Shown: positions 1-64,000 of the stretch, one piece after another
Layout: the number at the start of each line of letters is the position of its first letter
Position numbering within the stretch: the first letter of the stretch is position 1
Assembly (NCBI GenBank): GCA_019915015.1
Contig: JAHBBC010000009.1
Location: forward strand, 620,001-684,000
Origin: Auriscalpium vulgare
Lineage: Eukaryota > Basidiomycota > Agaricomycetes > Russulales > Auriscalpiaceae
Reading direction: 5' to 3'
Length of the DNA: 64,000 nt
Notes under the pieces: generated by a model
Database searches by the model: none
The model's input: the letters and a program-made list of their open reading frames with translations, nothing else
What the model was told of the DNA's origin: nothing
Translations under genes and position numbers: made by a program

Positions 1-640
1 GTCGCCCAACATCATGATGGACGCGAGCGCGATGTTTCCTCGAGGATTCCACCCTATCTCCCAGTCATTTCTAGCAGACATGTCTGAGGTAGCACCGAGC
101 TACTCGCGACTGTCCTCTGGCGTCAAGTACTACTTCGTGGACTACGGTATTTCATCCGAGTTTCCTTTGGACAGCGATCCAGCATCGAGGCTTGTTGTCG
201 GAACGCTGGGACGGGACCAAGAGTCCCCGAACTGTCGGCCATCGTTCCTTATGACCCTTTCAAGCTGGATGTATTCGTCATCGGGAATGTCTTCCGGCGC
301 GAGTACTACGAGGTATGTTTTACCGACTATCTGTCTTTAAATGCGCTGACGACACGCCTTCCAGACAGCCGCAAACCTGGACTTTCTCCGGCCATTCGTT
401 CTTGCGATGACCAATTCAAACCCCAATATGCGCCCGCCGGCTCGCGAGCTCCTCGAGCAGTGGCGGCTCATGCGACGCAGTTATTCAGCTGTCAGCAGAC
501 ATTGGCGGATAAGGACCCGAGGGGAATCTATGCTAGAACGGGTCGTCTGGGATGGCATAAATTTGGTACGCCTTGCTGTGCACTTCTTCCAGTTGGCTTG
601 GAGGAAAGTGTTTTCCCGGAGCGTGATATTGCGCAGAGTT
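1..640 (+). pseudogene. Kinase-like pseudogene, copy 1 (5' end outside the window)
   Basis: Belongs to a basidiomycete protein-kinase-like family, present here in six copies. The window opens just after the HRD catalytic loop, inside a segment reading NIMMDASAMFP. A DFG-like YYFVDYGISSEF follows near 125-160. A one-base loss near 230 shifts the frame just after the RDQE motif, so the following PYDPFKLD segment continues in another frame. The last exon (about 365-600) keeps the FVLAMT, MRPPARELLEQW and WDGINLVRLAVHF segments, but the normal C-terminal YPGA and stop are lost. The call as a broken gene rests on these frame changes. Catalytic activity of intact relatives is not established from sequence. 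Confidence 0.75.
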
Positions 641-759
641 GTGGCGTTTCAGTATGTATTTTGTGATATCTTAGTGCTCTGCATACCATATACCTCTTCG
701 AACCAGTCTTATCTTCCTATCCCATGTCTGACAAGAGTTGCTCCATGGGTCGGCGTGGC

Positions 760-1560
760 GCGTAGGGTCCTGCGCAAGGATTATGCCCGTGACGCCGGCA
801 GTTGGTCGAGCTGGCCGCTGGCGGCAATGCGGGCCGTGTACTCCCGGCGCCTCGGCCAAAAACGAGCGTGCGCGCGCTCCAACGTCTGGCAACCCCCATC
901 GTCCAGCATGAAATGACAATTTCACGGCGCGTTTGCCTTCGAAAAATCTCAAAATTGGCAGAGACACATGTGTGAACATCCCAGTCGGCGGCGGTTTGCA
1001 GTGAGAGGGCGCAACTGCCACATCAGTTCGAAGGTACGAGTCGTCTGATAGTTGCGCTCGGCGGATCGTACCCTATCACTGTCGTATACGCCGTGGATTG
1101 CGCCTGTAACCAAGAGCTGTGCGCCAAGCAGGTGCATCCAATCCCTCGATCAATTGTGTTACAGACATCCAGTATGCTGCGCAGGGTGTTCAAGCTGTGC
1201 AAACTGCGGCGGCCCCGCCCGCCCTGGTCTTTACCCAACGCCTATGTCCCCGTAACTCTTCCCCGCTGCGAACTTGTTGCATCAGTCCCACTGGAACGCC
1301 GCGTGCCCAGCCGCCACCGAAAGCTGACATTGAGCCATGGGTCCAGAAGGTGCGTTCTTCCTTCAATTCATTTATTTTCACTTACTCCTCCAGGCGCGCA
1401 GCACTGTGACAACTTCGGCCGAGCAAGAACAGGCATGTCTCGCGGACCAGTACTTCCCATCAATGTAAGGGCCGGACGTCTGCGAAGCTCGGATACGCAA
1501 GGTTTTAACTCGTGAAATGCAAGCTCGTTGATCAACGTGCAGGCGAGCACGACGCGCCGC
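760..1560 (+). pseudogene. PDI relic with promoter, left arm
   Basis: Derived from the intact PDI gene at 12,897-14,606. The stretch 770-1,050 aligns with the PDI promoter (12,540-12,830), including the shared GGCGGCGGTTTGCAGTGAGAG block. Exon-like pieces follow: a remnant of the VDCDENKALCAEQ exon near 1,093-1,135, and a piece of the CVPNRNQK...WVQ exon with its GTGCGT donor near 1,310-1,360. No continuous reading frame remains and the CGHC active site is absent. The promoter UPRE-like octamer has decayed to CCACATCA at 1,018-1,025. Confidence 0.7.
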
Positions 1561-1691
1561 CGGGCCTTTGCACGCACCGCGTACTACAACGAGACCGCGC
1601 CCCCAGTGATCTTCGCCGCCGTCATTCGCGCACGCTGCCCCTTCTCCCACAATCTGAACAACGGCTCTAACGCAAACCGTTTATCGGTGCA

Positions 1692-1734
1692 GTGACCTTG
1701 TCCGAACACAAGCAAAACCCTAGAACAAGGTCAC
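1692..1734. promoter_or_regulatory. Conserved dyad upstream of kinase-like copy 2
   Basis: The perfect inverted pair GTGACCTTGT / ACAAGGTCAC has 10 nt arms spaced by 23 nt and lies about 140 nt upstream of the kinase-like start. The same pair recurs upstream of copies 5 and 6 (23,378-23,420 and 29,755-29,797) with a diverged loop. It could be an operator-like site or the remnant of a small palindromic element. Confidence 0.5.
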
Positions 1735-1871
1735 ATGGCAACCCATACGAGTCCAGTGTCGCTGCTATTGTTCTGTTGTTCTGCACACGGTCTTCTATAA
1801 GTATCTCCTATCCAACGCGATGTCCTGACAGTCTTGTTCTACCTTCACCCTCCTGTTTGCTCGCCCTGACT

Positions 1872-3200
1872 ATGGATGATCCTCCAATTTCCGTCACCGA
1901 CCCCAGACATCCCGGCAACCGCCTTGGCGCGATTCTACTTGATCACGAGATACGATGGAGAGACCGCGCGTACTTTCTGGAGGGTCGGGGATACCTCCTA
2001 CGACCACGCCTCCGACCAGGCTGGCAACCTTCATGGGTGGCAACCAACCAGCTTTGGGTCGACGTAGAAGACGGAATTGGCACACCGGTACAGTTACTCT
2101 GCCTCGTACTCGCCTGGAACATGACTCATTTGACAAGTAGCTGCGAAACCACCTGATTGATGCGACACGTCTCTCCGACGGCAAGACGGTGTACATCAAA
2201 CGCGTAAAGACGGGTGACCTTGAGTCCCGCATTGCCATCAGACTCTCGTCAGAGCCTCTGCGCAGTGACCCCAGGAACCACTCCGTCCCGATCCTCGACA
2301 CGTTCGTGGACTCGGATGACAGTCAGATCTCGTACATCGTCATGACTTTTCTGAAGCCCATCCACCGACCGGAGATTGATTATATCGGCGAGTTACTCGA
2401 TTTTGGTGAGCAAATCCTGGAGGTGCGTCTGCCGCATTCTCTCTTCTTGCCTGTCCTACATGAAAATGGCATTCTCTAGGGCCTTGCCTTCCTTCATGAG
2501 AACGGAGTAGCCCACCGGTAAGCCGGTCTCGTATTCCTAAAGGACGTACATCGATCCTGCTTCACAGGGACTGCGCATCAACCAATATCATGATGGACGC
2601 AAGTGCGATGTATCCCAAAGGATTTCACCCGGTCGAGCAGCAGTATCTACCAGATCACTCCGGTGGAGCACCCAGATACTCCCGCTTAACCGCTGGCGTC
2701 AAGTACTATTTTGTCGACTACGGGATCTCGTCCGAATTTCCGGTGGACAGCGATCCAGCATCGAGACTGGTGGTCGGAGACCTGGGACGGGACCAAGAAC
2801 CGCCAGAGCTTTCTGAGACCGTTCCCTACGATCCCTTCAAGCTGGACATCTTTCTCATTGGGAATATCTTCCGGCGCAAATACTATGAGGTAATTGTTAG
2901 ACGAATCGTGTTCGAACGAGTTGACAACGCCATTTTCAGGTCGCCATAAATTTGGGTTTTCTCCGGCCATTCGTTCTCGCGATGACCAATCCCGATCCCA
3001 ATGCGCGCCCGCAGGCTCATGAGCTCCTCACACAGTGGCGGCTCACGCGCCGCACGTTCTCGGCTGCTACCAGACATTGGCGGATAAAGTTTCGAGATGA
3101 ACCTGTCGGAGAACAGCTCTTCTGGGATGGCATGAATTTGGTACGCCTTGTTGTGCACTTCTTCATGTGGCTTGGAGGAAAGCGCTATCCAGGGGCATGA
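1872..3200 (+). pseudogene. Kinase-like pseudogene, copy 2 (left arm)
   Basis: Exon 1 starts at ATG 1,872 and encodes the family N-terminus (RWRDRAYFLEGRGYLLRPR, then GTPVQ). The frame then breaks before an in-frame TAG at 2,138-2,140, after the FDK motif. The later exons are well preserved: DATRLSDGK...VYIKRVKTGDLESRIA, HSVPILDTFVDS, then FLHENGVAHR (catalytic HRD split by an intron near 2,519), NIMMDASAMYPKGF, VDYGISSEF in the DFG position, PYDPFKLDIF, and a final exon ending YPGA plus stop at 3,198-3,200. Two lesions shared with copies 5 and 6 show that these copies descend from one broken ancestor. It remains possible that an unusual short intron masks the TAG. Confidence 0.75.
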
Positions 3201-3561
3201 TTGCGCACAGACTTCCCTGTGTAAATTATTCTAACGGGCGCACTGTACATATAATGGCCCCACAATCGGTACAAGAGTGTAGAGAACATGGAAAATTGCT
3301 CATGCACTATCGCGGCTGTCGATGCCAAATCACAGCATAACCCAGAACTCTGCTGGCAGCATGGGATTGCATCTGTAAGGTTCACCAGATTCGGTCAGCA
3401 ACTACAGTTGCAGACGGACGTACGAACTATGGACTGGCGCTCCTGACTTAGACCCAGCAGTGATGCCGCGTACTCCTTATGACGACTGTCCCCGCAATAT
3501 AACACGGGTCAAACCGTCAGATGTTTGCTGGCTTGACCATATAGTTTCCTTTCGCATTGTT

Positions 3562-3830
3562 GAAGGGAGATGGACGAGATTCAAGATGTCGACCTGAGCG
3601 GGCGCCTACGCGCTGCCTTTTCGGGCCTGCCCGCCTCGTGCAAATTTTCCTCGTCATTTCCCCGCATTTTTCCCCACTCTTCACCCTCCCTCTCATCACC
3701 GGTGCATGCAGCCCACAGACGCCGCCCCATCTCAGGCTTCATTGAACGCTGTGCGAAGCGCGGAGCTCCGTGTGAGGGGCGGGTGCATCAGGCCCACAGG
3801 TGTGCCGCCACGGATCTGGGCGCATACAAT
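3562..3830 (-). repeat. R1 repeat, copy 1
   Basis: A ~270 bp block found three times: here in reverse, and forward at 20,310-20,592 and 27,673-27,940. Shared landmarks are GTTGTATGCGCCCAGATC, the GCATGCACCGGTGATGAGAG core and a terminal CATCTCCCT. No coding potential is convincing in any copy. Two copies are explained by the inverted arms. The third lies upstream of kinase-like copy 4. Confidence 0.65.
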
Positions 3831-5720
3831 CCGTCGAGCTCACTGTCATCTGATTGACCCAGGCCCGCGCAGGATAGTCGGATAGGCGCCACTGCCTCCA
3901 GAAACTTGCAGCTTCCGTAGTTGGTAAGAAGCCCGAAAGCTGCTCAACTCTACAGCGACCCGCAGCATTGTGGGATTTATCAAATCTCTCATGCGGGATC
4001 TTGGCGTCCCCTATGCTCGTTCAATTTGTCGCGTATATGGACTAGAGAGTTTGCGATGGCCTAGGTGAGCGAAGGTTTTTTATTTGCACCCGTGTCTAGA
4101 TCGCTCTGAGCATGAAGGTTGACAGCGATGCGTTTCCCTTCGACAACCGCACATCGCAAATTATGACCCTAGCGAGGCAAGATTTGCAACCTTGCTACTT
4201 AATTCCGACACTAAATGCTACGTTCCAGACAACCGCACCAGCACTCAATCGTCGGGCGCGCTTTGGACGATATTTTCGCCTCCACGCTCCGCTCCCTTCG
4301 TGGCCAGACTGTGCAGCTGGCATTCACCGCACAGCTTGCCTGACGCGCTAGCCTCTTCTCATACTTCCGCCCAACGGATGCTTTCAATTAAAGCCCTGAT
4401 CTGGCATCTCATCTCGCACCCAAGCCCCTCCGATCCCTTTTGCCACGCCCGCATAATCCCTCGCACGCAGCCACCCCGCCGGCCACCACGCCGGGCCCGC
4501 GCCACTCCGTCATCTGACGAACCGAGCTGCGCGCGGACGAATTTCTGCAGACCGCAAACCGACAGCTCAGGATAAACAAAACAAAACGCATAACGCCGTT
4601 TCCGGCGCGGCGGTTCGAACTCAAATTGGACCGCAGGTCTCCCTCGAGCTCCCTCCACCCCCACTGCCCAGGACCGGCAACGGAGACTCCCCGTCGCCCC
4701 GCCGCCGCCGTCCGCAAATTTTGCGCCTCGGCCGCAGCGCATTGTTGTCCATTGGAGCCCTCGGCGTGCGATTCGCACGCACCCCGGCGGATGCGAATGC
4801 GCTGGGAATGCAGTGCAGCACGGGCCCGACGATCGGACACAGGCCCGCCGCTGTCATGGGCCCCGTCATCGCCTAGCGCGGCACCTCGGCGAGCAGCGAA
4901 TCGAGGGTCCATGTGCGCGCCGCCGTGCCTGCAAACCTGCTGCCTTGTCTGCGCGCCGAAGGTCTCACACGCCGTGCCCGCCATCCGCCCCGACTCGGGG
5001 TCGTGTCCGATGGTCGGTCGATGTCGCCTGCGTCGGTGCATTGTGCAGCTGCATTGCATTCCCCGGGCGTTGCCACAGTGGGCGAGCTCCGCCCGTCGTG
5101 GCGCGTGCCTGGGATCCGCATAGCCTGCATTTGCCACGGTGTGGCTCCGTCGTGTCCCGGGAGCAGTTTCCATCAGGTGCGGCCTGTTGCCCGCTCGTCG
5201 GGAGGTGGGGCAGGGCAAACGTCGCATCGTCGGCATTGACGGCGGCGTATCTGTCGGCCAAGTCGGTGGCTTGGCTGGCCAATAGTGGAGCGAGCACAAG
5301 TGCGATGACTGAGGCCACCGATCAAACCCTGCAACCGTCACCGCGTCACTCGCATCGATTCAACGGCGGTGTCTGCGTCGGGGCCGCGCACTCATTCATC
5401 GCCTCGATCGAACGCAAGCCATCATACAGTGCTGGCGCGTCACATTGTACCCGGACCGGTCGAACTTCAAGCTCGAAGCACCAGGACAGTTCAGCCGCTG
5501 GATCTACACGAAACTTTGGCTGCAGCGCCCGCACCCTCGCACCCTTGCCACTGCCGGCTTAGCGGCCCGCATTCGCACTCCACGTCTGCACTGCCCTCCT
5601 CCGCTGGAGCTGACAATTGGCAGACCGATGACTGCAGCGCCCGCCCACCTCGCACCCTTGCCACGCACCGGCCTACCGGCCCGCACGTGTGCGTCCCTGC
5701 TTCCCGCCCTCCTCCCCGCG
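3831..5720. other. GC-rich noncoding part of the left arm
   Basis: No gene could be supported. Long overlapping open frames on both strands are the usual by-product of very high GC content and have biased, alanine/arginine/proline-rich translations. The stretch is nevertheless conserved with 25,560-27,660 in inverse orientation. From 5,848 an alternating CG/CA tract of about 18 nt begins. Confidence 0.5.
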
Positions 5721-7160
5721 CTTCCTCGCCCACCCACGCGAACCCCGCACCTTTCACGCGCCCTTGCCCACGCGCGCGCCCTCTCATCCAGCACGAGCGC
5801 ACCAAGCACGGCTGCACGCACGGGGCACGCCCGCGCGCTGCACTTATCGCGCGCGCGCACGCGCAGCCGCAGATGACTGCGCCGCCGCCCGCCGGCTCTG
5901 TGCGGCGGGCGGCCGGATCTGTCACACGCATCGATAGCGTGAAGAGTCCGCGAACCCGCGAAGCCAGGCACCCTGCGCGCGAGTTATGAACCGGAAGAAG
6001 AGAAGAAGGGAAGCAGGCTGGAGGTAGTGAGTGAATGGACGAACATGAATGAATGGGCGCCGAAGCGGGTCAGGTCGGTTCGGGTGTGGGCGCGCCGTGG
6101 GGCCACGCTATCCAAGCCAATCGGCCGGCCGTACATGCCAGATGGCGCGGGCAGATTAGATGGGCTCGTGGTGTGGCCAGAGGCGCGCGACGGATCTCTG
6201 GTACTCTCGGCGCGATAAGCAGGCGTGCGTCCAATCAGTTCGCCGGCCAGAATGTGCAGCTGCAGCTCGAGTACGTTCCGTGGACGCCTGCGGGCGAGTC
6301 AGCGGGCCCCCTGCGCGCTGCTTCGCGTGCCAGGCCCTCGCTTCCCCGCTTCCTGCCTGGCTTCGCGCGCCCCGCACGCCTATTCTACGGCGCACGTCCC
6401 CCGGCCGTTCACAATCTGTGCCGTAACGCGTCTGCGCGTGATTGGCGTGCCAGGCCCCGCGCAGGCAAGGCAAAGGCGCATCTCGTCCTGGCGGCCTCGT
6501 GCTGGGGCCCTTTGCGCACCACGTTCGTCCGAGGAGTGGATTGCCGGTTCGCGCGCTGTGCAGGAAGCCAGCGGGTGTCCTCTCACGCGCTGCATGTCCG
6601 ACGGGGAAGACCACGGCGTGTACGAGAACGGGCACAGGACGCGGCGCGTGCGACTGCTCGGGAGAGCAAAGGACTTATCTCGCGAATCTGGGAGGGACAC
6701 GCTTGTTGCTTATTCGCGGTGCGAACTGCGAAGCGGGCAATCAGGTGAGGGTTGGGCTGCCGATCAGTGCGCCGAGGGCAATCTGGCGGGCGGGGATAGA
6801 GACCGGGGGGCAGCGTGCGCGGTCAGATGGCGGCAGAGACGCGCGCGAAGGCGATAAGTGTAGCTGCTGTGTATCGCGTTTGGATCTGGGCGTGCGCGTG
6901 ACTGTCGAGGCAGCGCACGCCGGATGCGGCCAGCGTGCCGTCGGGATCTCGATGGGCTGCCTGCGGTGGCCAGCGCGGTGCACGGCGAGCAGCGTGGGCA
7001 GCTCGTCGCGGAGCACAGCGAGAGCGCGGGGAGCCCGTCGTAGCGCGACGGCGGTGGGCGGGCGGGCAGGCGGGCGGCCGAGAGCGCCGGAAGAGGCAGG
7101 TGCGGGCCGGGAGGCAGGCGTTGCCAAATAAGGATACACACGCGGACGGCGATCTGGGAC
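5721..7160. other. Upstream region of the first C2H2 gene
   Basis: Unique GC-rich DNA between the inner end of the left arm and the core promoter of the 7,684 gene. Open frames on both strands overlap each other and match no family I recognise. It most likely holds upstream regulatory sequence, but I see no individual site that I can defend. Confidence 0.4.
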
Positions 7161-7164
7161 GGCG

Positions 7165-7170
7165 TATAAG
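7165..7170 (+). promoter_or_regulatory. TATA-like box of the first C2H2 gene
   Basis: TATAAG lies inside GGCGTATAAGGCC and is followed within about 40 nt by a pyrimidine-rich CCTCCTTTCTTTCTTACC tract, the usual look of a fungal transcription start region. It implies a 5' leader of roughly 450 nt for the gene starting at 7,684. Confidence 0.45.
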
Positions 7171-7556
7171 GCCTCTGCGGCCGCCTGCCCCCGCCCTCCT
7201 TTCTTTCTTACCAGTCTTTCTTCTCTTCCTCGTCGTTCCCTTTGCCTCTGGCACCGCAGGCGGCCTCTTTGCCCTCGACTTCCCCCCGCCGCCGCGCGCT
7301 GTCTCACACAGCCCGCACCGTTCTGCTCCCGCCACCCGCCCGACCGCCGCGCACGTCCCACGAAACGAACCGCACGTCCCAGACGAAACGAACGCACCGC
7401 CCAGCACGAACAAGTCACATCCGCCTTTCGCACACATTCCGCCCCATATCTGTCCTCTGACTCAACGTCCTCTCGATCGCTTCCGCCTCCCGAGGTCCTG
7501 TGATATTCGTCCCACAGTGCCTCCCCGGTCTCGCCCACACAGCCAGCCCGCAGGTC

Positions 7557-7673
7557 ATGTCCGCCGTACGTCCCGCCGCCCTTCTGCCCAGAACAAATCC
7601 GCTGATCTCACATTACTCTGCAGCAACCGTATCCCTGGTCTCAATCCGACCTTCGCCACAGGCCTATTTCTAG
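7557..7673 (+). other. Upstream open reading frame in the C2H2 leader
   Basis: A 38-codon frame (ATG 7,557 to TAG 7,671-7,673) ends 10 nt before the main ATG. If the leader is unspliced here, ribosomes must reinitiate or leak past it, which would lower or condition translation of the regulator. An intron in the leader could remove it. Confidence 0.4.
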
Positions 7674-7683
7674 GCACCCCAGA

Positions 7684-9182
7684 ATGCAGCCCGCGCCGCA
7701 CTCTCTTCCGCACACCCATCACTCTCAGCAGCCCGCATCGCCGCCCGCCGCTGCCTTTGCCTACCACCACCGCACCATGCCCTGCGCTGCTCCCCTCGCT
7801 CGGCATATCTCCCCCGCGCCCTCCCACTACCCGCTCATCTACGACCCATCGTCGCCGTATTCCCCCCACATGCCCACATCGACGAGCGGCGCCTCCCAGG
7901 GCAACGACTTTGAGTACTTTGACTCCATAGGCGAGATGAACGCTGCCTTCGGCGGCAATGATTACGACAACAACTTGTTCGACAGCAGCAATCTCATGGA
8001 TTGGTCGAGCGACAACAAGAAGGCCGCACTCAGTCCCCAGCTCTCGCACGACGACAGGATGCGCTTCCCCCCGTCCCCAAACGCTTCATTCAATGCCGGC
8101 GGCATGTCCCCGCAGCTCATCAAGCACGAGCGCTCGCCGTACCCCGGCTTCTCCACCGCTGCCGCCTCGCTCCCCGAACCATCCGAGTTCTTCTCCTTCC
8201 CGCAGCAGTCGCCGCAGATGTCCTTTGCCGCCGCCGGCGCGGGCATGCACGGGCAGGCGATGCTCTCTGTCTCACCGCCGCAGCTCTTCTACCCCGCCTC
8301 TCCGCCCCGCGCGGGCGCCAGCACCCGCGCGAGCGGCAGTGGCAGCGGCAGCGGCAGCGACCCGGAGATGGACACCATGGACATCGAGATGACGCTCGGG
8401 TACCCGCGGGAGCGCTCTCCACCCGGCATCGCGCCGTCCTCGCTCGAGCCGCCGCCCATGAGCTTCATCCGCCCGTCCGACCTCACGCCGTCGCCGGCGC
8501 CCGCATATGGCAGTGGCGGCGCGCCGCCGCACCCGCAGCCGCAAGCGCCGTCGTCCATCGCGTTCCCGCGCGCGCACGCTTACGGGTCGAGCAGCCCACC
8601 GGGGCTCACGGGCGAGTCGGACTACGACGACGCGTCGGAGAGCGGCGAGAGCGAGGTCGAGGAGCCGGACCCCGACGACGGCGAGTTCGTCCCGCACGCG
8701 CGCGCGCGCACGCGGGCGGACACCGGCGCGTCCTCGAGCATGTCGTCCGGCGCACCGCCGCGCCGCCGCCGCACGTCCTCGAGCACGTCCGCGTCGCGGG
8801 CGCCGCGCACGGGCAAGCTCACAGCCCCGGTGCCCGTGCCGAATCTGACGAAGAAGAGCCGCGGGCGCCGCGTGCCGACTGCGCCGGTGTTCGTGAACCA
8901 CGGGGGCGTGCAGAAGAACTTGCGCACGTACATGTGCCGCGTGGACGAGTGCGGCAAGTGCTTTGCGCGTGGGGAGCATCTGAAGCGCCACGTGCGCTCG
9001 ATACACACGAACGAAAAGCGTGCGTCCGTTTTTGCTTTTTGCTGCTGTGCGGTGTGCTGATGCGTCGGGGGGCTGTAGCGCACAAGTGCCCGGTCGCGGG
9101 GTGCGGCAAGGACTTCAGCAGACACGACAACCTGGGGCAGCACATGCGCGTGCACAAGGGGTCCGTCCCGGACGACCTCTGA
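7684..9182 (+). CDS. C2H2 zinc-finger transcription factor, Msn2/4-like
   Basis: Two exons, join(7684..9019,9079..9182), with a 59 nt GTGCGT...TAG intron, give a 479-residue protein. The long N-terminal part is low-complexity (Ser/Pro/Ala/Gly) with acidic stretches, typical of an activation region. Near 385-405 is a basic LTKKSRGRRVP segment. The C-terminus has two C2H2 fingers: C418/C423/H436/H441 and C449/C454/H467/H471, joined by the linker TNEKPHK, which is split by the intron. Finger sequences (EHLKRHVRSIHTNEK and FSRHDNLGQHMRVH) match the Msn2/Msn4 stress-regulator type that binds AGGGG-like elements in yeast. The target here is inferred. A paralogue lies 1.1 kb downstream. Confidence 0.88.
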
Positions 9183-10285
9183 GTGCTGCCTGCCCCCACG
9201 ACCCACCGACATCCTCCTTTATTTGGGCTCCCGATTCTCTTCTCTTTTGCTGGCGAATTGCGCGATTGCTGCCACTGTGTATCCATCCATCCATCATCCA
9301 CCTACCCATCCACCCATCCAATCATCAATTTGCCCTTGTACCTACCCACCCCCATCTACTCCATCATGCCTGTATCGTTGTACCTGTATCACCAAGTCAA
9401 AGCGGACTGTGCGTATTGCGACCATCGGTTATCCCATCTCCCTATCCCCGCGTACTGCTTGATTATGATTGCGTATAGTGTGCAGCGTAAAGTACTGTAT
9501 TATGATTACGGCTATGCTTGCCGCCGACGATAAACCCTTGTTTAAATTCAATGCTACCAATCAGAAGGAGCAGTTCTTTTGCAGTTTTGTTTTGTGACCA
9601 GCTCCGAGTTTGTTGTTCATGCGTCCGTCATGTGTCTCTGCCATGTCGATTGCTCAGAGATGCCTACACATATTTAGTTCTACCATCGCACGCACTCCGT
9701 ATTCTTGGTTTCCTAGCCTGCGTATGTACGCGCTACCCGCTGTGTTACTGTACGATATGCGCACCTCGCTACATGCTCGGCCCGGCCCGCTAAATTTCAG
9801 CTCTGCGCCGCGGCCCCTCTCCCAGCTAGCTCTAGGCTCGTACTACTCTCTTTCTGTTTGCATATGGAGAGCTCGGGTAGGAAGCGCCGAAATCAATAGC
9901 AGTCCCACTAGTACTGACAAATGTAGAGGGAAATTCGAGAAAACAAAATGATTTTTATCGGCCCGATCCGGGCCGCGTTTGGTCCACTGGCAGGACAGCG
10001 TCGCACCCTCGTCTCGGCGTCTCGTCCCTTGCTACGTTGTCGAGAACATTGAGAGTCCGAAGCACCAACTGCGGGTTTCTTCAGACTGGTCGGTTTCCTC
10101 GTTATTTTGCGCGCGCTGTTCTCCCAACCAACCTGCTGACAGGATATTTATTCTTTAGTTTTCGTTCGCGCAGCACCGGGAATGCCAGGACACTTGATGA
10201 GGTGGTAGTACCAGCAAAGGGTGCGCGATCAGATGGGTCTCGTCATGGAATACACCGCTGAGACTGCGCGCGCAGTCTGTCCAAG
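9183..10285. other. Intergenic region between the two C2H2 genes
   Basis: Contains the 3' end of the first regulator, a CATC-rich microsatellite, and the promoter of the second. The block 10,025-10,090 resembles 20,590-20,650, suggesting another small shared repeat. No coding exon is supported. Confidence 0.4.
9281..9326. repeat. Imperfect CATC microsatellite
   Basis: Repeated CATC/CACC units (TATCCATCCATCCATC onward) lie in the presumed 3' untranslated region of the first C2H2 gene. Confidence 0.7.
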
Positions 10286-11609
10286 ATGCTCGCAAGAGCT
10301 CTTCCCCCTCAGGCTCTCTGCGCGACCTTGGACGGTTGTAGCAACACGCCGATTGAGGCGCGAAGACATGCACATCAATCCCCCTCTGCAGCGAGTGGAC
10401 CTGGCGCTCCTGACTCCACGTTGCCGCTGAGCGACTCGAGCGCGGAAGATTCGTGGGACGAGGAATTTCTGGAGCTCGCATACCCCCGCTCGCCGTCGCC
10501 CGAGATCGTGCTGTTCCTGCAATCGTCCGCTGTGAACATGCGGCCACCCGAAGGCATAGGCTCCGAGTTTGCCGACCTCAGTCCATCGCCCCTTTCACCT
10601 GCTTCCCCATCGCTTTCCCATACTCAGATCTCGGTGCATATACCTGGCCCCAGAGACTTCGCGTCTGCCACTCCTATATCGTCTCGGAAGCGACAGGCGC
10701 CTCTCTCACCTGCAAGAGCACGTGTCAACAAGAGCCGATCGCAGGAACGCGAAGAATTCTTGACGAAGACAAACTCTGAAGACAGTTCCACGACTTCGCT
10801 TATCATCTCCGGCACGACTTCTGGATCTACCCGCGCTAGCGCTTCTGCTCTTCCCGTATGCTCAGATGATTTTGATTCCTTATCGCATTCGCCTCGGCTG
10901 CCGTCTTTCGTTATGGATCACGATCGAGCATCCGACTCCGCTGCATCTTCTTCCCCTCGCATCTCTCTCTCCCTACTGCCATCTCCTCGTCCGCTTACCC
11001 CGCGCACCGTTAAGCTTCCAGATATATTTCAGCCAAATGCCGCTTGCGAGCCTCCCTCAGATCAGTCTTCTTCTCCAGTTGCGTCTGCACCGCAATCAAG
11101 AGCATCTGGATCGTCAGGCCCACAGTCCCCTCCTCGACCCACGACCCGCATCCGGTGCATCAGGCTCATTTTAGGTCCGCCGCCGGTATCATCCATCCCC
11201 AGCGTTCGTGCGGAGACGTCTTCGTTGCCGCCGTCGTCGCCGTCGCCGCGCCGTCACCCTCAATCTCGCCGGAAGCCACCGCTACCTCCCGGACCGTACA
11301 TGACGAAGAAAACTCGTGGTCGAATAGTCCCGCACGCCGCATCCGAAGCGGCGCCTCTGTCCGCTCGTAAACACGTCTGCCCAGTGCCAGAATGCTCGAA
11401 GCGCTTCCAGCGTCTTCATCACCTCCATCGCCACTTCCGGTCGATTCACACGGACGATAAACGTATGTTGGCTCCCCTACATGGCTTATGCTCGCGTTAA
11501 CATTGACATGTGTGCAATTGTTGCAGCGCATCAGTGCGACGTGGACGGGTGCGGTAAGACATTCAGCCGACACGATAATCTTCTACAACATCAAAAGTGT
11601 CATACCTGA
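10286..11609 (+). CDS. C2H2 zinc-finger protein, diverged Msn2-like paralogue
   Basis: Two exons, join(10286..11462,11527..11609), with a 64 nt GTATGT...CAG intron, give 419 residues. The N-terminal 340 residues are Ser/Pro-rich. A TKKTRGRIVP segment at about 335-350 matches the equivalent basic motif of the upstream regulator. The fingers are C365/C370/H383/H388 and C396/C401/H414/H418. The intron interrupts the finger linker at the same codon and phase as in the 7,684 gene, which supports tandem duplication. The first finger has changed its recognition helix (LHHLHRHFRSIH instead of EHLKRHVRSIH), so DNA specificity has probably changed. An upstream exon or a later ATG cannot be excluded. 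Confidence 0.8.
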
Positions 11610-12480
11610 AGCAAGGCGAGCGGCGATACATGCACGGGAGACAGGCACCACAGACAGAGCTATCCGTTGCGAGTTTATGTCTCCGTCCCTTACACTTGCG
11701 CGCTTCCTCTTGTGGTCCTTGGGGCGCAATGCAATTCGAGGCCTTCGTGCGTTAGTTCGAAGCTCCTCATCCTCTTGACCTTCTTATCTGCAATGGGCCA
11801 CGCAACTGCTTCGCTGGGTGAGCAGGCGACAGGCGGCGACCGCGACAACTACTTTGGAAGCCACATCATGGGCCACATCATGAGCTGGCTGGCTTGATAC
11901 TAATGCGCCGTTCTTCTGATGGGATATCCGCCTGCATCCAACCGCAGCTTCCGGTACCGTGCTGCGAAGCTTGGCACACTGCCAGGCACAGTTGTGGGCG
12001 CAACAGTATACAGACCGCTCTTGTCTGGTATGTCTTTCTCATTTTTGTCTCAGCGGCTCTGACTGAAACCAATCAACTCCCCAAGTTCAGGTGGGTGTAG
12101 GCGCTTCATTGCGGAGACATACATTAATCAAGTGAACACCTCAACCTGCAGTTATGCATGAGTGGAACGCTGGACCACAGGACACATAAGTAGTGGGTTT
12201 TTTCATTCGTCTGTCCTATTCGGGTTTATCTTTGTTATCGCCGTCGGGTTTGGAGATGGGAGGCTCGCTCACACGAGGTCGGTACCGGCCACTGCATCGC
12301 ACCCTTCTCTTAGCATTTCTTATACTTGTGGGACACTTTTATTAGGAGCTGCAACGCCGTAGCTCAGGTACTTTGTACTCTGACGGTACAGATCCCATTC
12401 GGTAATGTAATAGACCAGCAGAAGGTGCATGAATCAACTCAGACACACTACTAGTGGCCACCTAGGCTTGTCGCCACCAA
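11610..12480. other. Intergenic region
   Basis: I see no coding exon, RNA gene or strong repeat. The right-hand part runs into the PDI promoter, whose recognisable copies in the duplicated arms begin near 12,540. Confidence 0.35.
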
Positions 12481-12813
12481 CTGTCCCCTTCAGCATCCCG
12501 CCACGTACAGCCCACGAATATGCCCGAACGCACTGAAGGATTCTGTGTGCATCATAACCCTGCGAGAGACGACGTGTCCAAGCGGGCGCCGGGCACTGCG
12601 GGGCGGTGCATCCGGGCGCCCACGGGCCGAAAACGGTGGTGAGCGAGCCCACGCCCCTGCGTCCATTGAACCAACCGCCATCGTCCAGAATGCAATGACC
12701 GTTTCTACCGCGCGTTCACATTCCCAGCCATCGTAGAAACCGCAGAGGGTTGAGAGGTGTGAACGTTCCACTCGGCGGCGGTTCGCAGTGAGAGCGATTG
12801 GGAGGCGCAACTG

Positions 12814-12821
12814 CCACGTCA
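12814..12821 (-). promoter_or_regulatory. UPRE-like site in the PDI promoter
   Basis: TGACGTGG on the minus strand matches the unfolded-protein-response element recognised by Hac1/XBP1-type bZIP factors. It lies about 76 nt before the PDI start codon, just upstream of the TATA-like box. PDI genes are classical UPR targets, so the site is plausible; binding is inferred. Confidence 0.55.
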
Positions 12822-12840
12822 GTGCGAAACTCGGCTTACT

Positions 12841-12846
12841 TTATAA
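12841..12846 (+). promoter_or_regulatory. TATA-like box of the PDI gene
   Basis: TTATAA in the context CTTTATAAGAACCC lies 51 nt before the ATG and is followed by a C/T-rich start region. Confidence 0.5.
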
Positions 12847-12896
12847 GAACCCAGACACTCTTCTGCCTCCCATCTGCCTCTGCCCTCTGAGCTGCC

Positions 12897-14606
12897 ATGC
12901 TTCCCCATCTCCTCGCGCTGACGCTGGCGCTGGCCCCGGCCGTCGTGTCGGGGGCGCTCTACCCCAAAGACTCGCTCGTCAAGATGATCGACACCAAGAC
13001 GTTCCGGTCGGCGATGAAGCAGAACGTGCGTGGTTTCCCTTCACAACCCGGATACCGCGCTGACCAGTCGCACAGCAAACAACCCTCGTGGCTTTCGTCG
13101 CAAATTGGTGCGGAGTACGTCTGTTGCGCAGCTTGGTGGAGATTTTCGACTGACGGAGGGTCTAGCACTGTCAACGAATGGTGCCGGAATACAGCAAAGC
13201 TGCGCTCGGACTGTACCCTTTAATCCCCGTGTACGCTGTGGATTGCGACGAGAACAAAGCGCTGTGCGCTGAGCAGGTGCGTCTTCCTCGTTCGGTTGTC
13301 TATTCCGCAGGCTTACGCCCGCTCAGGGTGTTAAGGGATTCCCGACTGTCAAGGTGCGTCCATCCGCTCTAGTTCTTTCCTATCGCTCATGTTCCTATAG
13401 CTCTTCCCTCGCGGGAAATATGCACCCACGGTTCCCTACGACAGCCCCGAGCGCACCGCCAGTGGCTTCTACTACTTCGCGACACGCCGCGTGCCCAACC
13501 GCAACCAAAAGCTGTACCGTCATGAGCAGATTGAGCCCTGGGTCCAGCAGGTGCGTTCTTCCTGCTTGCATATACCCTTTCCTTGCTCATGCGCACGCAG
13601 CATTCAGACAAGGACCGGGTGTTACTGCTGAGCAAGAACAAGGACGTACCGCTGCTGTGGAAGGTGCTCGCGAATAAGTATCGCGACAACTTCGAGTTTG
13701 GAAGCCACCGCGACCGCAAGGGCAGGACGTCCGTGAAGCTCGGTTACGAGGCGGGCTCGAAGAAGGAGTCTAAGGTCCTCGTCTACCCCGCCGGTGCCGC
13801 CAAGCCCGTCCTGTTCGAAGGTGTGGCCCTCCCTGGTTCGCCTTCCTCAGTTGCTCACCCAGCCCACAGGTCTCCTGAAATACGACTCCATCTCCAAGTT
13901 CTTTGACTCCGTCATCGACGGCACGGCGGACCTCAGCGCTGCGAACGAGGCCGCCAAGGAGGAGGAGTTCGAGCTGAGCGAGCAAGAGCAGGAGATCGAG
14001 CGCAAGCAGGAGGCGCAGCGCCTCGCGCTCGCACACGGCGGGTTCACAGACATGATCGACTTCGAGGAGGCGGTGAAGAAGTACGGGATGGACTTCCACG
14101 ACTCAAACGGGTACGGCGGCATGCTCAGCGACATGCCGAAGAAGAAGAACGCCGAAGACAAGGCCGCTGCTGGGGAGGCCGAGGCCAAGGACGAGCGCGT
14201 GGAGGACCCGATTCACAGGATCCTGCGCGTGCAGCGCGAGAAGGCGGAGCAGAAGGAGCGCGAGAAGGGCGCGATGCCGAAGACGGGCGACGCGGGCCAG
14301 ATCGTGCTCGAGGCGCCGACGGATGCGCCGCACACCCCTACTGCGACGGCGAGTGCGGCCGAGGCGACGCCGTCGGCAGCATCTGAGGCAGTCCCTGAAC
14401 CCGAGGCGGCGCCTGTCGTGGAGGAGTCCGAGGAGCAGTATGAGGCGGCGTCAGAGCAGGCAGCGCCTGAGCCGGCGGCCACGCCTGAGCCTGCGGAGGA
14501 GGAGCCTGCGGCCACGCCCGAGCCTGCGGGGGAGACTGAGCCTGCGGAGGAGGCAGACCCTGTTGAGGAGGCTGCGTCGTCGGGGCACGTAAAGGACGAG
14601 CTGTAG
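12897..14606 (+). CDS. Protein disulfide isomerase, Mpd1-like, ER lumen
   Basis: Seven exons: join(12897..13025,13076..13114,13166..13276,13327..13353,13401..13550,13601..13820,13870..14606). All introns are GT-AG, 47-51 nt long. The 470-residue product starts with a signal peptide (MLPHLLALTLALAPAVVSG). The single thioredoxin-like active site W54-C-G-H-C58 is assembled across intron 2. VDCDENKALCAEQ and the GFPTV loop with its cis-proline follow. Residues about 130-235 form a second, b-like region. The C-terminal ~230 residues are acidic, coiled-coil prone and Ala/Pro/Glu-rich, ending in KDEL for ER retrieval. The NKALC...GFPT region resembles yeast Mpd1. The gene is the parent of the PDI relics scattered on both sides. 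Its promoter has UPRE-like and TATA-like motifs. Confidence 0.92.
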
Positions 14607-14910
14607 GGTCGGCGTTGACATGTACGCGTATCCTTATTTGAAACACATTCAAACTTCCCGAAGGTCGGACTCAGCACGGTCTGAACGTCGACATTAATTG
14701 CTATCCTCAACTGCAGCAGTCGCGCCTCAGTAAGGGGCCCGGGCAAGGTTGATGCCAACGTCTGCGGCAGAGGTAAGCAGCCACAAATCCAATGATGAGC
14801 TCTGACAGCCTCAGAGTCGAGGGCTGCATTGCCGATCAATCGAACATACAGGAGCGAGCGATACAAATATGACAGAAAAACATACGGAAATAATGGAACT
14901 CTGTGCGCAG

Positions 14911-16264
14911 TCAAGCCCCTGGATAACTGTGTCCTCCGAGCCACTTCAGAAGATGCACGAATAGTCGTACTGAATATATGCCATCCCAGAAGAGCCGTTC
15001 TATAGCAGACTCCTGTCGAGGCCTGATCCGCCAATGTCTGCTGACAGCAGGAAAACTGCGCCGCATGAGCCGCCACTGCTCGAAGAGCTCGCGAGCCGGC
15101 GGGCGCATATTGGGGTCTGAGTTGGTCATCGCAAGAACGAATGGCCGGAGAAAATCCATGTTTGCGGCTGTCTGGAAACAATGTTGTCAGAGCATTTGAA
15201 GACAGGTGGTCGGTAAAAGTACCTCATAGTACTCGCGCCGGAAGACATTCCCGAGGACGAATATATCCAGCTTGAAGGGGTCGTAGGGAACGGTGTCCGA
15301 GAGCTCCGGAGGTTCTTGGTCCCGCCCCAGCGTTCCGACAACAACTCTTGATGCCTGATTGCTGTCCAGAGGAAATTCGGATGAAATACCGTAGTCCACG
15401 AAGAAGTACTTGACACCAGCGGAGAGTCGGGAGCGGTTCGGTGCTATCGCAGACATGTCGGGTAGGGATGACTGGGAGATGGGGTGAAATCCTTTGGGAA
15501 ACATCGCGCTCGCGTCCATCATGATGTTGGGCGACGCACAGTCTCTGTGAATGACGGATTAAGGTATGAGACCTCCGAAGTTCGAGGCTGACTCACCGGT
15601 GAGCAACTCCATTGTCATGAAGGAAAGTTAGGCCCTGGGGAATGAATTTGATTAAGGGGTGGGAGGAGAGAACGCGACAAAACGCACCTCCAAGATCTGT
15701 TCTCCGAAATCGAGGAACTCGCCAATAAACTCAAACTCAGGCTCGTCAAGAGACCTCAAGAATGGCATGACGATATAGGATATCAGACTGTCTTCCGAGT
15801 CCACAAACGTGTCGACGATCGGGACGGAGTGGTTCATGGGGTCGCTGCGCAGCGGCTCGGACGAGAGTCTGATCGCAATTCTAGACTCCAGGTCGCCCGT
15901 CTGGACGTTTGATGTAGACTAGCTTGCCGTCGGAAAGGCGCGTTGCGTCAATGAGAGGGAAGCGCAACTATTTATCAGATGAGATATGTTTCTTCATGAG
16001 TGTGTAGAGGAAAAACTGCACCGGTAACGAAAGCCCGTCTTCTGCGCTGAAGTAACTCTTGTTGGTTCCGACCCATGAGGGCTGCCAGCCTGGTCGCAGG
16101 CGTGGTCGGAGGAGGTAGCCTCGACCCTCCAGAAAGTATGCGCGGTCGCTCCAACGTATCTCGTGGTCGTACAAGGTCTCTTCGATTCGGTAGTAGGGGT
16201 GCCGCGGGTCGTCGCGACCGATGGAGGGGTCTAAGTTCTTGAGTAGAGGGTCGTACGCGCTCAT
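14911..16264 (-). pseudogene. Kinase-like pseudogene, copy 3
   Basis: Reads from ATG 16,264 (MSAYDPLLKNLDPS) to the YPGA stop at 14,911. Lesions: an in-frame TAG at 15,968-15,970 after the SDK motif, and a frame break near 15,905, where the VYIKRV segment loses bases. Later exons are largely preserved: HSVPILDTFVDSEDS, the HRD loop split by an intron at about 15,545-15,600, NIMMDASAMFPKGF, VDYGISSEF, PYDPFKLDIFVLG and MRPPARELFEQW. It lies tail-to-tail with the PDI gene, 305 nt away. Confidence 0.75.
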
Positions 16265-16469
16265 GGCGAGGAGGGGAAAGGAGGGTTTGATGGTTTGATG
16301 GTCTTGTACTGCGACGTGTTGTTTTTGTACCGCGGGGACTTAAGCTTCCGATGACCCAAGCGGCCGAGTACAATTGACTGTGATGAAGAGCATGGTGGTG
16401 AGCATCGCTATCATGTAGGAGGTGCGCGATTCCGGTGCACGCACACAAATACAACAGCAACCACAAGGG

Positions 16470-16615
16470 ATGCCAGCTTCACCCTTCGCTCTTGGTGGCG
16501 GCCTTCGCCATGCCATGAGCGTCCTTGAAGTTGATCATGTTCGTGTATCCGCCATGTGCGAGCCGCTACGCATCATGCTTGCTACTGCCAGCTGGGCAAG
16601 TGGCGCAGAGTTTTT
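16470..16615 (-). pseudogene. Fragment of the PDI 3' exon
   Basis: The minus strand reads LAHGGYTNMINFKDA, matching LALAHGGFTDMIDFEEA in the last exon of the PDI gene, then stops. Only this short part of the exon is recognisable. It sits just upstream of kinase-like copy 3, again pairing PDI debris with this kinase family. Confidence 0.6.
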
Positions 16616-16639
16616 CCGCGTCCCATGAAGAGCAGAGAG

Positions 16640-17760
16640 ACTGCCAGCTACCGTGCCAGCTGTGCGCTTGTCGAGCAGTGCCAGTGAAATCTGGGGGGGC
16701 AGTGGGCTGAGTGAGGTCGAGGGGATTGTCGACGACGCGAGTAGTTGCAGCTATGTACTACATAAAGTCTCAGGGCCAACTCTTCCACTCTCCTCCACCC
16801 CGCTGGCCACCAACCCTCTGCTTCTATGCCCATGGTGGTCACGAACGCAGAACGATCCTACCCGGTGCGTTGCGACAATGTTATAGCTCAGGCTCATTGC
16901 GCTGCACCCGTACTCTGTACGCCCTCAATAAAGATCGTTCATCGCGCGCGCGCTGGCACCACTGGCAACGATCTAGTACGCTCAGGAGCCTTTTTTTTCC
17001 GGCTACAGCGATCCCGGTGTCGTCTCCCAGCATGATGCCCTCATGACCACCGCCGACAGCGAGAAGCTCTCCGCCCCTACGCAGTCTCCGATCCCCTCCA
17101 CCTGGCAGATGCGCGCCTCATGGGACATCGTCCCCGGTCATCTCGATCATCCACCATGTCGCCCGCTGCTGGCCAGTTCGGCGCAGCAGGATGGCTGGGC
17201 CGATACGGCCCAGTGGCGGCATCACGGCGTGGTTGGTTTCTCTCGACCGAGGGATGTCGTCAGCATCAGCGGGAGTAGTCTATCATGAAGCTCGCCCATC
17301 GTACGTCCGTTCCTCAACTTCCGCGTCGTATCCACCGCCCAAAAGCATCCAGAGTTCGCCTCGATCAACTCTTGCTGTGGTATATTCGACTTTCGGCGCC
17401 GGCATTTCCATCCATCCATCACATCAGGCCCGCCAGCCTGCGCTATGCCCTGGCTTCCTCAGCAATGCGCCTTCTATCCGACACACGCCAGAACCCGCGC
17501 CCCTGCGACCTAGGACCACATCCGAGCATCGCAGCATCTGCGCGCTCATGTACGCACACTGTAGATGTCTCCGCTTGCAATATTGACCATGTTGACTCCC
17601 TTTACCGCTCAAGCGCACCGCGACGGAGAACCTTGGCTTCTTGTTCAAGGCCTTTTTTCTACAGCGATCTCGATAGTTCGCCTGCATCTGTATCGCGCCG
17701 CTCCACCGCGCGGTTGCCTTCCGTTTTCATGATGTTCATATTATTCTATTAATAAGATGT
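16640..17760. other. Intergenic region without a recognised gene
   Basis: Open frames on both strands are short and match nothing I know. The left edge (16,628-16,700) resembles 20,225-20,310, the upstream flank of kinase-like copy 4. Confidence 0.35.
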
Positions 17761-17868
17761 CGAGTATTTTTTTTTTCGTAGGTGTGCCCTTTCGATGATA
17801 AGCACGAAACCTGTCCGACGCGAATGGGTGAGAATATTTGCGACGTGCTTGCATGCAGACCAGCTCTC

Positions 17869-18660
17869 CTATGCTGCCGTATTCTCCGCTCTCGCCCTCT
17901 CGCGCGCACCCTCGTCCCACTTCACACGCGTGCCCGGCAGCGCCTCCCGCGTCCTCGTCACCCATGCCTCGTCTACTTCACAGCTGACCACGTCCAGCTC
18001 CTCCAGTGTGTACCCGGCCGCCGCGCGCTCGGCAAGGCGCAGTGGCAGCGCGTAGGCTAGCAGCACCCCCTCGTCCTCTAGTTCCGGCCCTATGAAAGCG
18101 TCGTCGATGCCTAGACGCACATCTGAGAGGATGAGGACGGAGAGTTCGGGAAGGAATGGTGGCGCATGACTTTTCTTGCTCCGTGCGCGCGTGCGACGGG
18201 CTGAGCTGGCGTTGGCTAGACGCAGGGCCGCGCAGAAAGAAATCGCCGCGCTGCCTGCCACTGTCAGACTCCGCAGTCCAGGTACACATCCCACCGAGTC
18301 CGCCCATGCTTGTCCGTCAAAAATCTCGTGCGTGTTCCCGACTATGAGCTCCTTCAGATGCGCCGACGAGAACGCGCTTATGACCATCGGCACCAAGGTC
18401 GATAATGTCGATAATGTCAAGTACAAGGATGGGAAATGGAGGGACAGGGCTGGCTCGTGGAGTGAGTGAACTGGTATCTTTCCGCAAATTGATTGCAACC
18501 TCTGTCAATTCGATTTCGTGCGGTGAAAATGACACCTTGATGTCTAGGCTCGTGATGGCGTTGCAGATCTCGGATACTGAGTCGGGGTGAGAGCAGACGG
18601 ATTTGAGGATGCCACGCGCTGAAGTGTTGTCCTTGCCGCATTGCATTTCGCGTACATTCG
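17869..18660 (-). pseudogene. 3' fragment of an F-box/LRR-like gene
   Basis: A diverged copy of the C-terminal third of the gene at 30,897-32,793, in the same orientation. It runs from SHPDSVSEICNAITSLDI through HEIFDGQAWADSVGC and LEELDVVSCEV to the terminal stop near 17,869. A 4 nt insertion near 18,470 breaks the frame in the DTS(A)LHEPALS segment. The F-box and the first half of the protein are absent. The upstream end abuts the tail flank of kinase-like copy 4 near 18,660. Confidence 0.8.
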
Positions 18661-18758
18661 CTGCGAGCTGTTGCCTGCGATCAGAAGCATGATATACAAA
18701 GCGAGCCCTACACCAAACTTTAAAGAAAACATAATGAAGCACAAAACTCTGTGCGCAT

Positions 18759-20108
18759 TCATGCCCCCGGATAGCGCTTTCCTCCAAGCCACTTGAGGAA
18801 GTGCACGACCAGTCGTACTGAATATATGCCATCCCAGACGAGTCGTTCTACAACATTTTCCGCTCGAAGCCTTATCCGCCAGTGTCTGCTGACAGCCGAA
18901 TAATTGCGTCGCATGAGCCGCCACTGCTCAAGGAGCTCGTGAGCCGGCGGGCGCATATTGGGGTCTGGATTGGTCATCGCAAGAACAAATGGCCGGAAAA
19001 AATCTAGGTTCGCGGCAACCTAAATGGCGCCGTCAGCGTACTTCCAGACAATAAAGCGGTAAAACATACCTCGTAGTACTCGCGCCGGAAGACATTCCCG
19101 AGGACGAATATGTCCAGTTTGAAGGGGTCATAGGGAACGGTATCCGAAAGTTCCGGAGGTTCTTGGTCTCTTCCCAGCGTTCCGACAACCAGTCTGGATG
19201 CCGGATCGCTGTCCAAAGGAAATTCGGATGAGATACCGTAGTCCACAAAATAGTACTTGACGCCAGCGGACAGTCGGGAGTAGCTCGGTGCTACGTCAGA
19301 CATGTCTGCTAGGAATGACTGGGAGATGGGGTGGAATCCTTGGGGAAACATCGCGCTCGCGTCCATCATGATATTGGCCGACGCGCAGTCCCTATTAGTC
19401 ACGGATCAGGTATAAGAACTCCGATGTTCGAGGCTGCCTTACTGGTGAGCAATTCCGTTCTCATGAAGGAAAGTTAGGCCCTGAGAAAGGACGTTGATTT
19501 AGGCCAGGGAGGAGAGGACGCGACAAACGCACCTCCAACATCTGTTCACCGAAATCAAGGAACTCGCCGATAAACTCAAACTCAGGCCGGCCGAGAGACT
19601 TCAAGAATGGCATAACAATATACGAGATCTGGCTGTCTTCCGAGTCTACGAATGTGTCGAGGATCGGGACGGAGTGATTCTTGGGATCGCTGCGCAAAGC
19701 CTCAGTTGAGAGTTTGATCGCAATTCGGGACTCCAGGTCGCCTGTTTGCACGCGTTTTATGTAGACCATCTTGCCGTCGGAGAGACGCGTTGCGTCAATG
19801 AGATGGTCTCGCACCTTGTTATCAAATGAGATATGTTTCAAGAGCATGTAGAAGAATCACTGCACCGGGGTTGTAATGCCGTCTTCTACTTTGAAATAGC
19901 GCTTGTTGGTTCCAATCCATGAGGGCTGCCAACCTGGTCGCAGGCGTGGTCGGAGGAGGTACCCTCGACTCTCCAGAAAGAAGGCGCGGTCTCTCCATCG
20001 TATCTCGTGGTCATATAAACTTCCTTCAGTTCGGTAGTAGGGGTGTCGCGGGTCGCTGATACGGATTGAGGGATCTAAGTTGGCTAGGAGAGGGTCGTCC
20101 ACACTCAT
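18759..20108 (-). pseudogene. Kinase-like pseudogene, copy 4
   Basis: The least damaged copy. It starts at ATG 20,108 (MSVDDPLLANLDPS). The only clear lesion is a TGA at 19,857-19,859 directly after the TTPVQ motif. After it the frame runs on through MLLKHISFDNKVRDHLIDA, so here the segment holding TAG in other copies is intact. HSVPILDTFVDSEDS, the split HRD loop, NIMMDASAMFPQGF, VDYGISSEF, PYDPFKLDIF and MRPPAHELLEQW follow, with YPGA and stop at 18,759. A short unrecognised intron removing the TGA would make this copy functional. Confidence 0.7.
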
Positions 20109-20309
20109 GGCGAGGAGAGGTATGCGGGACTGAGAATGGGAGCTTTGTCGGTGCGACTGTTGGTTTTGCACCGCGGAGATTCAAACTGACCCAAGCGCCC
20201 GGGATGTCGTCAAATTTGTGAGCGGCTGCTGATGAAGAGCAGAGAGACTGCCAGCTGCCGTGCCAGCTGTGAGCTTGTCGAGCGTCAGTGAAGGCTGGAG
20301 GGCCAGTGG

Positions 20310-20592
20310 GTTGTATGCGCCCAGATCCGTGGCGGCCCACCTGTGGGCCTGATGCATCCGCCTGCCAGGAGCTCCGCGCTTCGCACAGCGTTCAACCTGG
20401 GATGGGGCGGCGGCGTCTATGGGTTGCATGCACCGGTGATGAGAGGGAGGGTGAAGAGCGGGGAGAAATGCGGGGAAATGACGAGAAGAAATTGCACGAG
20501 GCGGGCAGGCCCGAAAAGGCTATCTGCGTATTAGTAGGCGCCTTGCTCTGAGAGAGTCAGTCCGTCTTGTTGTCTCGTCCATCTCCCTGCTA
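20310..20592 (+). repeat. R1 repeat, copy 2
   Basis: The copy of the ~270 bp R1 block that lies outside the inverted arms, about 200 nt upstream of kinase-like copy 4. Compared with the arm copies it has small insertions (GGCGGCGGCG) and a longer tail before CATCTCCCT. Confidence 0.65.
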
Positions 20593-21900
20593 AGTACGTT
20601 GTCGCGACCGTCGAGCGTCTGAGGTACCAGCTGCAAATTTCTTCAGATTGCGCGGATGCTGGTGCGTACTACATTTCGCCCACGTCCGCGGAGAAGCGAA
20701 AGTTGGCACTCGATTGTACGTCCCAAGTTTTCCTGTGTACCCCGCTCGCGCCCGCTCCAGCGACCAATGCTTCGTACAGCTGTATGGCGATCGCCGTACG
20801 TACGCCTCGCTATTGCGTATGTATCTGTACGTTCATTTTGTGCCACTTTCCGTCACCGACGTATATCTATGAACATTACCCGCACGCCCAGACTCTGTGA
20901 GGGCCTCCTGCGTCATGTCGCCGGGGGTGAGTAGAGTCTAAAGCGCCACCCCCGTGCGTTCGACAAAACGCGCTTCGAAGGCACTGCGGTCGAGCCAGCG
21001 TGTGAGCGGCATACCCTGGCCTAAAATGAAGCGTGCCGGGCACGCCAGTCTTCGGCTTCACGCATACTTAGTCGGCAAAATCGCAGCACTGGCAAGGCCT
21101 CGGAGCAGTACAAGAGGCTAGCAACGTACGCGATCAGCCCAAGTAACTACCCAGTCCTCCTCTGACGTGCCTCTTTTAAAGATATCGCGAATGGTTGGAT
21201 ACGCCGGCTGATAGCCCGTGCAAACAGCGTGCTAGTGCCTCGCTGCCTGCCTCTTAAAATTCTGTCTCCCGCCTCGCGCCACTCTCCCAGCAAACGATGA
21301 AGCGAGGACACATTCGTGATGAAGAATTTGCGGGGCTCCGACAGAACCTTCAACCTTCATATGCCCCTGCTGCGACATGCGCTGGACCAGCCGCCGCAAC
21401 TGCTTGACGGGCGGCTCCCAGGCCTCGGTGCCGTTCGTCGGACCGCGGTCGGCACAGCGGACGCGGCGGTGGCTATCCCAAGGGTGCCATTGTTTCTGCG
21501 GCCGTAGTTGCTGACCGAGTCTGGTGGACCTTTCAGATCCAACTCGGTGCTGTCAGCAGAGTTCCGGGTATGCTGTGCCTTGGTATCGACAGCCGCGATG
21601 ATGCGTGAATGATTTTCCACGTTCTCACTTCTTCGTACTATTGAGACGCGAAGCCGCGTCGTTTCCATACTCTGCGAATAATACATCGAGCTTCTTCATG
21701 CGGCCGTGTTGGTGCTCGCTGCTAGTTGCGTGCTTACATGGGGAGGCCTACGCCCTGACGCCCTCTGCTGAACGACTCCTGTGCACTACACAATGGAAAA
21801 TGGTCGCAAATCAAAGTTGGGCCAGGCACTTCTCCTACTGATCGTGGGGGCATACGTACAGTGCACCCGACAGATAGAATACCTGACATAATTTAGACAG
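20593..21900. other. Intergenic region with duplicated flanks
   Basis: No gene is supported. The stretch 21,510-21,640 (TGACCGAGTCTGGTGGACC onward) is homologous to 28,105-28,220 and, inverted, to about 3,300-3,400. It is therefore the conserved 3' flank of the kinase-like unit. Confidence 0.45.
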
Positions 21901-21916
21901 GGAACTCTGTGCGCAC

Positions 21917-23250
21917 TCATGCCCCAGGATAGCGTTGTCCTCCAAGCCACTTCGCAAAGTGCACAGCAAGACGTACCAGATTTATGCCATCCCAGACGAG
22001 CCGTTCTAGCATAGATTCCCCAAGAAGCCTTATCCGCCAATGTCTGCTGACAGCTGGAAAACTGCGCCGCATGAGCCGCCACTGCTCGAGCAGTTCCCCG
22101 GCCGAAGGGCGCATATTGGGATCGGGATTGGTCATCGCCAGAACGAACGGCCGGAGACAACTCAGGTTTACGGCGGCCTGAAAATGGCGGCGTCAGCTTT
22201 TTCGAATACGGTTCGTCGGTACGCATACCTCATAGTACTGGCGCCGGAGGATATTCCCGATGACGAATATGTCCAGTTTGAAGGGATCATAGGGGACGGT
22301 ATCGGAAAGCTCGGGTGGTTCTTGGTCCCGTCCCAGCCTTCCGACCACTAGTCTCGATGCTGGATCGCTGTCCAACGGCAAGTCGGACGAGATCCCGTAG
22401 TCCACAAAGTAGTACTTGACGCCGACGGATATGCGGGAGCAAATGGGCGCTACCCCGGAGTGATCTGGTAGATAGTCCTGATCGATAGGGTGGAATCCTT
22501 TGGGATACATCGCACTTGCGTCCATCATGATATTGGGTGATGCACAGTCTCTATGAAGCTGAATGAATGGAGTACAAGCATCTAGGAACTCGAGACTGGC
22601 TTACCGGTGGGCAACTCCGTTCTCATGGAGGAAAGTAAGGCCCTGGAAAGGAAGTTCATGTAGGACACAGAAGAAAGAATGCGGCGAACCCACCTCCAAG
22701 ATCTGTTCACCGAAATCGAGTAACTCGCCAATATAATCGATCTCAGGCCAGTCCATGGGCTTAAAGAAAGGCATGACGATGTACGAGATCTGACTGTCAT
22801 CCGAGTCCACGAATGTGTCGAGGATCGGGACGGAGTGGTTTCTGGGGTCACTGCGCAGAGGCTCAGACGAGAGTCTGACCGCAATGCTGGACTCCAGGTC
22901 GCCTGTTTTTACGCGTTTGATATACACCATCTTGCCGTCAGATAGACGTGTCGCGTCGATCAGGTGGTCTCGCAGCTACTTGTCAAATGAGATGTGTTTC
23001 AGGCGAGTACGGGGCAGAGTAACTGTACCGGTGTGCCAATTCCGTCTTCTACGTCGACCCAGAGCTTGTTGGTTCCCACCCATGAAGGTTGCCAGCCTGG
23101 TCGGAGCCGTGGTCGTAAGAGGTATCCCCGACCCTCCAGGAAGTACGCGCGGTCTCTCCATCGTATCTCGTGAAAAAGCAAAATCTCTGCAAGGCGGTCG
23201 TCGGGATGGATGGGGTCGGTGACAGAAATAAGAGGATCCTCCATAGTCAC
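21917..23250 (-). pseudogene. Kinase-like pseudogene, copy 5
   Basis: Starts at 23,250 (MTMEDPLISVTDPIHPDD). The frame is lost after GTPVQLL, and the TAG shared with copies 2 and 6 is at 22,976-22,978. Downstream exons are well kept: DATRLSDGKMVYIKRV, HSVPILDTFVDSDDS, FLHENGVAHR, NIMMDASAMYPKGF, VDYGISSDL, PYDPFKLDIFVIG and MRPSAGELLEQW, then YPGA and stop. The 5' flank carries the conserved dyad and PDI debris, as in the two arm copies. Confidence 0.75.
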
Positions 23251-23377
23251 GACGAGCGTGGAGGAGGGTGAAGGAAAACAAGACTGTCAGGACATCGCGT
23301 TGAATAGGAGATACTTATAGAAGACCGTTTGCAGAACAACAGAACAATAGCAGCGATGCTGGCGTTTAGGTTGCCAT

Positions 23378-23420
23378 GTGACCTTGTTCTTGGGTTTTGG
23401 TTGTCATCAGACAAGGTCAC
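23378..23420. promoter_or_regulatory. Conserved dyad upstream of kinase-like copy 5
   Basis: GTGACCTTGT (23,378-23,387) and ACAAGGTCAC (23,411-23,420) form the same inverted pair as at 1,692-1,734, with a different loop sequence. Confidence 0.5.
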
Positions 23421-23429
23421 ATTAGCAAT

Positions 23430-25570
23430 GAACACTGTGCGATGAGCCGTTGTCCGGCCTGTGAGAGAGTACGCGATGACGGCCGTGAAAATCACCGGGG
23501 TCGCGGTCTCGTTTTATACGCGGGAATGATGGTGAGTGCAATGGCCGGGCGCCGCGTCGTGCTCGCCTTGCACGTTGATCAACGAGCTTGTGTTGCAATA
23601 TGCAGCACGCGAGTTGAAGCCTTGCGCGTCCGAGCTTCACAGACGTCCGGCCCTTGCGGCGTGTGCGAGCAGCAGCGGTACATAGGCCATCAGGAAAACG
23701 GTTGCCGAGCGACTAGCTCCCGCAAGCACGCAAGCTCCCACAAGATATTGTGACAGCTTGAGCTGTCTGGACAGCTAGCCCAAGACCCAGCTCCGAAGCG
23801 ACGTGTCAGGCTCGGCTCGCTTGTCTCTTGTATCGTCTGGACAGCTCTCCGCGGCGGCTTGACAGAACTCTCCAGACCTAAAATGTTACCGTGACAACTT
23901 CAAGATCGTAGACGGGTCTGCAGGAGCTGTGACCGGTGACCGTCGACGTCACAGGTGCCCGAGCTTACTAGACAAGTCGTGTGCAGCTCTCTCGTACTTC
24001 CCCCCATCCCGTCATTCCCGTACTCACTCTTCGCATCTCCACTTGCTCATCGATGCTGGCGCTTCATCACACCCTAGCAGGGATCACTTGCAATGGACTG
24101 CTGCTCGAATGTCGCAGTCGAGTCGCCTGCCAATGGCCATGCTGGCAACCTCCCGGATACCCCCGCCTCAACGACCTCGAACGTGTCAGTCCCTGCCAGC
24201 TATAGGCATAAGTGTACTGGGCTTCAGGTGAGTGCATGCCTCAAGGAGTCTGCCCGGGCGGCAGTTCTTCATGCATCTGCCACGTCACTGACTCAGTCCC
24301 GCGCACCTTGCATGTACCACCGTCGCGCGCCTCACGCGCCAGCTTTCCCGCACATGCCACACCACCCTCAAATGCACATGACTACAATGTTCTCAAGCCC
24401 CACACCGCTTGCCCGCTGCCGTTCGCATCCTGCGGACAACCGTCGCACCGCGTCGCCGAGCACAGGCCGGGCGCGTGTCACGCTTCAACATAATCACCCA
24501 GCTGGACCTGTTTCAAGTGAGTATCGGTCGCGGCGGGGCACGGCGCGCTCGCGGGAGCACTTGCCGGCGGGCTCGTCCGATACAACGGTGAGTCGTACGA
24601 CGGGCACGATTCCCGGCGGCGGCAGCAGTAGCAACGGCGGCGCGTGCAGATGCAGGCACATCGGGAGCATGGATCACGGCGCGGCGGGGTAAGGTGCGTA
24701 TATAATGTGTTCGTAGTACTGTACACGCGCCCGACTCACCTGCCCCGTCGCCAGCTCGCGCGGCAACGGTATCCCGAGGACAAGATACCCATGAAATAGG
24801 TGCGTACGGGCCCTGCTCATGGTGCGCCTGCCACTGACTGCATGTGCATCGATAGACTGGGCAGGTGGCTCTTCTGCCCGCGCCTCATCAGTGTGCTTCC
24901 CGCGGGTCGCTGTCGCATATATCATGCTGCGTTGGACGCCGCGTATCTAGGACCCGCAGGCCGTGCACAACAACGGGCTCACGACGTACGCGTCGCGTGG
25001 TTGTCAAGGCAGCCTTTCAGGAGAGCAACTGGCTCGACATCGCGATAGCGGCAACCGCTTGGACTTGGAGAGCAGCAGTTTGATTGTAGCGTAACCTTCT
25101 GTCTGTCCCGTTTGCAGTTACATGTTGTATCTTAGAGTTGATGTAGTCAGCTTGCAATGAAAATGAAAATCTGAAACATGTAGCGAGCATAAAATGCAAT
25201 AACCAACCGGGCTTCCACCAGCTGTCCAGAGCTGTCAAGCTCTCATCTGCGAGAATAGCCCTCGGAAGCGACAGTCTTGCACAAGCTGTCCAGACGCGTC
25301 AAGCTCGCTTAGTAGAGCTTGATGTGTCTGTACAGAAGGGACCTAGCTAAAGACGTCTAGCGAGCTTGTGGCTCTGTACAGACGCGGCAAGCCTCGCCAA
25401 GCTCGGTCCCGTTTTCCTGATGTACTTGTTCTTGTTCAGCAGGATGTAAGAGGAGATTAATGAACAACGCACCTTCTGGACCCAGGACTCGATATGAGGC
25501 TTTCGGTTGCGGCCCGACACGTAGCGTGCCAGTGTCGTGGTCCATGGATCCGAGCAATGGGGAACGTCGC
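23430..25570 (-). pseudogene. PDI relic split by an inserted element
   Basis: Reading the minus strand from 25,570, a PDI exon-5 end (ESWVQK, GTGCGT donor) and the start of exon 6 (near GAACAAGAACAAG) are recognisable. They are interrupted at 25,421. The relic resumes at 23,681 with GTACCGCTGCTG, then GGACGTCTGTGAAGCTCGG, matching PDI exon 6. No frame is continuous. The uninterrupted version of the same relic lies at 29,900-30,740. Confidence 0.65.
23682..25421. mobile_element. Probable non-autonomous inverted-repeat element
   Basis: About 1.74 kb flanked by GTAC on both sides (23,678-23,681 and 25,422-25,425), interrupting a PDI relic. The ends carry the inverted repeat ATCAGGAAAACGG (23,689-23,701 and, inverted, 25,409-25,421), extending imperfectly into a CCGAG motif. 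Inside both ends a GTCTGGACAGCT-like motif recurs several times in opposite orientation (23,760-23,880 and 25,215-25,390). The interior (24,200-24,930) has no recognised protein. The left end has 7 extra bases outside the repeat, so the boundary is approximate and the class is unknown. Confidence 0.5.
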
Positions 25571-27200
25571 AGGAGGGCGGGAAGCAGGGACAGGGACGCG
25601 GACGTGCGGGCCGGTAGGCCGGTGCGTGGCAAGGGTGCGAGGGCGGGCGCTGCAGTCATCGATCAGCCAATTGCCAGCCTCGTGTGGATCCAGCGGAGGA
25701 GGGCTGTGAAGACGTGGAGCGCGGATGCGGGCCGCTAAGCCGGCAGTGGCAAGGGTGCGAGGGTGCGGGCGCTGCAGCCAAAGTTTCGTGTAGATCCAGC
25801 GGCTGAACTGTCCTGGTGCTTCGAGCTTGAAGATCGACCGGTCCGGGTACAATGTGACGCGCCAGCACTGTATGATGGCTTGCGTTCGATCGAGGCGATG
25901 TATGAGTGCGCGGCCCCGACGCAGACACCGCCGTTGAATCGATGCGAGTGACGCGGTGACGCGACAGTTGCAGGGTTTGATCGGTGGCCTCAGTCATAGC
26001 ACGCTAACTTGTGCTCGCTCCACGATTGGCCAGCCAAGCCACCGACTTGGCCAACAGATACGCCGCCGTCGATGCCGACGATGCGACGTTTGCCCTGCCC
26101 CACCGCCCGACGAGCGGGCAACAGGCCGCGCCTGATGGAAACTGCTCCCGGTACACGACGGAGCCGCTACCGCACGCTGGAAAGTGCAGGCTGTGCGGAT
26201 CCCAGGCACGCGCCACGACGGGCGGAGCTCGCCCACTGTGGCAACGCCCGGGGAATGCAATGCAGCTGCACAATGCACCGACGCAGGCGACGGCGACCGA
26301 CCATCGGACGCGCCGAGTCGGGGCGGATGGCGGGCACGGCGTGTGAGACCTCCGGGCGCAGACAAGGCAGCAGGTTTGCAGGCACGGCGGCGCGCACATG
26401 GACCCTCGATTCGCTGCCCCGCCGAGGTGCCGCGCCAGGCGATGACGGGGCCCATGACAGCGGCGGGCCCGTGTCCGATCGTCGGGCCCGCGCTGCACTG
26501 CATTCCCAGTGCATTCGCATCCGCCGCATTGCGTGCGAATCGCACGCCGAGGGCCAGCGTCCAAGTTCCAATGGACAACAATGCGCTGCGGCCGAGGCGC
26601 AAAATTTGCGGACGGCGGCGGCGGGGCGACGGGGAGTCTCCGTTGCGGTCCTGGGCAGTGGGGGTGGAGGGAGCTCGAGGGAGACCTGCGGTCCAATTTG
26701 AGTTCGAACCGGCCGCGCCGGAAACGGCGTTATGTGTTTTGTTTTGTTTATCCTGAGCTGTCGGTTTGCGGTCTGCAGAAATTCGTCCGCGCGCAGCTCG
26801 GTTCGTCAGATGACGGAGTGGCGCGGGCCCGGCGGGGTGGCCGGCGGGGTGCGTGCGTGCGAGGGATTATGCGGCGTGGCAAAAGGGATCGGAGGGGCTT
26901 GGGTGCGAGATGAGATGCCAGATTAGGGCTTTAATTGAAAGCATCCGTTGGGCGGAAGTATGAGAGGGGGCTAGCGCGTCAGGCAAGCTGTGCGGTGAAT
27001 GCCAGCTGCACAGTCTGGCCACGAAGGGAGCGGAGCGTGGAGGCGAAAATAGCAGTCCAAAGCGAGCCCGACGATTGAGTACTCGTGCACGGTTGTCTGG
27101 AACATAGCATTTAGTGTCGGAATTAAGTAGCAAGGTTGTAAATCTTGCCTCGCTAGGGTCATTATTCGCGATGTGCGGTTGTCGAAGGGAAACGCATCGC

Positions 27201-27565
27201 TGTCAACCTTCATGCTCAGAGCGATCTAGACACGGGTGCAAATAAAAAGCCTTCGCTCACCTAGGCCATCGCAAACTCTCTAGTCCATATACGCGACAAA
27301 TTGAACGAGCATAGGGGACGCCAAGATCCCGCATGAGAGATTTGATAGATCCCACAATGCTGCGGGTCGCTGTAGAGTTGAGCGTGTCAACCTTCCATGC
27401 TCAGAGCGATCTAGACACGGGTGCAAATAAAAAACCTTCGCTCACCTAGGCCATCGCATACTCTCTAGTCCATATACGCGACAAATTGAACGAGCATAGG
27501 GGACGCCAAGATCCCGCATGAGAGAATTGATAAATCCCACAATGCTGCGGGTCGCTGTAAAGTTG
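27201..27565 (+). repeat. Two-copy tandem repeat of ~183 bp
   Basis: Units begin at 27,201 and 27,385 (TGTCAACCTT...) and end with GCTGCGGGTCGCTGTA(G/A)AGTTGA. They differ at a handful of positions. The left arm has one copy only (about 3,940-4,130), so the duplication occurred in the right arm after the arms separated. Confidence 0.85.
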
Positions 27566-27672
27566 ACCAGCTTTCGGGCTTCTTACCAACTATGGAAGCT
27601 GCAAGTTTCGGGGCAGCGTCGCATGCACAGCTGCGGGGGCCTGGGGCAATCAGATGACAGTGAGCTCGACGG

Positions 27673-27940
27673 GTTGTATGCGCCCAGATCCGTGGCGGCA
27701 CACCTGTGGGCCTGATGCATCCGCCCCTCACACGGAGCTCCGCGCTTCGCACAGCGTTCAATGAATCCTGAAATGGGGCGGCGTCTGTGGGCTGCATGCA
27801 CCGGTGATGAGAGGGAGGGTGAAGAGTGGGGAAAAATGCGGGGAAATGACGAGGAAAATTTGCACGAGGCGGGCAGGCCCGAAAAGGCAGTGCGTAGGCG
27901 CCCGCTCAGGTCGACTTCTTGAATCTCGTCCATCTCCCTT
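27673..27940 (+). repeat. R1 repeat, copy 3
   Basis: Right-arm counterpart of 3,562-3,830, with the same landmarks from GTTGTATGCGCCCAG to CATCTCCCTT. Confidence 0.65.
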
Positions 27941-28308
27941 CAACAATGCGAAAGTAAATTATATGGTCGAGCCAGCACGAATCTGACGGTCTGAACCGTG
28001 TTATTTGCAGGCATCGTCGTCATAAAGAGTACGCGGCATCACTGCTGGGTCAAAGTCAGGAGCGCCAGTCCATAGTTCGTACGTCCGTCTGCAACTGTAG
28101 TTGCTGACCGAATCTGGTGGACCTTACAGATGCAATCCCATGCTGCCAGCAGAGTTCTGGGTTATGCTGTGATTTGGCATCGAAAGCCGCGATAGTGCAT
28201 GAGCAATTTTCCATGTTCTCTACGCTCTTGTACCGATTGTGGGGTCAATGGTCATTATATGTACAGTGCGCCCGTTAGAATAATGTAGACAGGGAACTCT
28301 GCGCGCCG

Positions 28309-29643
28309 TCACGCTCCTGGAAAGCGGCTTCCTCCAAGCCACTTCGCGAAGTGCACAGCGAGGCGTACCCAATTTATGCCATCCCAGAAGAGCTGCTCTC
28401 CGACAGGTTCATCTCGAAACTTTATCCGCCAATGTCTGTTAGCAGCCGAGAACGTGCGGCGCATGAGCCGCCACTGTGTAAGCAGCTCATGAGCCTGCGG
28501 GCGTGCATTGGGATCGGGATTGGTCATTGCCAGAACGAATGGCCGGAGAAAACCCAAATTTATGGCGACCTGAAAATGGCGTTGTCAACTCGTTCGAACG
28601 CGATTCGTCTGAGAATTACCTCATAGTATTTGCGCCGGAAGATATTCCCAATGACAAAGATGTCCAGCTTGAAGGGATCGTAGGGAACGGTGTCAGAAAG
28701 CTCTGGCGGTTCTTGGTCCCGTCCCAGCGTTCCGACAACCAGTCTCGATGCTGGATCGCTGTCCAAAGGAAATTCCGACGAGATCCCGTAGTCGACAAAA
28801 TAGTACTTGACGCCAGCGGTTAAGCGGGAGTATCTGGGTGCTCCACCGGAGTGATCTGGTAAATAATCCTGCTCGACCGGATGAAATCCTTTGGGATACA
28901 TCGCACTTGCGTCCATCATGATATTGGTTGATGCGCAGTCCCTGTGAAGCAGGATCAATGTACGTCCTTTAGGAATACGAGACCGGCTTACCGGTGGGCT
29001 ACTCCGTTCTCATGAAGGAAGGTAAGGCCCTAGAAAATGACGTTTTCATGTAGGACAGGCAAGAAGAGAGAATGCGGCAAACGCACCTCCAGGATTTGCT
29101 CACCAAAATCGAGTAACTCGCCGATATAATCAATCTCCGGTCGGTGGATGGGCTTCAGGAAAGGCATGACGATGTACGAGATTTGACTGTCATCCGAGTC
29201 CACGAACGTGTCGAGGATCGGGACGGAGTGGTTCCTGGGGTCACTGCGCAGAGGCTCAGACGAGAGTCTGATGGCAATGCGGGACTCCAGGTCACCCGTC
29301 TGTACCCGTTTGATGTACACCGTCTTGTCGTCGGAGAGACGTGTCGCGTCAATCAGGTGGTCTCGCAGCTACTTGTCAAATGAGTCATGTTCCAGGCGAG
29401 TACGAGGCAGAGTAACTGTACCGGTGTGCCAATTCCGTCTTCTACGTCGACCCATAGCTTCTTGGTTCCCACCCATGAAGGTTGCCAGCCTGGTCGGAGG
29501 CGCGGTCGTAAAAGGTATCCCCGACCCTCCAGGAAGTACGCGCGGTCTCTCCATCGTATCTCGTGAGAAAGCAAAATCTCTGCAAGGCGGTCGTCGGGAT
29601 GGATGGGGTCGGTGACGGAAATTAAAGGATCCTCCATAGTCAC
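28309..29643 (-). pseudogene. Kinase-like pseudogene, copy 6 (right arm)
   Basis: Starts at 29,643 (MTMEDPLISVTDPIHP). It carries the same frame loss after GTPVQLL and the same TAG (29,369-29,371) as copies 2 and 5. The beginning of exon 1 resembles copy 5, while its end (CLVLAWNMTHL) matches copy 2 exactly, suggesting conversion between copies. The later exons are preserved, with FLHENGVAHR, NIMMDASAMYPKGF, VDYGISSEF, PYDPFKLDIF and YPGA plus stop at 28,309. Confidence 0.75.
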
Positions 29644-29754
29644 GGCGAGGGTGAAGTGGGAACAAGAATGTTAGGACATCATGTTAAATAGGAGATACTT
29701 ATAGAAGACCCGTGTGCAGAACAATAGCAGCGACGCTGGCGTATGGGTTGCCAT

Positions 29755-29797
29755 GTGACCTTGTTCTAGAGTTTTGCTTGTGTTCGGACAAGGTCAC
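29755..29797. promoter_or_regulatory. Conserved dyad upstream of kinase-like copy 6
   Basis: GTGACCTTGT (29,755-29,764) and ACAAGGTCAC (29,788-29,797). The loop is close to the reverse complement of the left-arm loop, as expected for inverted arms. Confidence 0.5.
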
Positions 29798-29899
29798 CGT
29801 ACCAATTAACACTGCGCGTTGCCGTCCGTGGAGCCGTTGTCCAGCTTGTGAGAGAAAGGGAAAGGTGCGCGATGACGGTGGTGGAAATGAATGACTGGG

Positions 29900-30740
29900 G
29901 GCGCTCTCGTTGTACGTGGGAATGATGGTGAGTGCACTGGCCGCCCGGCGCGTCGTGCTCGCCTGCATGCTAGTCTGAGTCAACGAGCTTGCGTTGCATC
30001 ATCCTGCTCGCGACTTGAAACCTTGCGCGTCCGAGCTTCCGGCCTTGCGGCGGTGGGAACACCAGCAGCAGCGGTACAGGTACCTACAGGTGCATGCATG
30101 CCTGTTTTTGCTCAGCAGCTACCAGAGTGCTGCGCGCCTGAACGAGCAAGCGAAAATGAATGAAATGAAGAAATAACGCACATTCTGAACCCATGGCTCA
30201 ATCAGTATCAGCTTTTGGTGGCGGATGGGCGCGTGCCCAATGTCGTGACGGAGCGGAAGCCGCCAGTGGTGCCGTGCGCTGGGGAACGTCGCAAGGGACT
30301 GTTGCAGCAGGTTCGCAGCAGGGAACAGAGTCACGGGGACATGGGCGTTGGGTAAAGACCAGGGCGGTCGGGCACTTTGCACAGCTTGAACACCCTGCGC
30401 GAGGGTAAACATACGGAATGTGCGTAACACAATCGATCGAGGGAAACGCACCTCCTCGGCGCACAGTTCTCGGTTCTCGCCGCATTGCACGGCGTATACG
30501 GAAGGAAGTCAGAGGGTACGATCCGAACGCAAGTTCTCCTTATCAGACGAGTACGACTCGTACCTTCGAACTAACTGACGTGGCAGTTGTGCCCTCTCGC
30601 TGCAAACCGCCGACGACTGGAATATTCACACCACTATCTCTGCAATTTTTGAGGTGGTTGGACTGCAAGCGGGCCGTGGAATGGTCATTACATGCTGGAC
30701 GACGTGGGTTGCGCATCAGGCCAGCGATGGCACTGCCACA
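29900..30740 (-). pseudogene. PDI relic with promoter, right arm
   Basis: Counterpart of 760-1,560. On the minus strand it shows the promoter block, a first exon that has lost its signal peptide, an ENRELCAEE exon remnant near 30,470, a QKLILIEPWVQ remnant near 30,200, and a GAGCAAAAACAGG...GTACCGCTGCTG piece of exon 6. The UPRE-like TGACGTGG is retained at 30,576-30,583, although no protein can be made. Confidence 0.7.
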
Positions 30741-30896
30741 GTGGGGCGCTCGGGCATCGACAATCTTATCTTATCGCGGGCATTAGTACTAGGCGCTCCT
30801 CCTCGTCTTCAAACTCTGCAACTGACAAGTGTTATTCGATCACAAGCACGAAAACTTCATCGTTTGCAACTAGTGCAGGCGTGCAGACCAACTCTC

Positions 30897-32793
30897 CTAT
30901 GATGCCGTCTTCTCCGCTCTCGCCCTCTCGCGCGCACCCTCGTCCCACTTCACAAGCGTCCCCGGCAGCACCTCCCGAGTCCTTGTAACCCACGCCTCTG
31001 CTACTTCACAGCTGACCACGTCCAGCTCCTCCAGTGCGTACCCGGCTGCCGCGCGCTCGGCAAGGCGCATTGGCAGCGCGTAGGCTAGCAGCTCCCCCTC
31101 GTCCTCTAGTTCCGGCCCTATGAAAGCGTCGTCGATGCCTAGACGCATGTCTGAGAGGATGAGGACGGAGAGTTCGGGAAGGAATGGTGACGCGTGACGT
31201 TTCTTGCTCCGTGCGCGCGTGCGACGGGCAGAGCTGGCGTTGGTTAAACGCAGGGCCGCGCAGAAAGAAATCGCCGCGCTGCCTGCCACGGTCAGACTCC
31301 GTAGTCCAGGTGCACATCCCACCGAGTCCGCCCATGCTTGTCCATCAAAAATCTCGTGCGTGTTCCCGACTATGAGCTCCTTCAGATGCGCCGACGAGAA
31401 CGCGCTTATGACCATCGGCACCAATGTCGATAATGTCGATAATGTCGAGTGCAAGGATGGGAAATGGAGGGACAGGGCTGGCTCGTGGAGTGCACTGGTA
31501 TCTTTCCGCAAATTGATTGCAACCTCTGTCGAGTTGCGCAAAGAAAATGACACCTTGATGTCTAGGCTCGTGATGGCGTTGCAGATCTCGGATACTGAGT
31601 CGGGGTGAGAGTAGACGGATTTGAGGGCGGCCGCGTCCAGGTCTAGTTTATGATCATGAAGGTGACAGCGTATGATGGCATGGGATGGTAGCAAGATATG
31701 GCAAAGGAATTTTGTTGCGTTAAGAGCTCCACCCCACAATTCGAGATGAGCCAGTTTCGCAAGCGCAACTGGCGCCAGGATCTGCCGCCCGTTCGTGTTC
31801 CTGCCCAAACGAATGCGCAATCGCTCGAGCGTGGACAAATGAGACAATCCATTGAGCACGCTTTCTAGGGGCGCGTCAACATCATCCAGGTCCAAAGTGA
31901 TAAGATGCCTGAATGGCGGCAGCGACCAGGGCATGTTTCCTCCAGTAAAGCGCATGTGCCGCAGTGCCGGCGCACACCGTCCGAGAAAGCAGTCCGGAAA
32001 TGAGCTGCCACCACGAAGACGAAGTACGTTTATGTCAAGGGTGTGGAGGAGCGGCGCCTCTATGGCGAGCGCAGAGATCTCATTTGGGCGATAAACATTG
32101 ATGCACAGACTTTGAGTGCGCCAGATATTATCCGCCAAGAAGTCACGCTGCCATGCGCTAACCACATTGGACGCCTTGATGGACAGCAGGCCGTTCCCCG
32201 CAAATGCTAAGGCCCTGGAGGCCCATCCGCGCCCAAGGTCGAAGGAGATGTCGGTCCAGAGGTGCGCCTGCTGGAGGGCTACCTCTCGCCAGCGCTGACA
32301 TACATACGTCACCGCGAGCCAACCAAGGAATTTACACGACTCATAGTGCGATGTCTGGACCATCGAGGGGACGCTGATGTCCTTGAGACAGGAAAAAATT
32401 GTCGCGAGCATCTCAGGGGGCATGCGGGCGACCGGGACGAGAGTGTTGTGCTGCTGACGAAGGGCGAGCTGGGCTGCGTGCGCGGCTTTGTCCTGCGTGG
32501 CATATGCTTGGAGTAGCGCCTTCTTGGAGTTCTCAATATCGAGGAGAAGCGCCTTCTTGGATTTCTCGATAGCGGCCACTTCGAGCTGGAGCTGCTCACG
32601 ACGAAAGGCCTGCGAGTCGGTCAGAGCGCTCTCTGCCGCCCTCACACTGTCGATTGTAGTGTAAAGGGTGCTCGGCGGATAATGGGGGATGTCTTCGAGC
32701 TGGGAGATCCTGTCTTGCACGTTGACCAATGAGATTGTGTTGCATCCGAGTCCCCGAACTTGCGAGCTGTTCTGGTGTTAGTGACCTCTGCAT
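30897..32793 (-). CDS. F-box/LRR-like protein with N-terminal coiled coil
   Basis: An open frame of 610 codons runs from 32,729 to the stop at 30,897. The N-terminal 90 residues form a charged coiled coil (RISQLEDIPHYPP, then repeated EKSKKALL/ENSKKALL). The F-box follows at about 96-170 (LVPVARMPPEMLATIFSCL ... VCQRWREVALQ) and a leucine-rich repeat-like region fills the rest. F-box proteins recruit substrates to SCF ubiquitin ligases; no substrate can be named. The frame has no suitable ATG before residue 103. An ATG at 32,793 opens a family-like N-terminus (MQRSLTPEQLASSGTR) in another frame that would join near 32,732, so a small frameshift or an unrecognised intron exists there. The 17,869-18,660 fragment is a partial copy. 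Confidence 0.75.
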
Positions 32794-33724
32794 TGCGGTG
32801 AGGGTATGGGACAACCTGCTGTTACAGAGAGATTCAGGTTCAAGCATTGCGCTGAATGAAATGATGGGCAGTTGAGAGTATGAAATTTTTGCCGTCGTGT
32901 GGTGGTGGTGGAATGGACCTGAGCGCGACGGCCAAGGCCGCGACGCGCTCGTACAGGCGCCCAGCAATCTAATCTTATCGCGGGCAGTGGGTGTCTTCGA
33001 TTCCATCCGGGCCTTCTCTCCGCTCTTAGGATTCATTCAAGTGCGTCTAGTAGTGGTACAAAACCTTGCTACCTATCGGGATCCTGAAACTCCCTAAGGT
33101 CGCCGCAGTCACACACCTATAGCTACCGCTGGCTGAGGCTCGTACATACAGTTGCACAGCTTGCATGCTCAAGACTGCAACACATTCAATCCGGTCAGAC
33201 ACGACTCGCGAGGGACACAACGCGCTCCAAGATGTCAGCTCGTAAACGACGAGTACCTTGTGCCCGAGGCCCACCTCACACAGGGAGTTCTCCTCGATGC
33301 GGCGCTCGTTCTCCGTGTCAAGTTCGCAACATCATGGCTAAGGCTGGGTTCCGCAGTGGATGGGAACAGGTAAATCTCCATCCGGTGCGTTACCCAGTGT
33401 CATGAGAGGACAATCTCAGTGTAGACTCCATCACCTACATACCCTGTATATCGATAGTACGTACTATTGAGGGGCTCGTCAATCAATTACTGTATCTCGC
33501 CACACATCCAGGTCCGTGCGAAGCGCGACCTTGTATCGAAGGACGAATCGGCTTTGCTCACCGGAGCAGTGTGCAGGCCATCTGAAGCTCTGGCCCATTC
33601 GTACGTAACAAAGTTAAAATCATGGACGTCTCAGCTGCAAATATTATATGGCGCCACAGTTCCGATGAACGATGCATAACAAACTTGAAAACAAGACAGA
33701 GCAACCGTCCGGGTCTGTGTCATC
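32794..33724. other. Intergenic region without a recognised gene
   Basis: Lies between the F-box gene's 5' end and the HDAC gene's 3' end. Short open frames exist on both strands, but none shows a family motif or a credible exon chain. Confidence 0.4.
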
Positions 33725-36631
33725 TCAGTTTGCTGGTGGCACTCGGGTGCGTCCGTTCTGTGCGCTGCCGATCATTGACTTAACATGGGTCTTGATGATC
33801 GGCATTGCGCGCATCAACAGCTTCACGGGCTTCTCCTCGTCTGTGTAAACCGATGTAAGAGTGCGTCAGAGGAAGTGCGCGCATGAGACTTGCCTATAGG
33901 TGTGATTCTCCCGTGCCGCTTGAGTTGTTTGCTATCGCGCACGGTGCTGTGGCCCGTCGGAACGATAACCAAGGAGTGCTATCGGGCCAACATATTCGAA
34001 TCAGTCTGGAAAGGCCAGCTGCGGAAGAGGCAAATGCTACGGACCTCACGATACCACACCGTCAGTTCTGGGTCCCCCTTCGGCACCAGAGGGATGCGCG
34101 CGAAACCGACCACCTGGACTATGACCGAGGCCCGGTTCATTACGCCAAGCACTGCAGCACATTAGCCTTGGGCATGTATGAGAGCGAAGGACATACTGCG
34201 CTCATGAAGGAGGCGATTGATTGCCTGAACGCCGGGCCCGTGCCCGACTAGGACAATCTTCCGTGGGTACGGGCTCAATCTGATAGCAGACTGCTGAGGT
34301 CGTGGACTGCGGGAGACAAGAAAACAGCGCGTACGTAACGTAATTGTCCCAGAGGTACACGATCAATTCGCCGGCATAGTCTTCGGATGTCTTCGTAGGC
34401 TACATGGGGCAATGGCAACGTTAGCTTCTGGTTGAATAATCCCAGGTCGCTGCATTACGTCAGGTGCAAGCCGTGGAGGCTTCGGGAAGACATTGATGTC
34501 CAGGAGTGCGTAACCTTCTTGCTTGACCCATTGGATAATTTGCTTTGACGCGTCAACCTTGAGCGAGGCAGTGAATCAGGAGAAGAATTGACTGAGCAAG
34601 GCTTAGCGCATACGCACAAGATATGAATGCTCCAGATGGAGGTCGCAATTAATATTATCAGCGATCTCCACGCGGATATTACCGCTACGGCTGCGTCAGA
34701 TGAGTTCCTCCTCTCTGAGCGGTAATCTACTTACAATTCATGCGCAAAGATGACGAGCGGTTTCTCGCCATAGAAGTCGTCACTGAATGTCAAGGTTTAT
34801 AAGTCTCAGCGAGAAGGGAGGACACGGATGGCTTACGAGCACATGACTTGTGACGAGAACATGTCTTCCATGTCGGGGTACAACATTACGGGGACCTCCA
34901 GCATGTTGAATTCCCGGTACATGTACTCTTGCCGATGTGCTTTCAAGAGTTCTTGGGACGAGTGAGCAATGAGCACAAAATGCTCAAGCAACTTCTGTTA
35001 CCTGGAATCGTGAACGTGATGCTCTCGATTTCTATCGTGTGTGTTCAATGTCCATGAGAAAATTCACATCCAACGATTGCGCTTACCATCTCGTGGTTCG
35101 CACGCCTTCACATTGATGCTCTTCCAGTAGCGGCTCTGCTCCTTCGCGACCAGATACACCGTCTCGGCTGCAATTTCTGAAGCCACGAGGTTCGACATCT
35201 CTGGTGGCGCCTCGCCCAGCAAGGTACGGCCCACTGACAGAGCCGAACTGGACAGCGCGTCCAAATTGTAGCCACCCTGTGACGAATTAGCTCTCCTCTG
35301 CGGGCGCTACATCGTGACCGTACCTCCAGGGCTACCACGACGCGACCGCCCGCCAGTCCAGCGAGCATATGCGTCATGTGTGCGTACCCTGCGGGCGTGA
35401 CATGGCACTCTCCGAGTTGATCACCATCTGCGGCATCGAACCCCGCAGAAACTGTGCGCGATGAGATCAGGACGTATTCCTGGAGCGCGGGACTCACTTA
35501 TGACAAGCTCAGGCGCGAATTCCGTGGCAATTGGCATCACGATCTGTTGGAACGCGTGGATGTAGTCTGCATCGCGCATGCCAGGCTCGGGCCAGGGAAT
35601 GTTCACAGAGCTTCGATACGTGTTAGCACAGGCGAAAAGGCTACGTGATGCAATTTGCGCACAAGCCTATCCCCTTTCCTTCTCCGCACGATTCCATGCT
35701 GCCGAACGGACCGCAGGGGTAGAAGAGACCCTGCTCGTAGCGATGCAGCGAGATGTAAAGCACAGATGGGTCATCGTTGAATGCTCGCTGGGTGCCGTTG
35801 CCTGACAGGCGTGAGATGAAGGCCCAGCATCATTAAAATGCACGTACCATGGTGGACGTCCCTGCGCGACCCGAAGTCAAATGGGCGACAATTCTGGAGG
35901 CAGAACTACTCACCAATCCAGAATCAAAACCTTCCTTATGGGCGTCAGCTGCTGCACAATCTTCACGGCCACAGCGACGTTGTTGAAAAAGCAGAAACCC
36001 ATCGATTTCTCGGGCTCGGCGTGGTGACCCGGCGGCCGCACAATCGCGAACGTCTTCTTCAACTCCCGGCGCGCGACCGCCAGGGAGGCCTCGATGACGC
36101 CACCGCAGCTCAGCAGCGACGCGCGGGGAGTCGACGGATGCACGTAAAGCGACAGGCCGTCGTAGTACGCCGCGGAATTGACAATGTCCTGACGCGTCAG
36201 GTCTGAGCCACCCGGCCGCAGGTGGCGCGTGAGCGTAGTACCTGGCTTGGTGGAGGGCGACGAGACTCACCGCGCAGGTTGATGACGGACTGCCACTGTG
36301 CAAGGCTGTGCACGAGGAGGACCTCCTGGCGTTTCGCGGGCCGGATGGGGATGCGCTTCATGCTGGCGAGGCAGCCGTTCTCTTGGAGGATGTGGTATAC
36401 GCGCTCGACGCGCTCCGGCTGCTCCGGATGGTCCTCCTCGGAGCTGTGCAGCATCATCTCGGAAGAATATACGTATCCGACGGTGAAGGCCGTGTGCTGG
36501 AGGGGCAGGGAGGTCGCGCGCTGGTCGAGTTCGGAGCCCGAGCGTCGGCTCAGGCTCACAGAGGCGCGTGCGGGTACCGCCGGCGGGTCGACGTCCATCG
36601 CCTCATCGCCATTGCCAAGAGACAATTCCAT
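33725..36631 (-). CDS. HDA1: Class II histone deacetylase, Hda1/Clr3 type
   Basis: 17 exons: complement(join(33725..33840,33894..33978,34045..34151,34197..34279,34335..34399,34459..34557,34618..34684,34735..34782,34837..34939,35002..35031,35087..35276,35324..35451,35498..35610,35663..35801,35848..35861,35914..36202,36271..36631)). The frame closes exactly, giving 678 residues. The deacetylase domain has PPGHHAEP (H180-H181), DVHHGNGTQ (zinc ligands D218 and H220), [10 protein letters not shown] (D311) and EGGYNL (Y351). Residues about 435-660 form the Arb2-like domain (HEFGNIRVE..., [28 protein letters not shown]). Hda1 enzymes remove acetyl groups from histone H3/H2B tails in repressor complexes. 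A 14 nt exon encodes DVHHG, and the last intron is a GC-AG type. Confidence 0.93.
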
Positions 36632-37146
36632 GACGGGTTGTCTGGTTTGCACTAATGGACGCACGCCAGGCGGGTTGTGAGCTTGGCGGGAGGAGATAGA
36701 GCGAGAAATTGCAAGTGTGATCAGTACGGATGCTCAACCTAGCGCGCGCGACCTACCAACTGCCAGAAAGGTGAGGTATCCAGCGTTACGTCCTAAAGCG
36801 TGTATCTAACAAAGCGCGGGATTTTAGGCAGTTTAGAAGAGAGGCGAGGAAGAGTTGAACGAGAGTGGTCGAGGAAGGTCGCTGAGGTCGGCCGGCCTCG
36901 AGGTTGTTTCAAACTCCGTCACGTTCAATCGCAATGGGCGTCTATGCAAGTTACAGTATAACTTTCTTGCCCCGGTGTAGTACTGTACGTTGGTTCGAAC
37001 GGCGGCTGCCTTGCCTTCTGCTGAATTTGACGCTTTGTGCAGTGTCAATCACCGCGATGGCCGCTCCAGATGCAAACACAAGTGATGTTGAAAGGTCCGA
37101 GTCAATCCAATCTACCACTAGTTGCAACGAGTTTGCTAATCCCCAT
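36632..37146. other. Divergent promoter region (HDAC gene / F-box pseudogene)
   Basis: About 515 nt between the HDAC start codon and the decayed N-terminus of the F-box gene at 37,147. No clear TATA box or known operator was recognised. Confidence 0.4.
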
Positions 37147-38912
37147 TGAAGCAGTTCTCAATTTTGGTCAGATGCTGCGCGCACCAGAATATCGCATCTT
37201 CCATCCATCTCTTGCCTTCCGTCCGGCACTATCTTCACAAAGCTCGAAGAAGTGACAGCCGCACAGGACGCTATCTACAAGTCGAAGCGCGACCTCCGCG
37301 CCCAGCTAGACAACGAGAAAGCCGCTTTCGCCCGAGCCGAGCAGGAGTTCTGCGATGCGTACGCCGTGCGCGAGGAAGCCCTTGACGCGGCATCGCTGGC
37401 GCTCCGCCAGCGGCACAACACCCTCCTCCCCGTCAACCACCTTCCCCCGAGATCCTCGCCACTGTCTTCACTTGCCTATTTGCACACGAGCATACTTGCT
37501 GGTCCCCTGCATTGGAATCTTCTTTGAATTTCAGGCTTCCAGTGACGCATGTCTGCCGGCGCTGGCGGCAAGTGGCCCTTGAGCACTCGAGCCTGTGGGC
37601 GGACATCGACCTGGAATATTCGCCCGACTGTGTAGCAACATTCCTTGCGCGCGCGCGGTCTTCCCCGCTTTCTATCGACGCCTTCGGGCATTCCCTACGT
37701 TCATGGCAGCTCGGATTCCTGGTGGAAAACGTGTCGCGGATGCAAAGTTTGTGCATCGCAGACGGCGATCAGGCCTTTCCTGCCCTCACCAAGCCCGCGC
37801 CGCTACTCCAAATACTTTGCATGCGCATGTCCGTCGACGAGATCCCGCATAGCTTTCTGGATGGGTATGCGCCGCTGTTACAGCATCTTCACATTGAAGC
37901 GTTATGCAAAGATATGTTATGGACATCGCCGTTGCTCACGGACCGCATCACCAGCTTGAAACTTCCACATGTAGACGAAATCAATCCCTCTATGGACAAA
38001 GTGCTGGATGGCCTGGAGCGTATGTGCGCACTCGAACATCTGAAGATGGACCCCTTCTTCTTGAATGACCCTGAAGTCCTGGCGTGGGAGTCGGCGGCCA
38101 GTGGGCAGCGACGCCTAATCTCCCTGGCGAATTTGATCGACCTCGACATGCAGACTGTTCCTAGAGATCTGAAGATCTTACTCTCTCATCTTTCACTTCC
38201 GCCTCATGTCGTCGTGAGCTTGCAGCTGCTCGATGTGCCTGATGACCCCGCGTCCTTCTTTCAGTTCACCCTCGCGTCCGTCAACTCCCATGCCGACTCA
38301 ACACTGGACAGTGTCAACGCTGTGACTAGCCTTCATGTCTCCCCCAGCAGGAGGGGAACCACGATCATAGCACGGAAAGATGACGACAGGCCGTCCAAGC
38401 CAACCTTGTCCATCCGCTTTAGGTTGGATCGCGTAACACTCCCTGCACTGACAGCCTTCTTCTCGTCACATCTGAAAGTGCTCAATGTCCTACATCACGA
38501 TGAGGTCCCATGGCGGGATGTTCTTGGGCACGCGCCTCGACTGCAGTGCCTCACGGTCGGTGGTAACACAGCGATCTCGCTCTGTGCCGCGCTGTGCCCC
38601 ACGGACGCCGAGCCCATACTCTTACTCCCTGCGCTATACATCCTCACCCTAGCCTATCTGCGCCTCGACATGCCGCACGAGCCGAGGGCAGCGACGGAAG
38701 CGTCGACGCGGTTGGCCGATGCGCTGCCGCTCTGCTTGGCGGCGCGCGCGGCAGCCGGCTGTCAACTGGAGGAGCTGGACGTGGTGGAATGTGACGTGGA
38801 CGAGGCGTGGATGGCTAACGTGCGTGGGGCGCTGCCGGGGATGCGTGTGAAGTGGGACGAGGGGACGCGCGGGAGGGCGAGAGCGGAGGGGGCGACGACG
38901 GCAACGCACTAG
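37147..38912 (+). pseudogene. F-box/LRR-like gene with one frameshift
   Basis: The coiled-coil N-terminus (RISHLPS...TKLEEVTAAQDAIYKSKRDL) is followed by the F-box start LLPVNHLPP. The frame is then lost at a run of five C (37,444-37,448). Adding one base would restore PEILATVFTCL and continue into the 466-residue frame that ends at 38,912. That part carries the rest of the F-box (THVCRRWRQVALEHSSLW) and a leucine-rich region to LEELDVVECDVDEAWM. There is no clean start codon either: the frame is open only to a stop at 37,147. Apart from this the C-terminal 460 residues look intact, so a sequencing error in the homopolymer remains possible. Its 3' end is the source of the fragments at 42,085 and 47,485. 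Confidence 0.75.
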
Positions 38913-39334
38913 GAAGACGGTCGGCATTCACTATACCATTTCCTAATACTGTCATCGCCATCTGCGTCGGAACATGTCTCGTGAAACGGAGACCGACAGA
39001 AGGCCCAGTAGTGTAGTCTCTCCGAGGCAGAGCCGGGATTCACAGGCAGAGGGTATTCTGCTGTCACTGACACAAAAGCTCAAATGAACGCGCGACCGAT
39101 GGTGGAGATTACTGACAGTACATGCCTGCCTCGTCACTGGCTCAGTAAAAGCCTGGTCACCAGTCTAGGTGGAGATGCCAAAATGTCTTTTTTCTGGGAG
39201 GTTCCAAGCAACGGTATTTGGTCAAAGGTATCAAAGGACATGGTATGGTATTGACAAATGTCGACTTGCAGTATGCTCCACTGCTAGCAGCGAAAAGGAA
39301 CGGATTGCCCGACTTTCCCGACCCCCATCGTCAT

Positions 39335-41657
39335 TCACTGATCCACGCCACGAGCCCGTCGTTTGTGTGCATGTTGGACATGCACATCGTCTTCGCCCGC
39401 ACCCTCCTCGAGAAACGCCTGGCTCCGCTTGCGTGAAATGCCGACGACAGTGCTGGCGTTTGAAGGAGTCGGTGACGCTGGCCTAGCGGGTTCGGCGCTC
39501 CCATCCGCAGCTGCGTCCAGCATCTTCTGGGTCTCCACTACCCACCGCCGTGCCCACAGCTCTGGGGAATTTTTCACCATTGCGATGTGAGCGTCGACGA
39601 TCTCAAGAAAAGACTTGTAGTCTTTTGCCGCCTGGAGGAGATGGTCCGCGGGGCGACAGTTTTTCGTCGGCATAGGTTCCGGCCTGATGGCTTTGGCCCT
39701 GCTGACGGCCGCAATACGGGGGCGGAAGAATTGTTGGAGTTCTTCAAGCAACGGAAGAAATGCGTCAACAAGCTCGACGCTCATCGGGAAGGCGAGGGGC
39801 CCCGTCATGAAGCTGAGCTTCATAGTAGCGCAGAAAGCTGTGTCTGCATTGTTCCACCTCTGGAGCACCGGGGGCAGCCCGAAGGCATCGATTGGGCCAG
39901 TGCCGGTGAACCCAGTAAATAGATGAATTAGCACGTAGAAGAACGACTCGAGGTCGTCCATGTGGTCGTGGACTCCGAAGACCTTCGGATCCCCGCGAAG
40001 GACCTTGACAGATTGGTACATCCGCGTGCCCTGAGAATTTCAAGTAGCTGATAGGCCTGTTCCAACGAAAGACATACCACACAGAGGTCGCCTCCCGTGG
40101 CATTCTTGTCGAAAAGATCTTCAAATTTCTTCGCATGATCAAAATCAATTAATCGACCTAGTGCCCCGTCCCTTGCACGCTTGTCGAACATGATGTTGAA
40201 CAGGCTCACGTCGCGGTGTAAAATGCCCTTCACGAGCAGCGCGTTTCGGTGACCTATGAGGAGAGGTGTCAGACGGAATTGATGCCTAAAGACGAGATAG
40301 ATAGTTGCAACCCACCTACAACGGCGTCGCGGAACGCGATGAGCATCGCAAGCGGGTTCGGCGCGTACGACAGATCGCCTGTATACCAATCGAGTACTTG
40401 GCGACACTGGATGCGGTCGGGGATTTCCGTGGCTGTGCCCAGCTGCGCTGCGTCGTTGAGAAGGTGACCAGCGCCACGGACGGCAGAAACACGGCACAGG
40501 TTATCTTGATACGCGCGAAGTTGTCCAACGCCCTTTATCCCAGCGAGTTCCTTCAGGAACTCCGCCTCGAACAAGCGGTCCTGAGCGCGCCAGTAGTCCT
40601 TGATGATGTACAGGCCGTCTTTCGTCTTCCAACAAATTGTCGAGCGACCGCGGACAGTGTGCCCAGCGACCGCGGGCTGGCCCTCGACCAAGAACGGGGC
40701 GACGTACTCGAAATCGCCGACGACGCTTGGGTTCGGTAGCGAGATCGTCCAGTAGGGCGTGGTCGAGATCGTGGGCTCTTCGATGGTGGGATCCATGTCG
40801 ACGATGGCGGAGGTGGCGACGGAAGTGAGAACCGCGAGGACAAAGATGTCCTGGTGTTCGCGGATGTCGACCTTGTCGCTGTACATTACGCCGCAGCGAT
40901 CAAACATGAAGAGGCGTAAGTGCTTCCCCGACAAGGCGAACGTGATGACGAAACGTCGGCCAGGCTGTTCGGCCAGGATCTGACGAGCGTACATGCCGAG
41001 CTGGAGACCCAGCCCGCTGATCTGGTTGATGTCCTTCTTCGCATCCCAGACAGTACGAATTTGCGCGTAGCTCAGCTCATCGCTCTTCTTTTTGCGCTTG
41101 GTGAACGAGAGGTCGGGGTTCGTAGATAGCTTGGTGTTGAGGAACGGTTGGTGGATGATGTTAACGCGACTGGTATTCTCAGCCGAGACACTGGCGTCCA
41201 GCTTGAAGTACTTCGCTATCTTGTTCGATTGCTTGACGTACGGATCGTAGAGGCGTTCCTCCTTGCGAGGCTTGATTGGGACAGCGTGGAGAACATCGCC
41301 CTTGCTGACGTAGCTGTCCACCTCCGCTCCCCAGCCTTGAGCTTGAGGACGTGTGCATTCCATAGGCTCCAGGCACTTGAGAAGAAACGCACGCAAGGCT
41401 GTAACACCACCCATGTTGACCCAATGTCCCGCCAGCTCCGCGTTCAGCCTGACATCCACAGCGCTGACCGTTGGGTTGTCGCCGTCGTGTGCAAAGTTGG
41501 TCTCCCCAGTGCTAGAAGAGCTGCGGAACGGGGTGGCCTCGAAAGGCGGCTCCGTTTCGTTAACGCGCCAATTAGGCCCAGGAGACTCATTCTTCCTGGA
41601 TGGCGTGCGAGGGTTCTTCGAGTTGTTGTAGAAGCGAGCTGGGGGCACGCCGTTCAT
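39335..41657 (-). CDS. FunK1 fungal-type protein kinase, gene 1
   Basis: Three exons, complement(join(39335..40030,40078..40253,40316..41657)), give 737 residues with GT-AG introns of 47 and 62 nt. The first ~450 residues are the FunK1 N-terminal region, with conserved WDAKKDINQ, PYWTISLPNPSVVG and an Ala-Gly rich lead into the kinase core. The catalytic motifs are LHRDVSLFNIMFD (HRD at 460-462, N467), LIDFDHAKKF (DFD in place of DFG), GTRMYQSVKVL (split by intron 2) and VHDHMDDLESFFYVL. The C-terminus is basic (HAHKRRARG). FunK1 kinases are expanded in multicellular mushrooms, and their substrates are unknown. The N-terminal 1.1 kb is shared exactly with gene 3 (46,201-47,057). Confidence 0.9.
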
Positions 41658-42084
41658 CGTGGCTTGTCCACTGTTCGCGTCGGTCGTCGTGAGCGGGAAG
41701 ACGGGACGCCTGGGACGACGAGATTTCGGATGGCGAGGGTGGTCGATGAGGTCAATGCAGAGCAGCCACAGTCGCGGTCACGTGGCTTTACCAGCATGGA
41801 AAAGCAGCAACTCAAGCTACCTGCGTACTACAGTAACTACTACAGTACGACACACTTCTCTGTGGAGTAAAATATGACATCCTCCCCCCCGTGCTACGCA
41901 TTTGATACAGCCAGGAGCTAGCGGGGTAAGATTCACATGTTCTTCTTTGCGACGGAGGGTAAGTCGAAGGCCAAGAACGCGCAGCGTACATACGGTCGGA
42001 AAAGACTCTGAGTCTTGCGGGTTGGAATCTAACTCGCGGAATTCACATACAACAAATCGGTGGCATTATCATGCATGGAAGAGG
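41658..42084. other. 5' flank of FunK1 gene 1
   Basis: Contains the promoter region, with GTGGCTTGTCCACTGTTCGCG directly upstream of the start codon. The same flank precedes genes 3 and 5 (47,058-47,484 and, diverged, 52,468-52,900). No exon is supported. Confidence 0.45.
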
Positions 42085-42605
42085 GTCACGATGACCTCCC
42101 ATGGCGGGACGTTCTTGGGCACGCGCCTCGACTGCAGTGCCTCACGGTCGATGGCAACACAGCGATCTCGCTCTGTGCCGCGCTGTGCCCCACGGAAGCC
42201 GAGCCCATACTCTTCCTCCCTGCGCTATACACACCCACCCTCACCTGTCTGCGCCTCGACATGCCGCACGAGCCGAGGGCAGCGATTAGAGCGTCGACGC
42301 GGTTGGCCGGCGGCAGCCGGGTGTCAACTGGAGGAGGAGCTGGACGTGGTGGAATGTGACGTCGATGAGGCATGGATGGATAACATGCGTGGCGCGCTGC
42401 CGGGGACGCGTGTGAAGTGCCAGTGGGACGAGGGGACACGCGAGAGGGCGAGAGTGGAGGAGCCGACGCCGGCGACGCATTAGGAAGACGGTCGGTATTG
42501 TACCATTTCCTCCTGTCGTCGCCATCTGCGTCGAAACATGTCTCGTGGAACGGAGACCTACAGAAGCCCCACTAGTGTAGTCTCTCCGAGGCAGAGCCGG
42601 GATTC
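42085..42605 (+). pseudogene. F-box gene 3' fragment, copy 1
   Basis: Starts abruptly at CCCATGGCGGGACGTTCTTG and follows the last ~130 codons and the 3' flank of the gene ending at 38,912 (DVLGHAPRLQCLTVDGNTAI, ECDVDEAWMDNMRGALPG). The copy has an internal deletion near 42,310, removing the LPLCLAARA segment, plus small indels. Its flank ends at the shared GCAGAGCCGGGATTCA, where FunK1 sequence begins. Confidence 0.8.
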
Positions 42606-44249
42606 AATATTCACAGCCCGAATTGTGAAGACCGTCGAAAGATGAGTGAGCGAGTAGAAAAACGTTTCGAGGTCGTCCATGTGGTCGTGAACACCATATG
42701 TGTTCGGATCCCCGCGAAAAGGTCTTGGAACTTCTTCGCCACATCGACATCGATTAATCGACCAAGGGCAAGACCAAGGGCCCCATCTCTTGCATGCTCG
42801 TCGTGATGTCAAACAGGCTCACGTCGCGGTGTAGGATGTCCATCTTGAGCAGCACGTCTCGGTGACCTATGAGGAGAGGTGTCAGCCGGAACCGATGCCT
42901 AAAGACGAGATAGAGAGTTGCAACCCACCGACAACGGCGTCGCGGAACGCGATGAGCATCGCAAGCGGGTTCGGCGCGTACGACAGATCGCCTGTATACC
43001 AATCGAGTACTTGGCGACACTGGATGCGGTCGGGGATTTCCGTGGCTGTGCCCTGCTGGCGCGCTGCGTCGTTGAGAAAGTGACCAGCGCCGCGGACGGC
43101 AGAAACACGGCATGGGTTATCTTGATACGCGCGAAGTTGTCCAACGCCGTTTATCCCAGCGAGTTCCTTCAGAAACTCCGCCTCGAACAGGCGGTCCTGA
43201 GCGCGCCAGTAGTCCTTGATGATGTACAGGCCGTCTTTCGTCTTCCAACAAATTGTCGAGCGACCGCGGACCGTGTGCCCAGCGACCGCGGGCTGGCCCT
43301 CGACCAAGAACGGGGCGACGTACTTGAAATTGCCGACGACGGTTGGGTCCGGAAGCGAGATTGTCCAGTAGGGCGTGGTCGAGATCGTGGGCTCTTCGAT
43401 GGTGGGATCCATGCCGATGATGGGGGAGGTGGCGACGGAAGTGAGAACCGCGAGAACAAAGATGTCCTGGTGTTTGCGGATGTCGACCTTGTCGCTGTAC
43501 ATCACGCCGCAGCGATCAAAGGCGAAAAGACGCATGTGCGTCCCCGACATGGCGAACGTGACGACGAAACGTCGGCCAGGCTGTTCGGCTAGGATCTGAC
43601 GAGCGTACATGCCGAGCTGGAGACCCGGCGCGCTGATCTGGTTGATGTCCTTCTTCGCATCCCAGACAGTACGAATTTGCGCGTAGCTCAGGTCATCGGT
43701 CTTCTTTTTGCGCTTGGTGAACGAGAGGTCGGGCTTCGTAGACAGCTTGGTGTTGAGGAACGGTTGGTGGGTGATGTTAACGCGACTGGTATTCTCAGCC
43801 GAGACCACGGCGTCCAGCTTGAAATACTTCGCTATCTTGTTCGATTGCTTGACGTACGGATCGTAGAGGCGTTCCTCCTTGCGAGGCTTGATTGGGACAG
43901 CGTGGAGAACATCGCCCTTGCTGACGTAGCTGTCCACCTCCGCTCCCCAGCCTTGAGCTTGAGGACGTGTGCATTCCATAGGCTCCAGGCACTTGAGAAG
44001 AAACGCACGCAATGCTGTAACACCACCCATGTTGACCCAATGTCCCGCCAGCTCCGCGTTCAGCCTGACCTCCACAGCGCTGACCGTCGGGTTGTCGCCG
44101 TCGTGTTCAAAGTTGGTCTCCCCAGTGCTAGAAGAGCTGCGGAACGGGGTGGTATCTAGAGGGGGCTCCGTTTCGAGAACGCGCCAATGAGACCCAGGAG
44201 CCCTACTCGTTTCGGATGGGTCGCGAGGGTTCTCGTAGAAGTGGGACAT
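42606..44249 (-). pseudogene. FunK1 gene 2, 3'-truncated
   Basis: The 5' exon is open from ATG 44,249 (MSHFYENPRDPSE) to the usual intron near 42,930 and keeps all N-terminal motifs. Exon 2 has LHRDVSLFDI, then loses 4 nt relative to the intact genes and shifts frame. Its DFD has become DVD in the shifted reading. A deletion joins KKFQDLF directly to RGDPNTYGVHDHMDDLETFF, removing the GTRMYQS segment. The coding sequence then ends at the junction with the F-box fragment flank, so the whole C-terminal third is missing. Loss of activity is a confident inference. Confidence 0.85.
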
Positions 44250-44740
44250 CGTGGCTTGTCCACTGTTCGCATCCTTCGGCGTAAGCGGGAAGACGGGAAC
44301 GCTTGGGACGACGGCGAGGATGGACTATGGCGGCCCTTGCCAGGCGAAGACCGTGACAAGAGATCCAGCCACATTCACGACGCGATCACGTGGGTCATTG
44401 AAAGACTTCACTGTATCATTTCTTTGTCTTTTGTCTCGTCAAGTGCATGAGAGGAAAAGTAAGGGGAAGAATAATAAGCTCAGATATTGCATTGAATACG
44501 CGGTGTGAGCAAGGTGACACGCCCCTCGATCAATATAATTTATGGCGCGCGACCGATGACAAAGTAGAGATGCCAAGTGTGTTTTTCCTTGTCATGCGCA
44601 AAGCTACAATACAATCATGTCGTATATGTGTGTTGTACAATGTAAGATGCGTCAAAGCAAAGGTATTGAAGGACATGGTATAGAACTCCGGCGAAAAGTA
44701 ACCAGAAGCAGAAGTAGAACGGCGCGACCCCCATCGCCAT
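44250..44740. other. Spacer between FunK1 genes 2 and 3
   Basis: Holds the 5' flank of gene 2 and the 3' flank of gene 3. It is closely similar to 49,653-50,147 (for example GACAAAGTAGAGATGCCAA and GTCGTATATGTGTG-like stretches). No exon is supported. Confidence 0.45.
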
Positions 44741-47057
44741 TCACTGGTCCGCGCTACGAGCCCGCTTGTGTGCATGCTGGGCAAACACATCTTCGCCCGC
44801 ACCCTCCTCGAGAAATGCCTCGCTTCGCTTGCGTGACTTGCCGACGACAGTGCTCGCGTTTGAGGGAGTCGGTGACACTCGCCCAGTGGACTCGTCGCTC
44901 CAATCCGCAGCTGTTTCCACCATCGTCTGGTTCTGCACTGCCCACCGCAGAGAGGGATGTTCCGTTGATTCCTCCATTTGTTTGATGTGCTTGTCGACGA
45001 TCGTCAGAAAAGACTTGTAGTCTTCTGCCGCCTGTTCGAGATGCAGCTCGGGAGTCCAATCTTTCGTCGGCATCGGTTCCGGCTTAATGCCATACGCGTT
45101 GCTGACGGCCTCAATCCGGCAACGGAAGAATCGTTGGAGTTCGGCGAGCAACGGGAGAAACGCGTCAACAAGCTCTTCTCTCATCGAAAATGCGAGGTTG
45201 ACCATCAAGAAGCCAGCCTTCTCACGAGCGCAGGCATGCGGGTCCGGGCTGTTCCACCCCTGAAGCTCCGGAGGCAGTACAAAGGCGTCGATGTTGCCGC
45301 GGTCGGTGAAGCCGGTGGAAAGATGAACGAGCACGTAGAAGAACGACTCAAGGTCGTCCATATGGTCATGGACGCCGAAGACATTCGGATCCCCACGAAG
45401 GACCTTCACAGATTGGTACATCCGCGTGCCCTGGGAAAGCGTAAGAAGCTTATAGGTCAGGCCCAATGGAAGACATACCGTACGCAGGTCGCCTCCTGTG
45501 GCATTCTTGTCGAAAAGATCTTTGAATTTCTTCGCCAAATCGAAATCGATCAATCGACCCAGGACTCCGTCCCTTGCATGCTTGTCGAACATGATGTTGA
45601 ACAGGCTGACGTCGCGGTGTAAAATGCCCTTCACAAGCAGTGCGTCTCGGTGACCTATGGTAAGATGTGTAAGCCAGAGCCGAAGCCGAAGGACGAAATC
45701 CATGCAATTCACCTTTAACGGCGTCGCGGAACGCGATGAGCATCGCAAGCGGGTTCGGCGCGCACGACAGATCGCCTGTATACCGGTCGAGCACTTGGCG
45801 ACACTGAATGCGGTCGGGGATTTCCGTGGCTGTGCCTTGCTGGCGCGCTGCGTCGTTGAGAAAATGACCAGCGCCGCGGAGGGCAGAAACACGGCATAGG
45901 TTATCTTGATAGGCGCGAAGTTGTCCAACGCCGTTTATCCCAGCGAGTTCCTTCAGGAACTCCGCCTCGAACAGGCGGTCCTGAGCGCGCCAGTAGTCCT
46001 TGATGATGTACAGGCCGTCTTTCGTCTTCCAACAAATTGTCGAGCGACCGCGGACCGTGCGCCCAGCGACCGCGGGCTGGCCCTCGACCAAGAATGGGGC
46101 GACGTACTCGAAATCGCCGACGACGCTTGGGTTCGGTAGCGAGATCGTCCAGTAGGGCGTGGTCGACATCGTGGGCTCTTTGATGGTGGGATCCATGTCG
46201 ACGATGGCGGAGGTGGCGACGGAAGTGAGAACCGCGAGGACAAAGATGTCCTGGTGTTCGCGGATGTCGACCTTGTCGCTGTACATTACGCCGCAGCGAT
46301 CAAACATGAAGAGGCGTAAGTGCTTCCCCGACAAGGCGAACGTGATGACGAAACGTCGGCCAGGCTGTTCGGCCAGGATCTGACGAGCGTACATGCCGAG
46401 CTGGAGACCCAGCCCGCTGATCTGGTTGATGTCCTTCTTCGCATCCCAGACAGTACGAATTTGCGCGTAGCTCAGCTCATCGCTCTTCTTTTTGCGCTTG
46501 GTGAACGAGAGGTCGGGGTTCGTAGATAGCTTGGTGTTGAGGAACGGTTGGTGGATGATGTTAACGCGACTGGTATTCTCAGCCGAGACACTGGCGTCCA
46601 GCTTGAAGTACTTCGCTATCTTGTTCGATTGCTTGACGTACGGATCGTAGAGGCGTTCCTCCTTGCGAGGCTTGATTGGGACAGCGTGGAGAACATCGCC
46701 CTTGCTGACGTAGCTGTCCACCTCCGCTCCCCAGCCTTGAGCTTGAGGACGTGTGCATTCCATAGGCTCCAGGCACTTGAGAAGAAACGCACGCAAGGCT
46801 GTAACACCACCCATGTTGACCCAATGTCCCGCCAGCTCCGCGTTCAGCCTGACATCCACAGCGCTGACCGTTGGGTTGTCGCCGTCGTGTGCAAAGTTGG
46901 TCTCCCCAGTGCTAGAAGAGCTGCGGAACGGGGTGGCCTCGAAAGGCGGCTCCGTTTCGTTAACGCGCCAATTAGGCCCAGGAGACTCATTCTTCCTGGA
47001 TGGCGTGCGAGGGTTCTTCGAGTTGTTGTAGAAGCGAGCTGGGGGCACGCCGTTCAT
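44741..47057 (-). CDS. FunK1 fungal-type protein kinase, gene 3
   Basis: Three exons, complement(join(44741..45430,45479..45654,45713..47057)), give 736 residues. Kinase motifs are LHRDVSLFNIMFD (HRD 461-463, N468), LIDFDLAKKF (DFD 485-487), GTRMYQSVKVL and VHDHMDDLESFFYVL. The tail is basic (AQHAHKRARSADQ) and could be a nuclear localisation signal. The 5' exon is a near-copy of gene 1, identical over the first 857 nt. From about 45,520 to 46,060 it is identical to gene 5. The middle exon and 3' exon differ clearly from gene 1. All splice sites are canonical. Confidence 0.92.
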
Positions 47058-48059
47058 CGTGGCTTGTCCACTGTTCGCGTCGGTCGTCGTGAGCGGGAAG
47101 ACGGGACGCCTGGGACGACGAGATTTCGGATGGCGAGGGTGGTCGATGAGGTCAATGCAGAGCAGCCACAGTCGCGGTCACGTGGCTTTACCAGCATGGA
47201 AAAGCAGCAACTCAAGCTACCTGCGTACTACAGTAACTACTACAGTACGACACACTTCTCTGTGGAGTAAAATATGACATCCTCCCCCCCGTGCTACGCA
47301 TTTGATACAGCCAGGAGCTAGCGGGGTAAGATTCACATGTTCTTCTTTGCGACGGAGGGTAAGTCGAAGGCCAAGAACGCGCAGCGTACATACGGTCGGA
47401 AAAGACTCTGAGTCTTGCGGGTTGGAATCTAACTCGCGGAATTCACATACAACAAATCGGTGGCATTATCATGCATGGAAGAGGGTCACGATGACCTCCC
47501 ATGGCGGGACGTTCTTGGGCACGCGCCTCGACTGCAGTGCCTCACGGTCGATGGCAACACAGCGATCTCGCTCTGTGCCGCGCTGTGCCCCACGGAAGCC
47601 GAGCCCATACTCTTCCTCCCTGCGCTATACACACCCACCCTCACCTGTCTGCGCCTCGACATGCCGCACGAGCCGAGGGCAGCGATTAGAGCGTCGACGC
47701 GGTTGGCCGGCGGCAGCCGGGTGTCAACTGGAGGAGGAGCTGGACGTGGTGGAATGTGACGTCGATGAGGCATGGATGGATAACATGCGTGGCGCGCTGC
47801 CGGGGACGCGTGTGAAGTGCCAGTGGGACGAGGGGACACGCGAGAGGGCGAGAGTGGAGGAGCCGACGCCGGCGACGCATTAGGAAGACGGTCGGTATTG
47901 TACCATTTCCTCCTGTCGTCGCCATCTGCGTCGAAACATGTCTCGTGGAACGGAGACCTACAGAAGCCCCACTAGTGTAGTCTCTCCGAGGCAGAGCCGG
48001 GATTCAATATTCACAGCCCGAATTGTGAAGACCGTCGAAAGATGAGTGAGCGAGTAGAA
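46201..48059. repeat. Tandem duplication unit, identical block, copy B
   Basis: Copy of 40,801-42,659 with an exact 5,400 bp offset. The first differences beyond it are at 48,060 (G for A), 48,184 (A for C) and 48,515 (A for G). Similarity drops sharply after about 48,630. Confidence 0.9.
47485..48005 (+). pseudogene. F-box gene 3' fragment, copy 2
   Basis: Identical to the fragment at 42,085-42,605, duplicated with the surrounding 5.4 kb unit. It has the same internal deletion and the same junction with truncated FunK1 sequence. Confidence 0.85.
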
Positions 48060-49652
48060 GAACGTTTCGAGGTCGTCCATGTGGTCGTGAACACCATATG
48101 TGTTCGGATCCCCGCGAAAAGGTCTTGGAACTTCTTCGCCACATCGACATCGATTAATCGACCAAGGGCAAGACCAAGGGCCCAATCTCTTGCATGCTCG
48201 TCGTGATGTCAAACAGGCTCACGTCGCGGTGTAGGATGTCCATCTTGAGCAGCACGTCTCGGTGACCTATGAGGAGAGGTGTCAGCCGGAACCGATGCCT
48301 AAAGACGAGATAGAGAGTTGCAACCCACCGACAACGGCGTCGCGGAACGCGATGAGCATCGCAAGCGGGTTCGGCGCGTACGACAGATCGCCTGTATACC
48401 AATCGAGTACTTGGCGACACTGGATGCGGTCGGGGATTTCCGTGGCTGTGCCCTGCTGGCGCGCTGCGTCGTTGAGAAAGTGACCAGCGCCGCGGACGGC
48501 AGAAACACGGCATAGGTTATCTTGATACGCGCGAAGTTGTCCAACGCCGTTTATCCCAGCGAGTTCCTTCAGAAACTCCGCCTCTAACAGGCGGTCCTGA
48601 GCGCGCCAGTAGTCCTTGATGATGTACAGGCCGTCACTCGTCTTCCAGCAAATTGTCGAGCGACCGCGGACCGTGTGCCCAGCGACCACGGGCTGGCCCT
48701 TGACCAAGAACGGGCGGACGTACTTGAAATTGCCGACGACGGTTGGGTCCGGAAGCGAGATTGTCCAGTAGGGCGTGGTCGAGATCGTGGGCTCTTCGAT
48801 GGTGGGATCCATGCCGATGATGGGGGAGGTGGCGACGGAAGTGAGAACCGCGAGGACAAAGATGTCCTGGTGTTCGCGGACGTCAACCTTGTCGCTGTAC
48901 ATCACGCCGCAGCAATCAAAGGCGAAGAGACGCATGTGCGTCCCCGACATGGCGAAGGTGATGACGAAGCGTCGGCCAAACTGCTTGGCCAGGATCCGTC
49001 GAGCGTAAATGCCGAGCTGGAGACCCGGCGCGGTGATCTTGTCGACGTCCCTCTTCGCATCCCAGACGGTGCAAACATGCGCGTAGTTTATTTCATCGTC
49101 GCTCTCCTTGACGTCTCTACGCTTGGTCGTGTCAACGAACGAGAGGTCGGGCTTCGTGGACAGCTTGTTGTTAAGGAAGATGGTGACGCGACTGGTGTTC
49201 TCAACCGAGACGCCGCCGTCCAGATTGAAGTGCCTCGCTATCTGCTTCGACTGCTTGACGTACGGATCGTACAGGGGGTCTTCCTTGAGAGGGGCACACG
49301 GGACACCGTGAAGCACATCGACCTCGCTGACGAAGCTGTTCACCTCCTCGCTCCAGCTTCCAGGCAGTGGGGATTTCATAGGCTGAAGGCGCTCGAGAAG
49401 GAACGCACGCAATGCAGTGACACCGCCCATGTTGGCCCAATGTGCCGCCAGCTCCGCGTTCAGCCTGACATCCACAGCGCTGACCGTCGTCGGGTTGTCG
49501 CCGTCGTGTGCAAAGTTGATCTCCCTAGTGCCAGAAGAGATAAGAAACGAGGCGGCATCTAGAGGCGGCAGCGTTTCGAGAACGCGCCAATGAGACCCAG
49601 GAGCCCTATTCTTTTCGGATGGGTCGCGAGGGTCTTCGTAGAAGTGGGGCAT
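48006..49652 (-). pseudogene. FunK1 gene 4, 3'-truncated
   Basis: The 3' part (48,006-48,630) is almost identical to gene 2 and has the same frameshift, DVD change, deletion and F-box junction. The 5' exon, open from ATG 49,652 (MPHFYEDPRDPSEKN), is much more diverged from the other genes (FVDTTKRRDVKESDDEINY in place of FTKRKKKTDELSY). Gene 4 is thus an old, divergent FunK1 5' exon joined to the same broken 3' end as gene 2. Confidence 0.85.
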
Positions 49653-50147
49653 CGTGGCTTGTCCACTGTTCGCATCGTTCGGCGTGCGCGGGAAGACGGG
49701 GTCGCTTGGGTCGACGGCGAGGATGGACTATGGCGGCCCTTGCCAGGCGAAGACTCGAAGAGATCCAGCCACATTCACGGTCACGTGCGTCATTGAAAGA
49801 CATCACTGTATCAGTGTATGTTCATTGGTTTTGTCTCGTCAAGTGCATGAGAGGAAAAGTAGGGGTACGGATAAATAAGCTCGGATATTGCATTGTATCC
49901 ACGAGGTGAGCAAGGTGGCACGCTGATCTTCGATCAATAGAATTTATGGCGCGCGACCTATGACAAAGTAGAGATGCCAATTGTATTTTTCCTTGTCATG
50001 CGCAAAGCTACAATACAATCATGTCGCATATGTGTGTTGTACAATGTAAGATGCGTCAAGCCAAAGGTATCATAGCAAAGGTATTGAAGGACATGGTATA
50101 GAACTCCGGCGAAAAGTAACCAGAAGCAGAAGTAGCCCCATCGCCAT
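49653..50147. other. Spacer between FunK1 genes 4 and 5
   Basis: Counterpart of 44,250-44,740 with small indels. It contains the gene 4 promoter and the gene 5 3' flank and no supported exon. Confidence 0.45.
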
Positions 50148-52467
50148 TCACTGATCCGCGCTACGAGCCCGCTTGTGTGCATGCTGGGCAAACACATCTT
50201 CGCCCGCACCCTCCTCGAAAAATGCCTCGCTTTGCTTGCGTGACTTGCCGACGACAGTGCTCGCGTTTGAGGGAGTCGGTGACACTCGCCCAGTGGACTC
50301 GTCGCTCCAATCCGCAGCTGTGTCCACCATCGTCTGTTTCTGCACTGCCCACCGCAGAGGGCGCCGTTCCGTTGATTTCTCCATATCTGAGATGTGCTTC
50401 TCGACGATCGTCAGAAAAGACTTGTAGTCTCCTGCCGCCTGTTCGAGATGCAGCTCGGGAGTCCAATCTTTCGTCGGCATCGGTTCCGGCTTAATGCCAT
50501 ACGCGTTGCTGACGGCCTCAATCCGGGGGCGGAAGAATCGTTGGAGTTCGGCGAGCAACGGGAGAAACGCGTCAACAAGCTCTTCTCTCATCGAAAATGC
50601 GAGCTTGAATGCCATGAAGTTGCCCTTAGCATCAGCGCAGGAAGCTGCATCCGTGCTGTTCCACCTCTGGAGCTCAGGAGGCAGTACAAAGGCGTCAATG
50701 GGGCGGGAGTCGCTGGTGAAGGCAGCAGAAAGATGAATGAGCACGTAGAAGAACGACTCAAGGTCGTCCATATGGTCGTGGACGCCGAAGACCTTCGGAT
50801 CCCCACGAAGGACCTTCACAGATTGGTACATCCGCGTGCCCTGGAAAAGCGTAAGAAGCTTACAGATCATGCCCAATGGTAGACATACCGTACGCAGGTC
50901 GCCTCCTGTGGCATTCTTGTCGAAAAGATCTTCAAATTTCTTCGCCAAATCGAAATCGATCAATCGACCCAGGACTCCGTCCCTTGCATGCTTGTCGAAC
51001 ATGATGTTGAACAGGCTGACGTCGCGGTGTAAAATGCCCTTCACAAGCAGTGCGTCTCGGTGACCTATGGTAAGATGTGTAAGCCAGAGCCGAAGCCGAA
51101 GGACGAAATCCATGCAATTCACCTTTAACGGCGTCGCGGAACGCGATGAGCATCGCAAGCGGGTTCGGCGCGCACGACAGATCGCCTGTATACCGGTCGA
51201 GCACTTGGCGACACTGAATGCGGTCGGGGATTTCCGTGGCTGTGCCTTGCTGGCGCGCTGCGTCGTTGAGAAAATGACCAGCGCCGCGGAGGGCAGAAAC
51301 ACGGCATAGGTTATCTTGATAGGCGCGAAGTTGTCCAACGCCGTTTATCCCAGCGAGTTCCTTCAGGAACTCCGCCTCGAACAGGCGGTCCTGAGCGCGC
51401 CAGTAGTCCTTGATGATGTACAGGCCGTCTTTCGTCTTCCAACAAATTGTCGAGCGACCGCGGACCGTGTGCCCAGCGACCGCGGGCTGGCCCTCGACCA
51501 AGAACGGGGCGACGTACTTGAAATTGCCGACGACGGTTGGGTCCGGAAGCGAGATTGTCCAGTAGGGCGTGGTCGAGATCGTGGGCTCTTCGATGGTGGG
51601 ATCCATGCCGATGATGGGGGAGGTGGCGACGGAAGTGAGAACCGCGAGAACAAAGATGTCCTGGTGTTTGCGGATGTCGACCTTGTCGCTGTACATCACG
51701 CCGCAGCGATCAAAGGCGAAAAGACGCATGTGCGTCCCCGACATGGCGAACGTGACGACGAAACGTCGGCCAGGCTGTTCGGCTAGGATCTGACGAGCGT
51801 ACATGCCGAGCTGGAGACCCGGCGCGCTGATCTGGTTGATGTCCTTCTTCGCATCCCAGACAGTACGAATTTGCGCGTAGCTCAGCTCATCGGTCTTCTT
51901 TTTGCGCTTGGTGAACGAGAGGTCGGGCTTCGTAGACAGCTTGGTGTTGAGGAACGGTTGGTGGGTGATGTTAACGCGACTGGTATTCTCAGCCGAGACC
52001 ACGGCGTCCAGCTTGAAATACTTCGCTATCTTGTTCGACTGCTTGACGTACGGATCGTAGAGGGGTTCCTCCTTGCGGGGCTTGATTGGGACCGCGTGGA
52101 GAACATCGCCCTTGCTGACGTAGCTCTTCACCTCCGCTCCCCAGCCTTGAGCTTGAGGACGTGTGCATTCCATAGGCTCCATGCACTTGAGAAGGAACGC
52201 ACGCAATGCTGTAACACCACCCATGTTGACCCAATGTCCCGCCAGCTCCGCGTTCAGCCTGTCCTCCACAGTGCTAACCGTCGGTTTGTCGCCGTCCTGT
52301 GCAAAGTTGGTCTCGCCAGTGCCTGAAGAGCGGCCGAACGGGGTGGCCTCTAAAGGCGGCTCCGTTTCGTTAACGCGCCAATTAGGCCCAGGAGACTCAT
52401 TCTTCTTGGATGGCGTGCGAGGGTTCTTCGAGTTGTTGTAGAAGCGAGCTGGGGGCACCTCGTCCAT
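50148..52467 (-). CDS. FunK1 fungal-type protein kinase, gene 5
   Basis: Three exons, complement(join(50148..50840,50889..51064,51123..52467)), give 737 residues. The HRD, N, DFD and GTRMYQS motifs are all present, with HRD at 461-463. It is a clear mosaic. The first ~130 codons resemble genes 1 and 3 (MDEVPPARFYNNSKNPRTP) with private changes. The stretch 51,420-52,020 matches gene 2 (IIGMDPTIEEP, GNFKYVAPF). The stretch 50,930-51,470 is identical to gene 3. The frame is intact throughout, so the recombination left a usable kinase. Confidence 0.92.
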
Positions 52468-52934
52468 CGTGGCTTGTCCACTGATCGCGTCGGTCTACGT
52501 GAGCGGGAAGACGGGACGCCTGGGACGACGAGATTTCGGATGGCGAGGATGGTCGATGGCGGGGAGGAAGCGACAACCCATAACCCACTAAACCAAACAA
52601 TGCAGCCACAGTCGCGGTCACGTGGCTTTATCGGAATACTGTTGAAAAAGGCTACCCGTGTACTACTACGACACACTTGCCTGTAGAGTACAATTCGACA
52701 TCCTCCCCTCCGTGCTACGCGTTTGCTACAGCCAGCAGCCAGCAGGGTAAGATTCACAAGTTCTTCATTGCGACTGAGCGCAGCTTACATAAGCAGCCGT
52801 CGGAGGATAATCGAAAAGACTCTTGCGGGTTGGAATCTGACTCGCGGAATTCTCATACAACAAAGCGGTGGCATTATCATGCATGGAAGAGGTGACGGGA
52901 AACACGAAGGGTGCAAAGAAACGGTCGTGAATCT
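52468..52934. other. Intergenic region, FunK1 gene 5 / NPC2-like gene
   Basis: Contains a diverged copy of the FunK1 gene 1/3 promoter flank (CATCCTCCCCTCCGTGCTACGC, split by substitutions) and the 3' end of the NPC2-like gene. No exon is supported. Confidence 0.4.
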
Positions 52935-53739
52935 TTATGCGGGTTGACCAGCCGAAGTAAAGTGAAACTTCTTCACATAATCGACCATGAGGTCGACGCA
53001 GAACAAGGCATCGTCATCGTATGTGTATGCATCCACTTTCATCGCAAACTTGGCTAGCGAAGGGCATGAGAGAGTCAAGGCAGAAAGGCGGACGAAAGTG
53101 GAGAAAATGCTCACCTTGAGGAATTTTCTTCGGCAGTTCGACTATCTGGATGACCGTGTAGTCACCTGGGTCGACAGGGCACGTCACGTCAGCGTCAGCA
53201 TTGCGCCTGTGCAATAGAACTTCTGTGGGTAATTCAGCGCAAGCACACCGTGTACCACGTACGCTTCCTCCCAGAGGTCGTACTGCTTCTTGAGAATCTT
53301 GAATAAGACCCAATTTCACAGTGACATCGGCATACGCGCCCTCCTATACTTGTATTAGGAATGCTAGAATACGAAGGCAAGACTTGACGCCAGGGAGTTC
53401 AGTCAACACATACCTTCACCGTCACGCCAGCGAGGGCCGCCGAGACAGTGACAGTCAAGTTCTGACCAGGTTTCGGAGGATCAGGGGATACACTAATCGA
53501 CCTGATCTGGATGGGGTCTGAAAGCGAGCCTGATAGAAAGAACAGAGGCTCGTCAGAGCACGTTGGACAGCCACCAGGTTCCGGCAGTACTTACCGCAGT
53601 CTGTCGACCAGGACCAGCCCTCCGTCGCACGGGCTGGGGGCTCCTGGACCGTGAGCGTGTCCTGCTCGCTGAAAAGAGTAAAATGGGAGACCGAGAACAA
53701 GGACATTGCAAGCAACACAAGGATAGAGAAGCGGGCCAT
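52935..53739 (-). CDS. NPC2/ML-domain lipid-transfer protein, frame-broken
   Basis: Five exons, complement(join(52935..53053,53115..53206,53263..53343,53414..53529,53595..53739)), all with GT-AG introns. The product has a signal peptide (MARFSILVLLAMSLFSVS), then DCGSLSDPIQIRSISVSPDP, PGQNLTVTVSAALAGVTVK, ADVTVKLGLI, DLWEEARNADADVTCPVD, VIQIVELPKKIP and KFAMKVDAYTYDDDALFCVD. This is the pattern of fungal phosphatidylglycerol/phosphatidylinositol transfer proteins, which bind sterols or phospholipids in the secretory/vacuolar lumen. Summed exon length is 553 nt, one more than a multiple of three. One extra base near 53,300 separates the KLGLI frame from the KILKKQYDLW frame. Either the gene is newly broken or the base is an assembly error. 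Confidence 0.8.
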
Positions 53740-54004
53740 GGCAGCACACGGCAGGGATCGAATGATCCCACCTGATGTTTGTGCGTCACTTGTCACGGGC
53801 CCTGCCATATCGAAGCGCGCGCACATGATAGACTGCGGAGGACTGCAGTGAGAAGAAAGTAGTGAGCCTCCGGAGAATTGCGTCTTGACTCTTGAAGGAA
53901 GTTGGTCGGACTAACATCCCGATGGTTCGGCTTGCATCGCTAGCACAGGCTGAGGCACCTTCCATTGCGTATCTAAATAATCACTACACAAGCTGACGCA
54001 GCGC

Positions 54005-55538
54005 TCATGCCGCCGACCGTCGGCGGACTGGCGGGCGCGTTCGCTTCCGCTTCTTCCCTTGGTCAAACGCGTTTGCCGTCTTCAGATCCCGGCCCAGGGG
54101 ATCCTCCTTCTTCACCTGGAATATCCGGACCTGCACGGAAATCATTCAGCAAACCGCGTCAGAGACGGCACAGCGCAGGGTACTCACGATCCAGTTTTCT
54201 GAGGTAAACGCCTCCTCTGGAAGAGAGGTGTAAGAGTCACGGAGGGTCCACAACTAAGTTGATCAGGAAGACGAACCTAGGTAGTCCAGTGTCGGACCTG
54301 TTTTCGGCATCACTTGGTTGCGCACGCGGTCGGTCGCCTGTCCGCCACCGAAGAGCTCGTGGAACCTGCACCACAAAGTAAGCCCAGACCCACTCATCCG
54401 CCGCGCACACCGTACCTGTAGTACGACATCTTGTACATCAGGCTGTTGCGCATGGCAGGGGACGCCTGCTCGTCGACGCGGTAGTCGCCGGACGGCGTGA
54501 AGTACTTCGGCTCCTGGATCTCGTCGGGCCACACGCCTTGCGCAATGCGCACCATCCACAGGAACTTGTTGATGTCGTCGCCCGAGTAGCCGATCAGGCC
54601 ACCGAAGATGACGAGCACGTAGTCGACGTCGTGCTTGCGCAGGATCGGGTACGCGACCTCCTCGGAGCTCGACATTGCTTTGCCTACCGTCGCGATGTGC
54701 GCTATAGCAAGCGTGGGCTGTCAGACCTCTTCGGCTTGTAAAGCGCACATAATCAGACGCACTGTTATTCCACGTGTTGTTGTCGACGAGCGTCGGGCGG
54801 TCCGCCATCCCGGCGATCTGGTACCCGTAGTCCCACCAGCTCATCACGACCGCCGTCTCGGGTGTGTTCTGACGGAGCCAGTAGTACGCCTCGCGGAAAT
54901 CGTCGATGAGCTGCAGGCCGTCCGCGTTGTGCGACGCGAGCACGACGGAGGGCGATGAGTACGCGTTCGAGGTCACCCAGGTGCAGTGCACGACGAAGAA
55001 CATGAGCATGCCAATCGCGTTCAGGATGACGGCGAGACGCGTGTCCGTGCCGAAGATGCCGGTCTTCTTCTCCTTTGCCGCACCCTTCTTCGACGTGGAC
55101 GGCGGCGTCACAACCATTCCGGAGAGCAGCTCGGTAACGGATGCACCGGACGAGGTGGGGGGAGGCGCAGTCTTGTCCTTTTTCGTCTTCTTGGGAGCGT
55201 CGGTGGTGGTCTCCGACGGCCCGCTTGTCTCGTCGGCCTCGGGCACGGGGAGGTCCGGCTCGCTCGGGTCGATGTACGTGTCGAGGACCGTCGAGAGGGC
55301 GATGGCAGCGGAGATGCAAACGACGGGTGTGAGCGTGAGCATAAGACGAACCATGACGCCCGCGAAATAGCTCCCGACAAGCGCATAAATGATCACGAAG
55401 ATGTGCTCATCGCGTAGCTCACGGAAGCACAGGACAACGCCGGCGGGGAAGAGGAAGATGAGGAAGTGCAGGTCCATGAAGAACGACGGCCAGGCGGTCG
55501 GCTGGTGCTCCGACACTGATGCGATAATGGGGATGTAT
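54005..55538 (-). CDS. STT3: STT3 oligosaccharyltransferase catalytic subunit, 3' half
   Basis: Five exons, complement(join(54005..54130,54188..54216,54277..54365,54416..54701,54763..55538)). Together with 62,401-63,903 they give a 780-residue frame with no error when one copy of the 8 nt target duplication is counted. This half begins after the 8 nt shared with the transposon target and reads [19 protein letters not shown], several membrane segments, a fungal-type low-complexity acidic/lysine loop, the catalytic [11 protein letters not shown] motif (WWDYG about 580-584), NNTWNN, and the C-terminal [19 protein letters not shown] with a basic tail. STT3 transfers the lipid-linked glycan to Asn-X-Ser/Thr in the ER. 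The first exon here is cut by the transposon at 55,539. Confidence 0.93.
55531..55538. repeat. Target-site duplication, left copy
   Basis: GGATGTAT immediately left of the transposon end. It is repeated exactly at 62,401-62,408. Confidence 0.9.
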
Positions 55539-55570
55539 AGGACCCCCGTAACTCATGCCAGGGGTATGAT
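55539..55570 (+). repeat. Left terminal inverted repeat
   Basis: Begins AGGACCCCCGTAACTCAT and ends GGGGTATGAT; 31 of 32 positions match the reverse complement of 62,369-62,400. Confidence 0.92.
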
Positions 55571-55777
55571 CCGCCAAACGGGGTCAACTACCATTTTTTT
55601 TTGCGGCTCGCGACCCCTTCCAGCTACCATTCGCCCCTCAGACCTCCGTTTGGGGTCCGTAGCTACCACGGATAGGATCATAGCTTCAAAAAAATCGTAG
55701 TTTATTGTAAAAAGCTCCGCTTTGCGTGCAGGCAGGAGGGGATGTACTACGGATGCGCAGAGGCCTGTCAAACTGAC

Positions 55778-58700
55778 CTATTCATCTGGTTCATCGTCAC
55801 CCGCCTGTTCAAGACCCGCCTTGACCCTCCCACTAAGCTCCTTGATAGCACGAGCGATATTCGCGACGTTCTGCTTGAGGGCGACATAGCACGCGCCATC
55901 AGATTTTACCAAAGCTAGTGTTGAGCCCGAGGTTTGGAGGGGATGGTCGAGGGCATACAGGAAGTAGGACGGTTTCAGGAAGGCGAACCGAGGGATCTTG
56001 CTAGGATCGGCGAGGGAGAATTGGTTGTGTCGGACCGGCTTGAACAGTCTCACAGCGATGTAAGAAAGAGCGGTGATGCGAGACGTGTCCGAAGCCCAAC
56101 CATGTTTGCCGTTCTTACCGGCCGACTTCTCGTACATGGTCAGGACTAACCAGCCATCAGCGCATGCCGAGTCATGTTGAAGATTACGACGCACCTTCTG
56201 CAAGGCAGATTGCCTCATCAACAAGAACCAAGCCATAAGAAGGCGGCATGCCAGTGTGAGCAGCGTAGAGGTGTTTGAGCGGCGTGACATTGGCCGAGTG
56301 TGCGACCTTGGGGACGTGATGCTTTGCGAAGATCGCTGCTCGCCTCCGTTCAGCCTGGCGGACGTCAATACCATGTATGTGCACTCATACAACACTAGCA
56401 GACGCACCTGATACGATGCATTTGCAGCGACCTCAGCCGCGTTTGCAGCCGTCCCTGGTGCAGGAGCAACAGCTTCTTCGCCGTTGATTGCTCCGTCTCG
56501 ACCGCCCGCAGCTGGCTGCCGCCAGCGCATCGACCGACCCGCGCCCGTGGTAACACCGCGCTCTGTAACACCGCGCTCTTCTTGACGCTTGAGAACATCC
56601 TTGACCAACTGCAGAAGGCGTTTTTTCTCGGAGAGCGTTGACTGGGCGGGTGGACCGTTATCAGAGGAAGGTGGTAGATCTTCCGAGGACTTGAAGGCCT
56701 TTGTTCGGACACCTTTCTCAGCCTGTCTGGTATGATGCGACCGGCGGATGACTGCGAGCTGTTCGAGATCGAATTCAGCAGAGATCACTGTGTCCTGGAA
56801 GGTCCTGCGCTCGTCGGGGTCGGACACAGCAGGGAGCGACTGGGCGAGGATCTTCCCTATATGTGCAGCGTCTTTGCGTGTTGCATCCGCTGTGTCTTCA
56901 GGCAATTGCAGTCTAGTAATGTGAGGGTTAGACTCTGTAAGATCTATCGGCGGTGAGAGGAGGACAAAACACGAACATGTCGACAGTGCTCTGGACGCAT
57001 AAGGCAGCTGCTGCGCAAGTCAAATCGTTCAACTGCTGGTCGAAGACCGCACCAACTCCGTCTGCATTCTCTGCCTTCTTCAACCCATTTTCAATCTGGA
57101 GCATCTCGGGCTCGTCTTCGTCCATCTCAGGACCCTCGTCTTCGGAATCGGACTGGCCATAGATTGCATCCCAAGCCTCCTGCGAATACCAACTCGACAA
57201 CGATGGGAATGCGCGAACACGGTGAGCTTGATTCTGCAATTTGTCCAGAAAATCCGGGTCTAGTACGAGAGCGTCCCACAGATTCGCTGCCTCCGAATGG
57301 GCCTGTTGTGTTGCTTGCTCAATGTCGTGATCAGAAGGGAATGTGGAGAGGGCATGGAGGTCGAGATGTCGATTGTCGGTATAGGTATGATTGTATCCAT
57401 TCGCTCTTTCCTTGCCCTCAGATGTCTTTGCAAGGAAGAGATGCTCGCGCAAGCGGACTGAGAGCTTCGGAATCATATGATAGAAGTCTTGCAAGGTGAA
57501 GTCCTTCACAAGCTGTCGACAAATGCCGAAGACATGCTCACAGACTTCGGTTGATAGAAGCCAGGGCAGCAATGGGTATCTGCCGTCGAGGTGGTCCCGA
57601 TAGATGATCACCAACTGAAGGAAACCAACGACTAGGAAGTTTGTGATGTCGCGTGCCTCGGGAGATATGAAGTGTTGAGCTTTTCGGTAGCCCGCGATGT
57701 CCATGAAGTCGGTCCACATTTCCATGAAGAAGTGCGCACGCAGCACCATGCGAACACGTTCGATAATTGGGATCGATCGATTCTGGTATGCATCCACGAG
57801 CTCTCCAAACACAAAGAGGTAGATAATCGAGCCGACCATTTCACGATGCTCGTTGGTGAACCATGCTAGCGTATGACCGGAGAAGAGACGGGTCGCAGCA
57901 TTGTCGTCTTGTCGATCAAGTTTCTCGACATCCCTCCGAAACAATGTCCCTGTTGCTTCAATTGCTGCAAGGCGGAAGTGGCTGTACGACGTCGTATAGC
58001 TGCCCAAAGTAAGTATCCGGGCACCTGAGAATGCGTTGTTCCGGTACGTCTTGCGCCCATGGTTCGAATCTTGAATGAGTGCGACAGGCTGTCGCCCTGC
58101 GCCGATGAGAGGAATGTGGAGGTTGATGTCACGATGTGAGCGAATAGGGTGCCTGAGGGTGTAGTCAATGTACGCAACGGCGTGAGCGACCAGGAGACGT
58201 TGAAGGGAGCGCTCGACAGCCGTGCCGTCTGCGGCGTAGGATACAACGTTGATCTTGCGGGAGAGAAGGCCATTCAATATTAATTCCAGGTGGACGAACA
58301 GTTGCTCCGCCGAGTTTGACTCTGAGATAGGGAGCGCCGCAACGACGATAGTCGGAACGCCGGGAAGAGGGATCTGGAGGGTCCATACGCGTATCTGGCA
58401 TGTGTCGGTGAGCTGCATGCCTCCGAAGTATTCGTAGAACTCATACCTTCTTAGCCTTCTCGATCTTCCTGGTGCGGATGAGGGCATCGAGTGTGTTGAT
58501 GTCGCTCACGACGACGGGATCGCCAGGACTCCCTAGAAGCACGTAGCACTTTCGTATTGGGTCCCAGTGAGGCCTCAAAGACTCTAGCAGCTTCGTATCA
58601 TCACATGCGAGGCCAACGGGACCCACAAGGTAGTCCAATGATTTCAGCCGTTCGTAGATAAATTCAAATGTTGCCTCTGTGATGCCGATGGGAAACTGCA

Positions 58701-59032
58701 CTTCGTGCGCACGACGTTTCCTTCGGGTCATTTATCAGTCAATTGTATCAATGCAATCTTGTAAACACTGACTGGAGTGTCCGTTCTGCGGGTACGGGTA
58801 GCACATTCATCATGGATTCATATGCTCGCGGGCTTAAGACGTGGATAATTTGCGCCCACTCCAATGTCATGGCTGAATATCGCATGCCGTTCAAAGGGAC
58901 ACCTCGTTCTTCTAAATCTTTCTTCTTGACGAGATCGTTCATCAAGGCGACAAACAAGGAATTGCCATGCTTGCCCTCGATAACGCCTCTTGCGAAGACT
59001 AGGCATGCACTATGAGGGTTCTGTGCAGACAA
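55778..59032 (-). CDS. RNase H-like transposase (C-terminal part of the element's protein)
   Basis: Several exons with short introns. Reading from 59,032: NPHSACLVFARGVIEGKHG...ALMNDLVKKKD, then PVGLACDDTKL (first acidic pair), IRVWTLQIPLPGVP, VVSYAADGTAVER, ALIQDSNHGRKTYRNN (P-element-like acidic/His/Lys/Arg-Asn motif), LLSTEVCEHVFGICR (candidate catalytic Glu), HHTRQAEKGVRTKAF and a C-terminus ending in an acidic EQAGDDEPDE plus stop at 55,778. The order D...D...E resembles P-element/hAT-type RNase H transposases; the exact triad is inferred. An intron (59,036-59,095 region) probably joins it to the upstream frame, making one long protein. Confidence 0.8.
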
Positions 59033-59035
59033 TGA

Positions 59036-62000
59036 TCAGAAGCTGTAACGTGGGGATACTATGAACTTGAAGCTACTGACATCTTCGTATGCCTCCAGAA
59101 GAGGTGCAAGGTCGGGATGAGTAAGAGCATATCGATGGAGGGCCTGTATGTCGTCTTTCTGAGCATGATTGGGGGTGAAGCGGCGATTCTTAGGCTCGGG
59201 GACTGGCTTGCGAGTCGCATTCTGGAATACGTGGACATGCAGCAGAGCGAGGCAGTTGACACAAGTAACATCCTCAGTTGACTCTTCCGGCACCCTTACA
59301 GTGCGAAGACAATCTGTCGCAAGGACATGAAGGGGAGGCGACCGATAGTTCTTCCACTGCCACCGATGCTCTTGCTCCGTGTCGACTACTTGCTTTCTGG
59401 CCTTATCCAACGAACGATAATCTGGTGCCGAATACAACTCTAACGCCAAATCGGCGAGGGAAGGCCCGCCGCCCCCGCCGTATGGTGTGCGCTCCAAATA
59501 TTGACGCACACGAGCGTATTTTGCTGCGCGAAGTCCGAAACAAGGACGATCTATCATTCTCGGAGCGGGGGCCTGCGTCGATGAGGTTGATGCCCAGATG
59601 TGGCCCAGTGTATGTGATCGCATTGTGCCCTTGCAAACTTTCTGGTGCTGTTTGAATGCCTTGGTGTGATACGCCCCAGTCATAAGCATGTACTTGTTGC
59701 ATCGAGAGCATCGGACCTTCCGAACATCGTCTAGACAGAACTCGGCCATGTCGTCAAGCGCAAGGATTTTCTCCTTGAATTTGGTATACGCCTTTGAGTT
59801 GTCGTCCCTACCGCGTTTGACGAAGGAATTGGCCAGGCGCGTGCTGATTGCTCCAGACGATGGCCCAACATCAGCGCTTGCGGTGCTTGCAGACACGGTA
59901 GCAATGACATCCTTATTCTTTCCCTTGGGCGCGAAGAACGGATGAATGGGCCCAGGGACAGTGCGTGTGCGTTTTGCAGGATGGATAGGCGCCTGAGCCT
60001 CTGAGTCGTGGTCAGATTGAGCGCTTGTTGCTTCACTCGCGCTCGCAGCCGTCTTGTCGTCTGCGCTCGAGCTCCCTTTCCTCCGCCTTTTCAGTAAGCC
60101 CCGCGCAGCCTTCAGTGTCGTCCCAATGGAACTGATGATCTTCTTAGATGCCCTTGACAGTCGACTTCCATCGGATGCGCAATCCTCCGCCTCACTTCCC
60201 ACCGACGACACCCTTCTTGACGACATTGACGCAGCATCAGAAGTCCCATTTTCCAAATGGCTTCTCCATTCTGTGATACTGCCAGGCCCATCCTGGTCCA
60301 GCATTCCACCACGCGGAACTGGTGGGAGATCATCGTCGACAGTGGATGGAGAGAGCAACGACCGGCCGTATGCGCAGCTGGTATCGGTGGTATCGGGCAT
60401 AGGTATGTCGTCGCAGTCGCTGTCATAGCCACTAGCAGATGCAAGTACTGAATATGATGATGTAGGAGAAGGTGGCATTGACAGAGGTGGAATTGACGGA
60501 TCGTATTTGCTGCCTTCGTCCATGTCTCCGCGTCGCCCCATCTGCTTTTCTTCCACCTCTGGACTGAATCCTTCAAGTAGACATTCAGCATCTCTGGTCG
60601 ACTCGCCGGGTTCGGAAGCTTGAGGATTTAGAAGGTGGGCCATCCCGCGAGGGATATGATGCGCAACAGGCTCATCGCGTCCGGCGCCGCCTGTCACAGC
60701 ATCAGACCGTCGCTGATGACTTGATACCTGCGCAGAGCACCTGAGTATCGTCGTCCTCATGTCGCTAATGAGCAAAATATAGCGTACCGATTGAATATGG
60801 TCGGCAGCGAGCCTCTCGAACCACGCCAACCGTTCGACGTGGCGCCTTGAATCATCCCAAAGCTGCCAGCCCAGTGTTTCGTGTGCGACCGCATTCACGG
60901 CGATCACGCCACACGATACGTGATCTGTCTGTCTCGCTGTCGTAAGCGACTGTCCCTCCCACTTGTACTCAATGCCGAATTTGACACGCGTCCACCAGAG
61001 CAATTTCTTCTCGATGTCTTTAGGCAGGCGCAGTCCCTGATGGTAAAGGCCGTCGCCTTGTTTCACAGGAATGGTAAGATTGCATTCCCATTGGCGACAT
61101 AGTAACGTACTCACCATAGGATATTGTTTCCGCTTGACCGTCGATCTTCACGACAACAAAATGCTTGTATTTGGCGAGGAAAACAGGGAAGAGGAGTACC
61201 TTCCTATGGGTGCGCAGATCGTCTTCAATTCTCTTGAGGTAACGAGGTGAGTCGGGGAACAGGTCTTCTATTACTGTGATCTTTGAAATTGCATTCCAGA
61301 ACTCGTGTCCGGCGATCTCGAAGTTGTTGGCAATTCCTGGCGTGCTCCGAACGCGGCTTCTCAACCACATGAGCATCATGTCAACGATGGTGTCGGTGAG
61401 AAGGCCGTCTGATAACAGCGGAGCAAGGGCTGATGTTGTCGTAAATGTGGCGGCACCGGGTATCATGAGTTGCTGGCGCCAGGGAAGCGAGTGGATAAGA
61501 GCAACAGTGCGTTCGCTTTCCATAGAACCGTCAGCGACTTGTAGCAGCCACCGCACGCTCGCCGTCCACGTCTCCTGTGCCAGGAGGACCGTACGCATCC
61601 GTTGCCAGTAAGTGATCATCCACAGCGGGGATGCACCACTTGCATATCGTGGGTCCATGATTGATTGTGCGCCATCCAGGATGGCCTGCGGTGCGAGTGC
61701 AGCAAGCTTGTCCACGAAGGCATCCGTAGGAAGGCTTCGTGATTTTGTAAGTGTGGTTATGGGGAAGACTGCCACGTCATGGCTAAAAACAGCTTTGGTT
61801 GAGGGGTGTATGAGCTGCTGATCGCGACGAGGGAGTGGTGTAGATACGAAGGAATGAACATCCTCGGTGCCGCTGGGGAGCAAAGAAGTCTCGGGAGCGT
61901 TGGGAATCCTGAGGAGCTGCTCGATGTAGGCCAGCAGCTCCGGCGGTGGGTTCTGGGGATAGCTTTTGCCTTGCGAGATCCATAATTCGGGACGGAACAT

Positions 62001-62042
62001 AGGTATTTCATCGTCGTTGTAGATTGTGATGGACTCATCCAT
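59036..62042 (-). CDS. Ulp1-like protease and zinc-finger region of the transposon protein
   Basis: From ATG 62,042 (MDESITIYNDDEIPMFRPEL) the first exon runs to about 61,115. It ends with a Ulp1-type fold start: LSDGLLTDTIVDMMLMWL, then AKYKHFVVVKIDG with the catalytic His. After a short intron it continues LYHQGLRLPKDIEKKLLWW and QTDHVSCGVIAVNAVAH, the Gln/Cys motif of SUMO-type cysteine proteases. A long Ser-rich, low-complexity linker follows, then VRCSRCNKYMLM...HQKVC, a CxxC...H...C zinc-binding motif of BED-finger type, and CVNCLALLHVHVF. The frame stays open to 59,036, where splicing to the transposase core is likely. Exact splice sites at 61,055-61,117 are uncertain. Confidence 0.75.
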
Positions 62043-62368
62043 TGGCACGATGCCGGGATGGCTGCGAGGGTGATGCGCTGCACAGAAGAAGCAGGTTCGG
62101 TCCGAGGCGTTGTCGTAGAATGTCGTACGCAGCAGGCCACGTAAATTTCTACCTAATGTCTCAACTTGTACGAATTATACCGGTAATTATGGGGTCAAAA
62201 TCTTCTGCCGCCAGTACTTAGTCCAACTACCTCTGTGATCAGACATCGGTTCACCGCGCCCCTAACTACCACCATCAGGATCATACTTTTGCCCCAAATT
62301 CTAGCCCCCAGCTACCTCAGACCCCTCAGAGCTTCCGGCGCAAAGCGCCGTCTAGCTACCGTGCGAAA

Positions 62369-62400
62369 ATCATACCCCTGGCGTGAGTTACGGGGGTCCT
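62369..62400 (-). repeat. Right terminal inverted repeat
   Basis: Reverse complement begins AGGACCCCCGTAACTCAC; it differs from the left repeat only at position 18. Confidence 0.92.
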
Positions 62401-62408
62401 GGATGTAT
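62401..62408. repeat. Target-site duplication, right copy
   Basis: GGATGTAT, identical to 55,531-55,538. On the minus strand these are the first 8 coding bases after the AG splice acceptor at 62,409-62,410. Confidence 0.9.
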
Positions 62409-63903
62409 CTAAAATGAACTCAATGTCAGGTCCAAGCGCTCTGTGCGAAGCATGCGTACTTCTTGGCATAGCCGGTGTCCCAGAGCGAGTAGAAACGCCC
62501 AGTCCAAGGGGCGATCCAGCCCATGTAGGTCAATCCGACAATGGCGACCGTACCAACAACGCCGGCACCGACGGCGAGGGCGAAGAGCAAGTTATTGAAC
62601 TGCTTTGAAGACACATGCGAGCGGACGAGCTGCACGAATGCGACGATCTGCAACAGGCCGAAGACGCCTGCCGGTGGATAATAATGCCGTCAGCGTCTCA
62701 CCAAATACGCAGCGCATCATCACTGACCAAGAGCGCCCATGTGCTCGCTAGTGCGCACCGGCTGGAAGCCGACGAAAGGCACCTGCATGCTAGCGAGCGT
62801 GCCGATGGCATACCATGACGAATACGCGACATAGAGGCGGTTGGTGAAACGGCCCATGAGGAGAAGCGCCAGCGCGTGGAGCGGGATCATGTTCGTGATG
62901 AACGCATATCCACCTGGATAGCGCTAAGTACGCCACACGGGCACCCGTAGGAAAGAAACGCACCCCATGCAGCAACCATGTAGAAATAGAACACGGCTGC
63001 GAGTGTGCCAAAGAGCGCACTGCCCTGCTTGAGTGCCTTGATCCAGAGGAAGAAGGTGAACATCAGAAGGAAGATGGCGATGGCCTCGTTGTCATATGAG
63101 CCTGCGACGGAGCGCGAGATGTAGCCAGGGACAATGCCGATGAAAGCTGCGGCTAGCAGTCCAGCACTCTCGTCCTTCATCTCCTTGGTGAACCTGCGGC
63201 ACAGGGCGTCAATTTAGGTCGAAACGAGACGTGATGCTGCCGCGTCGCAGTAGCCAGATGGATGAAACAACGGCGCCGCAAGTGCGTTCATTTACCGACG
63301 CGGCCTGGGTGCAGCATGAGAGGGATGAAGAGCACTCACATGTAGGTGGACCAGGCTGTGAGGGCACTGAAACCGGGCGCCAGCATCACGCAGATGTTGC
63401 GGATGTCGACAGGGATATGGATAGCCTGGAGAAAGTTGTAGATGACGCCGCTGGTAGCCATTAAGCCAGGGTAAATGGTGCCGCCAACGACGCGTCCCAG
63501 TGGATACCATGCTGTGGGATCAAACCAGTTCCAAAATTCCTGCAACCGTGTCAGGTTAAGGAAAGCACAGGAGTGAACGCGCTACGCACATAAAACCCCT
63601 TGGATGCCAACACTCGCGTAGCGCGACTGCATATCCGTCAGTTACCGCGTACAGGCTTCCGCAGCGCACGTACTAATTGAACCACGGATCGCTGGCATGG
63701 AAAACGTTAGCAATACAGTCCACTGAAGACAGTCACAGCACGCACAATTCATGGATGATACTCTCGAAGTTGATGACAGCGAATAAGCGTGAGGCAATGG
63801 CCGCGCCCGAGATGAGTGCAAATGCGACGATTCGGACCAGCGACTTGGTGTTGGTGACCGTCGCCGGCGAAAGGTCAGTAGGGAGCGGATATGCCCTCGG
63901 CAT
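62401..63903 (-). CDS. STT3: STT3 oligosaccharyltransferase catalytic subunit, 5' half
   Basis: Exons complement(join(62401..62408,62460..62667,62728..62913,62964..63193,63340..63539,63590..63626,63674..63691,63746..63903)). It starts at ATG 63,903 ([18 protein letters not shown]). A first membrane segment and the conserved [19 protein letters not shown] loop (E-F-D at 52-54, metal-binding Asp) come next, then [24 protein letters not shown], many membrane segments, [14 protein letters not shown] (second acidic motif), [15 protein letters not shown] and the end of a loop reading WDTGYAKK. Intron phases match across all junctions, including 18 nt and 37 nt exons. The transposon begins 8 nt into the next exon, so a normal mRNA cannot be made from this allele. 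Confidence 0.93.
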
Positions 63904-64000
63904 GGCCAACAGAAACCCTGTGGTTTGGCCCTTGGGACGGAAAGTGAGGGTTGACAGTAACGTTGAGCAGCAGTGCGCTGGCGCTGGCGCGGGTGTCGTG
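63904..64000. other. STT3 upstream region (window end)
   Basis: 5' flank of STT3, cut by the window edge. An in-frame upstream extension without ATG is visible, but nothing argues for an earlier start. Confidence 0.4.

Follow-up and report, generated by a model that had tools for sequence, protein, structure and literature searches.

A P-like DNA transposon within the STT3 gene of an Auriscalpium vulgare genome assembly

The STT3 locus and its insertion

The window, by which we mean the whole stretch of 64,000 nucleotides analysed (contig C9:620001-684000 of an assembly of 51.63 Mb in 96 contigs), contains the gene for STT3, the catalytic subunit of oligosaccharyltransferase, with a transposon inserted in its eighth exon (Table 1). 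With the element and one copy of the duplicated target GGATGTAT removed, the gene reads as 12 exons encoding 780 amino acids with zero frame errors. The reconstructed reading frame thus agrees with the original prediction, made from the letters of the window, that the gene has 12 exons and 780 codons without a frame error once 6,862 bp are left out. The same prediction placed the element 8 nt into an exon, directly after the AG acceptor, and its observations were correct in every detail measured; the 8 nt in question are the duplicated target, since the part of exon 8 ahead of the element consists of exactly the 8 duplicated nucleotides (ATACATCC on the gene strand). The two terminal inverted repeats are 97% complementary. 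As a side observation, the flank beside STT3 at window 53000-53741 (first 742 bases) has a 71% paralog at C7:1292025-1292733.

Table 1. Features of the STT3 locus and the inserted element (positions in the window)
Feature	Position	Strand	Remarks
STT3 (oligosaccharyltransferase catalytic subunit)	54005..63903	-	12 exons, 780 codons once the element is left out
STT3 exons 1-7	63903-63746, 63691-63674, 63626-63590, 63539-63340, 63193-62964, 62913-62728, 62667-62460	-	
STT3 exon 8, split by the element	62408-62401 + 55530-54763	-	
STT3 exons 9-12	54701-54416, 54365-54277, 54216-54188, 54130-54005	-	
P-like DNA transposon, 6,862 bp	55539..62400	- (strand of its gene)	oriented as STT3
Terminal inverted repeat, STT3-start side	62369..62400	.	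32 bp
Terminal inverted repeat, STT3-stop side	55539..55570	.	32 bp
Target site duplication GGATGTAT	62401..62408	.	first 8 nt of STT3 exon 8
Target site duplication GGATGTAT, second copy	55531..55538	.	
Element gene, 1,965-aa protein, 8 exons	55778..62042	-	splice sites chosen by eye
Element gene exons	62042-61115, 61056-59060, 59020-58773, 58720-58447, 58394-56977, 56912-56408, 56354-56195, 56145-55778	-	
Cryptic repeat-to-repeat splice, GT (CCCCC^GTAACT)	62390..62391	-	
Cryptic repeat-to-repeat splice, AG (GGCATGAG^TTACGG)	55552..55553	-	very weak

The empty-site protein matches the STT3 family (PF02516) and has both the SVSE motif, with its glutamate at residue 356, and the WWDYG motif at residue 580. 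In an alignment with yeast STT3, counted by hand, the SVSE glutamate aligns with position 350, and Glu350 of the yeast enzyme is said to complete the active site in the accessible text of PMC9701220. The native exon 8 acceptor is intact but opens directly into the element, and normal splicing of intron 7 leads to a stop after 377 amino acids, 348 of them from STT3, in a product from which both motifs are missing. The assembled allele is a null allele, since the N-terminal fragment that splicing gives has lost both building elements of the active site, the glutamate of the EL5 loop (SVSE) and the WWDYG motif. The broken copy is probably transcribed, giving a truncated product.

The expectation that splicing could not neatly remove the element holds for the exon-7 donor, from which none of the 408 AGs inside the element gives an open in-frame entry into the second duplication, and exact splicing-out is ruled out since none of them restores the frame. 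It does not hold in full, as two combinations keep the frame if one donor within the element is allowed, among donors located ahead of the first stop and acceptors drawn from the final 400 nt, and the shorter of these, running from repeat to repeat, adds 30 nt, equal to 10 codons without a stop. Such a splice, after which just 22 nt of the element would stay in an STT3 longer by 10 residues, preserves the frame but is next to negligible as an explanation. Both combinations depend on one acceptor, an ATGAG within the terminal repeat, with a score of -5.3 on a matrix trained on a small set, the 18 introns found in the two gene models; 402 of the element's 407 AGs reach this score, and no real acceptor (0/18) falls below it. 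The donor is also weak (only 1 of 18 real donors is weaker), and the intron would span about 6.8 kb against 39-146 nt for the 18 modelled introns. Rescue of STT3 through splicing is thus very unlikely.

An assembly error at a repeat could also produce a gene split in this way, and faults at the element do exist elsewhere, namely one copy without a matching duplication (L039) and one copy with element sequence as a flank (C64:65700). At STT3, joining the two flanks restores the gene exactly, intact and with a perfect duplication at the site; a wrong join would not have this outcome, and we regard an error here as most improbable. The insertion is not a chance arrangement either, because the perfect 8-bp duplication is found in 20 of 20 identical copies of the element.

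The element and its transposase

In the protein of the element an Ulp1-like region, marked by motifs at residues 291 and 354, is followed by a P-type transposase core (motifs at 1097, 1203 and 1430). It has KYKHF and DHVSCG motifs, candidates for the catalytic His and Cys of an Ulp1/C48 cysteine protease, and no Pfam match of its own, the whole protein giving no family at E 0.01. Its relatives are more informative: among 12 Agaricomycetes proteins of the same family (P0121-P0132, e.g. from Bondarzewia mesenterica), which are 30-46% identical over parts of the protein and known from protein records alone, nine match the Ulp1 peptidase family PF02902, and the profile of the relatives finds yeast Ulp1 with E 3.8e-15. 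For the helix-turn-helix family Tnp_P_element (PF12017), the window ORF reaches 17.8 bits against a cut-off of 23 bits, and 3 of the 12 relatives match at E 0.01. The CDD, ADG and CEH motifs are conserved in near-invariant columns, without a residue-by-residue match to the catalytic D-D-E triad (D230, D303 and E531). Exon 5 folded alone gave a weak model (pLDDT 67.5) with no structural match, and sequence profiles against solved structures found Ulp1 and not the P transposase; fold comparison of one relative, P0134, alone identified a P-type transposase, with a helix-turn-helix, an RNase H core and a large helical insertion domain.

The 8-bp duplication, the 32-bp terminal inverted repeats and the transposase fold of P0134 agree with the P superfamily, and the element is best described as P-like, that is, probably a complete cut-and-paste transposon similar to this superfamily. 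Duplications of 8 bp alone cannot tell superfamilies apart. A small chance therefore goes to another superfamily with such duplications, e.g. hAT or the KDZ/Zisupton group, the more so as the whole protein is without a Pfam match at E 0.01 and KDZ/Zisupton references lay outside the comparison. Neither the element protein nor the 12 relatives matched the THAP domain at E 0.01, and for this reason the element is placed in the P superfamily only and not in the branch of the animal P element and THAP9; a review notes that fungi lack THAP domains. One guess, prompted by the family name, is that the Ulp1-like region removes SUMO from proteins of the host or from the transposase. Near its two ends (window 55588-55667 and 62227-62360) the element carries seven of its nine CTACC motifs, and these are candidate transposase binding sites.

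The Drosophila P element (6p5a, 6pe2) shares with the present element the 8-bp duplication and terminal repeats of similar length (about 31 bp, 32 here) and, as judged from the relative P0134, probably also the overall fold, in which a helix-turn-helix precedes an RNase H core that contains a long insertion of helices. It differs in length (2.9 kb versus 6.9 kb here), in sequence (16% identity across the aligned fold) and in lacking the Ulp1-like N-terminal region, in place of any detectable THAP domain, of our element. P elements are not unknown in fungi, as might be supposed, since autonomous ones with 8-bp duplications have been reported from the rust Melampsora larici-populina (PMC3164196, accessible part). 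These rust elements (Repbase P-1_PSt, P-1_MLP and P-2_MLP) likewise come from basidiomycetes and make 8-bp duplications, but as far as that part of their description goes, neither a protease domain nor a large recent burst is described for them. In the titles and openings of abstracts searched, a coverage that takes in few subscription journals, no P element of Agaricomycetes and no Ulp1-fused P element was found. Compared with the rust elements, the present one differs, as far as seen, in its host class, its fusion to an Ulp1-like region and its burst.

Two proteins recorded under the same species name, P0134 and P0135, belong to the protein family of the element; at 62% and 59% identity to the exon-5 protein, which found them, they represent other lineages and not the element itself, and no closer protein of that species was seen among the 120 listed of 432 hits. 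This suggests that the other A. vulgare record may lack the element, and does no more than suggest it because repeat masking and short-read assembly could hide copies.

Copies and empty sites across the assembly

The insertion at STT3 is real, but the original prediction missed that it is one of about 72 copies of an apparently autonomous P-like element. A 34-base internal probe gave 72 matches in the assembly, 71 of them exact (control 0), and a pattern of the terminal repeat gave 133 (control 0). From the first 100 of the 133 listed ends, 43 pairs could be formed, 20 of them measuring 6,862 bp and 11 measuring 6,861 bp, with no short deleted copies among these pairs. Twenty copies are identical over their full length and each has a perfect 8-bp duplication, the identity being a selected property since these were the best 20 of 76 candidates. 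Four further whole copies, picked for their differing lengths, deviate almost only through 1-2-nt deletions, with 2 substitutions among the four together, and the perfect duplication is present in three of them and absent in one; the deletions look like uncorrected long-read errors. The copy L039 (C1:2250985-2257905), of 6,861 bp, has flanks without a common 8-bp duplication, as would result from recombination between copies or from a wrong join. The data indicate a recent burst of an apparently autonomous element with about 70 near-identical copies, and support the original view that the STT3 insertion is very recent and has broken the gene.

The 20 insertion sites show a weak palindromic preference over 14 bp (2.43 bits versus 0.77 +- 0.25, reached by 0 of 2,000 random sets). 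Of 20 flanking ORFs at 14 insertion loci, Pfam matches were obtained for three, a WD40-type (L008), a ferritin-like (L019) and a sub-threshold CBM_21 (L016). At L019 (C3:60249-67110) the insertion lies by CCAAT-like and TATA-like motifs, recognised by eye, upstream of the ferritin-like ORF.

Five of the 20 sites lie in other repeats, which leaves 15 single-copy sites. One of these exists in both states: C64:22814-29675 (L006) carries the element, and the same locus is empty on C20:952130 (L036), with identical flanks (no mismatch in the 1,500 bp ahead of the site or in the 1,030 bp behind it); farther off, a stretch of 8,001 bp aligns at a reported identity of 100%, C20 having a single additional base. 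The other 14, including STT3, were found in the occupied form only, as all 28 candidates for their empty alleles that were found and scored were occupied half-sites. For at least one insertion, therefore, the sequenced material was a mixture of occupied and empty chromosomes that are otherwise identical, and transposition within a clone is the simplest reading of the C64/C20 pair.

Small contigs identical to parts of large ones over 2,001 bp were also seen in C68/C1 and C73/C5. In a recurrence pass over 14 contig pieces, in which 40 of 151 candidates were scored, those from C50, C68 and C73 came back once at 100% on a larger contig, those of C46, C48, C66 and C71 matched only themselves, that of C60 recurred inside its own contig, C52, C56, C62 and C65 proved to be repeats, and C54 and C58 were not recovered. 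The copies at C50:34896 and C68:36698 (L065-L070) have perfect 8-bp duplications, and the sampled parts of their contigs are identical to C12 and C1; they are not counted as further polymorphic insertions, as empty sites were absent at the places predicted by simple offset. Nor is the second copy on C64 (C64:65700-72561; L038, L071) counted, with its unlike flanks, of which the right one, and not the left, is element sequence (window 60924 onward); this copy may be nested, recombined or misjoined.

Persistence of the broken allele

No second STT3, no allelic copy of the STT3 flank and no empty STT3 site were found in the assembly, where the flank matches elsewhere at 71% only, on C7. The second copy that the original prediction had offered as one way for the cell to live is thereby not borne out by the search it had called for, whereas the intact allele, offered as another, does exist in the species. 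The nearest public STT3 is a protein of 780 amino acids from A. vulgare, encoded intact on a contig of 11,008 bases and identical to the empty-site protein at 779 of 780 residues, with the next species at 90%. The one-residue difference shows that the public protein belongs to a different assembly and very likely to a different strain.

To judge from species and size, the assembly studied here most likely represents A. vulgare CBS 236.39, for which a paper on pine-cone fungi gives 51.68 Mb in 104 contigs with an N50 of 1.721 Mb, produced from PacBio and Illumina sequencing by means of Canu, pilon and HaploMerger2 (PMC8401616). According to the accessible sections of this paper, all strains sequenced were dikaryotic and HaploMerger2 served to separate two haploid sub-assemblies.

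We consider it probable, at about three chances in four, that a burst of the P-like element hit STT3 and created a recessive null allele, which persists because the site is empty and intact in further nuclei of that mycelium. The P-like transposase would excise the element and join it to a loosely palindromic 8-bp target, here the first 8 nt of exon 8, which are found duplicated on either side of the insert; a null allele of STT3 would be recessive and would not be purged by selection while other nuclei supply STT3, and the assembly would show one form of the locus, which happens to be the occupied one. Intact STT3 is then most likely present in the sequenced culture, in nuclei missing from the assembly. 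This account is consistent with the frame and splice analysis, the intact public allele, the 72 copies (71 exact, control 0) with 20 of 20 perfect duplications, the C64 insertion that is empty on C20, the P-type fold of the transposase and the dikaryotic strains and haplotype separation described in PMC8401616. Its weaker points are that 14 of 15 single-copy sites, and STT3 among them, appear in the occupied form only, that CBS 236.39 is the likely source by species and size, and that STT3 can be deleted in V. dahliae according to the accessible text of PMC10141488.

It is possible, though clearly less probable, that an ordinary dikaryon suffices, in which a divergent second haplotype with intact STT3 was removed at haplotype separation and no transposition in culture is needed. 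The dikaryotic strains and the use of HaploMerger2 (PMC8401616, in the sections cited) fit this directly, as they fit the original suggestion that the intact allele sits in the other nucleus of a dikaryon. That may be the wrong picture, since the three remaining duplicated stretches (C64/C20, C68/C1 and C73/C5) are identical and not divergent at the compared length, and a clonal mixture of near-isogenic nuclei fits at least as well. The identical stretches are weak evidence, because divergent haplotypes could have been removed beforehand, and a true dikaryon is compatible with them for the same reason. The ordinary dikaryon overlaps with the sheltered null allele, as both put the intact allele in other nuclei.

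Alternatively, the null allele could be fixed in the culture, the fungus living without full STT3 and with strongly changed N-glycosylation. The original prediction called STT3 essential in fungi, which is right for yeast and agrees with A. fumigatus, where the gene is not deletable, but is too broad, as it is deletable in V. dahliae (PMC10141488, same portion). Life without STT3 is conceivable here on account of V. dahliae, and the occupied form alone was assembled; loss of STT3 in A. vulgare is not proven to be lethal. The essential role in yeast, the failure of deletion in A. fumigatus and an STT3 gene otherwise intact, with 779 of 780 residues as in the public allele, make a fixed null allele unlikely.

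By itself, the hit in STT3 would be a recessive insertion of an ordinary kind, and the interest lies in an active-looking, Ulp1-fused element with about 70 copies and at least one insertion not fixed. Tentatively, and with somewhat more doubt than belief, we propose that this P-like element is invading one lineage of A. vulgare and still transposing in cultured mycelium, that insertions (as seen at C64/C20 and supposed for STT3) segregate among isogenic nuclei, and that the multinucleate mycelium shelters lethal hits. If so, A. vulgare would offer a fungal parallel to the invasion of Drosophila by P elements, with dysgenesis-like effects predicted in crosses. With dozens of copies that look intact, an autonomous element of this kind could be turned into a tool for mutagenesis, and could be a system for watching genome defence against a young transposon. 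Overall, our data draw attention to a mushroom element of the P superfamily that seems to be active, with an Ulp1-like fusion and a fresh burst, and the break in a reference genome of a gene that is essential in yeast offers a testable case of complementation between the nuclei of one mycelium.
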